This document shows positions 1 to 64,000 of a DNA stretch of 64,000 bases, one piece after another (position 1 is the stretch's first letter; each line of letters starts with the position of its first letter). The position numbers were made by a program, and so were the translations under genes. The DNA is from Aotearoamyces nothofagi (taxonomy: Eukaryota > Ascomycota > Leotiomycetes > Leotiales > Tympanidaceae): positions 496,001-560,000 of the forward strand of contig JADDTR010000010.1 in assembly GCA_015345905.1 (NCBI GenBank), written 5' to 3'. A model generated the notes under the pieces. It was not told where the DNA came from. It worked only from the letters and a program-made list of their open reading frames with translations, and did not search any database.

Positions 1-3000
1 ATCTGTTTTATCCACTTGGCCGATCGGAGTGTTGCCCAGGAAGTCATAGTCTCAAGCGTGATCTTCATCTCCCGAAAGTGGCTCAGATGCGCCGATGCAC
101 CTTGTTGTCGTCAGAGTACCTGGGTAGCATTACTACAGGTGAGCCTTTGTCAGCTTCAATTTGATGTTTGTGCCTTTTGCTGGTATTTAATTGCCGTGTA
201 TAAGGCCTCGACATATCTGGTATCTAGCTCCTTCATGTCAAGGATCGCGAAGCCTAGGCATCGACTATCTCCACCGTCAATTAAATGCCCGAGCCCCTAT
301 TGAGCAAAGAGTGCATGGGCAACCACTTCATCCTAGAAATGCTAGAAGTGTATCCACACAAAACAAATCAGGACCTAGGTAAGCTCTACCTATACTATAC
401 TTATGCGTATCAAATATATCGAAGAATTTAGAGTGCGTGTGGGGATTGTACTCTGTCGATTGCTCCAAGAACTAGTGGCGCCGAAAAATTATAGGAGTCA
501 GGGATACCTACAGAGTTTATGTCAACTTAACGAATGGATTCATGACTTACATTCTCGTAGCTTCGCACAGATGCCAAAATCGGCCATTAAGAGCTTTATA
601 AAATTGTCAGCCTATTCTCAATCGACCCTAAAACATCCACAATAATTTTAACGCGGTATGAGGAGGGATTCGAGTCAAAATAGGAACATGCAGCAAAAAC
701 TATCAGAGAACTCTATCGAGCCAACCGTAATAGAGGCGGTTTGTATCCATGGCATTAGAACTCGATTATATTGTTATTACTGAGTGAATGGAGATATAGG
801 TTTGAAGTTACACACGCACACAAAGATACTTTTACCTCATGGACTGGCCGCAGCGCACTTGTATGTAGTGGAATATAAATAATGGTGAGAATATGAGACG
901 AATAACTCTAGATCCGCGGATAATCTAAGATGGATTCCGTATTTAACAATCTCGACGCAACTTAACTTCATTATTAGAATCTCAAGGCCATCCTTAAGAC
1001 CATCTTTATCAACTAACTACAATCCAAATATGCCAGCCACCTGCCAAATATCGTTTACCTGAGACAGACCTCTCTGGTTTATAAGATATAGGCATCCCAC
1101 CAATAGCATGCAATGAGCTGCCCTGAGGAAGCCCCATCAAGATGAACACGACGGGTAGGGAAAGGCTTGAACCGTTCTACCGCGCCTAGTAGATAGGTAA
1201 CGGCAAGGAGATTGCGACACATCTTCTTATACCGGGTAAATGCATAATACGAGAGACCTCAGTCCACAGGCTTTCTTCCCGCGTTAGCCGCCGTGGTTGT
1301 CAGTTACACAGAGAAGATCACAAGATCAATGGAAAGATCTAATGGGCAAGCTTCTCCTCTCCGCTACCTTCAGTCATCTCAGCTCAAGATGGAAGCAGGA
1401 AGCTCAGGGGTATCCAGAGCGGCGTTGCGTAAGGCAATGGATCAGGCGCCTGGGCAAGAGAACCTTTGGAGGTACAGCCAGGCTATGGCCACAAGAAGGC
1501 ACGGTCGGTAGTATCTTAGGCAGGCGGGTCTATTGATGGAGCTTGCCGGGGCATCCTCGAGGGTAGGATTGGCGGCAAACTCGAGGCATAATGCAGATGG
1601 AGGGAGCCCCGGCAGATTCCGTATGTCCACTGGCCGCAATTGTGGCCATCCACTGTACCTTACAGCCTGCTTGAAGGAGAGCATGGCACCTCGTAAAGGC
1701 GTGTGTTAACGTTAGCACGCACGTACAGTACAGCACCTACAGCGCTCCAGGCGCAGCCGAGAATACCGGAACGATGACCAGGCATCGGCAGATTCCCAGG
1801 GCCCGGGGCACAGTGGGCCCAGTGGCCACAGCAATGGCGCCATAGGGGGAGGGTGCGGCTTCCGGCCTGGGCTAGGGCGTGCAGGGCGTGCGAAAGCCAA
1901 GTACTGCCGCCAATCTCAAGCAGCAGTGAATCCGATGCACTCCGGAGATGCTGTCATGGCCCGTCTACCGGACGGCGGACAGTGGCCTGGGGTGCGCCTC
2001 TCGGTGGCCCGAGTTCCTCGTGCCCACCGTGAGGAGGCTCGCAGGCGGGACGTCGATGCACCTCATGCGAGGCCGTGATAGCGCAATCCACCGTCTTTCC
2101 GTCATCCGCGCCGAGTGCCCGTGGAGCACTCCCCCTCTGCTTATCGGAGCCGAACCCCTGCAAGGCCTACGGTGGGACGGTATGGCAGGGCCCCCCGTCG
2201 AGCCGATACAGGACCGTGCGGATGGCGGGGCGGAAGGCGGAGCGGGCACCAGCGGCCCGGCAATGCCGTCGCAACGGCCAGCCGGAACAATACAGTACAG
2301 TGCGGTAAAATCGACACCTGATAGCCGTGTGTGGTTGGCAGGATGGCGCCTATCTCTCCTGCCTTGCGACTGCGCTATCTCGTCCCTTCGTGTGCGCGGC
2401 GGGCTACCGTGCTCAGGACCGTTTGTGGATTCTTATCGGCTACGGCAGCCACTTGGCACGATGCTTTATCTGTGCCGTTCCTTCGTGATTGCGATACCGC
2501 CGCGGCATCTCCCATTCGAGACTCCGGCATGTCAAGTACGGTGCGTACCATGAGGCCGCGGCCGGCGCCGGGTGGGCGTGGTCGCTGACTAAGGCACAGA
2601 GGAGGAAAGGCGGCAAGAGAATGAAGAAAGAGATCGTACCTGCATATGCCTGCGTTGCAGCGTGTGCATTGCATCCTACATTGCATCCTACATTGCATCC
2701 GGCATTGCATCCTGCATGCACCTGCACCACAACATGCATTGCATCTTAGCATCTCGTGCATTCGATAAGGCCGGATATTAGACGTGCCTCAGCTAACTAT
2801 TGTAACGCCAATCAAGGAGACTGCAATCTAAAAGTCCCTGGAAAGCCGCTTTGGACTTGCTACGAATCTATGCATGTTGCTGATTCCAATCTTAATCCCT
2901 TTATTGATAGACAACTCGGAATCAATGGCTACTGACCCTCGACGCGCGGCACAGCTGTAGGCTGCCACTTGAGAAACTGGAATTCCCGTATGGGAGGGCT

Positions 3001-3649
3001 CCAGGTTGGGACGTTGGCTAGATAAGAGAGTAAGACTTAGGATAAAGTACTGCTGGAGAGATCTAGAGTTCAATAAAAAGGAGAGAACCGGCTTCTTCTT
3101 ATCGGGAGAGACAAAAGTATTAGAGGGAAATCGCTTTAAACACTATCAAAAAGTTATTCGACAGTAAGAGCTGGGGAAACGAATGCCTGCCAGGGTCGTT
3201 GGCTGGATCTTGGAGTAGAAATATCCGGAATAAGCTATATTTTTTATATTCAAACTTGCGGCTTTGGCTGGAGGTGAAGGAAACTCAATATAAATAGATA
3301 CATTGTTTGTGTATTTGAGGAATAGAGAGCAGTATTGGGATGCGGTGGATGATCTGTACAGCCTATAGTATGCTATCTACGATATCGACAACACCGTAGA
3401 GCCTTAGAAATGCCGTTAGACATTCAGGCACCAAGAACATCACGTAAGCGAGTTTCTCATGAGATTTAGTGCTTAGACGCTTATATATCAAGAAGAATAT
3501 CTTGCGACTTACAAACTCTCCTCAGGTAAACTAAACAGAGATCGTCCTCTCGTTTCGATGACCTGTTGCCAAGTTGCTTCTGCAAACCCGCGGGTGGTCT
3601 TCTGACAGCCTTTCGTTTTCCGGTCAAGCAATCTTGAACACGACCTAAC
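1..3649. other. gene-free stretch
   Basis: I see no supportable gene here. Open frames exist on both strands, mostly in the GC-rich part (about 1,730-2,640), but they overlap each other, lack family motifs and mostly lack an ATG. The right end presumably holds the promoter and 5' UTR of the acyltransferase gene. The only clear structure is a short tandem repeat near 2.67 kb, listed separately. Confidence 0.6.
2667..2714. repeat. 4 x 12-bp tandem repeat
   Basis: Four head-to-tail copies of a 12-bp unit, CATTGCATCCTA. The first two are identical and the last two differ at the final two bases or final base. A further scattered CATTGCATC lies just downstream. It is a simple minisatellite with no sign of function. 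It creates a Cys/Met-rich open frame on the minus strand that should not be taken as a gene. Confidence 0.9.
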
Positions 3650-5616
3650 ATGGCGCGAAAACCATCAACGGCACCTACAGCTAGCTGGATATATGATTTC
3701 GTTCTCAATATATTCGCGCCGTCACTCGAAATCTTCTTCAGGGAAGTCCAGGTCCGTGGAGCATGGAGGGTCCCTGATCAAGGGGCTGTCATCCTCGTGG
3801 CGGCTCCCCATGCCAACCAGGTTTGTCTTAATCTGTATTTTCATCGGCTAGGCCATTAACAACTGGTTAGTATGTCGACTCCTTGGTTCTTATGCGCATT
3901 ATGAAGGCTTTGAACCGGCGTGTTTCATGGCTCATGGCCGAAAAGTCTTTTGATAAGCCTATTATCGGTCCCCTTGCCACCCTTATCGGTGCTGTACCAG
4001 TATCTAGAGCGATGGATAACATCAAACTTGCCAAAGGGAGTATTCATTTTCTAGACTCGAAGGGAGATCTAAGCATGCTGGGTGGTTTCGGAACCCAGTT
4101 TGATGGGCCAGATTTTGAAGTTGGCGGCTCAATTTATTTGCCAACCATCAATGGCGGGTCTCAGAAACTCGATATCGCCGAGATTTGTGGCCCGGAGAAA
4201 CTCATTCTGAAACTCGCACCTACTTCGAAAGAAGTTCTTGATCAGCTCTCTCGGCCAGATGGAATAAGCTTCAAGGTTGCTCCTCATGTCGACCAGACTG
4301 ATGTTTACAATGCGGTATTTGACAGACTTAGCAAAGATGGATGCATTGGAATTTTCCCTGAAGGTGGCAGTCACGATCGCACAGATCTGCTCCCTCTGAA
4401 AGGTACATCCCTAATATGATTCAAGAATGACGTACTAACAACTTGTAGCTGGAATCGCAATTATGGCGCTCGGTAGTCTTTCTCAGGGCACTCGCGTTAC
4501 AGTAATTCCGGTGGGCATGAATTACTTCCACCCACACAAATTCCGCTCTAGGGCGATTATAGAATTTGGAGAACCGGTGGAAATCTCAGCAGAACTAGTC
4601 GACAATTTCAGAAACGGCAGGCGTCGTGACAGTGTCGGCTCTTTACTGAGTAGCATTTACGAGTCCTTAGCGGCCGTGACCATGACCGCTCCCGATTTCG
4701 AGACGATGATGGTAAGGCATCTTCTACCCCCTTCTCTATCTCGTCTCTAATTTCATTGCAGCTTATTCATGCGGCGAGGCGATTATACACCTCTACAAGA
4801 AAGCAGCTTCCGCTCTCCACGGTTATCGAGATAAATCGGCGTCTCGTCAAAGGTTACACCCAGTACAAAACAGACCCAAGAATCGAGAGGGTATCCCAAT
4901 CCATCAGCCAATACGCCTGCCAACTTCGCCTTCTTGGCATTCGCGATCATCAAGTGGAGTACGCCCGCTTTTCATCCATCTGGGTTGTCTCGTCTTTGAT
5001 CTACCGCATCTCAAAACTCAGCGTCCTCGCCATTGGGACACTGCCTGGACTTCTACTATTCTCTCCAATCTTTGTTGCCGCTAGGGTGTATTCCCATAAG
5101 AAGACAAAGGAGGCCTTAGCGGCATCAACTGTGAAGGTCCGAGGCAATGACGTTATGGCTACATGGAAAATCCTAGTCGCTGGACTACTCGCGCCATTGC
5201 TTTATACTTACTACGCTGTCGTGATTGCACTGTGGACACGATACAACCGCATCAACAGTCTAGTCCCTGAAAACATTCCTATCTGGACCATTGTGGTTGC
5301 TGCATACATCATCTTTCCGATACTCACCTATGCTGCTTTGATCCTCGGAGAGAGCGGGATGGACATACTCAAGTCCCTTCGACCCCTCGTCCTCTGTCTG
5401 TCGCCCTCATCAGCTGGCACACTCACTCAGCTGCGAGAGCAGAGAATCGAGCTGTCTCGACGAGTGACAGAACTTATTAACACATTTGGCCCGGATCTCT
5501 TTCCAGACTGCGATGCAGCAAAGCTACCACATCCGAGGAAGCTCTATGCTGATGTTTCACCGAATGATACTTTGGATGATCTAGCAGATACCGAGTTCTT
5601 TTCAATTACTACATGA
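3650..5616 (+). CDS. glycerol-3-phosphate O-acyltransferase, Gpt2/Sct1 type
   Basis: Catalyses the first acylation of glycerol-3-phosphate (or dihydroxyacetone phosphate) in phospholipid and triacylglycerol synthesis at the ER membrane. Exons are 3650-3820, 3871-4402, 4449-4711 and 4762-5616, giving 606 aa; the second intron carries a TACTAAC branch site. The acyltransferase blocks are visible: block I APHANQ split by intron 1 and continued by YVDS (residues about 52-61), block III FPEGGSHDRTDLLPL (about 217-231), and block IV VIPVGMNYF (about 253). Hydrophobic segments near 408-435, 455-480 and 496-517 fit the family's membrane anchors. Yeast Gpt2 and Sct1 are about 740-760 aa, so this protein has a short C-terminus and lacks the usual Ser-rich tail. 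It may be a secondary paralogue, or a 3' exon may be missed. The family call is secure. The exact paralogue is not. Confidence 0.9.
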
Positions 5617-6640
5617 GAATCTCTTGTCCTTCCATGTTATACAAATTGGAGCAAGTAAAGCACTGCTACAGCCGAGTCCTGGAAATCGCTTTCCCAGTAG
5701 TTTCACTTACATTATACTTCCAGGCAGATCCTGTCCTAGATGTTGAAGAAGTAGACTATCTGAGCACTGTTGTAACACAATTTACAGGGTACTGTTTCGG
5801 CATCACTTAACAATACTACCCAAGTCACTACTACCTTCCTTTACAATATCCTCACATCTCATCAGGTTACAGTATATCCAGAAAGGAGGCAGGCTGAACT
5901 TTAGTATAATCTTTCATCCTCCTATCCTATCTAATCGCAATATCTGTCTGGCGCATAAAGACACACTCGTACTCGTAGCCACGCTTTCGTCGCGTCAAAT
6001 CGCATTCGCAGTCGCCCTTGCTATCGCCCTCGCTATCGTATTCTGCTCTCGCTCGTACTCGTACTCGTTCTCTTTGCTCTACCGCGCGGCGCCAAGCGGG
6101 TGCGGAGTTTCCCACGTCCATAGCCGCAACCGGCTCGTACAGCTCAGTTCAGCTCGTTCATGTGCCGCCAGACAGCGTACTCGCTCGCGTACTTGAACGT
6201 CTCTCGTTCCCCTTGATCCCTCGTTCTCCCTTGTATTCATGCGTGCGTGCTCCTTCTTCCCTACGGAGTATCAACCACGCCTGCGCACCACTGCCTTCCC
6301 CAATCTAGCCATTGTCCGACGTGTTCGTCGTTGCTTGCACTGCTTGCATTGCTTGTACATTCGCTCACCGCCTCGCGTATTGGTGGTGTTTACGATATTC
6401 CTATTGCTCCGGCCTCATCTCATCACGTCACGCTTTACGGTACTCAGCACCTGAGCACGTACTGCGCACACGCACAGGAGCCGGCAGATATCTAGATCGC
6501 CTCTTCTAGCGTCGGTATTTCGAGACTTCTCGAAGCTGCACTTGTGGGGAACCATAGATCCCAGAAACGCCATCAGTCCTACCAAGAACCGCGATACGGC
6601 TACCAAGCAACGGCCCAGTGAACTAGTCCGGGTAGCGGCC
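5617..6640. other. intergenic, CT-rich
   Basis: No gene seen. Between about 5,980 and 6,240 the plus strand is pyrimidine-rich with repeated CTCGTACTCG-like units. This is common in fungal promoters and leaders, and it lies upstream of the Zn2Cys6 gene. The open frame continues upstream of that gene's ATG but only from a TTG codon. Confidence 0.5.
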
Positions 6641-8045
6641 ATGCGTAAACCACATCGCAAGACTAGGACTGGCTGTAAGTCTTGCAAGGCAAGGAGAATA
6701 AAAGTAAGTTGCATACTTTGTTTTCCGACGCGCACGTGACATCTATGGTCACATGACGTTCTTCAATCAGTGCTTCGGCTGGAGCTCCCTAATTTGTCGG
6801 ATAGAGATGCAACCCCTTTTCCTAATTTCCCCTTGGGTGGTAGAAAGGTATCTCTGTGTGGCTGACACTCTTGTTTGATAATGTTAGTGCGATGAGGGAA
6901 AACCGTCTTGTCGAAACTGTTCCAACCGTACTGTAGAGTGTATCTATCAATTACCAGCGCCGCCAAACTCTGAGGGACCACCGGTACACGCACCCAGCGC
7001 ACACTCACGTAATCATGCAACACAGAGTGCGGTATCAGCTAGCCCGGTGAACTATGAGAATACTTCTAGTTATCATAGCCCGATTGTCGACAGACCTGTC
7101 ATGAGTCCTCAAACTCATGAGCAGGTTACAAGTCTAAATCTAGTTCACCTCGAGCTCCTTCACAACTTCACCACGTCAACGTGCTTTACCTTGAACAGCG
7201 ATCCGATACTAAGAACCTTATGGCGGTTAAACGTTCCACGGCTAGGGTTTTCTTTCGACTTTGTTATGCATGCTATTCTGGCTCTATCTGCTTTACATAT
7301 GGCACGGTTTTCTCCAAGAAGAGACATGCATCTAGTAGAGGCCGAAGCTCTTCACCAAGCTGGTCTACGTCAAGCAACGACTATGCTAGCACATGTTACA
7401 CCGCAGAACTGCTCTGCTCTCTATATTTTTACAGCCTTAAGTTGCCTCATAACGCTAGCAAGTCCTCGGAAGCCGCACGATATTCTTCTTGTCGGAGAGA
7501 ATAGCATTGCAGAATGGCTACTCCTCTTCCGTGGCACTCGCTCTGTGATAACAACTGCGGAGGTCTCATTACGTTCTGGGCCTTTAGGAGCAATGTTTGT
7601 AGCCGGTCAGCAGCGGACGGCGCTCCGCTTCGCACACGTAAATGACATGACGGTTGAAGGAGATCAGTGTGACAGGCTGCAGCAATTAATCCGCGAGAAC
7701 TCAACCAACGCAGATGATCTGACATCCTACATCGAAGCCATCACGGAACTACGCGGCCCGTTCAATATCGCCTACACGCCAGACTTCCAGAACTATGAAT
7801 CAGGCGATGTTTTCATCTGGCTCTTCCGCTTGTCTGATCATTATCTCCATCTGTTGCAGCAGCGGAAGCAGGAGGCTTTGACCGTCTTCGCGTTCTTCTG
7901 CGTCATACTCAAACGCTTCGATTCTACCTGGTACATCAACGGCTGGAGCGACCATCTCCTAAGCCGCATATACTATCTTCTAGACGAGCAGCATCGGCTC
8001 TGGATACAGTGGCCCATAGAGGAGACGGGGCTGGCTTTATATTGA
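6641..8045 (+). CDS. Zn(II)2Cys6 transcription factor (Upc2-like layout)
   Basis: A nuclear DNA-binding regulator of the fungal C6 class. Exons 6641-6703 and 6888-8045 give 406 aa. The DNA-binding domain is at the extreme N-terminus: RKPHRKTRTGCKSCKARRIK runs up to the intron, and the second exon supplies CDEGKPSCRNC. Together they form C-x2-C-x6-C-x6-C-x2-C-x6-C. The 184-nt intron sits exactly before the third zinc-binding cysteine, a position often used in this family. The basic run before the first cysteine and the short C-terminal domain (HxxLLHNF, then a long helical region) resemble sterol-regulator-like Upc2 relatives with the DUF3468 domain. That is a family resemblance, not evidence of a sterol role. 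I chose the ATG directly before the basic run because the open frame upstream has no ATG. Targets are unknown. Confidence 0.85.
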
Positions 8046-8416
8046 GCCCTCTAGAGATTCTTGTCGGACAGGCGGCTCGGTCAACTGCATGTGTTTCTAT
8101 ATTTGTTTCGCGTTTTGGGCTGGGGGTTCCCGGATGGAGATACGGAGGAGGGGGGCAAGGATCATGGAATAATATTTAACCTGCTGGTTTTCGCGGTAGA
8201 CCCCCCAATAGTTTGGGTTGGAGGGGCGAGGATAAAATAAAATATAGACTTCGCCACCTTGAGTTAACAGGCTTAAATTAATTAATCGCATCTATATTTA
8301 TAACTCTCGCGGTGTACACCACGGGCACGTTCAGCTCGGACAGGGCTAGTGGACATAGTACTCAAGAATAGTTATCAAGGTTATAAACATTATAATATTA
8401 CGTATCCTAGCCCTCA
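8046..8416. other. convergent intergenic region
   Basis: AT-rich gap between two converging genes, the Zn2Cys6 gene on plus and the pepsin-like gene on minus. It should hold both 3' UTRs and poly(A) sites. No other structure seen. Confidence 0.6.
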
Positions 8417-10372
8417 TCACCTACCCGGCATATGTTCTAACGGTCCGCTCTCCCTATTCTCCCCCGCAGCACCCTCAGCAGCACCCTCAGCCGCGCCTTC
8501 GCCCTCTCCCTCCGGCACGTCCTTCAGTGGCAAGCTCTTCCTCTTCACCACCGTCGCGGCGCCACCGACGCCAGCCCTGCTCTCCAGGCTCTGCTCCCCG
8601 TCCTGCGTGTCTCGGGAAACCGGGCCCGCAAACATCTCGCTCGCAGGCGAATGCGGAGACGGCAGCTCCGAAATGACAGGTTTCGTCTCGGGGACCTCTC
8701 CGGTTGGTTTGTCTTCGGCGTTGGCCGCTTCGCCCTGCTGGTAGCTGGGTGGTGCGTCTTGCGGCGACGCTGGGGCTGCAGCCGAGCGACGCTTGCGCCA
8801 GATGAAGAGGCCGATTCCCAGCGCGATGAGGACCACGACGGGGACTGTGACGCCGACGGCGATGGCGGTTGTGTGGGAGGAGTTGGACTTGTGAGCGGGT
8901 GAGACCGAGGGGCTAGTGGTTGGCGAGTTGGTGGGGGTGGAGGTTGTGGAACTTGCAGGAACGCCGGTGACTTGAGGGATGGAGGTTTCGCCAGCGGAGA
9001 ACTCGACGAAATTGGACTTGGTAGCGTTGGGGTTTGATTGGGCGAGACTGGCTTGGTTGTTGGCGAGGTCGTAGACAATATAAGCTGATCTAACGAACGT
9101 CTCCCCAAGCTGTGCTGGTTGTCTGTTGTTTGTTAGGCCCTGTTCTATTTTATGGTTTACATTTTGTCGGTATTTTGGGAAGACTTACGAGCCGGCTGGC
9201 ATGATGCCTAGCCAGCAGACATTCTTAAACGGCGTATTTGTAGGAGCTGGGTCTTCCAGACCCTCAAGCACGAGATCAGATAATGATACATCGATGACAG
9301 GTCCGGAATGGCCCCCGAAGCCAAATGCCATGGACTCTGAAGAACTCCTATGAGCACAATCGACAATCCAAGGGTACGTGCCGTTGTAATAATTCACCGC
9401 GTTTAGGAGTGCGAAAGTCTTATTCGCAATATCATCAGGAAGATAGGTGAGCGTTGCTCCAACCTCTAGTAGAGCTGGCACAGAGAATAACGAGTTCGTG
9501 AGATCCGTGACATTGTTCTCGGCGCCTACAAGTGACAAAGATGTCAACTCGACTGAGAAATTCGTGTAGTTTTTGTTATTGTCTGCTAAAATCGGGATGG
9601 TAATCAAATTACCGATATACTTCTCGGTATCCACGCCGCCGAACAGGATACTGCCGGTACTGCTTTCCCGTGTGTTGAGCCACACACTAAATGCCTTGCT
9701 TTTGATCTTGCCATAGAAAAAGAGCTGATCGAGCAGGCTAGGATGCTCTTTGGCGGAGGCCTCATTACTATCGTACCCAATGCCCATCACACCGGCTAAA
9801 GCGCTAAAGTTGCCAGTTGTGTTAAAGGAGAGACCCATTTCTAGTGTAAACTGCTCATCGCCAATTTTGAAGGTATCATTGATATAATCCCCATGGGCGC
9901 CTGAGCCGTCCACATAGTTGATGTCGAAGCCGCCAGCACCAACGGTGCTGATTGTCGTAGAGGCATTAGGATTGACTATACTCAGAGTTAGTATTAACGT
10001 GCAGACTTAATTGCAAATAGTTCGAGGCATCCGGCTAAAGTAATTGTAATTGTACTGACATGTTGTCAAGCATTTGCCATTGCATCCAGCACTCGACTCA
10101 GCAATTACCCATATATCGCTACTACCAGTGCTCAAGCTTAGAGACACATTCTGAGGAGGTATGCCGATACCAACAAATGCGAAGTAGGCTCCATACGAGA
10201 TGTTATTGAAAAGACTGTCGTCTGGGAGGTCTCGTCGGAGCCGTGATAGAGGCTGGCTATTCTGTCCTGGAGAGCGCGAGATATCATATGCGACTACCTT
10301 CTGTGCGGATGCATGGCATGGTAACCAGGCAATGGACAACGCTATTATGGAAATGATGGCGAAAAGCTTCAT
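8417..10372 (-). CDS. membrane-anchored pepsin-like protein lacking both catalytic Asp
   Basis: An A1 (pepsin/yapsin-like) fold protein of 601 aa. Exons in coding order are 10372-10060, 9975-9189 and 9122-8417. It begins with a signal peptide (MKLFAIISIIALSIAW, cleaved near CHASAQ), then the two-lobed peptidase domain. After that comes a Ser/Thr/Pro-rich stalk, a membrane span (VPVVVLIALGIGLFIW, near residue 410) followed by KRR, and a cytosolic tail rich in Pro, Glu and GAAE repeats. The flap tyrosine region (INYVDGSGAHG) and the LGETFVRSAYIVYDL block are kept. The two catalytic motifs are not: the first reads LSLSTGSSDIW, with Ser where DTGS has Asp, and the second reads LLEVGATLTYL, with Glu-Val-Gly-Ala where D-S-G-T is usual. 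By family knowledge this should be catalytically dead, so a binding or sensing role is plausible but inferred. The ATG is set by the signal peptide. Confidence 0.9.
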
Positions 10373-11730
10373 TTTGAAAGGGTTGTATAGATGTAATTGA
10401 ATCCCACTCCCACTCCGGGGGGAGTCCAAGCATGCAAAGAAGAAATCATTCAAGTCAAACGACGGCTCAGCGCATAACCCGCCTAACTCTCCCGGGGGCA
10501 TTTGGGGGCGGAAGTGTGCCGCCGTCCAATGCCTGCTGCATCATGCGGCGTGAACGGTCCGATGCAGCCAATCAAAGGAGCGCTCGGGCAAGGCTGAGAG
10601 AGCTGGCCAGTAGTTGACGCGGTAGAGAGCGCGTCTAGACAGTGGCAGGGGTGCAGAGCTGAAGGAATATATGTCAGCAGCATCATACCTGCTGCTTACG
10701 CCGCCGTGTTGGCGACAGATCTGCACCGAGGACGACTCGAGCCGTAGAGGAAACGATGGCAGCAAGTCCGCCTTCACCCATCACTACCAAGAGCGATGGA
10801 GCTGGTAGAAGAACCATAAAGATAGACGGCACTTGAGAGTCCGGTCTGCCGTCTGTCCACCAGGGCAGGTGTATCAGATTAACGGTCTCAGCAAAATGGC
10901 CCCCAAGGAGGAGGCGAGGCTGAGGTTGGGCATACTACTCATGGTGGGCAGCGATCTTCTGCCACGTCAGTCCACGGTGGTAGGCATGTAATCGGTAGGT
11001 AGTATCCTGGGTTCTCGAGGAGTTGGCCTGCCGCCATACCCGTGATAAAACGAAGAAGATCCAGCAGCCGGCCTTCGTCATATACACCGGGCGGGCAGTA
11101 ATGAGGATCGCCATCGAGCACACGGGAAGAAAAGAAATGCAGAATGCGGGACATCGGTAGCTAGTTGAGTCGATATGGGTTCGATTACCGAGGCATACCA
11201 GGCTTCGATAAACGTAAGGCAGTTCCCATACTCTCTATTATAAGTATTTTAGCCAGAATTAAGTATTATATCACCATTTAACCTAGTATACTGCAGCTAC
11301 ATGTGACACCCGAGAACATTCGCCGTTTCGTGACGAGAATCGTGTTGCCGTTTGCCAACTTGCCGTTGTTCTACATTTCGCGGTTGTTTTGCTTCTTGTC
11401 GTCGGCCACCTTGTTCACAGCGGCGGGCCTGATTGCTCCAGTGCAACAGACGAAAGTAGATAGGTTCCGTCCGCTGCGCCCGAGCACACAAGAGGCGGTC
11501 TTGTATCTGTTGTGACAAATTTCGTGTCCCAGACTTTCTTTTGGTATGCTTTTGGCAGCCGACATAAGTCGTTAAATACCCAGCGACTCTCGATTTCCGA
11601 CGGTTGTTGTTGAATTTACTATTGCCTTAGGCAGATATTCCAAATATCCGATTACGTCGAACACGAAACGAAACCTTTTATCTACCGCACAGCACACATG
11701 CGGAGGGCAACAAGACGATTTATTAACGCA
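10373..11730. other. intergenic region between divergent genes
   Basis: 1.36 kb shared upstream region between the pepsin-like gene (minus) and the DUF2196/CUE gene (plus). No gene seen. A GGTTCGATTAC stretch near 11,178 resembles a tRNA T-arm, but no tRNA folds around it. Confidence 0.5.
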
Positions 11731-12270
11731 ATGACGGTCCCCCGAATGACACAGCTTGGCCCTGGGATCGGCGTCAATATCGTTCTCAAAGCCGACCAAC
11801 CTACAGGCAAGCTTACAACCGGCCATATCGGTGACATCCTCACTCGCGGAGACCATCCCAGAGGCATCAAAGTGCGCCTTACAAGCGGGCAGATTGGGCG
11901 TGTCCAGTCACTCTCATCCACGGCTGCATCTACAAATACCGAGTCACCTATCACATCTCCACAAGCTGCTCCATCACAGTTATCTCAGATACGGTCTGGG
12001 AGGGGTTTGCGCGGCATTCAAGATGATTATCGGCTAGATCCTGAACCTGCGGAAACCAGCAATCTTTTCGATTATATCAAGGCGCCAAAGCAGAAGAAGA
12101 AGAAGAAGGGCACTTCGGTTCCTCTCCCGGGCGATAACCTGACACCTCAGCAACAGCTAGAGGCGGAATTTCCAAAGGTCGACTCGGCATTGGTTGCTGC
12201 TATACTGGCGGATCATGAAGCTGATGTCCCGTTGGCTCGAGCTACCTTAACTTCGCTTTCTACAGGGTAG
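11731..12270 (+). CDS. YwbE/DUF2196 domain plus CUE domain protein
   Basis: A single-exon protein of 179 aa. The N-terminal half matches the small YwbE (DUF2196) family: VNIVLKADQPTGKLTTGHIG (residues about 16-35), then DHPRGIKVRL (about 43-52) and GQIGRVQSL. The middle is low-complexity and ends in a basic AP-KQKKKKKG run. The C-terminus, LEAEFPKVDSALVAAILADH (about 145-164), is a CUE-type helical bundle, a class that binds ubiquitin. Bacterial YwbE is only about 65 aa, so the fungal protein adds a linker and a CUE domain. YwbE function is not known; the fold looks like a small beta-barrel. An in-frame ATG lies 33 nt upstream (11698). I prefer 11731 because the domain begins right after it. 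Confidence 0.8.
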   Translation: MTVPRMTQLGPGIGVNIVLKADQPTGKLTTGHIGDILTRGDHPRGIKVRLTSGQIGRVQSLSSTAASTNTESPITSPQAAPSQLSQIRSGRGLRGIQDDYRLDPEPAETSNLFDYIKAPKQKKKKKGTSVPLPGDNLTPQQQLEAEFPKVDSALVAAILADHEADVPLARATLTSLSTG

Positions 12271-12921
12271 AGAGAGTACAGGGTACATATAAGTGCAGAT
12301 ATTTACGAGATACCATACAACAAGGCCAGGGGGGTGTTATAGGTACATAGATCCGGCATGTTCACATGTTTAGGAAACGTACTCTTAACTTCAGATTTAT
12401 TTTGGAGGTTGAGAGGAGTTCAATCTATAGGTCGAGCCTAGGGATCCTACACATATGGGATTTGTTGAGCAAATCAAGAGGACCAAAGAGACGCAGTGAC
12501 CCACCATGGCTGCAGCGATGCAAAGTATACTGGAGTTTCTTTGTCTACACATGATGCAGGTACTTAAGTGTCATTCTAAGGATTGCATTTCTACTCCTTG
12601 GGTACCGCCTGCGTAGAAGGCAGCACAGCTGTGTCGCTAGGTTGAATCCTGATTGTTGGCCACGGTTGACGACGCTTTGTATGCATCTCTAGACATAGAT
12701 CTGATACGATGTCTCTTGCTAGCCTTCAATACCAAGAGACAGGCTAGTTGTGCTCTGGGGTTGGAATTGAATTTGAGACTGTCATCTCAAAAGAAATTCA
12801 GAAATATGCGCTTTGAACGGCTCTTACTTTCTATCGTCCAGTTCTAACTTCCTCCCAAGTAAACGCATGTCATGCAGCATGTAGCATGGTATATTCGCTA
12901 GTGGCTGATTGATGTGCCTAA
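12271..12921. other. intergenic
   Basis: No gene seen. The right part precedes the transporter remnant, but I found no transporter-like translation in any frame here, so the N-terminal two thirds of that gene are missing rather than frameshifted. Confidence 0.5.
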
Positions 12922-13462
12922 ATGGACAGTATACAAGGAAAAGCACAAACCGCGAACTGCAGATATCACAGGTTTCGAACCGAGGCACGAATTCCTTTAA
13001 AATACCGAAGTGATATCCTTCGGCCTCGATGGGTATTCCTTGTATATCTCACACTCTGCATCGTCTTCGCCTCGCCTAGTATCACGCAACGGGGGGATAT
13101 AGGCATGTCAATACTTTATCTGGCTTTATTCTCCGAGAGTATCTGCTTCCCAACCATCGTCGCGCTCGGTATGCGAGGCCTGGGCAGGCATACCAAAGCG
13201 TGGATCCGGGCTCATCGTTGCTGGTGTCTCGGGAGGCGCCTGTGTTCCACCACTTCTTGGTGCAGCTGCAGGTCTAAATAATAGTACTGCAAAGGCGATG
13301 GGTGTGCCTCTCGCCTTCGTAGGTGCGTGGACGTACGCTCTTACTGTTAACTTCATACAATCGTACCGCGATACGGCTGATAAGTTTAGAACAACTAATG
13401 TTGGCATAGAGGGAGCTAGGGCAGTAATGGTTGAGGAGAGCGGCAGTGGAAGTGGTAATTGA
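12922..13462 (+). pseudogene. 3' remnant of a fucose-permease-type MFS transporter
   Basis: Two overlapping frames together read like the last third of an FHS/FucP-family MFS sugar transporter. The first frame (from the ATG at 12922) gives ILRPRWVFLVYLTLCIVF and then LALFSESICFPTIVALGMRG up to RHTK near 13,197. The second frame (13202-13462) continues the same family with GSGLIVAGVSGGACVPPLLG, then WTYALTVNF, and ends in a normal stop after a Gly/Ser tail. One base is out of register at the GRHTK/GSGL junction. The signature FPTIVALGMRGLGRHTKRGSG is characteristic of fungal FucP-like permeases and is broken exactly there. About two thirds of a normal 12-span protein is absent upstream. It reads as a truncated, frameshifted host gene. 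No gt-ag pair explains the shift. Confidence 0.75.
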
Positions 13463-13827
13463 AATGTTATTGGAGGTGATGAGAAGGCCAGTGAGTTTGA
13501 GAATAGTAATGCTTCTCCTCATGCATCACAGGTGGAAAAGGTCTAGCCGATGGATTGTATATGATGGATTGTATATGATGGATTGTATATGATACGTTGC
13601 TGTCGATAAAGTACGACACTCGTTCAAGATATATCTGCAAGCTCTGCAATGTAGTATATTAGGTCTAAGCCTGTCAACAAAATGAAACATCATGCACGAA
13701 TAGAGTCATCCAACGTGGCCTTCACGTGTTATGTTCAGGTGACTTGATAGCATCAGTTATCATTTTCATGCATAATGTATAGAGGAGCAAACTGTGTGAG
13801 TGCTACCAAGTCTCCGTTCAAGCAAGT
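13463..13827. other. intergenic with short tandem repeat
   Basis: Gap between the transporter remnant and the convergent Rtg2 gene. It contains three 14-bp tandem copies (listed separately) and otherwise shows nothing. Confidence 0.5.
13551..13592. repeat. 3 x 14-bp tandem repeat
   Basis: Three perfect head-to-tail copies of TGGATTGTATATGA, followed by a diverged fragment. Simple minisatellite in an intergenic spacer. Confidence 0.9.
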
Positions 13828-15750
13828 TCACAGTTTGTCAATTTCCTTGATAGCAACATCAATCGTCATGCCCCAGCCATGCTTTCCACCGACCCAGTGC
13901 TTCTTCTTGCCAATCTTATGAATATCCTTAACATTATATTTTAGTGCCTCTTTCAACATCATTGGATCATCTTTGATTTTCTTAATCGAAAGTATCAATC
14001 TTAAACCCTGCTTGTGGCCCTTTTTTCCAAGACCAGAGGCCCATTCCGCTTCGGCCTTGATTCGACGTTCCTTTTCGTCAATATATCCGGCCGGATAGAC
14101 CTTACTTATGAGCAAACCGATTGCGCCTATGTATTTTGACCACCAACATTCCTCTGCGGTTAAAATCTGCTGAAGGCTGAGTTTAAATTCTGCCTCCCGG
14201 GGTGGCAATTCGCCCTCATATCTCTCCTCTAGCATAAGTGCAAGTAGGGCCCGATCGGAATGTGAGACACCATGCGTACCGGCCATTAGTCCTGTACTTG
14301 TGCTGTATAATGCAGCTGTGGATGCCGTTTCCTTCGACATTGGTGTGTGCACGTATAGAACATTAGCAAGAGCATGGATGATATGATCATTTATTGATTC
14401 TGGAAATCTCCTTCCTGTTGTCTTTGAAAGCCTGGGAATCGTGGACAATATAAGCTCACTAATGGCGTCTGCTGACTTGGTCGCAAATTTCTCGGTTGCA
14501 ACTTCTAATGGGCCTCGCCTTCTTACAGCTGGCGTTAGTTCTCGAAATAGCAACCCTTCTCGAACACCGCCTTGGCAAAAGTGTGCCTCTCTGATCCCAT
14601 GCGGCAGTGCTTCTGCAAGGATGTTTATGAGGAATGCTACGGCAGGTACTTGTGCGCGACGGCGATCTGAAACTCTGAAGATTTTATGTGCTGTTTTGGC
14701 CACCTTCTTCAACGTTTCGACATCTTCAAACTGTGCTTTGCTTGCGGAAAACCCGTTAATCAGGGAAATCGGATAGTGACGCCCGTCTGTTTGGCTCAGA
14801 TAAAGCAACAGATATCCCCAGCCGCGAAACCCGCCTCCCGAGAGGTAGAGTGGGAAGCCACCTTCGGATTTAGCTCTCTGCACCATCTCGTCCGGTAGCT
14901 CTAGCTCTTGATATGCTGTAGAAAAATTCGTCTTCATCTCCTCTCGGAGCTTCGCCACCGCAATATCACCCTCCATTTTACTCTTTCCTGCCCTCAAATT
15001 CTCCAATCTCGTTGTCAACGCGGCTGCTCCATATGGGAAACTGCGGGATCCCTTTTTACTGAGGTGTACGTTACCAGCACGTGATATCATCCACGTGATC
15101 TGCGTGCTTCCTCCCCCAAGGTCCATCACAATTCCACTTACGTCTGAGAATCCACTTGCAATACCCAATGCACCTACTAGACCTTCTTCATCTTTTGCTA
15201 GCATCTCAATAGCGAGGCCAGTCGCGTTGTGGACATCTCTTCGGAATGCGACAGAGTTGATAGCGGTTCGCGTGGCTTCCGTGGCGATGACACGGATATT
15301 CTTGTCCGGCACATTTAAGTCGGCACAGACGATTTTAAAACGCAAAAGACCTGCAATGACAGATTTGATGACTGAACTAGGGATTGGAATCTTTTCGCCA
15401 GTGGACGAGTATTGGGCGCTATAGAGGCTGATGTCAAGGCGATAGGAGAAAAGAGTTGGCAGAATACGCGCAGTAGGAGGCGCGAGTGATGAAACGGAGA
15501 AACGAATGCCATTGCTAGTTGGATGTGAGTGTGAGTATGTTAATGAAATTACATTGCTTGTTGTGCAGGGAAGGAAACGAGTGGATAGAGTGAGATGGTG
15601 ATCGTGGCTGAGTAGGACAAGCAAACGCAGAAGAGAGGCGTAGTCCTACCTTCCCATGTCGACTATGCCGTGCAGATACTTATCCCCTTGGTGGCTTTCT
15701 GGGACATTGTCTTCGTCTCGGCTTGCGAGATATTCGGAGCCACCCCCCAT
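13828..15750 (-). CDS. rtg2: retrograde regulation protein 2 (Ppx/GppA-like)
   Basis: Homologue of yeast Rtg2, the cytosolic sensor-like member of the Ppx/GppA phosphatase (ASKHA) superfamily that links mitochondrial state to nuclear transcription. Exons 15750-15650 and 15514-13828 give 595 aa. The junction rebuilds the phosphate-1 motif VDMGSNGIRFSVSSLAPP (residues about 30-47), which is very typical of fungal Rtg2. Next come the MDLGGGSTQITW phosphate-2 motif (about 163), SGGGFRGWG (about 262) and the C-terminal block GGVREGLLF. The tail is Lys-rich (LGKKGHKQGLRL, KIGKKKHW). Length agrees with the family (about 580-600 aa). The start is the ATG giving a short N-terminal extension (MGGGSEYLAS); the open frame continues upstream, so a longer N-terminus is possible. 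The identity is secure. Confidence 0.93.
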
Positions 15751-16513
15751 GACTGTACTTTGAACCGGACGCGGGGAAATGGAAAGGGCGGGTATAGGTT
15801 GGATGGTAGAGAAAAGAATAGCGACGTCCGGGCCTTTGACTATCGAGTTTGCCGTCCGACAAGGGTGGTTATAGATAGTATAGGATGGAATAGGATGGGA
15901 TGAGGTTGGAAGAAGGTGTGGAATGGGGACTAAGGCGTCAAGAGTCCGAGATGCCAATGATGTCAGGTGCTCCTACTTGGCAACGAGGGGCCGCATTCAC
16001 GTGCCCTGAAAGTCCGATGCGATTGGTCGCTCAGGTCCCAGATGTTGTTTGTGTTGCTTGTGTGACAGCTGTGGCAGCCATCTGCCATGGCTGATAGCCA
16101 AGAATAGCAGACGCGGTAGACATCCAGTCGTGCTTTCCGACTCGGGCTAGAAGAGTCACGAGTCGCCGCGTTGTGTCTGTGTGTGTGTGTATACGTTGAT
16201 GCCTTAAGAAATATGAAATCCCCGAGGCTACAATACGGTCCGCTTAGCGAATCAGGCATACGCTGCAAGTACTGGATATGCACGCTCAACCTCAAGGACA
16301 GCGAGCGTGCCTCGAGCACTATGCACCAACCACGACCAATTTCTATTAGAGCAGACGAGATTTCTCAATTCTCCAACATATAAGATAGGTACAGTGTACA
16401 TATTAGTTTTCCTACTTAGCCTTCCTACTAGATCTCTTTGCTTTTTACCTTGCGCCTCCAGTTCAAAATCTCAAAGGCCGGCTTCTCCCTCATGGCTGCT
16501 CGTGTTGCGACTG
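15751..16513. other. intergenic, Rtg2 promoter side
   Basis: Contains the Rtg2 upstream region and the 3' side of the PhyH-family gene (both on minus). A short TG dinucleotide run lies near 16,178-16,191. No gene seen. Confidence 0.5.
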
Positions 16514-17718
16514 CTAGTATGGCAGTGCTCCAGCGAGTCTCAGGAGCGTGTCGTTAAGCTCTGGCTCGTCGAATGGTCTATCGCGGTGATATGGGTCCTC
16601 CTTTCCGAACCGCAGGATCTTCTCCGCCTTCCAAAAATTTCTATGAGGCCAATGAGTCTGCAACCAATATATCAGCTGCGTGTTATGGTGAGTAGAAACA
16701 GTGGTGGCTTCAAACCGTTCGCTCTCTTGCTTCAAATATTCTCTTCTTCTTTGCTAGGTCTTCCTTGCTAGCGAAACTTGCCGGTGTATAGCACACATCT
16801 GCATTCACAACCATGAGAAGAGGAGCACAAGCTAATATATGAAATCCAGGCTTACTCACAAAATACTGCCCTTATCTGTCGGCTCATAGGCCGAACATTC
16901 CAATGGACGGTCCGACTGTCCCAAAGTAGCAAGTCTCCAGGCTCGCAATTAACCTTCACGACTTCTGCTCCACGATCTACAAACCATTTTACCTCTTCTT
17001 TGTTAAAGCCATGCCAGTCGTCGGGCACAACCCCCCATTCTGCTTTTCTCTCAGTGCCATGAATATCAAAAAACTTCTCGCAGAGCTTGTGAGACCCTTT
17101 CAAGACCAATAGCCCACCGTCTTGTGATCCGTTTGGACATAGATTAAGGATACCTTGGATGCACTGCATCCCCCTGAGGTGTGGAGACTGATCGACATGC
17201 TCCCATGGCGTGCTAGGCTGTGGTGGAGTCGGAGTTGGTAAAGTGAGATTGATGCCATCGAAGGATGACAAGAGATCTGGTGTTGACCAGACTTTTTCAA
17301 AAGCTGCAAGCACGCCTGGTTCTCTGATTTGAAAATTTGTCAGTTACCATATATATATAAATGGTAGAGCATAGATATCTATGAAGAAGATAGGAAAGAG
17401 GGTGAGGACCATGTTCTAGAAATGCTACGGAACATACTGTCGAGCTTCCCACACGAACTTCTCATGCCCTACACTATATCCGTGATACATGCCACCCTTC
17501 ATATTGGCGGGGAGATGCTCTTCTGTCCATGTTTCTGGGTTGGTGCCATCGAATCCAAGAGGAAACTTTTCAAGCCATTGGATCATGCTCTCCATGTATC
17601 GCTCTGCTCTCTCCGGCGAGATAACACCCTTGACAACAACATATCCGTCTTGGAACAACTGGTCGCGAAAATCGCCATAATGGTGTTCAACGTCTGGAAT
17701 TGAAACTGAGTGCGGCAT
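16514..17718 (-). CDS. phytanoyl-CoA dioxygenase (PhyH) family oxygenase
   Basis: A putative Fe(II)/2-oxoglutarate-dependent oxygenase of 323 aa. Exons in coding order are 17718-17438, 17323-16860, 16798-16716 and 16657-16514. The double-stranded beta-helix signature is complete: the iron-binding H-x-D in WEHVDQSPHLRGMQ (residues about 136-138), LLVLKGSHKL, then the distal histidine and the 2-oxoglutarate-binding arginine in LLWDSRTVHWNVRP (about 226-239). The terminal block YVCYTPASFASKEDL / RERT-THWPHRN is typical of fungal members. The third intron (58 nt) is needed to join RERT to THWPH and has gt...ag ends. The gene diverges from a Zn2Cys6 regulator 440 bp away, which in turn precedes a sugar transporter, so the three may be co-regulated. 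The substrate is unknown. Fungal relatives act on secondary metabolites and lipids alike. Confidence 0.87.
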
Positions 17719-18158
17719 GGTAGTATTATTCAGTAGGTAGAATTGTCGACTGGAAATCTATTGTAATCTAGGTCTCATAAGAGTACGATATGTGTAAATT
17801 TAGACAGCTCAAGGCTCAAGACTATGAATTAGGGAAGACAAGATAACAATGATTCGGGGTTGCGATTGTCAATAATATATATCTGATGGTTCAACCATGG
17901 GATGTTAACCAGCTGGTGCCGTACAGGCTCCCCATTGTTGCCCGCGGGTGGATGAGCGGGGATGGGCGGGGAGGATCCGGGCACATTAGTGGACCACTGG
18001 ACGGCTGTGTCCATATCTGGCATATGTGCGCCGTCGCGCCCCACCTTTGATATTTCCTCCTCCGTCGTCGATAAATATCCTTATCTTATCCCCCCGCGGG
18101 CTACAGTTTCTTTGCATCTCAAAGTCATCGAGGTTGTGAAAACCTCAACTTATGTAAC
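17719..18158. promoter_or_regulatory. divergent promoter region, PhyH gene / Zn2Cys6 gene
   Basis: The 440 bp between two divergently transcribed genes must hold both promoters. A GC-rich patch at about 17,940-18,060 carries several CGG triplets, including GGATCCGG, the triplet that Zn2Cys6 proteins read. No clear palindrome was seen here, unlike in the downstream transporter promoter. No open frame of interest. Confidence 0.45.
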
Positions 18159-20336
18159 ATGGCCAGCAACGGCCACGGCCTTTCACCAGATGACGTCGGG
18201 ACAACTGCACGCCGATATCGATCTAAGAAATGCCGACCGTATGTTCCCTATTCTCTAAATTCCCTGTAGCAGCGTGAATGAATAGAGGCTACCGAGATTG
18301 ATACTAACGGTGGACAGGTGCGATAATTGTCGTCGTCGAAGGGTTGGGTGCATTCGAGAGGATGGTATGAAAAACTGCACTTTGTGTCGCTTTCGAGGCA
18401 CTACATGCACATTCCTATCTCGTCCCGAATCCAAGATATCACATTCCAAAGCTGCAAACCAAGCTCGCCAGGAATCATTTTTGAAACCAACCAGCTCGGT
18501 ACATGCACCTCTGGTAAATATTGATACGGATGATGTTATCAAGAAATCAACAGTCTTTAAGAATCGGACCTGCCTTTTTGCGGGTCCAAGTAGTGACCAG
18601 GATCCTTGTTTGCTTCGACACCTGGCTTTTGATGCTTCTAATTGTTTTGGCGATGCCAACTGGATGGTCTGGAGGATGTTGCCACGGGCTCAAGACCCGG
18701 TATTTTTTACTGTAGGCACAGATCGTTGTACGCCATAGAGTACCAGAACTAATAGACTCAGATATTTCCAAACGTACACCTGGATGCACATCCCGCTATG
18801 TACAATACCAAGTTCCTCGACTCTATGGTTGCACCCTATCAAGAGCTGCTCCTCAGCCGCTTCTACAAGTTTGTTCATCCAACCTTACCAGTGTTAGAAC
18901 CCCGAGCTCTTTTAGATCAAAGTATCGCAAAGAACCGGGTACCGGCATCACTTCTCTGTGCAATTTATACTATTGCTTTGACATTCTTGACAGATGAAGA
19001 CACAGTTTTGACACATCGCCGCCCAGATTCCTATGCCTTATATTATTACCTTTCGTCAACTCTCACTATCGAAGCCCAAACCCCGAGTCTCCGCACTGTG
19101 CAAGCTTTGGTTATACAGCTTCAGATACCGCCAGTCATAACCCGAGAGCCCAATAACCCCGGTGCTTGGTCACGTACTTCATCTGTTAGTAGGACTTTCA
19201 TACTCCTCATCATATAAATCTATTAGGCTAATTTCCATAAAGCTATTAGCCATGGCTCAGGAGATTGGGGTTCATCTAGATGCTTCAAAATGGAATATTG
19301 ATATCTATGAACAGAAATCACGCAAAATACTATGGTGGACAGTCTATATACAAGAAAAATGGTATAGCTCTTGATGTCTAAGTTACTACATAATCTCACA
19401 TACTGTTTAGGCTTGCTCATTGGCTTGGATATCCCAGTCACATCAAGGAGAATGATTGGCAAGCTCTCTCTCCTACTCTTAGCGACTTTTCGGACGAAAT
19501 GGGTGTGCTATGTCCAGAAATGATGGCTTCAGCACTTTCATTTATTGCTCTGGCAGAACTAACAATCATTTTGGCTGATGTTCTTGACTCATTTTACTCT
19601 ACTCGTTTTGGATTCTCAACAATAAAGAGTATTGCCGATGACCACGAAAGTAGAATTCTTATTAAGCTAGAAGACTGGAAATTGAGGCATGGTGTCTTTC
19701 GTCGGCTTAAGAGCGCTAACGGTGAGTATCAACGAACCTTTCGTTTCTAGAGGTCCCTTTTCATATTTGGAGCCCATTACTGCCATTTTTCAGCAATCTT
19801 GATATTATATTCCTTTGTCTGCTCATCAGTCTCTTGTATTTATTATGGGTTAGAATCTAACAATTAAGGGTTGACTAACATGTTTTTAGATTATTTCCTC
19901 GCTTTCGCATATTATACAATACGTTTATCGATCTGGCGGGCAGTCTCCAAAACACCATCTACTATATCTATAACGTCAAAACAAGAAGCTCTAGCAATAT
20001 TTGATGACCTACTTCTAGTCCTGAAGAGACTACAATACGAAGATGTTGAAGGACTTTGGCTAAGCTGTAAGCATCAAACGTGAAATGAGATCGGCTATTG
20101 ATTAGCAGGCTAACACATATGAAACAGACTGTAAAGGAAGCCTTACAATTATGGGAAATGTCATGGTTACGTTAATGTTATCTACCATCGATAGTGAATC
20201 CTTCAACTGGGGAAAACAGCGGCTTGAAGAGTATATGTCGTTGTTGAATAAGGTGTCAGAGAGATTTGAGTTTTCGCGCTTGCCCCGTCAAAGATTAAGC
20301 GTAATCCTTGAGAGGCTCTTTGGTCCTATGGGCTAG
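18159..20336 (+). CDS. Zn(II)2Cys6 transcription factor, fungal_trans type
   Basis: A nuclear regulator of 570 aa in seven exons: 18159-18238, 18318-18711, 18762-19184, 19243-19361, 19411-19721, 19890-20066 and 20128-20336. The zinc cluster spans the first intron: KKCRPCDNCRRRRVGC continues as IREDGMKNCTLC and ends at FRGTTC, giving C-x2-C-x6-C-x8-C-x2-C-x6-C (residues about 28-54). The middle domain matches the fungal_trans family: FPNVHLDAHPAMYN, FVHPTLPVLEP, AMAQEIGVHLDAS, ILWWTVYIQEKW and HWLGYPSHIKENDW. The third intron's acceptor was chosen to keep SS-LLAMAQEIG in frame; other AG sites nearby break the frame. It lies between a divergent PhyH-family gene and a co-directional sugar transporter. 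A role as local pathway regulator is an inference from position. Confidence 0.85.
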
Positions 20337-21067
20337 TTATGAATATGAATATTATGAAATCTAGACTATCAGAACGATGTTGTCTTCCGAAGAAACCAAT
20401 CTTATCTATCGGGAGTTACGTCTCCGTGGGTAGGCGGACTGACAGTCTTTAAACTATCCATTATAGCCAATTAATAAGCTGTGATTAGATGTTATATGTA
20501 CCAGCGGGTCTATACAAACAAGCAAGGCTGTCCTAAGCATCTCCTATCCGCTTCACAGATTGGTAATAAGTTGGCCGGCCGGCGTTGTCGCACTATAACT
20601 AGAATAGTGTCATGGCCAAGCTCATCGTCGCGATGGCAAGCCAATGACAATGCCAGAACTCCGCTGTTTAGTAACGTCGCCCACAGGCCAACTCGATCTT
20701 CCAATCGCGGTTAGATTCCAGTATTGCTTCACTTCCATCATCGGTGATCCGCTATATACCGGATCACCGTTCTTTATCGGTGTCGCTTATCTCCATTATC
20801 TCTAACCTCTGTCTATCTAGATATCCAATGTTGCTATTCAAGCCTTATCTTTACAGTTGTGGAAAGCTTGATTTTGGGCTGCAGCCTCGTCTTGTCAATG
20901 CAAGCATTATCGCACATGTCCGCCTAGTGTCCGCCAGATAAAGATTATTGGAGAAGGTTGCAGGTCTCGATCTATAAAATCAACCATGCCATCCTAATAT
21001 TCTTCTGAAATCGTAGTCGTGCTCTCCTCGTTGACCCCTTTTCGGCTCCGAGGTACGAAGATTCAAA
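20337..21067. promoter_or_regulatory. upstream region of the sugar transporter
   Basis: Spacer between the Zn2Cys6 gene and the co-directional transporter gene. It contains a striking palindrome about 300 bp before the transporter ATG (listed separately) and a GGCCGGCCGG patch near 20,574. No gene seen. Confidence 0.5.
20742..20769. promoter_or_regulatory. 28-bp palindrome, candidate operator
   Basis: CGGTGATCCG and CGGATCACCG form perfect 10-bp inverted arms around the 8-bp centre CTATATAC. Each arm carries a CGG and a CCG triplet, the half-sites used by Zn2Cys6 dimers. It is about 300 bp upstream of the transporter ATG and about 400 bp downstream of a Zn2Cys6 gene. The inverted repeat is seen directly. 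Its use as an operator is inferred. Confidence 0.55.
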
Positions 21068-22944
21068 ATGGCGGTCATGGACAGTTTCAAGAAGAGCCAT
21101 CTGGTCCGCGAGATGACATGGCCACTCCTGGTTGTTTGTCTTTTTGCAAGTGTAAGACAAATAACCTCCTGTTGTCAAAATAGATGGATTTTAAACACTT
21201 GACTAACTGCTATGCAGCTTGGTGGTGCTGGCTTTGGAGTTGGTGAGAGCTTCTCATAGCGGTATTGTTATTCGAAGACTTACAGATTTAGACAACGGTG
21301 TCTGGTCTGGGCTCTTGGGATTCACCCAGTTCAACCAAGACTTCGGGGTCTACAATCCCACTACTGGAAAAATAACCATCCCTGCTTCATGGCAATCTGT
21401 TGGCACTGGCACCCCACAAGCTGGTATCGCTCTTGGTTGCATAATCGCGACTCCTATCGCCACGCGGTTTGGACGGAAAATATGTTTTCTAATCCTCGCA
21501 GCTATCTCCATAGTCGGCGTTATTCTTCAAGCAACGGCTCAAGACTACTGGCAACTGGTTGTGGGCCGGATTGTCAATTCCGTTTCCATGGGCATCATCT
21601 GCAAGTAACTCTCCCCAGTTCCTTGCATCGACGACAGTAATTCTAATATATTCATGTAGCATTGTGCCTAATTATGCAAGTGAATGCTCCCCTCCAAAGA
21701 TCCGCGGTGCATTGATCAACTTCTACCAATTCTGGCTTCTCTTTGGATATCTTATGATTACCATTGCCAGCTGGAAAATGTCGACTGTTGAGAGCCAGTG
21801 GCAATATCGTACTATCATCCTCATCCAGCTCGTTGTTCCAGTCATCTTTATACTAGCCTCGGTCTTTTGTCCTGATTCCCCACGTTGGCTTTTGTTGAAG
21901 GGCAGGCGCGAAGAGGCGCTTAATACTATGCTCTTTCTCCGAAGAGGCACTCCTACGGAACTCGTTGAGGAGGAGGTTCGTCTCATTCAGGAGAATATTG
22001 ATGAGCAAAGGAGAAATCATTATGCGCATAGCTTTTTAGATTGTTTCAAGTAAGTAACTTCCTCACATTATATAACAGCTACTAATACGTTTTGTAACAG
22101 AGGTACAAACCGCAGACGAACTTTTATTTCCATGGGTGTCCAGGGCGGCCAACAAATCCAAGGCAACTCCTTTATTTCAAATTACTCTATCCTTTTCCTG
22201 GAGTCTGTTGGGGTCACGGACACATATCTAAACAATATCTACCTCACCTTGGTCAACGCTGTGTCTGCAGGATCTGCCTTCTATCTCGCAGACAAACTCG
22301 GCCGACGCTGGTTCATGGCTTTCGGAGCTTTAATCGAGGCCACTGCAATGTATATTGTTGCCGGCCTTACAGGAGGCTCTGGCACTCCCTCAGTTGCTGC
22401 AGAGAAAGGTGCTCTTGCCGCACTATTCATCTGGCAAGCATTTCAAGCTTGCTCATGGGCATCCTGGTAAGTTTGCTATCCACAGCTGACTTTAACTTGT
22501 CTCTTATCCATCCAATATAGTGTCTGGATCGTTTCAGCCGAAGTCGCAACATCTCAGCTCCGCGAACGCACTCTTACAATAGCAACATTTACCTCATTTG
22601 CTGTCGGATTGGTTGTGACCTACGTCAGCCCCTATATCCAAGACGCAGGATACGGCAATCTTCAAGGAAAGATCGGCTTCATCTGGGGAACAGGCTCGCT
22701 CATTGCGATGCTGTTTGTCATATTCTATGTTCCAGAGCTCAATGGACGCAGTATCGAAGAGCTTGATGAGATGTTTGATAAGAAGGTCAGTGTGTGGCAG
22801 TTTGGTAAATACGAGACGACGGGTATTGGTAGGAGAATTAGAGAGATTGAGGATCTGGATGCCGTGGAGATTATTCGGGGAGAGGAGGTAGACGATCCTA
22901 AAAGCACGGTTGAGGTCAGTGTTAAAGGCGGAGAGAAAGTCTAA
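21068..22944 (+). CDS. MFS sugar transporter (SP family)
   Basis: A plasma-membrane hexose or other sugar/polyol porter of 535 aa with about 12 spans. Exons are 21068-21151, 21218-21242, 21286-21604, 21660-22049, 22101-22466 and 22521-22944. The second exon is only 25 nt. Sugar-porter marks are present: ATRFGRKICFLILAA (loop 2-3), QLVVGRIVNSVSMGIICN, YASECSPPKIRG, CPDSPRWLLLKGRREEAL (residues about 212-229), and near the end FYVPELNGRSIEELDEMF (about 462-479). The length is normal for the family. It follows a Zn2Cys6 regulator on the same strand and carries an unusual palindrome in its promoter, so it is likely induced by that regulator's signal. The transported sugar cannot be told from sequence. 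Confidence 0.9.
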
Positions 22945-23294
22945 GCGTAAATGTGTGCAAGAAATATTTGGCTTGGCTTAGCAGGGTTTTAAATATGATA
23001 TTATTCCTAAGCAGATATAGAAAGTGGTCTGTTAGCCAGTTAATATTGCTTTTTTACATTTTCATATTACCAGCATTCTATGCTCGAGATTGTGTAATCG
23101 AAATGTTGTAATCACTTGAGAGAGCAAAAGAGATCCTAGAGACTCAGAAAGGCGGACAGGAGATGAAGACTCTCCGCCTCATGGGACAATGATTTTCCGA
23201 CGCATCTCCGACGACAGCGTACTGATGTGCTCAGAACGCCGGATTTGCTTGCTGCTCGTATAATATAAGATAGCGAAAAGTCGTCAAAACAACC
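22945..23294. other. intergenic
   Basis: 3' UTR of the transporter and upstream flank of tRNA-Pro. Nothing else seen. Confidence 0.5.
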
Positions 23295-23385
23295 GGTCCT
23301 GTGGTCTAGTGGTATGATTCTCGCTTAGGGCTCACCCTACAGCACAATTTGCGAGAGGCCCCGCGTTCGAATCGCGGCAGGACCC
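23295..23385 (+). tRNA. tRNA-Pro(AGG) with 19-nt intron
   Basis: A complete cloverleaf. Acceptor stem GGTCCTG pairs with CAGGACC and is followed by discriminator C. The A box reads TGGTCTAGTGGT, the anticodon stem is CTCGC/GCGAG with loop TTAGGGT, and the T-arm is centred on GTTCGAATC. A 19-nt intron (CTCACCC...CACAATT) lies one base after the AGG anticodon, the canonical place for nuclear tRNA introns cut by the Sen endonuclease. A T7 run downstream fits Pol III termination. Confidence 0.95.
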
Positions 23386-24550
23386 AATCAAACAAATGCG
23401 TTTACTTTTTTTGTCTTTTTAACTTTTTGCCTGTCTCTTCTATTATCGATACCTCGAGTTTTAGTTTTGGAATCTCTTGATAATTAATAATCACTGTATA
23501 CGGCGAGATCTATTTTCTGCTTAGTATAGACAAAAAAATTAATTAAACTTTATATCGGAACTCATCGACTACCCTTTTTCCTTTTTTTCGGCTCTGTAGG
23601 TACAGTACTAACTAGGCCGAAAGGCTTTGCGGTTTTCCCAAACCTTAAAGTCAATTATTAGGAAAGTTGAACCTCCAGAGGCGCTCTATGAACGTATATA
23701 ATACAAGAAGGGACGATTATTTGTCTGCCTTTCTCCTACAGGTGTTTATAGGACAAGTTATATCCATTTAGTTGTCGCAGCCGCAAGTAGAGTTGCAAAA
23801 TAAATATAGGCTCTTTCGGATCGCACGTGATTCACTGCTCGTACAACCCCTAACAACCCGTCAAAATACAGCTATTCCTTACAGTGAGTACTTAAAAACT
23901 TCATGGCATTATTGCTTTAGATTAATTCCATTTTCAGCTATAGAATACTTGGTTGCTCTATGATATTTATATATCCTTTGATTATTTAGGTTTTTATTTA
24001 GAATTGATCAATGTTGTATATAATTTCGTCCGAAATCATTTATATAAATGGTATATAAATCAAAATCAAAATGTTTATTCCTCAAATTAACAATATACAC
24101 TATAACATATCAATATTCTGTAGACTAAGTTGATGGGATTTTTCCTATTTCTAATATATAGTTTTTCGAGTATTCTATTTGATTCTGTCTCTACTTCCAG
24201 GGGTGTTGGCATCGAGATTTGGTATGAATCCGGCAAATCGCGGAGACGCTTGACGGGAATATTGTAACACAGACAGGACCACGGTGGGGCGTAATCTCAA
24301 ATCTTATTGGGTGTGTATGTGTTTAAGTGCTACTCACGTGCTACTGAGTAAATGGTGTTCGCTTAAGAAGATGCCTGTATGCCTGATGGAATTCTCAGGC
24401 TCCAGAGTATTGCATTGCACCTTTTGCCTGGGTGCCTGACCCAGCACGCTAACCCACGAAACGTCGGTCGCTTCGTTATCGCAATCGAGATCTCGGCCTT
24501 GAGCTCGACGAGGTGGATCATCGAGCCTCCATACCCATCTCTAATCAACC
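23386..24550. other. AT-rich intergenic
   Basis: No gene seen in about 1.1 kb between tRNA-Pro and Atg29. The stretch 23,400-24,200 is strongly AT-rich with T runs and may be old decayed repeat DNA, but I recognise no element. Confidence 0.5.
23406..23412 (+). terminator. Pol III terminator of tRNA-Pro
   Basis: A run of seven T on the coding strand 20 nt after the tRNA 3' end, followed by further T runs. Confidence 0.7.
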
Positions 24551-25912
24551 ATGGCGACTGAAAAACCCGACCCTTCATATACTGTCTTCATAAGACTCCC
24601 ATTCCATCGAGGCGATTTTATTGATCCTCCTCCTGTAAGACACCTCGCCTCATATGGAACTAAACACTAAGCTGGCGTACAGGTCGACTGGGACGCTTCG
24701 AAGGACAGGTCATTATGGAAGGTCCTATCCAAGGCCTCGAAGAACAGTGATGTAGACTGTAAGTATTTCATTATTTTATTATTTTATTATTTTCTTATTA
24801 TTTAGCATAGCTAATAATCATAGGGAACGCCTTGTAAGACTACATTCTTCCATTCAACTCAAACTGACCAGCAGAGCAACTAAATTCGATGTATCACTAC
24901 CATTCTTACTACAACAAGCGGCATATCTTTACGAAAGACAATTTTCACAAGTACGGGCACAGTTGAGGAAAGTTGGCAAATCAACCGACAGCACAGGTGG
25001 AGAAGCTATGAAGCGGACAGGCTCTGGAGGTAAGTACCCGACCATAACCAAGTCCATCACTTATTGTGCAGGCCGTGCGCCATCTTCGCTGTCAACCAAA
25101 GACCCAATAAGCCGCTCCATCGGTAAGTCTACGATTCCGAATATCAAGCCCGTACTGACTGTTAAGCTCCCCCTATGAGTCGAACATCATCGACGGGGAC
25201 TGCAGTACAAAGTCGACATTTCCTACCAGCGAGTCCTCGTCCAGCAAAAGCTACATTAAATATACCTAAACCTAGAACTTTGCCTATTCGAAATGCCCCA
25301 GTATCACCATCAGAACCTGCAGAATCAAGCTCAGAAGAGTCATCTTCAGATTCCGGTCCAATACAGAGCCGCCTGATACGTCGCCCACCGCGATTCTCGT
25401 CGCAGAGATCTGAAGATGCAGATGACGAAGATTCGCCTGCTTTCTTACCATTTTCGACTCCTTCAGAGCAGGATCCTAGTGCTACGCTTCGTGGTGATCC
25501 TAGCCAGATATCGCGTCGAATATCGACCAAAAAACCCGGAGAAACTGTCCAAAAATCGCAAACCTCGGACTCGTCAGCTAGCTCAGCAGCCCCAACTTCG
25601 AATCCTAGAGATACAAGTCAGAGACAAGCAGCAATTTCCCGTCGAACAGCCGAGTTGGCAGGCAGGAGTCCTATAAATAGCGGTAAGGGCCTTGGGAGAG
25701 AAAGCAGTGACGGAACACCAAGTATGGGCAGCAGCTTTAGTGATCTAGATGGTACACGCGTCCTTGATTTTTATGAAGAGATGCTTACAGTTACAGATGC
25801 ATCTATCACCCAATCAGCCCTTGAAGAGGCGTTGGCGAGTAACATGCAACATGGCGGAATGGCAAGTAGGATGAGCACTATAAGCCAAGCCCTGAGAAGC
25901 CGATATCTATGA
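24551..25912 (+). CDS. atg29: autophagy-related protein 29
   Basis: Atg29 is a subunit of the Atg17-Atg31-Atg29 scaffold that starts autophagosome formation at the pre-autophagosomal structure. Six exons (24551-24634, 24683-24758, 24824-24833, 24875-25029, 25072-25122, 25167-25912) give 373 aa. The N-terminal Atg29 domain is clear: YTVFIRLPFHRGDFIDPPPV (residues about 10-29), DWDASKDRSLWKVLS, and KFDVSLPFLLQQAAYLYERQ (about 59-78), then FSQVRAQLRKVG. The rest is the usual long, disordered Ser/Pro-rich tail of filamentous fungi, with Ser-Glu clusters (ESSSEESSSDSG) and a conserved-looking end around LDFYEEMLTVTDASITQSAL. Exon 3 is only 10 nt, but phase and domain continuity both need it. The identity is secure. 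Yeast Atg29 is shorter (213 aa), the added length being tail. Confidence 0.93.
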
Positions 25913-26258
25913 GTGCAAGTAAAGCAAGAGCAAGGGTCGCAAGTAGAATTGTAGAGGCGCTGGGTTCTGAATATTCTTATAATTCGTTCACCAAAACTTT
26001 GCTCGGCATCCAGCAGCATGCCACATATAGGATGCACGAACGACAGCAGTCCTCGGTCTCGTGACGTAATTCATCTATATGGATGCACTGCACAGTACCA
26101 AAATGACGTCTCCCCCGTAAAGGATACATACAGTAGAGTACTGTGGCACAGGACATAAAGTACCTCTGTAAAACATCGACGAGTGCCAGTGATGCCCCTA
26201 TACGGTTGCTCCACATCATTCATCATTTAGTCGTGTCATCCCGTGTGTGGTCAGATAT
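25913..26258. other. intergenic up to LTR element
   Basis: 3' side of Atg29 and left flank of the retrotransposon. It ends in the ATAT target-site copy at 26255-26258. No gene seen. Confidence 0.6.
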
Positions 26259-26393
26259 TGTGAAGCCCAGGAAATTTCCATGCCTCAGGCACATGTATTA
26301 TTAGTCATTTGTTAGTAAGCGAGTGGCCATAAAACCACTCGCGAGGGGCGAGCTTCATACATCATCTTGCCACCTCAGAATACTCTCCTCTCA
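26259..26393 (+). repeat. 5' LTR (135 bp)
   Basis: Starts TGTGAAGCCC and ends CTCTCA. It carries an internal hairpin-like GCGAGTGG...CCACTCGC pair. Nearly identical to the copy at the right end. A TGG-starting stretch follows immediately as the likely primer-binding site. Confidence 0.92.
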
Positions 26394-26899
26394 TGGTGAC
26401 CTATACAGGGAGAGGTATTCCAGCAATTGATCACTTCTGTTCTCTTGAGTTTCTTGATCCTTAACCCTTTCTATTCTGACAAGCTGACTGCTATATACAG
26501 CAGTCCTCTAGCAGCGAAGCCATCGAGATTTAGACCCTACGACGACATGTTTACATCGACCCTACCTTCTCCTACCTCCTCTAGTCTCATCGAAGTATCC
26601 AAGAGAGCAAGTACAATGTACAGCTCTCACCGGAACCAGATCAGATCTCTATACATCATTATATACTCCAGCTTATAAAAGCCGTCGAGTTCTCTATATT
26701 CCGATATACCTAACCCTATACCTTCTATTCCAGAGTAAGAACTAGGACTGTATACCTATATATCTGCTCTTTCCAGTCCAAGAAAGAGACAGTTATAGAT
26801 TCCTGAACAATCTATTCCTTCCTCTTCTAGAAGCTACCCTGCAGCTTTCTGCCCTTCGAGATCGATTATACACTCTCCAATCCTCAATTCATCTCAATC

Positions 26900-29800
26900 T
26901 GGCAGTCACGAAGCCGTTAGACAGTATTCTATCAGCTCAGATATTCTTGCTGAGTTTGCAGAGCTTACTGTCTCCCAATCTACAGCAGCTACTACTATTA
27001 CTTTAGTCGGTCGACCATTGGTATCTCTCCTACCAACAAGGGATAGCAACCTATCTCTATCTCCATCCTATTGAAACATTTATCCAACGAGACACTCAGT
27101 CGGTTTAGAAGTATTTGCTAACGTTCTATTCAAATCTACAAGCCTACTTTTCAGCTCTTAGGATTCTAGACCGAACTACTATCTATTTGACATCGACTCT
27201 AATAGTATCAAGATATCGAATATAGGACCCCTCTTCTACAGCTTAGACATCGACAAAGAAGATCCCAAGGAATATACTGAGACGATTGAGCTCAATATAT
27301 CCAGGTTTACAGACAACATCTACAAAGCAGTCTGCCGATCAGCTTTTCGAGTAGAACTTTATAGAAAGGCAAAGAGTTGGTATAGCCCTCTCGATAGAGA
27401 CATTTGCTGGAACTAGCCAAGTCTCAAGCTGGCCTTCTTCAATAGGTTCAAAGGGACGAACTTGATATCCTTCAAGGAAACGTTCTAGTATCAACAACAA
27501 GTCTTCAACCTATTGAGACTCGAGAATGAGACAGTTGTTGTCTATCTCAAGCAAACCCTCAAGCTTTATAATCGATATCTAGACAGTCTCTAGAAGGAAA
27601 TTCTAGACAAGTTCCTTAGCGGCCTCAAGGATGATATCCTATAGTTCCAGGTCCAAAGCTATCTCTTAGTAGGCTAGAAGCTTACTTTAGAAGAGCATCT
27701 CAAGGATAGTACTATTCTAGCTAATATTAGATCTGCAATTATAGTATCGGTATTACTTATTGGCTAGTCAAGCCCCTTCGATGATCTCAAACCCATCGAT
27801 AATAATAATAAGGAAGTCGATATATCATCTAAGAGTATCAATCTATAGATACTAAAGGTGCTTAAGGACCTAGCAAAGTCCTAGTATATTAGCAAGATAG
27901 AACCGACAATATCAACAATATCTCCACCAATTCCAGTACTACTATATCAATCGGTTGCTCCTTCTCCGAACCTGTTTATTAACTGGAATAGATCAAGAGC
28001 CTTACCTCTGGGCATTCTACCAATTGCTACTGTACTGATAGTAGCTCTAGTACTGAGAGTACTACTATCCTACAATCCGATATTCTACAATCTGCTATTA
28101 TATAACCCAAGGGTTATATATTATAACTATAAGCAAGTCGGATATATTACTCTATAGTGTCTAGTACTATAGCAACTATTCTACAAGTAGCAAGTAGTTA
28201 AAGAGATCATTGAGAACTAGAGGTAGTATTCTACTGCTCTGTCTAGAACTACTGCTCTACTTATAATTGCTGCCTAAACAACAGCAGCTATAGCCCAATT
28301 GATATAGGGAAGCTATAATCACTCTGTCTTCCAGCCGAAATATAGGACAGTAAATACAACCTCTATTGGCTCAGGGTAAACAATAGCTACTAGTTCAGCT
28401 ATTCTAGTCTATACCCCGGTTATAGAGGTCAATCAATTCCAACTATTATATACTGCTTAGGAGGTTACAGCTATATCTACTCAAAGATCTAAGGCTTGTT
28501 AGAAGAAAGACAAACTTTGCAACTTAGTAGCAGGGGTAGAAGGCTACCAAATGTACTCAAAACAGCAAGCAGTATAGGAAGATCTAGATTAAACACTATC
28601 GAGCAATAGGGATAATAGAGAAGCCGAGGATAAATCTATACCTCTAGTAGAGGATCTAGTTGACCTAATACCTACACCAATTCTGACTACAAACTTTGTA
28701 CCAATCTAAGACAATCAACCAGGGCCTCCAATAAATGTTATCTATAAACGAGAGGAACCAAACCAACCAATGGTAGTCCTGGACCTAAGAATATACCAAG
28801 TGGACCTGGCCAGATTATTCTATCTACTGAAGCAAGCTCCAATGGTACTACTCTAAACGGGGCCTTTCTTCTAGAACATGCTTCCTCCTATTGAATACTA
28901 GGCTCAGCAGAAAACTTATAAAGCCCCTAGATACAACTAGGATACAATTCCAATCAAGTTGATCAGCAACGGAGGTCTCAAGCAATTTGACGTTAGAGAA
29001 TTCCTCAAGAACACTGAAATCACCTTGAAGTTTAGCCAACTCCTAAATAGATCTCTTTAGACTTATATCCAACTGGCCAAGTACCTTTAGACTACTTAAG
29101 CAAATCGGCAAGGTATATAAGGTATAGCTACTATAATAACGAAGTATACAGGGATCAAGGTCTTAGACAAGGCACTTGAGACAGAGGAAGATCTAGTTTC
29201 CTATCTCTATATTGAATGCTATACAAATAGTAGAAAGGTTATCTAGACAATAGTAGACTCCAGGTCAATGATAGAGCTGATATTATCGGCATTGGTCTAG
29301 AAACTCTAGCTGGAACTTATTCCAATAAATGAATACTAGAGCTTGAAGCTGGCAAACGATTGTATCGTTCCAATCATCTACTATATCCTACTAGAAGTTG
29401 TAGTTACTAGAATCCTAATATACCTCCAAGTATATATTATAGAAGTATTAGATATCTACAGTCTACTTCTATCTAAGAACTGAATATAGAGGGTCTAAGC
29501 AGTTGAGGATTACAGCTACAATACCCTGACAATTTAGAAGAAGGAAGGATATAAGGCTCTAGTTAAGATTATCCAAGCTACCCCTTTCTATTCTAAGGAA
29601 ATTCGAGTTGAAGATAGTAATAAAGCTATACTAGTAGAAGATATAGAATTAGTTGATATCGATGAGATCTAGATAAAAGAGATACTTGAGAAGCTTATCA
29701 ATAAAATTAAACAGTAAGATCGATAGGAATATATAGATACAGTTGTAACTAATATAACCTACATTAATAAGAAGCCATCTATATAGATATAGAGAAAAGC

Positions 29801-32800
29801 CAAGTGCTAGTAGGATACTAGATGTTCTATCAATATAATAAACAGCCTGAATACAAGGTAAATAATATCGACTATCTCTGGAATATAAACTTCAACGATT
29901 ATAAGCAAATGATTACAGCAATATACTATTCAATAAGTATAGCTCTAGAAGGCAGAGTACCTTCTTCTAACCAGCCTCAACCTCGATTTACTATTCCTAT
30001 TACTATATATACTACAACTGGATTCCCAACTATATAGAGACTATATATCTATAAATTATTATCAGATGCTTAAGAAACTATCAATGACTAGTTCTCTACA
30101 TTGGATATAATCCTTGGAGATATAGTAGACACTCCTGAGCAATTAGAAAAGGCCAAGGTACTATACTATATCTAGCGAGATATTATAGCAACCTCAATAA
30201 AGAGCATCAAGGCAACAGATCTTATCGAGTATACTATTGACATTATACTATATACTAGGCCAATGATTGCTAAGCTAGGCTGCTATACTAAATGTAAAAT
30301 AGACTTTGTAGTGATTATCTTCCCCAAAATAGAGGAAGCCGATATTATTGTAAAGGGGACTAGTAAATAGAGAGCAAAGACCTTATTCCTACCAAAGAAG
30401 AAAGGATCAGATTAAATATAGATAGTATACAACTTTATCCCGATTAACAAGGTTACAATAAAGCTGTATTATCCAATGTATATTATAGAGGAAGTTCTAG
30501 ACACCTTGGTACAAAGTAGATACAGCTGTTTCTTCTCTATAGATATAGCCAATGGTTACTAGACAGTTCTATTGTAGCCAGAGGACAAGTATAAGATAGG
30601 ATTCAGAATACTATATAGTCAATACTTTTATTGCAGAATAGACCAAGGGCTAAAGGGATCACTATATATATATAGTATATTCTCAGACCTAGTATTTAGA
30701 CCTATACTAAAGATCGATAAGTATAAATCTATACCAACTCTTATTGGCAACTATAAGAACACTGCCTTTACTCTATTTATAGACAACCATTTAGGATCGA
30801 TACTAGACTTCGATGCTTTGTTTAAATTCCTATATTTCAAGTACTTTCTATAGGTAGTATTTGAGCCCATTGGACTCTAATCGACAAAGCTCAAGCTATT
30901 CTATAGCTCAATCGAGGTTGTAGAGTTTATAGCAGCTGAGGGAACTCTATATCTATTATAGCAATACTAGGACTGTATATATAATTGGCCAGTTCTAACC
31001 ACTCTCTAGGAAGTAGATAAGTTCCTATACCTGACCTCCTTTTTACAGATATTTATTCTAGAGAGAAGCATCTATATTGATAATCTGAAGTTATTGTATC
31101 GGAAACAAGAAAGGATAACACTCAAGTCTATAGACATCAAATCTGTCCAAATGGTATAGGTCAACAAACCTTTCTATTGGGATAATATATAGCAAGAATC
31201 TTTCTAGTACATTAAGGACAGCATCTACAACAATGCTATAGCTAGAGCAGACTATAATCTACAGTACTACCTAGTATATAATATAAGCAAGCAGAGTATA
31301 GGAGCAATTCTCTTCCAACTAATTGACTAACCAATAAGGACAGAAGGGACAGACAAGCTTAAATCAAGTGTCTAGATAATCATGTTTATATTATTCAAGC
31401 TTACAGACGTTGAGATACAATATACTACAACAGAGTAGAAAGTACTTATAGTAGTTTATAGACTGGTAGAAGTTAGATAGCTAGTCGTCGATAGCCTCTA
31501 TACTACAAAGATTTATACTGACTACTAAACATTGCTTACAATTCTGACCAGTAGAATAGATATATACAGCAAGATTATATACTAGATAGATTGTCTTACT
31601 AAATACAATATTGAAATCTATTATTGGCCAAATACAGCAAATATAATATAGATTGCTAACAGGCTTTTACAACTATCTAGATTCTTAATAGACGATATAA
31701 TAAGAGTTGATGCTAAGTGAATAGCTATACTAGCAACCTTAGACTTCAATAGTAGAAATCTCTATATCTAGAAGAAAGTTATCTATCTAGATGAAATAGT
31801 ACTATTCTCACCGATTCAGTCTATAACCCCTTTATAATATACAATATCTAAACCTATCGACTTATTTGAGAACTTATATAAAGAGGATTATTATCGAGAT
31901 ATTCTGTCCTTTCTCTAAAAAGAGACATCTAGTATTGAAACTCTCAGTCGTTCTAGAAAGCAACAGATCAAGATCAAGTCACTGAAGTTCTATATTATAG
32001 ATAGGATACTGGTTTATATCAAGTAGAACAACTAGTAGACAGTATATATTGTAAAATCACAAGTGTCTAAGATCCTCTATTGGGCCTATAATTGCTACAG
32101 CCACTTTGTAGTAGCTATTATACTAGACTATATTGTTGGACAATTCTACTAGCCTATAAGATTGCAAGATGTAGAAAACTGATTATAGAGCTATAATATC
32201 TGCCAATATATAGGACCGAGATACAAGAGCTATAAGATTCGACCGATTATTGAATTCAAGCTATAGACAATAGTAGGAATAGATTTCCTTAGCTCTATCA
32301 ATCTAGTATTAGAAAACAGGGACCAATATATTCTTGTAGTAGTTGACTACTTTATAAAGATAGTCTTTACAACTAGCAGTACAATAGTAGATAGTAGAAC
32401 AGTTATATTATATTGGTTACACTATCTTGTATCTATATTTGGATAGCTATAGCTGCTATATATCGACAATAGATCTCACTTTGCCAATAATAAAGTCTAG
32501 ACTCTGTTTGAATCCTATAGATCGACAGTTATCAACTCATCTATCACCTATCTTAAATTAGTAGAACTTGCTGAGCAAATAGTACAATTAGTATCTGGAC
32601 AACTATAGAAGTAGGTACTAGATTATAGGCTGTACTTAGTATCCTTCTAGATATACTCTCTCTCCAAGGCAGTATTGGCAATCAATACCCGATTAATCAA
32701 ATCCTATAGATTCTATCTATCAGAGATAATGCTAGATTATACTCCTAAATGGATATATACTCTAGAACAACAGCTTTTAGAAGTAGAATATACAGTATCG

Positions 32801-33310
32801 ATCAACGATATTCTATAGGCAAATGTAGCAGCCCTAGAGGCTCATTGGAAATTTCTATAGGAGAAACAGGAGAACAAATATAACCAACTGACTATATTGG
32901 TAGCTAAAGTACACAAGAAATAGAAAGTATCAAGGAACCTGCAATAGATCAAGCTGAAGATTGGAGACCTAGTACTTGTTTACAATTATCAAAAGGATAA
33001 GGTATATAGGAAGAAACTAGAGTCTTACTAGATGGGACCCTATTTACTCGTTGAACTCTGATCACTAGTGTCTAGATTAGTTTGTAATATATATAGAGAT
33101 AGGAAAATGAAGAAGTATCATCTAGACGATCTTAAGGTATATATTCTACACTTGCTGGAGATCGATATATCGAAGTTCCTACTGGAAGCAGGATATATAG
33201 AAACAGCAGCAGCTGTATTACTCTTATTTACAATTGACAGATCGACAATAAGATTTGCAGAGCTATCTAGAAGTAGGTACTTAGATCTTACCAATCTATT
33301 TTGCTTTTAA
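26900..33310 (+). pseudogene. gag-pol remnant of the LTR element
   Basis: A broken coding remnant in the order expected for Ty3/gypsy: a gag-like helical stretch at about 27,200-27,700, protease-like sequence near 29,200-29,500, and reverse transcriptase at about 30,400-30,900 (FSIDIANGY and DQGLKG are recognisable). RNase H-like sequence follows up to about 31,700, then integrase core at about 32,200-32,700 (LVVVDYF) and a GPY/F-type C-terminal integrase module near 33,030. The segment is riddled with disruptions and no product is expected. Limits are approximate. Confidence 0.8.
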
Positions 33311-33899
33311 ATGCTGGGTAGTATTCTTTTTGGTTGTAGAGAAGGGGTATAATAGGATATCTATAGTATATCTATAGTAATAGGATACCTATAGTATATC
33401 TACAGCATTTGTTACAACTACAGTATTCTAGGATACCGAGTAAAGATATAAACCCTTAAAAGGGTAGGAGCCAGATCCGATTTGGACAAAATTGAAATAG
33501 GGATATATTCCAGCTACATTGCTATAAATATTATAAGGGGGGTATATTACAGCTTTCTTATCTAATCACCAGGGAGTAGATTGTACTATATAAGGCTATA
33601 GCTGGCTCTATCTCTCTATTACTAATTATATAGCTATACTAATTTATATTCTCTAGCAGCAAAGCTATCGAGTTGCTATTATATATATTATTCTACCAAT
33701 CGGCAATACTTGAATTAGAACTTACTGTCTTAGACCTTGCTAAAAGAGAGGGCTCTAAGTTATACTTGTCCAAATATATACTAGGCTAGACAATAGTATT
33801 CACTTCTGTATTTGTATTAGTACAATCAGTACTATATACAAATACTCTCTTTATTTCAGAATACTCTCTCTCTTCCTTCTATATACTCTATATCTATAC

Positions 33900-36800
33900 T
33901 AACCTCTATATTGTAATACTATAGTATATTTCTAATAAGCTCTATATACTAGTCTCTACTAAATATAGTCCAGCTCTTTACTTTACCTCTACTCTTGTTT
34001 TCTCTTCCAACTTACTTATTGACACTATAGTCGAAGCTAGAGGAAGCAGTGTCTTATACTACTATATTATCGAGACAGTTAATATATAAACTACTGGCTC
34101 CTTCAACAGCGATTAGAACTCTGATATTACTATCAAGGTTTGCTATAATACTACTGATAAGATATATAGGAAGTTGACTCTAAAGGCAAATATTACTTCA
34201 CTATTAGTACTTTACTACAAGGACAACCGATTTAGTATTGAGGTTTCACTATATAATACTAACTATAAAGGCTCTACTAAAATCTATAAAGTTATCAATG
34301 ATACAAATTCTAATATTGCTGACTTTGATTCTAATATAGTATTCCTTGTTACCAAACTTATTCTAAGCCTAGCAAACAACTATAAGTTCATTTTACAAGT
34401 TGATTCTAATAAGTGTAGAGTTCTATAGATTGAGATCCCATTTATAAAGGAGGGGATTATAGTAAAGAACCTCTACAACGATCTTGAGTTCGATCGATAT
34501 ATCAACGATAAGATAAAGAAGATCGAGACATGTCTATAGATTAAGTGTTCCCTCGAGACACTTAAGGAAGCCATCTAATCGGATAGAGTAATAGTTCTCT
34601 ATATCTGCAATGAGACCAAGGCCTTCGCTGACTTACTTGATAAGCTCAAGCAGCAATTCGAGGCCGAGAACAATAAGAGTATTATAGTCACTTACTTCTA
34701 CAATAAGAAATACTAATCTAAGGACACTGCAATACCGTTTATTCAGTATAGTCAACTGTGCTATAATCCTCATCTAAATATAAGCCCAAGACCTATTAAT
34801 ATCTATTCTAACCTACTCGACTATATTATATAGAAGACATTTGGTTATCTCTAAGTCTTAGAGTTTGAGAACTGCAAGGTTACCAAGTTCAACTCTGTTA
34901 TCTACTAAGTCAAGTTTATAAGCATTCTAGAATCCGGCAATATCTACTACTTGTCAATGTTGGAGTCCAACTAGATGGCCAATAAATGCTTGCAAGTAGA
35001 GGATGTTGTCTATATAACATTTACTCTAAAGGACAGAGCTTCTGCTAAAGAGTAGCAATCTATTGTCATTATAGACACCATCTAGATATATACTAGAGAA
35101 GTAATCTTGTTGACCAAGTGTCCTTATTAGAAATCTAATAAGATAGCTATCAATCTACAACTTTGAGTCTAGCAACTATATATCATCAGTAAAGTCCCTT
35201 ATAGAGATAGCAATCAGTCTATTGATCAATCAATATACAATGCCTTGAATTCAGCTCTACTCCTTCAAGTCTATATCCGACTTGAGACATTCGATATATC
35301 AACTTGTAGAGTCATTTATATCTATAGCTTGCTGGCTCGAGATATAAAGCAGAGCATTGAGACTCCAGCAGGCTAGAAGAGATTGTAGATCTCTAATCAA
35401 CATATCTCAAAGCTGTAGAAGCTGGTCCTCAATTACAGCTCGATTCCCAAATTGTACTTCGATTTCCTTAGAGAGGCAAAGCCCTTCCTATTACATCTAA
35501 TCGATATCAACTATAAGGCATGTCTAGAATACCTTTCAGCTATCTCAGTCTATTATAGCCTAAACTTCAGACTGCTTACTGGTCAAGCAGGTATTAGAAA
35601 GACTTAGTTTGTAGCTGAAGTTATTGTAGCGTTACTTCGATTTGAGGCAATAAAGCTGGTAGAGTAGTAGAACTTGAAGTTCCTCTTTATAGCTCCATCA
35701 AACGAATCTATAGATGTTGGCATTGAGAAGATATATACCAAATGCCTGAAATATCTAGAGCTGAAGAGTAAGCTTATTGTATATAGATACAATGTTGCTA
35801 CTAAGAAGTTGTATATCTATATATATACTACTGTCTATACAAAGAAGTATAGACTAAATATATCTCAGCTAATACTATTAGAACAGAAGGATACTAGTCA
35901 TTGAGACAGTCCTAATCTCAAGAGCCTTACAACTACTCTAAAGTCAACTATCGATGAGCATTTCGACTGTATTGATTACAACTTGAAAACCTTCTCTACT
36001 AACTACTTAGTTCCTCTATATATAGGCTAGATTAAATAGTATATAGAAGAGAAGCAAGACATCGATACTAAGAATAGATTGATCGAGTATATAGCACTTA
36101 TCTACTAGTAGTACTACAAAGAGGAGAGTACTTAACCAAAGCCCTTGAAGTCTACAAAGAAGTCCAATATTCTACCAACTACTCTAGAGCTATTATCCAA
36201 TGACTACATTAATAATGTTAGAAGGTAGATCGTTTTAGACTAGGTTACTATCACTAATAAGATAGCTCTATTACTAGATAATACTATCAACAAGGACCTA
36301 GTTGATACTAGATATACCAAAGACTTTATCAATACTATAAACAAAGCTCTCAAGCCTAGAGAGTCGTTAGTAAACGACTCTCGATTTAAGTCAGTAAAGT
36401 AGAGTATTAGATACTCTATACTTGCTGTTGTCGGCCTTATCAAGTCAGACTACAAATACACCAATCTTAATAAATTTGTCAGTGCTTGTATCTATATTGA
36501 CTGATTTATAGAGCTGGGCAACAATATAAAGAGTAATAACTACTAGTAGCTGACTAAGGAACTTACTAAAGTCAGAGTATATATTGCAAACAATACAAAG
36601 GTTATAGATACTACTCTGATTAATGCTTATACTCTATTGTTCTACAAATCCTTTCTAGCTACAGTTATTATAGGAGACAAGATAAATTGAGGTTTGATAG
36701 CCGAACTAATCTTGGTTATAGTTTATATTGAGGCTCCTATAGTTATTATCGTTGGAGACCCTTATCAACTCGATCCTATTGTATCTAGACCTATACTATC

Positions 36801-38230
36801 AACCGGCTTCTTTAAAGATATATCTATATTAGCAATAGATTTCTTCAACTTAGTATACTAGTCCAAGGCTGAGCTAAAGATACAGTAACACTTCTAGACT
36901 AGAATTATAGACATTCCAACTATCTGCTATTACTACAACTTTACAATCAACAGTCCTGATATATCTAGTGATAACAAGTATCTATCAACTAAGCCAATTA
37001 TAGAAGCGATCAATGAAATCCTTACTGATAGAGAGACTGACTCTATATCACCTACTATATACCTCAAGACCAGTAGTATAGAGTCAATAGTCGATTCAGT
37101 TACTAAGTCATGGTTTAATATTACCTTTACATTGATTGTAGTCAACATTATTAAGACATGTATAAAGAAGGATATCTCAGCATCGAGTTTCAATATCATC
37201 ACCCTATACAATATACAAATCTACATCTACTAGTATATATTGAAGCAGCTGTACCTTGAATCACTAGACCAGGAGTACAATTGAGTAATCATTGGTATAT
37301 CTGACAGTATAGAAGGCAATGAGGCTTGATGTATTCTCTACAATTCAGGTATTACTAGTTGCCTTGGCTTTACTAATGACCAAGGATACAGTTTAGTCAA
37401 CACTATATATACTATTGATGTCTCAATAGTTGTAGAACAGCCTAACTCCCTTGACAACCTGCAATATAGCAACGCCGAAATCTGATCTCTGTTCTTACTT
37501 ATAAGGGAGTACAATCTAGTACAATGTCTAGAGACCGAGTATACTTTCTATACTTATCGATTTGTTATAGCAAGAGTTATACTTACCAAGTCTAACTACA
37601 AATCCCTAAACCCTCTAGTCGATACTAGGGCTTCCAATATTGATAATACCTAGGGTAATAAGAGTATAGGTAATATAAACTAGAAATCATTGCTATTGGA
37701 CATTACTACAGCAGTTGACAATTAGACAATTCCCCTATCTATCAATATATAGATGACCCAGCCTATCAAGTATACTAATAAGGCTGCTAATAAATGGATA
37801 TAGACCTCTGCCTCTATCGCTACTATCGATACTTAGAATAAGCCAGATAATACTATAGAAGATACAAGCAATAGTAGTACTGAAGAGTAGGATATATAGA
37901 TTTATACTATCAAGACGAAGTATACTGATCTGGACTACTTGATTTCCAAGTATAGTATTGCTGCTAAGGTCTATCCAAACATCCTCGACATCCTGCTTCC
38001 AGAGTTCAAGTCTACCTTTATTGGTCTCCTTATAGCCAACTGCAAGAAGGCTTGTATAGTTTTATATCGAGAATTCACCTCTACTTATACAATTCAATCT
38101 ACTATATACCTTAATATTTGTTATAATCTTTGGATCAAACTGGAGGAGGTTTCACCAAAGATATATAGCTCTGATCTATATATATTTCTACCTATAGTAT
38201 ACCTCCAAAATTCTGATGAAGACTTGTAAT
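33900..38230 (+). pseudogene. superfamily 1 helicase-like remnant inside the LTR element
   Basis: Downstream of the integrase end and upstream of the 3' LTR lies about 4 kb that is not gag-pol. It reads like a Upf1/Dna2/NAM7-type superfamily 1 helicase. A P-loop region lies near 35,580-35,610, followed by FLFIAPSNESIDVG (motif Ia-like). Motif III-like GDPYQLDP is near 36,750-36,775, and motif V/VI-like sequence is near 37,290-37,340. It is as decayed as gag-pol and has the same strand. It could be a captured host gene carried as extra cargo or the relic of a second element fused to this one. The helicase family call is moderately sure; its origin is open. Confidence 0.65.
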
Positions 38231-38548
38231 CCCAGTAAGGATTGAACTTGTAAACACTATCAATGTATATCTACAGTTACAGCTATTGGCCTTATAGTCT
38301 GCTGAAGTATATTCGACGTCGGCTTTGTACCCGACAATTATCTACTTAATATCGAATAGCAGAGGATCAGGAGAACGGTTACAGTTGTACAAAGCAGTTC
38401 AATTAGTACAGATAGAGGAGTTTTACAGGCCTGTTACAGAAAGGAGGATAGGGCTGTTACAGAAGGGTTTACATTACAGGTTTACAAGAGTATATCATTG
38501 GTGGGTACACTGTCGGGGGTCCGTCCTGTTTTTCATGAGGGGGGTGAC

Positions 38549-38683
38549 TGTAAAGCCCAGGAAATTTCCATGCCTCAGGCACATGTATTATTAGTCATTT
38601 GTTAGTAAGCGAGTGGCCATAAAACCACTCGCAAGGGGCGAGCTTCATATATCATCTTGCCACCTCAGAATACTCTCCTCTCA
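38549..38683 (+). repeat. 3' LTR (135 bp)
   Basis: Direct repeat of the 5' LTR, same length and same TG...CA ends, followed by the ATAT target duplication at 38684-38687. The two copies differ at about three positions. A purine-rich tract lies directly upstream. Confidence 0.92.
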
Positions 38684-39124
38684 ATATGCACCTGCTTGCT
38701 GGTTTACTGTGGTATCCGGCATGGCAGCTGTAACAGAAACTTCTGGTTATCTTGTTATGCAAGGGGATACCGACCAATGCCCCTTCTTCGAAACAGTTAC
38801 TATGCCGAATTTTATAGTGTGCAGCGGTAAAATCCGGTTAGATGGCATGGATTAGTTCCCCAACTGACGATCAAACGCTTAGGCTACGCAATTCAAAACA
38901 AAAGGAGATACGTGCATCCATCCGTGCGTATACACCTTATTTTGTTAAGATATAAGTAATGCCTCAGTGAAGGACGTATTTCGTAGCTTAAGAGATTCTG
39001 ACATTTCTGTTGGCGTCGAGGACCAGACCTACGGTGATACTTTAATGTGGCGGTGAAGCATACCACCACAAAAGAGCATTGACGAATTCCCGGTAAAGGG
39101 GAATTTGGCCATTCAATATTCATC
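38684..39124. other. right flank of the LTR element
   Basis: Unique sequence from the ATAT target duplication to the next gene. A short open frame reads out of the LTR to about 38,855 but has no recognisable motif. Confidence 0.5.
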
Positions 39125-40987
39125 ATGGCTGGAAATCTGCCGCAGTATATTGCAAAGCATTTGCAAGAGGCCGAAGAAGTGTGTTCTAGACAATCGGCTT
39201 GCCAAAGAGAGTCAGCTGACATTTCAAGGCCCTCATCAACCTGCGAAGAGTTGATTATTTTACTAATGACGAATGGATCAAGCTGGATGGTTTGATCCAT
39301 AAAGGACAGTATAAATTCACGAAAGGGCCACCAAGGAATCTCCTTGACGACTCCCCATTACTGCTTTATGCGGAAATAGAAGCTGATACCGAGGCAAATG
39401 GGAATATTGAAGCGATCCCGTCGCTTGATAACAGCAGAATTGAAACGGGTGTAGAGACAGAGGCTACAGAATTGTCTTTAAGCTCACAGGAGGGCACCAC
39501 GATTCAGCCCACGGACCGTACAACCGAAACCTGCACCTTAATCAGCACTGAGCACTGTCAGAAACATCAGAGAGCTGATGAGATGGGTAACTCTACAGGC
39601 GAAAACGAGGAAACATCATCGCCTGCTGCTACCGAATCTAGATTACAACCCTTAGTTTCAACTAGGAGTGCAACTCAATCGACCCACAGACTAGCGCAAA
39701 GTATCTATAGGATGCAACCTCCTAATAACGATTCTGATCCACTTCTGAACTATGTATTTCTAGCAGCATACTCTATGCATCCAGAAAGCCGGATCAAATT
39801 AACCGTTGATGCAGGAGATAAAGTCCGAGTTTTGAAGCATGTTTCTGGTAGCGTCTATGTCGGTCTACATCTAAAAACCCATGCAAGAGGCCAGGTGACG
39901 AGAGGGTTTATAGAAGTCGGGCAACCATGGGTCTCAAAGGAACAGGCTGGTAAGCACCGGTCGAAAAGTAGTCTCGCCAAGAACGACCTCTATGACTTCG
40001 ATGATATTGAGGAAATGGGCGCAGCCGAATGGCAAGAGCCTCGTGAACCTTCGCACCATAGCCTAAAGCCACTGTCGAAGCCATCCTACCCCCGCAAGCC
40101 GATGAAAATCGAACCTTTTCCTAATATAAATAAGTCGCCATCCTCAGATTCCGGAACACTCTCATCAGAATCCATTACCACAGCTGAAAACAGCTGTGAT
40201 TCCGATCGAAGAGACCAACGAAAGGAGCCCATAACACGGCAGGAATTGGATCGGATCATGGATGCAAAAGTATGTGACGTATCTCTACCTTTGGATATGG
40301 ATATTGACAACTTTGCAGTTCGAAGAATTTATGAAGGCTAGATCGTCTGAAGATCCCCACCTATCAGATGTAGTAACCGAGCATTTGACGAACGATAGAG
40401 CCTCGCCGAGCCTACCAAACCGCACTTCTGAACCAAAGATCTGCGGAGACTGGGCTGACCCAGAAAGAACATGCCGTTTTACAGCAGAAGCCTGCCGAGA
40501 CCTACACTCTTCCCCAGACTTATTCCCAAGTCAGCATGACAGTATAGATGGTGGGTCTGAAGATCAGTCGAACCCAGCACCACCTGGCTATTCCTACCGG
40601 TTACCGGGTTGGGACCTTCCATGGGTTCCACCCACTAAAATCCAAAAGACATGCAAATGGTGGGATATGCCATGGAAAGGCGGCTGTCGATACACGGACG
40701 AAGAGTGTACATATGTACATGCACATGTCGATGATCCACCTCCTGAGCCTGAAAGCAAACGCGGCGTGGAAACATGTTGGTATTGGGCCCAGCCGCAACA
40801 GACTTGTTCCTTGCCGGCGAAAATGTGCAAATTCGCGCACTATAATACGGGAACGATTGCGGCCCGCCCTTGGTTGGCGAAGAGGACCACCAAGGCACGG
40901 CACAATACCAAAGAAGAAGACCTCAAGCAGACGGCCCGGGATGCTGAGTGGGAAGCGCTCTGTAAGGCTAGTGCTTGGACGGCTTGA
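39125..40987 (+). CDS. triple CCCH-type zinc-finger protein
   Basis: A protein of 587 aa from exons 39125-39178, 39229-40269 and 40319-40987. The short first exon (MAGNLPQYIAKHLQEAEE) joins in phase to ALINLRRVDYFTNDEWIKLD. A low-complexity acidic linker follows, then an SH3-like block (LTVDAGDKVRVLKHVSGSVY, near residue 188). The C-terminal third carries three spaced fingers: C-x9-C-x6-C-x3-H starting CGDWADPERTC, C-x10-C-x6-C-x3-H starting CKWWDMPWKGGC, and C-x9-C-x6-C-x3-H starting CWYWAQPQQTC, each followed by aromatic residues and His. CCCH fingers of this kind usually bind RNA. The wide first spacing, longer than the C-x7/8-C of classical Tis11 fingers, recalls fungal chromatin-associated proteins. 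The role is unknown. It is the first gene right of the LTR element. Confidence 0.75.
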
Positions 40988-42281
40988 AACGATCTGTGGG
41001 ATTCGTTGGATGCGAGTGTTACTGGGGCGGAGACTGATAATAATCAGTGGCAACAGACTGGAATAGGATTGGGGAAATGGACATGGATACAAGCTTTGGT
41101 GATATGTTATGGCTGGCGTTTAGGTTCTTTTGCTGAGTTTGTATCGGATTTCTCATAACGGATTGATGTGTATGGCGGTACTCTGATACAAAAGTTCCCA
41201 ATAAACATTGTTTGCAGCATTTATAAAAGCAATAAAGCTTATTAAACGTACAACATTTTGTCTATGCCATGTGATGATGTGGAAGAAAAATCCATCTCTC
41301 TGATCATCTTCCGACGATGTAACCTGTTCCGAGATCTGGAGTTTGGGAACACTGAAATAAGTTTCCTCCATAGAAGCCAGTGTAAGTTCGGTTTCATTTA
41401 TATTCTGGGACGGAGAATGTGGTCTTACTTGAGGAACGAGATGCTTACGGCTAGGTTGGTGATGCTTTGCAAATTACAGTCTCGGATTTGATCGAACCCA
41501 AGTTGTAGTCTTTGAAGATACAAACAACTAGGTAGGTAAAGAAGAACGCTGAAGATTGTGGAGATGATGATGGCTATTTGTTACCTGTGAGTAGGTCTGC
41601 AACACGCATGCCGGGAAGGGCCTTCTGCTGTATATGTTGTGACTGCGGGAGCTGATCTTGATCAATACTATAGTCATTTCAGATGAAGCATAGGAAGGGA
41701 GGCTGGGCGAATCTAGAGACTACCGGGAGGTTGCAAGCTTTCCGGAGTTGTCTGTTATACCTTGTAATAGTCTACGATCGAAAGAAGCCTCGTTTACTTA
41801 TGCAACGGCTTCGTGCTTGCTGTCTATGTGGTTTCCATGTGCAACATCTTATGCAGTATGACTCGGAGTAGCGTCCTGTGGTACCTACAAAGCCCAGTTC
41901 CATGAACAAATACTCGGGATTAACATCAGTGGGTAACGTCGAGGCTAAGGAGAAGGACGAAATATAAAGCAGGACGTTGTCGTTCGTATCTACCTGTAAG
42001 CTTCAGTATGATCTCTGAATCTATACGTAAAACCTCGCACAGCGATTGCAATTTTATTCAGCGCGCAGTAGCACCCACTAGCTTGACCATTATCAAATAG
42101 AGATTGAGATCTGCTCAGGATGTCCGGGACGAGATTTGCAGTATCAAAATTGGATGGGCGACAATGATGTTCTTGCCAGATGGGGTTTGCGCGACGTGTT
42201 GGCTACTAAATCTCGTTTAAAATAAAATCACGTCATGGTACTGATATAAGTTCAAATTAGCAATTCATCATAAAACAACAA
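40988..42281. other. intergenic
   Basis: 1.3 kb between the CCCH gene and tRNA-Phe. Short open frames only, none with a motif or an intron-compatible extension. No repeats seen. Confidence 0.5.
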
Positions 42282-42424
42282 GCGGCTTTAGCTCACGTTA
42301 GTCACCAACAGCCTCTGTTTCTCTCTTAACTTCCACTAACACCTAATAGTTGGGAGAGCGCCAGACTGAAGTCAACTTCAGACAGTCCATCTGGAGGCAC
42401 TGTGTTCGATCCACAGAAGCCGCA
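42282..42424 (+). tRNA. tRNA-Phe(GAA) with anticodon intron and a 53-nt D-arm insert
   Basis: All cloverleaf parts are present. Acceptor stem GCGGCTT pairs with AAGCCGC plus discriminator A, the D-stem halves are GCTC and GAGC, the anticodon stem CCAGA/TCTGG encloses CTGAAGA, and the T-arm is CTGTG-TTCGATC-CACAG. A 17-nt intron (42372-42388) follows the base 3' of the GAA anticodon. It contains CTTCA, able to pair with the anticodon, as is normal for nuclear tRNA introns. The gene is unusual because the D-loop is split: 53 extra nt lie between A14 and the GTTGGG of the loop (42296-42348, or 42297-42349 if read as GT...AG). This insert splits the A box. The variable loop reads AGGCA where AGGTC is usual. 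The gene could be a working tRNA with an extra processing step or a recently interrupted copy. Confidence 0.85.
42297..42349 (+). other. GT-AG insert in the D-loop of tRNA-Phe
   Basis: The insert starts GTTAGT, has a pyrimidine-rich middle, then CACTAAC 13 nt before a terminal TAG. These are the donor, polypyrimidine, branch and acceptor marks of a short fungal spliceosomal intron. Its 53-nt length is within the range of introns in neighbouring genes. Exact GT-AG removal restores the canonical tRNA length but leaves C at position 15. Removing the window one base to the left restores the canonical G15. Confidence 0.7.
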
Positions 42425-43004
42425 TTTATCTGCGAGTCAGAGTCCACTCTGATTAGAACACAATTTTTTTTGGGCATTTTGGTCAGTGTCACTTTTCTTT
42501 GTTTGGATTATTTCCGGTTGTTCGCTTATTTTGTCGGTTGGGAGGGGCAATTGGCATCCATCTATATACAGTTTCCCCCCGGAATCATCACTTAGCGTCT
42601 CGCCGCTGATTTAAACGAGGAGGTCACTAAAAGTTTTTGTGTACGGAGTTGCATTGCCTTTATGCAGTCCTATCATTAAGCTCCTGGGCATTAATCACTA
42701 ATCATACTGGGCTCTTCAGCGATGCTAATCAGGAATTTGAAAGCAGCGATGAGACATTAAATATGTGAATGGTACTGTACAAATGGCGACTGAAGTTCGC
42801 GACAACTTTTGAGATACTTCAATATCCATGCCAATTTACAGATAAACCTGAACATCCGTATCAGTTCAATATCTATGTCATGACTCAATGAGGCGCTGTT
42901 GCAGCCGTTGTTAGAGATGCTCTGTGTCGTCCCGTGATCGGAGACTGCTGATTAGTAAAGTCCGTGCTTCGAGTTACTTTAACAGCTGCCCGAGGCTTTC
43001 CACA
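42425..43004. other. intergenic
   Basis: Trailer of tRNA-Phe and upstream region of the next Zn2Cys6 gene. Nothing beyond the T-run seen. Confidence 0.5.
42464..42471 (+). terminator. possible Pol III terminator of tRNA-Phe
   Basis: Eight consecutive T on the coding strand about 40 nt after the tRNA 3' end. There is no T4 run in between, so the primary trailer would be unusually long. Confidence 0.55.
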
Positions 43005-44603
43005 ATGTTCCCGAGATCTCGAGGTGGCTGCAAGGAGTGTAGACGCACGAGGATCAAGTGTGACGAGGAACGACCATCATGTGGCACCTGTGCTCGTCGT
43101 GGTCGTGTTTGCCCTGGCTATAGAACCCCTGCGTCTGAACCTCAATCAGCAGGACAACCAGTATGGCATGGCAAAGTACTGGAAGTGGCCTCTTCACAAC
43201 CACAACCAAGACCTCCGCAAGGGCTGCTTTCTCAAACGCGCTCGCCTCTTTCTCAGAGACCGAAAGATGAATTCAATGATGGTTCCTCTTTTATGAACGC
43301 GGAATCGAGTATTATGGCGATGACCCGTACCTCATCATCTGAGCTGTCCGCACCAGCTGTACCTAGATCTGTATACAGTGTCTCTGCATTTTTCAACGGC
43401 AAATTCTCTCCAGCAGAGCAACCTGCAGTTGAGGCCTACTTTGAAAGACACGTCCGGCAACTAGGAATGGGTGAGGAATTCGTTGTGAACGGAAACCGCA
43501 ATGTACTCTCTATGCTTCAAAATAATGTTGATGCCATTAGAGATATACTATTTGCCATTGGGCAGACATATCTGAATCAAACCCAGAAATGTTCATTGAT
43601 ACCAGTGCTTGATCGGCGCGGGCGGGTTCTGACAAGGTTACGAACGATGACTGGCCATGAGTCTGAAATGGAACCAATGCTATTGATGTCGTTAGGTCTT
43701 TGTGGGTTGGAGGTATGCTTTATCCCGGTACCGAGGACTATATGTCTGACCAAGTGCTAGCTTCTCGATTCAAGATGGGGAGCAGGTGGATCTTCTATCC
43801 CTATTCTAATCGCGTATACAGCGTCATTCGTTACATACTTCACTGACGCCGGGCACAACTTGAGCTCCGTGTCAAAGTATTTTCTTCGTGCCATGGCGCG
43901 TCAAGATATAGTTATAGCTTTGATTCAACGGCAGCGCCCGATGATATCTACTACCCTTTGGCTTGACGAAGAAAGCAAAAGTACGCCAGACCGCTTTTTG
44001 GGATATACAGCAACTATAATGCCACTACTGGAGGAGCTCTGCATTCTGGCAGAAGACATGAAGGCTCGGTCTTTGGGAGCTGAACTAAGCTCTGATGGAC
44101 AAGCTACACCCTTGGGCCACTCAAACAATTACTCTTACCGGGCAAATGATCTACGTGTGCGAATTGACTTGTGGCGCCCTGTAATCCATAAGCCATCATC
44201 TTTCCAAAGCACGAAAAAGTTCTTCTTACAAGCGCACGCCTATCGATCTGCCGCGCTGTTATATCTGCATCGCGTCCTTTACCCAGCAGGGCACTCTGTA
44301 GAAGCCGATCAAGCTGCTCTCAGCATGTCATATGACGTGTTAGCGCACCTCAATGGCACAGCTGAAGAACTGAGGATGTGCGTGTGGCCGACATTCATTG
44401 CGGCCTGTGAGCTGAAAGGTATGGAGGATCGAGTGACGGCTACGAACTTGCTTGGGTCGATTTATAGTAGTCGAGAGACGACAACCACTCTTCACACGAA
44501 AGAGTTTTTGACCAACCATGTCTGGAAGGCTATGGACCAGGGTAGAAACTGGAACTGGATGGCTTTGATCGATCAGTACCCAGCGTATTTAATGCCAATA
44601 TAG
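43005..44603 (+). CDS. Zn(II)2Cys6 transcription factor (DUF3468 type)
   Basis: A 516-aa nuclear regulator from exons 43005-43712 and 43761-44603, joined in phase 0 (GLCGLE to LLDSRWGAGG). The zinc cluster opens the protein: RGGCKECRRTRIKC then DEERPSCGTCARRGRVC, i.e. C-x2-C-x6-C-x6-C-x2-C-x6-C at residues 9-36, followed by PGYR. This N-terminal start and the order of later helices (FERHVRQLGMG, WRPVIHKP, YRSAALLYLHRVLYP, WPTFIAACEL) are typical of the large fungal group with the DUF3468/fungal_trans_2 domain. The last block, VWKAMDQGRNWNWMALIDQY, is the usual end of that group. The ATG was chosen because the open frame upstream has no other ATG. The target is unknown. No adjacent metabolic genes suggest a local pathway. 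Confidence 0.87.
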
Positions 44604-45741
44604 AGAAGATATATATCGAAGAAGAGTACGGGAAAAGGCCTTGATGGACCTATTGTTAGACGCTGCAAGTTTCAGCCTAAATCCCGGGACTTGGTATCTG
44701 TTCAGCATGAAGTCCTTGAGAGCCAATAGGAAAAGGAAGTCGGTCTAGCTCATGAATTTATAAGACACGAGGATGGAAATGTAAATCAACTAAAGAGATG
44801 CCATATCCAGTTACTCTGTGACCCAGGGCCCGCGCCAAAGTCGTGATCTTGAGGACTTACATACAGGAGGTAGCACACGTGACTGCAATGGAGCTGGACG
44901 TGGCACATATAGCACGGCACCGTACAGGCTATAGCTAGTAGGCTTCAGCGGCAAGGCAGTCCAGCCCGTGAAGTAACTCTGGCTCTCTGGCTCTCTGGCA
45001 CCAAAACGAGTCGTCGCCACTGGCACTTGATCGCCAGTTGCTGCCAACCGCTCCTGTCGGAAGTGTCTTCCACTTCTGGAGGCACTAAACCCGTGACACC
45101 CAATGGCGCCCTGACACCCAAGCAGCACACCCGCCGACCGTCCTCCTTGCCTCGGAACCCGCAGGACCAGCAATGGCCCGCGGCAGGCCAGCCAAACCGC
45201 AATTCCCTGCGAACGGAGGGAGGCACAGAGAGCATCAGCAACAACGTCCGCGCCGCCCCAGCTCCGGCTCGGAATGGCAGGTCCGTCGGTCCATCGCTGT
45301 ATTATCAAGGCCCTTTATCGATTACGGACTGGCAAGCGGTGTTCCGTACAGCATACCTTGTGTCGATCGCTAGCACGTCCAGTACGTCAGGAGCGCCCCG
45401 CCTACCGCACCGCGGACCACTAAAATGCCGGGGAGAGGCTGGCTGTCAGGCTGTCAGGCGGGCAATCCATCGCCTAGATTTGAATTGGTAGGCGCGCCGA
45501 AAAGCCATGGCCGCCGTCCACCACATCACCCTCCCTGTCTCACCTGCCCATCACGCTTTCCCTGTGCAATGGTCCGGTGGTGGAGACTGGTCGAGGTTCA
45601 ACATTGATGCCACCCGCCATCTTCCCTTTCTTCAATCGCCATCTTGCTCCTGGTTTGGCCTGCGAGCTTATCGATTCAAAGCGATGGATCGCGGGGTCTG
45701 TTGATGTCTGCGCATAGTGTTCAGATCTAGCCGGCCACATT
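44604..45741. other. GC-rich intergenic
   Basis: 1.1 kb whose middle (about 44,940-45,560) is GC-rich and open in several frames on both strands, a compositional effect with no family motifs. It probably includes the promoter and leader of the RBR ligase gene. Confidence 0.5.
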
Positions 45742-47792
45742 ATGGCGTCAATACCGCGGAAGCGATCTCTGGCCGATATGCAGAACATAGATCGAACGCT
45801 GGAGGAGTTCAGCGACAGGTACTATAGCAGGGAAGTGCTAGACCTGGACGATGCTACAGAGGCCGCTGTGGACGAGAAGCTCGCAGAAGAAGCAGCGACG
45901 TTGGGCCTCGAGCTTCCAGAAGCACGCGGTGATAACTCAATTCACGACTCTGCAATTACAGTCGCATCGAAACATACTCGCACAGGCTCGACTGATTCCC
46001 AGGCATCTGACTCGACTGGCATCACGTCGAGATCGTCAAACGACCAGTTCGAGAATACCGGCGCATTAACGTCAAGGAAAAAAAGCAGTGGAAGAAGGTC
46101 GTTATCGTTCTCAGAGTACGAGAAGTTTTTAATACAAGCTGAGATTCAACACGGGCCGACATCGATGCCAGCAGAGCCAGCACTATCGTTATTCTCTGTC
46201 TCGTCAAGAAGATCCTATACTAGCATTAAGAATGGTATCAAGAATCGGCTGAAGCTACGAAGGAACAGACTGCCGGTAGACAATACAAGGTTAGTATTCA
46301 CGTCAACACAATATTCTATAGCTGACGATTTAGTTCATTCATATGCATATGTTGTCGAGATGACTTTAAGAAAAACACTCTACAAATTCTCCCGTGCCAA
46401 CACAAATACTGCAAAAAGTGCCTGCGAGTCCTTGTACAACAAGCATCATCCGAAGAGTCTAGAATGCCACCAAAATGCTGCAGCAAAGCTATACCAGGGT
46501 CAATTATCAGGTCTGTCTTGAATCATGAGGAACAGCAAATGTTCATGAAAAGTGTCCTCCAATTCTCGACTCCTTGGGAAGCACGAATATTCTGTCCCAA
46601 TACTGCCTGCGGCGAATTTATTCCGAAACACCGCAGAATCGACCCAAAACATCCATTTGAAGTGGTTTGCAAGAAATGCGGAACGAAAGCTTGCTCTATA
46701 TGCAAACGAGGAGCACACACGGTGGGTCAAGATTGTCCGTCGGACTGGGAGCTCGATGCTGTATTGCGGATGGGTGAAAACCAAGGATGGAGACGCTGTT
46801 ATAAGTGCCGGACACTGGTTGAACTGATGCAGGGCTGCTCGCATATCACCTGTCGCTGCAAGGCACAATTCTGTTATATATGTGGCGCAGTTTGGGACCC
46901 AGTTGTTGGTTGTCCGAATTACTGTAATGGTGAGGAGGAACTTGAACGGCGGCGCGTAGAAGAAGAAGCTCGCGCAGCGTCAGAAGCAGCCAAGAAAGCT
47001 GCACAAGAAGCATTGGAAGCCTCGAATGCTGCTAAGACACTCGAAGCTTTGCGCCACACGAAAGAAAGCGAGGAACTGAATGCGCTTCGTACTAAGCACA
47101 TCAACGATAGAGATAGGTTCAATTCCTTCGAACGGAAGATGAAGTGGTTGATGTGGACACGGCACGGGCAACTGAAGCTAGATATGCTCGATCGTTACGG
47201 TGATTTACAAACGAAGATGAAAGATCGCCATGCAAAGACTGCAACACATCTCGAGGATCGACAAGTCGGTGCTGAAATGGAGCTGCGTGCGACCCTAAAA
47301 CAGAGTGAGCGTAGTGTGCAGATTAGGTTACGGCATATGGAAGCGTACTGTGACGGACTTGGACGAGCCAATGCGGGACATAATCCTCCACGCATCGTGA
47401 CTGAACGAGATCTCAGAGAATTGGGCCAGCAGTACAATATCCGTGACGATCTTGAAAGATTACACCAAAGCCGAATCAACGTGATGCGAGAGAAGCAGGC
47501 GAAACAGATGGAGCAATTGCTGATGCGACAAGAAGAGGAATTTGAAAAGTTAACGAATAAGCAAAATGAGGAGTTGGATGCGCTAGAAGAGATGTTTGGG
47601 GCTGAGGAGGAACGATTTCATTCGTTATTCCTGCAGAGAAAAGAAAGGTTAATCAGGAGATGGAGGATAGCGGATGAAGTTACGAGAAAGAGGCTTGAGA
47701 AGAAATCAGGATTGACGTACGCTCCGGTACCAGAGTTGGAGTGGCCTGAACCAGAGGAGAGATCTGACACCTTGGAGGTTGTGAGCGAGTAA
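45742..47792 (+). CDS. RBR (RING-IBR-RING) E3 ubiquitin ligase
   Basis: A 668-aa ubiquitin ligase from exons 45742-46289 and 46334-47792 (44-nt intron, phase 2). The N-terminal 180 aa are Ser-rich and disordered. RING1 begins right after the intron (FICICCRDDF, then LPCQHKYCKKCL, residues about 185-213). The IBR follows (FCPNTACGEFIP ... CKKCGTKACSICKRGAH, about 266-309). RING2 holds CYKCRTLVELMQGCSHITCR (about 338-357) and then CYICGAVW. The cysteine in QGCSHI (about residue 351) corresponds to the catalytic Cys of HHARI and parkin, so the thioester mechanism should be intact. From residue 380 on, the protein is a long charged coiled coil rich in Glu, Lys, Arg and Ala, with a conserved-looking KMKWLMWTRHGQLKLDML block. 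Substrate and pathway are unknown. Confidence 0.92.
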
Positions 47793-49162
47793 TGAATCAC
47801 TTGGAACCAGCTTTTACAGTTCAATATGGTTGGACGCTCTAGAAATGGCTCATTGGAACCCGATAAAATGGCAGTAATGAGACTTCGAGATGGGATTTCG
47901 ACAGTTTATATGCGGGACAATCTTTGGACCATACCTACCTATCGGCATGAATTTGACGACTTATTTTGCGCCGCGTCAGCATCGCTTCTCTAGTCGATAT
48001 ATAGCCGTATATAGACCTTATTCCGGGTGAGTGGTGTTGGTGCTTAGGGGGTTCAGATCCGAGCTTGCGACTTCATATGAGGGCAGAGCAGATGTGAAGT
48101 GACGCGATTGGACGTTATGAGTTATGAGATCATGCATATATACCCGTTTTATTATAGATACTTAAGTAATATCAGACATAAGATGTTGGCGATTGAATGC
48201 TGTAGTTGGGAGGAGAGGTAGAGGACGATAAATACGATGCTATTACCCCCTCGCCCCTAACCCGCGCGCTATGCATGGTGCACGTGATCTCTGTCCGCTT
48301 TGCTCACACCTAGCTTCTCCTTGCCCTCACCTGCCCCTCACCCGTCCTTTTTGGAATATAGGAGCCCTGGGAGCACTTGAAGCGCGAGAATTTCGAACCG
48401 TATATAAGGAAAAAATGCTCACGGCCATCATCTGAGTCAGTCCATCAGCTGATTCCCGTGACGCTTCCCTTACATAAGACATGCTAACATTATCAACAAC
48501 TTGCTCACAAAAAAAGGAAGAACCCGTAACCCATCAACAGTGACTGGAAATGTTCAAGGTGTAAAAGAAGTCAGCGATCGCGAGGAACTTAGGCTTGCTG
48601 GACATGCTCTCACATTCTTCCCTGAGCTGGCAGAGGAGAGATAGGCGAGGCTTGCTGTGTTGGCAATATAACAGATTGCCTTTGTTGATATTGACCATGA
48701 TACATTACATACCCAATAGCACATTTTATTGTGTTCGATCGCAGCTTTCAACTTCGATAAGAGGGATTCCTGATACAAGTAATATCATATCCGCTGGTTA
48801 TAGCTGCTTTAGCGTCCGTGTGGAGTGCCCCAAAGCCCCGTACGCACGGGAAACAAGCTTTTCTTGGAATCTCAGGGACCAAGCACGGTCTCGGGCCGAG
48901 CGGGCTGTCGATGTCATCCCTCGTCCTCCCTCCGCAACGCTTCGCCCGATTCAGGGTTCTCAGGTTGTTCTGAGTCCATAGCCACGAATCAACCCATCAC
49001 CGCGTCATAGAACCACTTCCGACGGGCACTCTTAAGGCTAAGGCTCCTCTCAGTTGCATCTTTCATTCCTCATACTCTCACGCAGCTCAATATGTCCCTG
49101 TCTTGATCCTCTGCTTGCACATTCCATCTTTTTCTCTTTTCAATCTTCAAAGCATCGTCGCA
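47793..49162. other. intergenic
   Basis: 1.4 kb without a supportable gene. The stretch 48,240-48,360 is C-rich on the plus strand, and 49,020-49,160 is CT-rich, a typical fungal promoter feature upstream of the amidotransferase start. Confidence 0.5.
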
Positions 49163-50331
49163 ATGTGTCGCTGGTTCGCATACATCTCAACTTCAGAGGA
49201 CTGTCTCCTTGAAGATGTCCTCGTCAGTATGTGGCAATAAATCCCCACGCCCCAAAAGTACCCCCAGCACGAACTGACATACTATTTCTAGCACCTGCCC
49301 ACGCCCTCTCCAAACAGATCCACGAACATTACCTCCCAAAACTCCTCTCTCACGACCCCTCTGTCCATGCGGAAGCTACCACTACTGCCGAGATAGCAAC
49401 GCGTAACCGTCTTTTCAACGTTGATGGCTTCGGTATGGCCTGGTATACGCCTATACAATCAATCTTTTCTGCTCCACACTCGAGCGATTCGCTCAATTCA
49501 AGCACTGGCCCAGTCCTTCATCCGGCATTGTACAAAACAATCCAACCGCCTCTCCATGACGCCAATTTCCGATCAATTTGCGCTGCAACAGCTAGTCCCT
49601 GCGTCCTGGCACATATACGGGCTGCGACTGCGACAGCTATCACACCGGTCAACAACCACCCGTTTGTTTTCGGGCGACACACAATCATGCACAATGGATT
49701 TATCTCCTCTTTCCCGAAAATATCCCGCCAGTTGTTGGCCCTTATAAGCGATGAGTGCTATGAACACGTCAGTGGTTCCACGGATACCGAAGCGTTTGCT
49801 GCGCTATACATGAGCTACCTGACTGCTGGCGCAGGTGAAGGCAAGGGCGCTGAGAAGTGGGAGCAGAAATTTACCACGAAGCAAATGCTGGAAGCATTGC
49901 AACATGCCGTGAACACCATTATTGACTTGCAGCAAAAAGCCCTAGGTGACAAGGCGGAGCCTAACGATCTCAATGTATGTGTTACGGACGGCCGCCAACT
50001 CGTCGCAATCCGCTTCCGCAACCACGCCACAGAACAACCACCAAGTCTCTACTACAGCACATCGGCTGGCGTGACGCTGAATAGGAAATACCCAGATCAT
50101 CCTGACGGTGAAAAGGGACCATATGGCGTGGCAAAGGGTGGGAAGCCTGGTGGGCATAATCCTAGAGCACACAAGAGCCCGTCAGAGCATGGGAAACATG
50201 TCATTGTTGCGAGTGAACCAACGACGTATAAGGACAAGGAATGGAGTTTGATTGAGAAGAATTACGCCATTCTGGTATCTGGAGATGCTGATTTTGTGAT
50301 TGAGAAGATTACGTATTTTGGAGAGAAGTAG
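49163..50331 (+). CDS. class II glutamine amidotransferase, DUG3-like
   Basis: A 367-aa Ntn-type glutamine amidotransferase from exons 49163-49226 and 49292-50331. It begins MCRWFAYIS; after Met removal the Cys2 would be the N-terminal nucleophile. The junction restores LLEDVLVTPAHALSKQ, matching the TPA(H/N)S block of the family. NVDGFGMAWY, LAHIRAATATAITPVNNHPF and IMHNGFISSF are the usual class II motifs, and SGSTDTEAFAALYM follows. Yeast Dug3 is about 357 aa and, with Dug2, degrades glutathione. Fungal proteins with the MCRWFAYIS start are annotated as DUG3-like. No Dug2 partner is in the window. EgtC-like (ergothioneine) amidotransferases share the fold and remain an alternative. Confidence 0.9.
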
Positions 50332-51689
50332 TGCATTGCGGATGAAGGCCACAGGATGAAAAGGAGTTGAGGAAATGGTAAAACCATAACTGTAGGATGA
50401 AGTTAAACCTAAAATACAATGGCATGGTATATGATGCTTTATCTCTCAGGTGAATGACTTTATTTTTAAATACCCCGTGGATGCTACAATCCTACGATGC
50501 TATAAGCCCTAAACCTCCAAAATATCTCATTCTAATTATATGTTTCCAATCATTTACATGCCCCAGTGGCTATGCCTGTCTAGTAATGCCACAATAAGCC
50601 CAGAGCAAGAAGAAAAAAAGGGGGGGAAAGGACTGCCAAGGACTCTAGAACAGGACAGGCAATAGAACGAGCTGGCAATGACGGAAACGTGGAATGATGT
50701 CCCCGGATTTTGAGGAGAGGTGCTAAATCAATCCGCCCGTACCTAATCTACTCGGGTTGGCGAAACCCTCCCTACTGGCTGTTGAGAAAAAGGGGACTAA
50801 TCCACCAGTACCCGTCACATCAGAGATCTGCGTGGTATGAACTGTCTCGTAGAAAAGGCTCAGAACGAGGCCGACATGGATTCTCATCAACTACCTACCC
50901 TCTCTTCTTTCCCGTCGATTCTTCTCTCTTCCGCTCCGGATACTCAAAGCTATGGCCTGTCGCCATTGGACAAGAATGCACCGCTATCGTCGAGAGCCAA
51001 GTTATTAATAAGCTTCTTCGGGAGGGCTATACTCTACTTGAGAAGTACTAATAAGAAGCACATGATGGCATTACAAGAGTATACGTTTGGTGATGAATTG
51101 GAAGTGATATATACAGCCCTTTTGTTACTCTCTTCAGGGTATCTCTTACCACGCAATTCTTGTCGTCTAGAGAGCCGGCAAGACAGTATACGTATCATAT
51201 TGATCTATTCTAGAAGAGTATCGTGGACATGAGCTAGAACACGTGGCTCACCGTGGACCGTTTGCGGGAGGAACCTTTGGCGGATGAAAGGGCGATGCGA
51301 GACTCGGCTGCAGTTACAGTACTGTACTAGCCCGAGAGTTCTCGTAGGTGATCAGGATTCATTGCACTTGATGCATCAGGGTTTGAACGCAAGTTCAGTT
51401 TGCCATTATTGGACTGATTGACGAGTTCGTCGCAACTCATATGACTGCTTGCTTGTTACATGGCGTCGGCTGTTCTATACCCAGCCATGAGTATCCAAGT
51501 TCTGCAATTCCTTCAGTAAGCTTAGCATCATGCATTTGCGATGCATTTAGTTCCTCTGCCTTCCAGACCAAGGTAAGTCATGCTAGTACACAATATGCAT
51601 ATGCAAACCTGCTATGCCTCCGAGCTGCCAGGTCGGGTAGTTTATTGCATGTTTATTCCAAGTACCCCTGCGAAATCTTACTGATCACT
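50332..51689. other. convergent intergenic region
   Basis: Lies between the amidotransferase (plus) and pantothenate kinase (minus). Short, motif-less open frames only. Confidence 0.5.
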
Positions 51690-53179
51690 CTAGTCATCGT
51701 AATCTTCTCGGGTCTTACTCAAAACTGGAGACAATATAGAATCCTCCAAACTACTCCTTCTGCCCCAATTTCTCGGCTGCCTCTTCAAAAAAGCACCCAC
51801 AGCACCGAGGTAGCCTTCATGTCTAAGAAAATAAGCCTTCTTTTCTCCTTTACTCCAGAACTTTATGGCATAGCTGAGCGTGTTCATTGTTTGACGATGT
51901 CCACGAATAAAACTGCCGCCGAAGTAGATGTGTGCTAGATTGTGTTTTTCGGACTGGAGATAGGCAATTTGGCCAATGTTGTTGGATACGGCGTAGAGTA
52001 GAGACCGTGATATGTCGTCTGCATGAAAGGTTGTGGGTTGTGGATTTGTTGAAACGCCAGGTGAGGGGGGCTGTGAAGACGTCGGAGGTGCTTGGGTAAA
52101 TTCGTAGTCATCGTTTGTGAGACCACCACTATCTTCAGCTTCTCGTTCAGCTTCTCTCTTCATCCTGAAGACCTTGCCAAAACTGCTTGCAATAGTGGTC
52201 GATTTGAGTCCTATCTTGCCGTAATCTGTGCCATATATATCGCCTACTAGCATGTCAACTTTGGTGTTATCCCCGCGGTCTGCCATACCGAGCATATCGT
52301 CAAATGTGCGCGCGCCAGTAAGAAGAGACAGGAGACCCCAAAGTGTTCCACCACCAAGGGATGTGCCACCGACACGCTCATATGCGCGAGGTCCCGAGAC
52401 CTTGATCATTGACACACCAGAGCCAATATTCACGAGGAGGTAGGGATAGATATCGGCTCTAGTTTCAGCAAAATGCATAGGATCTGTTTCACTATAGGTG
52501 AAGACTTCGCGGGGTATTTCGGTGATGAAGAAATCGAGGCCTGGGATATTGAGAGTTAGCCAGAGTAGCATTCTGCTTTGTCTTGCCTCACCAACCTATT
52601 ATCAAGCACTCCATCTCATCCTCCCGCAGCACATCCACTCCTAAAACGTCTCTGATCTGGTCGTAGAATTTGTATGCGCCGCCGCCAGTCGCCATGACAC
52701 ACAATGCGCCCGGCCTTGAGCCATTGAGTTTCTGCTGCTTGAGTTTCAGTTGCTCCATGAACTCGATGCAGTCCTCTATCCTGTCCGTCTCGAAGTTCAA
52801 AAAGTTGAGTCGTCCGCCAGGTTCTGCAGAACCTGCTTCGCGAGAGAAGTAGACCAATTTTGCTAGAGAGCCACCAATCTACGAGTATCAGTAGGCTCCT
52901 GGAGCAAGAGGACCAAATACATACATCGACAGCTATATGACTCACGACCGCCGTATGGTTTGGCAATCTGATATCCTTCGTATCATGACTACCTCTAGTC
53001 GGACTTACACCATTAGGAGAATTACGATCCCGATCAACAATAAAAGCGCCTTTGACATTAATCTTGACGGATCCCGGGTGGCTGATCGTGTCTTCTATTT
53101 CGGCGGTATTCGTCTGCGTCCTCGGTGGGGTGTCGTCCTGAGCCGAGACTCTGCCGTCCTGCGATGGTTTCGCAGACAT
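51690..53179 (-). CDS. pantothenate kinase (eukaryotic type)
   Basis: Phosphorylates pantothenate, the first and controlling step of coenzyme A synthesis. Exons in coding order 53179-52925, 52878-52596 and 52540-51690 give 462 aa. An N-terminal leader of about 80 aa precedes the ASKHA core: HIAVDIGGSLAKLVYFSRE (phosphate 1, residues about 81-99), LCVMATGGGAYKF, EDEMECLIIGLDFFITEIP (across intron 2), LLVNIGSGVSMIKVSG (phosphate 2), RVGGTSLGGGTLWGLLSLLT and HIYFGGSFIRGH. A disordered insert (TSSQPPSPGVSTNPQPT) sits between the last two blocks. Introns are very short (46 and 55 nt). The match to CAB1/PanK II is clear. Eukaryotic enzymes are feedback-inhibited by CoA or acetyl-CoA. The last gene of the window, a phosphopantetheinyl transferase, uses CoA, but the distance argues against linkage. 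Confidence 0.93.
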
Positions 53180-54329
53180 GACGCCGATGCTGTATTGATT
53201 GAGGCGACGGTGGCCTCCAGGAGACCGGAGGGGCTGATGATTAAGGAGACATGTGGGGTTGCTAGCCGTCGGTGGTCGTCGTGTCTCTTGACTATTCTAA
53301 TTATTCTTACCGAACGTTATCGATAGGAGTCGATGTTAGCATTGTCACTGGAGTGCTCGCGCTGTTTCCACACTCCCTTCTACCCGAGGTTATGCGCGAC
53401 AAGCAATTGCGGACGATGGAAATGATTCCCATCTCCCATTATTGCTGGATAGGGGATATTTTGAGGATCTGTATTATTCTGTTAAGAGTTGTGGAAAAAG
53501 ACGTGTGTTCCTGAGGCGCCGGCCGCCGCTGTGAACCCTATACAAGCACTCCAGTGCCCTTGCATAAATTGAATGGTTGGGCGATTGATTAAGCTTTGTA
53601 TCACGCATCGCAGGAACGGGCCGATCGGGAAGATGGAGAAAGGGGGAAAGGAGACAGCAGGCATTTTATGCAGTACTGTCGAAACTCGAGGTCAATTCAA
53701 TGGCATTCCTTACGACATACTGTAGTGTGCAAGATGCTGGTAATAACTGTGCGGGCTAAGTTCCAGGGGCTGCTCCGAAGGCGTTGATTCATTCATTTCC
53801 ATAGCTGTTATGGGCGTTTGGCAAACCGCTCGAGGAAGGGATTCCAAGAGGCCTCCCAGACCCGACCAGACGTGACAACATCAATACAGGACTCGTAGGT
53901 GTCTCAAGTCTCCAATGCTCCCATGCACAATACCTCAGCTATCCGGCACTCGCGCAACCCCCTATTTTGAAATTTAGGGTCGACTCCGCCTTTATCCACG
54001 GTACCTTATCGCGCTGTGTGCACGCCTCCAGATCGGGCTAACCCTCTCTAATTGCCCGCTGGAGCAAATCCTGAGTTACGGTAATCGCGCCTATTTCTGG
54101 CCTTCGATGCTAATCTGCACAACAAATCTCCTTTTGTTTGTTGATTGAACTCCTCGGACCCATTGTCGCATTCTGACAGCCGGGGAAGCACTCTTGGTCT
54201 TCCAGTTGTATTTGCTTTGCGACCCTGAAGCTCACTGATGTCTACGTCGCCTTCAGCTCCATTGGACCTTACACTTCTTTCGCGCATCGACACGACCTTG
54301 AGCCTTGCCACGACTTTCTTGACGGCGTC
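53180..54329. promoter_or_regulatory. divergent upstream region, PanK / DUF5672 gene
   Basis: 1.15 kb between divergent starts, holding both promoters. No gene seen; the open frames here lack motifs. Confidence 0.45.
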
Positions 54330-55755
54330 ATGAGGTTTCCGGATGCTATGGATTCGAGCGCACAAGGCTTCTGGCACAACCGTCGGGTGCAGCGGAGTGC
54401 TGCATTTGCCTTCATCTTGCTGTATGTGTCTTCTTTCCTTCCCTCGTTAGCCCTACTGGGTACTGATGCTCTCTAGTACCTTCATCGTAGTTGGCCTGTA
54501 CAGTCGTTCTAACTGGCCTTCAATCGGCGATATGCATCTCGATTCAGTAACTGGCCTACATACCTACGGCTCAACTCCAGACGGAGAGACACATACCCAA
54601 GGCGACCTCGACTCGGGCGAAGAGCAGCTCTACTCTACCCCGGAATATGACCCAAAGAACATGCCAAACGTACCCGCTGGCTCCGATTCGAAAACAAAAG
54701 GCAATGCAAAGATCGAAAAGCCAGCCGTCGCTTCCCTTGACCCTACACGTGTCGCCCTTATAATCGAAACGCGGCCAATACCTCATCTCCCTGCCCTTTT
54801 ATCCGCGTTCATATCCACCGTACCTCTCGCTTGGATTGTAAAAGTTGTCGGCTCTCAGGAGGCCTTCTCCCTAATTCGAGGATCAGCACCGCTGACTGCT
54901 CACCTGAATACGGGCAAACTATCACTGCAAGAGATACCAGACGCATACCCAGTTAACAACAACGAGGCCCTCTCTGCAACGCTCACAAACCTGACTTTCT
55001 ACTCCGAATTTCTCAAGCCAGCTGAATGGATTCTCATGTTCCAGACAGACAGTGTTATTTGTAGTGCCAGTGAACAGACTCTGGATGATTGGGTTGATAA
55101 GGGTTACTCATGGGTTGGAGCTCCTTGGGCTAAAAATGTGGGTGGCGGTAATGGCGGACTATCTCTCCGCCACGTTCCCCCAATAGTTGAGGTCTTAAAG
55201 AATGAAACTAGACTCGCGAATAGCGATTGGGAAGATCTCTGGTTGTGTAATCGTTTGAAGAACCTGGCGCCTGGACATGAGGAAATTGGATTTAGTGTCG
55301 AGTCAATTTACTACGAACGTCCTCTTGGCTACCATTTACGAGGCAGTGGAAAGCTTGTCGATGGCCGTATTTGGGGAAACATGACAAGAAAGCGTCAGAT
55401 CTTCAGTTACTGTCCAGAGACGAAGCTGATCCTGGGCAATATGCTCCTAGAGCCAGCAGACGATGCTCAGCGTCTAGAAGCCGAGAAGGAGGCGGACGCT
55501 AAAGTCATTAAGGATGCTCATGATAAGACCTTGAGCGCATTTAATGAAGTCATTAAGGATGTCGCGTCAGTTGTGGCAGAGAGCGCGGAACATGCAGCAC
55601 CAAAAGTCAAAAGCCAACCACCAGTTGTGGCTTCGGCGTCGAGAGGACTAGTAGCATCAAGCCAATCAGTAGAGTCATATACGACATCAGAAGCAGCATT
55701 TGCGATACAGACTGCCGGAAACGTAGAGGAGACGGGCCGATGGGCAGACTCGTGA
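54330..55755 (+). CDS. type II membrane DUF5672-domain protein
   Basis: A 456-aa protein from exons 54330-54421 and 54477-55755. The short exon 1 and the start of exon 2 together form a signal anchor, AAFAFILLTFIVVGLY (residues about 25-40), with Arg residues just before it. This suggests a type II Golgi or ER protein with a lumenal domain. The domain carries the DUF5672 pattern: RVALIIETRPIPHLPALLSA, then WILMFQTDSVICSASEQTLD (about 215-234), YSWVGAPWAKNVGGGNGGLS, and GFSVESIYYERPLGYH. The QTDS-x-(I/V)C motif and the GNGG loop resemble a glycosyltransferase donor site, so a sugar-transfer role is plausible but unproven. The C-terminal 110 aa are Ala/Glu/Ser-rich. A second ATG 18 nt downstream could also start the protein. 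Confidence 0.85.
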
Positions 55756-58700
55756 ACACGGTTCTGTTTGTTGGATGCTTTTATCTGGAGCATGGCTAAG
55801 GTTAGCGCGATGAGCGAGCATTGAGGTCTATCACGGGCGTGGCTGTCCCTGCGATTAGCTATTCTATTGAGAGAAGCACAGATATGGGACCAGGGCAACT
55901 GCGATTTAGTTGAGGTGCTCGGTGAGAGTGGATAGTCGTTGGAATGTATGAGTATGGAATTGGCGGTATGGATACAGTGTCTGGATTAGGTTGTCATTTG
56001 TAAATAGCCTGTACAAATCAATGCTTATGAGTGCTACTCGGGGAGGCAGATAAGTTGATATATGACGTGAGGTTGGGGGTTGTGTGGTCACGGATTGTTT
56101 GGGGCATTACACGATTGGGAGCCTGTGATACACTACACCTACCTGATCCCTCGATGGCCCATTCCGGTAGGAAGTTGATATTCGGCTGCAGGTCAGGCCG
56201 ACCCGGACCAACACGCTGCAGTGCCCTCAGAGATTCTTTTATCCCCTGGTTGCTATCTTGGTGAGGCCGTCGGCGTGCCACAGCCAGTTTCCAACCTCGC
56301 CCAGACGCCGTCTTCTAATTCTCACGACCTTCTATTTTACACACGGTACCTGTCCTATGGACCGTGCTCGGAGCATGATTTATCTTTTGCCCGAGCCCCC
56401 GATTGAGTATAGCAGCCGAGGACAGGAGGGCAGCACAGGCAGCACCGGCCGCCCCTGAGGCGCCTCGAAACTGCCCCCTTGCTCGTTGTTTTCCGAGCCG
56501 ACTCGGTCACCTCATCGGTGCAAACTGGAGATGCCCAATCACGCCCATTTTTCTCAGCAGACAGAGGATGAGAACGCTCTCAATATTGCCCTCATCATAA
56601 GTGACAGAAAATGGGAAGCGGGGTGCCAGCTCCCTTTGTGAGCCAATCGGCCAGGCCGTTTATGGCGACTATCGTTGACAACTGTTCCAGCTAGTCGCCT
56701 TTCCATGTGAGATAAAACGAATACAGTCGGCTGCATAGGTAACCAACATCAGAGCAATTGCTGAGATAAAAGCCGTGATTTCAGTGACCAGTGCCCGCAC
56801 ATATGGAAACCCGCCACCATGGTCTGGTCTGTTTTGACGCACTCTCATCACAGTCATGCTCCAATCATAAGTTCGGGAAAGAAGCGCTGGGACGCTTTTC
56901 GACAGGTGACTGTACGTGCATCTCGTCTCTGTGAATTCAATATTCTTCGAATTTGTGTCGTCTAGACTCTGCAATTTTGCATGACCGGTAGTCTTTGATG
57001 GGCGTACTGGCGACGTCTGTATACCCAAAAACTGCCGTAGATATGCGCCAGAGGCGAGCAGACAAACCCATGGCTTCTTTATAATCTACCTCAAGACCTT
57101 CGTATTGTGTACGCTGACTACACCTTTGAGTGAGAGCACTGAGGACAATGTGGATGTGCGGTAACGACGTGGCCGCGGAAGCTATCGCCTAGGTATTCCT
57201 TCCAACATACTAAGAGAGACTGCATATGGAATGGCGACTGAAGTCATCACTGCAAAGCCGCCCCGTAATGAAAATCTGCATGATCGGCAGCCTTGAAGCT
57301 GCAGGTGAGTAGCCCGGCGTATGTTTATGCTATCATCACTGCGCTTGTTGCGCTCGCCATCAGTTCCTATCTATCCCGTGTCTCGAGGATGCAACGGTTG
57401 GAGCTTGGCACCCTACAAGGTATCGCATTCTATTGCTAAAGGTTGCATGCGTCGTCGTCGGTTTCTCGCCCCTAGATCATCACCTGTGATAACTAAAAAG
57501 AATCAACTAAGCATAGTATATGATGTCGAGCACCGGTAGCCGTCATTATATTCCATAAAAGCACCTTACTAGACGGAGAAGTTCTACTATCTCCAACAGC
57601 AAGTATGAAAACTAACTTATTTGTCCTAGAAGATATACTCTTTCTAGGGGACATCTTTAGCCACTTAATAACGTGGGAACACGGCCATCCTTACAGTAGG
57701 CACCCCGAGCGGATGAAAGACTCCTATTATCACTTGTGGCGCCCAAATATCCAAATATCAGGCTTTGTTGTGTCGATCCTTAAGCTCAGCGTGATATTTG
57801 ACAACAGCGCGCCATATATGAATCATAGATCACCGATCATCTACTGAGACAACAGTGTCTCTATCGTTGAATAATCACATCAAGCAGGATTAAAAGTCAT
57901 CCGAGTTATCCGTTGAATTATTGATGGGGGGTAGACAGCTACGAGTGTGGAATGTGAAGGAATATATTAGCTGATGATGTCCCGGACCCTACCAAATCCA
58001 CCCTCAAATGTGGAGTGCACCGGTCCAATGCTGTTAGGCATATACCTTTAAAGGACACCGCGGGTTGATCTCTACTCGACAGCTGCAGCAGGGCAGAAAG
58101 AGACGAGGCTCACCTGCCATGCAATCCAATTTAGTGCGAAATGGAACTGCGACAATGAGTTTTCGAAGATCAGACATGGCTGCCAACCTTGGTAGATACC
58201 GTCCGGGCTAGGAGATAAATTGGGCATTTAGCCGCTCTAACACGATAAATGTAATGTCAGCATGTTCGTGGTCCAATGAATAGGGGAGCATGATTAGATC
58301 AACATGACATGAGCCCTGAGCTCAATACAAAGCTTCTACTACACTAGACGTTGATTCGTAAGATAGGATTGCCATCGCTACTGTGCCGCTCCTTTGCACC
58401 TATCCACAACTGTGTAGCTTGTACTGGACGGCATAGCTATTCTTATGAGTAAAGATCACTCAAGATAAAGTTGGTACTGTGATAGGATGCTCAAGCGGGG
58501 CATTGAAGCCATTAGACCTCTTTCAGGTTAGGTGCTGAGGAGTGTGCTCTGTGTAACCCGAGGTTAGGGATGAATAGGTAGTCTATAGAGTCGGGCATGC
58601 TTCCATAGTGAATCATTGCCACTTATTAGGCATTCAAAGTCAAGTCTTCGAGGGGCCTCTAGAGCCTAGTGAAGAGAGAGCCATCAGCAGTGAGCGGAAA

Positions 58701-58932
58701 CGGAGCCTCAGCGTATATCTGCTTGCTATTATGAGAATAACTTATTGTATAACCACTGACGAGATTAACAGATAGCACTCCAATTTCATCACGGCACGAT
58801 ATACCGACCGTGACAATCCGAACCCTCCCACAGAGCCTTCCCGTTCCTTTTCCAAAACCTGAGAATCCTAGGCCAGCGGTACATCCAATTAAGTGTGGAC
58901 GAAGCCGCGTTCAATTGAAAGTCTTTGGAACA
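55756..58932. other. long gene-free stretch
   Basis: 3.2 kb without a supportable gene. A minus-strand frame near 56,670-57,030 has a hydrophobic stretch but no ATG until late and no family match. Another short frame at 57,605-57,847 has no motif. No repeats, tRNA or mobile-element ends recognised. The part around 58,000-58,900 may hold promoter sequence of the next gene. Confidence 0.5.
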
Positions 58933-59742
58933 ATGGGTTCACTTGATGAATTCGAGCGTGGATTCATGAACGTCTTAGGTTCGAAGGCCGAAACGAACGA
59001 TAAGTTGCGTTACGAAAAGGACGAGTTGTTAAAGGAGCTTGAAACGATTGTAACTAGCGAAGTGCTTCATAAGTGGCATCACAACAACCGACAGGATGTC
59101 AAAAAGTATGTGGACAAAAAGGAAGTCCGAAAGACCAGGAAGGCTGACCTGTTCGAAATCTGCAATGAAGTGTATAGAAATCTAAAGCTTGCGGCAGAAG
59201 ATGCGAGCAAGCTACGACGCTATACAAAAGGAACGTATACACTACCGAGCGGGGTCAAGACGAATCTCCACCTAGTCAATAGGGCCCTGGAGAAAGTCGT
59301 TATCGCCTTGGCGGCCTTCAAGAAGGTCACTACTGGAAGGCACGGGAAGATCCTCAAAGATGAAAAGAGCAAGGAAATACTCATGCGGTATGTTTGCGAG
59401 ACTTGTGCAATGGGTATGTGCCTTGTGAGGTTAGCAAACCCACAGAATTCCGAATGGGCAACATTTTGGGAAGGGAAAATAGAAGATACCGCGTTGGCGG
59501 ATTTCGAGTTCAATACCGCTGAGAAAAGTAAAGAATCTCAAGTTGAGAGACCATCATTGTCGGGTGTAGTTGCTCCTGCGGGAGACACCCCCAGACCGGA
59601 AGGACACCAAGACCCAGCTGGACCGAGCTCCGCTCCGTCTCAGGGGCAAGATGAGGAGGACCTGGAGGACGAGGATGAATACAGCGGAGGTGCCGAGGAA
59701 GAATATGAAGAGGAAAGCTACCACGGTAGCGATGAAGAATGA
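58933..59742 (+). CDS. hypothetical protein with acidic tail
   Basis: A single-exon protein of 269 aa that I do not recognise. It starts MGSLDEFERGFMNVLGSKAE. The first 200 aa look helical and basic (KKYVDKKEVRKTRKADLFEI; KLRRYTKGTYTLPSGVKTNL; FKKVTTGRHGKILKDEKSKE) with a hydrophobic turn around YVCETCAMGMCLVRLANP. The last 60 aa are strongly acidic (EEDLEDEDEYSGGAEEEYEE). The open frame extends upstream without an ATG to a GTG. Strong charge partition and no membrane span suggest a soluble, perhaps nuclear, protein, but no function can be given. It may be lineage-specific. A non-coding explanation is unlikely given the long open frame and normal composition. Confidence 0.65.
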   Translation: MGSLDEFERGFMNVLGSKAETNDKLRYEKDELLKELETIVTSEVLHKWHHNNRQDVKKYVDKKEVRKTRKADLFEICNEVYRNLKLAAEDASKLRRYTKGTYTLPSGVKTNLHLVNRALEKVVIALAAFKKVTTGRHGKILKDEKSKEILMRYVCETCAMGMCLVRLANPQNSEWATFWEGKIEDTALADFEFNTAEKSKESQVERPSLSGVVAPAGDTPRPEGHQDPAGPSSAPSQGQDEEDLEDEDEYSGGAEEEYEEESYHGSDEE

Positions 59743-60233
59743 GGGCACCTTGACAGATGGAAGTATGCTGCGATGTCTTCTGTGGAATCTAGTGATTTGT
59801 GCACGAACTTGGGAAGGATATGATTAACGAGATCCATTTAGGCCACATTTGTGCCACGGACTATAGGTGCTGTGTGTATATTGTGGGCATAGATTTTACT
59901 TTGTGGTAGTCTAAGTGTGCAAGTTGATTTAAGTCGCGCCCTTTAAGCATAATCATGTATTGGATGTGATGAGCTCGGCTGTTAGGACGTTGATGTTCAC
60001 GATATTTTAAGCCTGAGGCTAGAGCGCGGCAGCGCTAAATCGGACCTCCATGTAACCTTAATCCCGAGACTCTATCAGCGAAAACCTGTATCAAGACAAC
60101 CAACACCCCTCCTAGCAGCAATCTTTGGAACAATGGTTGAGAATCTTGTATAAATTCCTATGGTACCAGTCAATGCCATATAATTCAATCTGGAATCTTC
60201 TGCAATCTGGCGGCTTCCCTTTAGCACGGAGCC
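59743..60233. other. intergenic
   Basis: About 490 bp, 3' UTR of the acidic protein gene and promoter of AIM11. Nothing else seen. Confidence 0.5.
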
Positions 60234-60803
60234 ATGCCTGCAGATCGTACTCCAGATGCACAGGCAGCACCTGTCGCTGAACAACCCTCTTCCATATTCT
60301 CACAACGATCAAGGCGCCAATTCGGATTGTATCTTGCGGGGGCAGGCTTCGTTGCACTTTCGTCACTCATAACCCGAAGAGCGCTCATCCGACGCTACAA
60401 AGCAACCATCCCAAAGTTCTACCAACCCAGCAATCAATCAAATGCCGACGTTAATGGAGCCCTAGAGGCTGTCGAAGCTCTCAGCATCGCAACGATAAAC
60501 GTAATGAGCATGACTGTGATGGTATCTGGCGGATTACTATGGGTATTCGATATCTCATCAATGGAGGATGCGAGGAAAATTGTCCGCATCCGCATGGGGT
60601 TCGATGGGGTTGCACGGGACAACGCGGCCGACAAAGAGTTTGAGGAGTGGTTAGGTTCAGTTCTAACAAGGAAAGAGGAAAACGAAGATGCTCCGAAGAG
60701 CAAGCAAGAGCAGATGGAAGAGTGGTTAGCTACAACTCTGGTGGGACAAGAGGTGAAGAAACAGGCCCTAAAAGCAGCGGCAAAGAACAAGGAAGGGCAA
60801 TAG
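60234..60803 (+). CDS. aim11: AIM11-like mitochondrial membrane protein
   Basis: A single-exon protein of 189 aa matching the fungal Altered Inheritance of Mitochondria 11 family. The start MPADRTPDAQ and the blocks RRQFGLYLAGAGFVALSSLI (residues about 27-46, first span), RRALIRRYKATIPKFYQP, then NGALEAVEALSIATINVMSM and VSGGLLWVFDISSMEDAR (second span about 88-110) are typical. The C-terminal 70 aa are charged. The yeast gene affects mitochondrial inheritance; the molecular role is unknown. Location in a mitochondrial membrane is family-based. Some relatives have an intron; here the unspliced frame is complete. Confidence 0.88.
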   Translation: MPADRTPDAQAAPVAEQPSSIFSQRSRRQFGLYLAGAGFVALSSLITRRALIRRYKATIPKFYQPSNQSNADVNGALEAVEALSIATINVMSMTVMVSGGLLWVFDISSMEDARKIVRIRMGFDGVARDNAADKEFEEWLGSVLTRKEENEDAPKSKQEQMEEWLATTLVGQEVKKQALKAAAKNKEGQ

Positions 60804-61515
60804 GCGTTCACGGATAGAAAATAGTATATGCTAAAACGAGGCTCAGCTTCTATGGCAAACTATGATTGCAACAGTACATTGTCGGAATTTCGCCTTAGCT
60901 CCCTCCTCTCCGATCCCACTGCGGTATCCATAAAACAAGGACTCCATATAAACGGGCCGTGCCGGCATACCTGCGCGCTCAGATCAGATCGCCATCGTCC
61001 CATGAATTTGCAACTTTATCAATTGCGGAGATCTGTACAATTGGCTGCGCCCACTCAGCTTTTACCCAGTTATGGAGTAATGTATCAATAATAAAGCAGC
61101 TAGGTTATCATCGCGAACGTGGCGTTTATTTGCGTTGTGTGTAACAGGCATTAAAAACTCAAATTTCCAGCACTATCATTCCGGCGGCTGACATCGCACG
61201 GGCAGGAGTTTCCAGCTTCACGCCTCAAGTGAAGGGATTGCCATCTCACCTGTGCTTTGATTTGGGAAATTTCTGTGGATTGTAGTGCTACATTGTATAG
61301 ATACTCGTCTCGTGGAGTTGGATGTGGTGGCGTACGGGTCGCATCGCATATCAACAAGGATGATGTTACCATGGCCATTGATGGCCGATTTTGACAGATC
61401 TTCCCTTGTATATATATTATTCGCCTCACATTCTACGAACTCTCACCTCCCACTCTCCACATGACCTTCCACCCGTCGTCCAATACCCGGGCACTGGCTC
61501 TGGAACTTTTGTTCG
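60804..61515. other. intergenic
   Basis: About 710 bp between AIM11 and the next gene. No motif-bearing frame seen. Confidence 0.5.
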
Positions 61516-62841
61516 ATGTCGATCCTTGATATCCCTACAGGGCGATCTGCGATGGAGGATAATTTGCAGGTCGATATGCTTCTGGAAAGTCTTAGGCGTA
61601 CCTGTGAAGATGTAGTGCGCTCCCGGAGAGATAACGCAGCATCCTTGGCTTCCACAACGCCTATTGATCATGTCCGACAGATATTTAGATATGTGCTGTA
61701 CTTTTCGGACGGTGATCCTTTAGCAGCAGCAAAGAAAATCTCACCATGTTTTAACAATACGAGATATGCATCCATCACCTGTCCGAACAGTTCCATGCCA
61801 CCAGCTCAAAAGCCAGTAAAGTACCTGTCACGGCGGGCCCGGTCACCGTCAAAGAGCCCTGAGATGCCCCTGCTGCGCGAAATAAGCGAAGAAGAACGCT
61901 CTGATATCATCGAGTCGCTCATTGAAGACTTTGAAGATGCCCAACACATCAAAAGACAAGAACTGCAAAACCACCCATCACGTTCGGTTGGAGTCCGGGG
62001 ATATGAGCCTGCTTTCAAAAGCCTGCCGGCTGATCCAACTCTGATATCTGAAGCCTGGTTAAGATGGTGTCAATTAGGAGAGGGGAGAAAGTCCTCGGGG
62101 TCTTACATGAACACGACAGGAAGTTCTGCAGATAACTATGCAGCATTTGGAATGGGAGGACTGCATATCTCGGAGATGGTGAGTTCACTGGCAACCTTCA
62201 TCCCGATGGGTCAACAATTTGCAATCTGTGATAGACTACAGTAAACGGAACCAAGCTATTATTTAATTCTACTGTATTGGATGATCTACAAAGCTAATAG
62301 CTCCTAGGAGCCACAAGAAGTCTGCGACCAAAATTACCCTCGCTGTCCGCACCTCTTTACCTACCCTAACATCCTCCGAATTGAGCGCAAGCACCACCAC
62401 CTCCCGTGGTACCTATGCCTCTGGTGTGGCCCGGAACTACACGACCACTGTGTCACACGCAAGCAGTTCCCGGGTGATGGCAGCGGCTGCTTCCTCGCCG
62501 ACTCGCCCAATTCTCGACACTGGTGCTGCAAATGGCTCGACTCGGACAAACGCGCTGCTGGCGGCCTTGACGCCCAACAAGCCCTTAATTTGCGGGAAAA
62601 GAATCCAGTAGTCGGAGAGGGCAAGGAGCCGGTGGATATCGGCCCTTTGCTACGCCGGCGAGAAATCAAGGGCCCGGCTGTGGTGGAAGTGCAACTAGGG
62701 CGTCCGTTAGGAGAGAAAGAGTGGGAGTGGGTGACGAGACAGCTGATGGTGGGCGTAACAACGCAACAGATTGCGGAACACTTAGCGATGCAGGCGCGGT
62801 CGGAATTGGAGTATGGCCTTAAGTGTGACCTTAATTATTGA
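61516..62841 (+). CDS. hypothetical Cys/His-rich protein
   Basis: A predicted 398-aa protein from exons 61516-62178 and 62308-62841, joined in phase 0 at a strong donor (ATG|GTGAGT) and a TAG acceptor. I do not recognise the family. The first half is helical and charged (REISEEERSDIIESLIEDFE near residue 118). The second exon carries a cluster of possible metal ligands: CDQNYPRCPH (about 226-235), HHHLPWYLCLWCG (about 250-262), ELHDHCVTRKQFP and RHWCCKWLDSDK. These could form one or two zinc sites. The C-terminus is helical (EWVTRQLMVGVTTQQIAEHL). An alternative start is the second ATG at 61552. The second exon is open for 178 codons in one frame, with the cysteines in a regular pattern, so I trust it as coding. 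Confidence 0.6.
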
Positions 62842-63402
62842 AAGGCCTGGTTGGTAATACCCTCTCGATGATTTAAATGCGAAGATTTTGAAGGGGGCTG
62901 GGAGAGGTCGAGGATTGGACGAGGAAGGAGTCAATGCTGGTATCGATGGCCTTACCTGCTAGTTGCGCCTGTGATGAGGATTTTGAGCGTTAGTTGTCAT
63001 TACGTGAGCTGTGTATGGTTAATCGGAGTAGAGACAGAGACAATGGGACTTTTTAGTTTGGACAATATGGCCGATTCGACCCTGTTTCTTAGGGCATACA
63101 AATAGGCCTCTGGGTGTCAATTAAACGCATAGCCTTATTCATTAGAATTGAGGTGATGTTGTTTTATGCGGTCGATTCTACTAGGTATCTCGGCTTTCTG
63201 GGGAAATCCTTATCGAAACTTAGAGCTGTCTTATCGGACTTCGCGTAAGAGCTTATTTGGGGACTAGCGTTTCTTGGTTTTGTGAATGGAAGGCAGGCTG
63301 CGGGCCGCCGCCGTTCGAGGCTTCATTATCTGGAGACAGCCTGTGCTTTGGTATTTTCCATAATATGTCTGCGGTCACTGGATGGGACTTGCAATTCACA
63401 GC
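62842..63402. other. intergenic
   Basis: About 560 bp upstream of the phosphopantetheinyl transferase. Nothing else seen. Confidence 0.5.
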
Positions 63403-64000
63403 ATGGTAATGTCAACTTCGAATCCAGCCATTGTCCAATGGATAGTAGACACGAGAGATTTATGGCAGGTTTCAGAGGTGTCGACGCCGAAAGAGCGTAT
63501 GCAGGAGTTTAAGACTGTGGTTAGTACTCATCGATTTGCCCACAAGGGAAATTTAATTAAGATCTCTAGGCATCCAGATTGCTGTCACTGCTCACAGAGG
63601 ATGAACAGCAATCTATCCTGAAGTATTATCATGCCAAGGATGCAAAAATGAGCTTGGCTTCACACCTCCTAAAGCGACTTTCCATTACTAAATTCTGCGG
63701 CATGCCTTGGTCTAGAATTTCCATTAGCAGAAATGGCTACGGGAAACCTTGTTACATACCAACGATTCCCGGAGGACAGAGCCTTGGGTTTAACGTCTCC
63801 CATCAGGCTGGAATAGTGCCATTAATCGCCTGCCCAGGTCTCGAAGCAGACGTCGGAATAGACGTTGTCTGTGTTAATGAGCGCAATGACCTTTCGGTCA
63901 TCGAGAAGGAAGGATTATTTTCTTGGATAGATCTCCACGCGGATGTCTTTGCACCTTCTGAAATCCAACAGATGAAATTTGATACTACCCATCTCATCCT
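63403..64000 (+). CDS. 4'-phosphopantetheinyl transferase, NpgA/Sfp type (partial)
   Basis: The 5' part of an Sfp-type transferase, cut by the window edge. It moves phosphopantetheine from CoA onto carrier domains of polyketide synthases, non-ribosomal peptide synthetases and alpha-aminoadipate reductase. Exons so far are 63403-63519 and 63570 onward, joined in phase 0 (FKTV to ASRLLSLLTEDEQQ). Family marks seen: VQWIVDTRDLW, YYHAKDAKMSLASHLLKR, GQSLGFNVSHQAGIVPLIAC and VGIDVVCVNERND. The FNVSHQ histidine and the GIDVV aspartate are the usual CoA- and magnesium-binding residues. The later WxxKE motif lies outside the window. Start ATGs at 63403 and 63409 are both possible. Filamentous fungi generally have one such enzyme serving secondary metabolism and lysine synthesis, so the gene is probably important. 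Confidence 0.9.

Follow-up and report, generated by a model that had tools for sequence, protein, structure and literature searches.

What removes an intron-like insert from the D loop of a tRNA, and does a gene so interrupted still make a tRNA? A tRNA-Phe(GAA) gene on contig JADDTR010000010.1 of Aotearoamyces nothofagi raises this question. It lies in the 64,000-nucleotide stretch that we analysed, the window, which covers positions 496,001 to 560,000 of the forward strand. A sequence-only reading of the window had described a 53-nt insert in the D loop beside the usual intron at 37/38, had likened the insert to an mRNA intron, and had suspected that the copy was impaired. Here we follow that observation from the single gene to the tRNA genes found in the whole genome.

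A tRNA-Phe gene with two interruptions

The sequence confirms both interruptions in the window gene, a 53-nt insert in the D loop and a 17-nt intron at 37/38. The layout is GCGGCTTTAGCTCAC, 53 nt, TTGGGAGAGCGCCAGACTGAAG, 17 nt and ATCTGGAGGC...GCCGCA, with the following features:

42245-42260, plus strand: AT-rich upstream element (TATAAG at 42245-42250, AATTAG at 42255-42260), with a putative promoter role
42282-42424, plus strand: tRNA-Phe(GAA) gene, interrupted twice, from sequence and cloverleaf fit
42282-42296, plus strand: exon 1, GCGGCTTTAGCTCAC, tRNA positions 1-15, from sequence, cloverleaf fit and signal table
42297-42349, plus strand: 53-nt GT-AG insert in the D loop, putative mRNA-type intron, from the fit and a similar insert in the other tRNA-Phe copy
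42336-42340, plus strand: CTAAC, branch-site-like, with the presumed branch A at 42339 and 10 nt from there to the insert end
42350-42371, plus strand: exon 2, remaining D arm, 5' anticodon stem and GAA anticodon, from sequence and cloverleaf fit
42372-42388, plus strand: ordinary 17-nt tRNA intron at 37/38, not GT-AG, from script placement and signal table
42389-42424, plus strand: exon 3, T arm and 3' acceptor strand, from sequence and cloverleaf fit
42437-42452, plus strand: trailer hairpin TCAGAGTCCACTCTGA, with one difference in the other tRNA-Phe copy
42464-42471, plus strand: T8 run, Pol III terminator-like

The insert starts with GTTAGT, contains CCACTAAC and ends with TAATAG (GTTAGT...CCACTAACACCTAATAG); it follows tRNA position 15 and so does not lie at the canonical 37/38 location. 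Its removal restores the cloverleaf, and the GT-AG product of the window gene scores 68 (GT-AG products, 59-69). ARAGORN reported no tRNA in the window, nor did Rfam at the gathering threshold, a silence that is expected because the gene is interrupted.

The second tRNA-Phe gene

We searched the 25.5-Mb, 55-contig genome for tRNA-Phe copies with an exon pattern that allowed three mismatches and with a 73-nt DNA query. Two loci were found, the window gene and one at C15:771708-771785 (L014), so that the genome-wide count proposed earlier yielded one other copy, interrupted as well, and no intact copy. An extra match to the exon pattern, with three mismatches, was read as not tRNA. The second gene reads GCTCACT/GTAAGA...CCACTAACACAACAATCAG/TGGGAGAGC (slashes mark junctions) and shares the GT..CACTAAC..AG design, with an insert that differs from that of the window gene. 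In alignment the two inserts are alike mainly at their ends and in TCCACTAACAC, and their sites are one base apart. GT-AG removal gives an identical tRNA from both genes, and their 17-nt introns at 37/38 are identical but for one base.

The trailer hairpin is kept in both copies, with one difference, although their flanks largely differ; trailer hairpins also follow several other tRNA genes, each gene having its own. In tRNA-Phe after GT-AG removal, C15 and A48 (42296 and the region of 42400) replace the usual G15-C48 tertiary pair. An excision shifted by one base (C...A) in the first copy would give the usual G15, while GT-AG leaves C15, with A48. The alteration that had been counted against the window gene is thus present, but it is common to both tRNA-Phe copies and not peculiar to this one.

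Interrupted tRNA genes across the genome

Candidates for a genome census were drawn, with no use of splice signals, from matches to Rfam RF00005 (39 at E<=10; 63 of 791 first-look candidates scored) and from T-loop patterns. Most were placed by a script that allows an insert and gives GT-AG one point when placing it, the others by eye. In this non-exhaustive census, 19 tRNA genes carry one GT-AG insert each, 50-76 nt long, and about 35 carry none. The interrupted set comprises Phe (two genes), Ala(AGC), Ala(TGC), Gly(CCC), His, Arg(TCG), Lys(CTT) (two genes), Leu(AAG), Cys, Thr(TGT), Gln(CTG), Gln(TTG), Asn, Ser(AGA), initiator Met, Ile(TAT) and Val(TAC). Uninterrupted are 30 distinct genes placed by the script, three placed by eye (Pro(CGG), Gly(TCC) and Ser(TGA)) and second identical copies of Arg(ACG) and Asp, one each. 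Among the genes found in this non-exhaustive census, none was read as Trp or Val(AAC).

The interrupted loci are spread over 14 contigs, each with a different insert sequence, and 13 of the 19 genes have an ordinary 37/38 intron in addition. Fourteen inserts lie in or beside the D arm, two at 26/27 and 28/29, and three in the T arm. By hand numbering, the D-side sites are 8/9, 9/10, 10/11, 13/14 (two genes), 15/16, 16/17, 18/19 (three), 19/20 and 24/25 (three), and the remaining ones 26/27, 28/29, 51/52 (two) and 57/58. Ten of the 19 inserts interrupt the A box (8-19) and another borders it; the B box (52-62) is interrupted by one insert and bordered by two. The shortest first exon holds only 8 nt of tRNA. 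The site is kept within one base in the two tRNA-Phe copies and in the two tRNA-Lys copies, with diverged inserts. We sought an introner-like family among the inserts and found none: in 210 pairs of interiors (19 from tRNA genes, two from U6 genes), only the two presumed U6 introns were alike at p<=0.005, and apart from the common signals the tRNA inserts showed no kinship in sequence.

Several loci stood apart. Three (L095, L099 and L100) gave no readable tRNA. Another, L093 (C9:146050-146470, minus strand), is tRNA-like, with good acceptor and T arms, and fits poorly to an ordinary intron or a GT-AG insert; its best excision, not GT-AG, scores 65, its best GT-AG excision 57, equal to the score with no insert, and it was left out of all counts. 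Unusually long 37/38 introns, not GT-AG, occur in L074 (83 nt; C17:265354) and L016 (72 nt; C23:266621-266764). Directly 3' of tRNA-His (L072, C14:65191-65207) lies a second B-box-like hairpin, GATGGTTCAAATCCATC.

Splice signals in the inserts

All 19 inserts have YTRAY 3-25 nt from their end, with 9-16 nt after its A, and the stricter branch-like forms CTRAY and CTAAC occur in 17 and 10 of them. When interiors were shuffled in 2000 trials, with the first six and last three bases kept, the mean and maximum numbers among 19 inserts were 5.1 and 11 for YTRAY, 2.7 and 8 for CTRAY, and 1.1 and 5 for CTAAC. As a negative control, 33 distinct 37/38 introns, mostly shorter, gave GT-AG in none even with sliding, YTRAY in three and CTRAY in none. 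The presence of the same signals at different positions in 19 tRNA genes supports, far more strongly than a single locus could, the earlier suggestion that the window insert is an intron of the mRNA type.

Judged by eye, the 5' splice sites of the inserts resemble those of mRNA introns (GTAAGT/GTATGT), with GTTAGT in the window gene and GTAAGA in the sister tRNA-Phe gene. Against the insert lengths of 50-76 nt stand 46, 51, 54 and 55 nt in four mRNA introns of the window that are backed by Pfam or PDB matches and served as positive controls:

52879-52924, minus strand: pantothenate kinase mRNA intron, 46 nt, GTATGT..CTACTGATACTCGTAG (PF03630, Cab1)
52541-52595, minus strand: second pantothenate kinase mRNA intron, 55 nt, GTTGGT..GGCTAACTCTCAATATCCCAG (PF03630, Cab1)
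22050-22100, plus strand: sugar-transporter mRNA intron, 51 nt, GTAAGT..GCTACTAATACGTTTTGTAACAG (junction within a PF00083 match)
22467-22520, plus strand: second sugar-transporter mRNA intron, 54 nt, GTAAGT..CTTATCCATCCAATATAG (junction within a PF00083 match)

Once its exons are joined, the pantothenate kinase protein matches PF03630 over 1-334 of 334 and yeast Cab1 across the junctions. A frame-based scan of the window returned 32 candidate introns, some overlapping, on the two true strands, versus five on reversed and complemented controls.

A cloverleaf fit blind to splice signals

We also let the tRNA fold alone place the inserts. Every single excision of 30-130 nt was scored, a 37/38 intron of any length from 0 to 60 nt being allowed, and GT, AG and branch site were ignored. 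The best score includes the GT-AG excision in 17 of the 19 genes, and the GT-AG excision is within one point of it in 18, as in Ala(AGC), where it is one point under the best. The exception is His, where GT-AG removal leaves T27 and T43 mismatched and scores 61, versus 65 for excisions that are not GT-AG. Thirteen genes have four or fewer tied best excisions, and GT-AG is among the ties in 11 of these, whereas about 0.12 would be expected from random ends (31 tied excisions/256). The D loop of Phe, Lys, Gly and Thr permits 17-39 tied excisions, and the ends there are therefore not fixed by the fold alone.

Sole copies, compensated pairs and flanking elements

In dedicated searches for further copies, initiator Met was sought with a 34-place pattern allowing three mismatches, and His and Cys with DNA queries. 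For several tRNAs every copy found is interrupted: initiator Met (1/1), His (1/1), Cys (1/1) and Phe (2/2). Uninterrupted copies exist beside interrupted ones for Leu(AAG), Asn and Ala(AGC). In tRNA-Asn, pair 50-64, which spans the insert at 51/52, is C-G in the uninterrupted gene and T-A in the interrupted gene, and pair 6-67 likewise changes from C-G to T-A. Because both pairs are compensated, it is presumably the spliced form of this tRNA that selection sees.

The flanks of the two classes of gene are of the same kind. An AATAAG-like element at -50 to -15 precedes 14 of the 19 interrupted genes and 22 of the 30 uninterrupted ones and occurs in 9% of shuffles, figures that are descriptive, as the motif was written after the sequences had been viewed. 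A run of T5 or longer follows within 80 nt downstream in all 19 interrupted and all 30 uninterrupted genes. In both classes of tRNA gene the AT-rich AATAAGC-like element mostly lies some 22 to 34 nt upstream, and it is likely to be a Pol III upstream promoter element.

Candidate introns in U6 genes

The Rfam U6 model gave two places over its cut-off and two far under it. Two loci have a candidate intron, L101/L103 (C3:1443390-1443800, minus strand) and L102/L104 (C1:1440850-1441240, plus strand), and both genes read ...CTTCGGGCACTTTGGTCAATTTGAAACG/GCAAGTCG...CTAACAATTA..AG/ATACA(G or T)AGAAGATTAGC. Both appear to hold a GC-AG intron of the mRNA type, 47-48 nt long and with CTAAC, at one common site immediately 5' of the ACAGAGA box. 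A counter-argument comes from the Rfam matches, which start inside the presumed intron and cover model positions 1-105 in 107 and 111 nt, so that the model does not need an intron. We nevertheless prefer the intron, because the stretch upstream has what we take to be the U6 5' end, like that of fission yeast. The second copy (L102/L104) has ACATAGA where ACAGAGA is expected.

What the inserts are likely to be

We put at roughly 0.88 the probability that the window insert is a U2-type spliceosomal intron in a nuclear tRNA gene and that this gene belongs to a group of at least 19 in the fungus. The inserts could instead be ectopic tRNA introns that the tRNA splicing endonuclease (Sen/EndA type) excises, a situation described for Cyanidioschyzon merolae and crenarchaea, and their GT-AG look would then be incidental. 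Introns at such positions, sometimes several in a gene, do occur in red algae, nucleomorphs and archaea. Yet this enzyme is not known to need GT-AG ends and a spaced YTRAY, and both are found in 19 of 19 inserts, with GT-AG in 0 of 33 introns at 37/38; the yeast enzyme, moreover, is reported to cut only at 37/38 (PMC4033280). A strict test for the bulge-helix-bulge (BHB) motif at the GT-AG junctions gave 0 of 19 (shuffle expectation 0.06) and one match among the 39 tied excisions of Thr, but it also gave 0 of 29 for ordinary introns and therefore lacks discriminating power. We regard endonuclease cutting as improbable.

The suspicion that the window copy is impaired leads to another possibility, namely that the interrupted genes are unexpressed copies hit by insertions, with intact tRNAs elsewhere. 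Insertions in the D or T arm of eukaryotic tRNA genes are mostly found in one of many synonymous genes and are taken as pseudogenes, according to a published caution (PMC4090602); uninterrupted copies are indeed present for Leu(AAG), Asn and Ala(AGC), and a 55-contig assembly may lack genes. It would still be surprising, as the suspicion does not survive the count of copies found: both tRNA-Phe genes detected give the same tRNA and are interrupted, as are initiator Met, His and Cys in the one copy detected of each. After removal of the inserts the stems pair well, pairs are compensated in Asn, and the upstream element and T runs are of the same kind as in uninterrupted genes. Nothing seen in the sequence spoke for misassembly or chimerism, which is scarcely credible for 19 loci on 14 contigs that have different insert sequences and obey the same rules, with a single alike pair, that of U6, among 210. 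Self-splicing is the most remote prospect. Group I and group II introns do occur in bacterial and organelle tRNA genes, but a ribozyme of this kind does not fit into 50-76 nt, and the window holds no Rfam family at the gathering score. Group I introns in tRNA genes are also tabulated in the literature (PMC4033280). On the evidence against each, we rejected the endonuclease, pseudogene, assembly and ribozyme readings.

Relation to known systems

The spliceosomal reading has partial precedents. The 18S rRNA genes of ascomycetes resemble the genes described here in having introns of the mRNA type in a structured RNA, probably in the same fungal group (PMC11889510). They differ in that rRNA is a Pol I transcript with long exons. 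Fungal U6 snRNA, in S. pombe and others, has a spliceosomal intron in a Pol III transcript (PMC10484740); that is a single gene for the spliceosome's own RNA, whereas here 19 of about 54 tRNA genes found are interrupted, at many positions. Fungal U3 snoRNA is also a structured small RNA with normal splice signals, though not a tRNA, and its introns are mostly near the 5' end; according to the 2017 paper that describes them, no small structured RNA apart from U3 and U6 was known to carry introns frequently (PMC5832005).

Among tRNA introns, those in the D arm, anticodon stem and T arm of C. merolae, nucleomorphs and crenarchaea, at times beside an intron at 37/38, are similar in position. The sequence-only reading had held that known nuclear tRNA introns adjoin the anticodon, a generalization that does not quite hold, since other sites are described for C. 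merolae and algal nucleomorphs (PMC4090602, PMC3978253). The C. merolae tRNA endonuclease is said there to recognise BHB motifs (PMC4090602, PMC3978253); the introns of archaea and C. merolae are described by such motifs and the tRNA endonuclease, and the descriptions consulted mention neither GT-AG ends nor a branch site. Guillardia nucleomorph tRNA introns measure 3-24 nt, their removal being left unexplained, versus 50-76 nt for the inserts. Ordinary nuclear 37/38 introns share precursors with 13 of the 19 inserts and differ in position, signals and presumed enzyme. A search of the open-access literature, at the level of listed titles and abstract openings, found no report of spliceosomal introns in tRNA genes, which is weak evidence that none has been reported for any other tRNA.

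A probable role for two splicing machines in tRNA maturation

Taken together with the copy counts, the sequence evidence makes it quite likely that two splicing machines act in tRNA maturation in this fungus, the spliceosome on introns of the tRNA body and the Sen endonuclease on those at 37/38. Pol III would transcribe the gene from the upstream AT-rich element and the remaining parts of the A and B boxes. The spliceosome would then remove the insert, probably before RNase P trims the end, because an unspliced D or T arm cannot fold; the Sen endonuclease and a ligase would afterwards take out the ordinary 37/38 intron where there is one. Since the only copies found of the start tRNA and of tRNA-Phe, -His and -Cys are split, tRNA production should need the spliceosome, and it is quite likely, on the same footing, that all translation depends on spliceosome action on Pol III transcripts.

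If this is correct, the fungus would allow tests of how a spliceosome can define first exons this short when the transcript comes from Pol III, and would open to study both the function of TFIIIC with split A or B boxes and the route by which introns of the mRNA type enter structured RNA genes. Our results also suggest that in such genomes some tRNA genes, essential ones included, escape tRNA finders built to expect introns at 37/38 alone.
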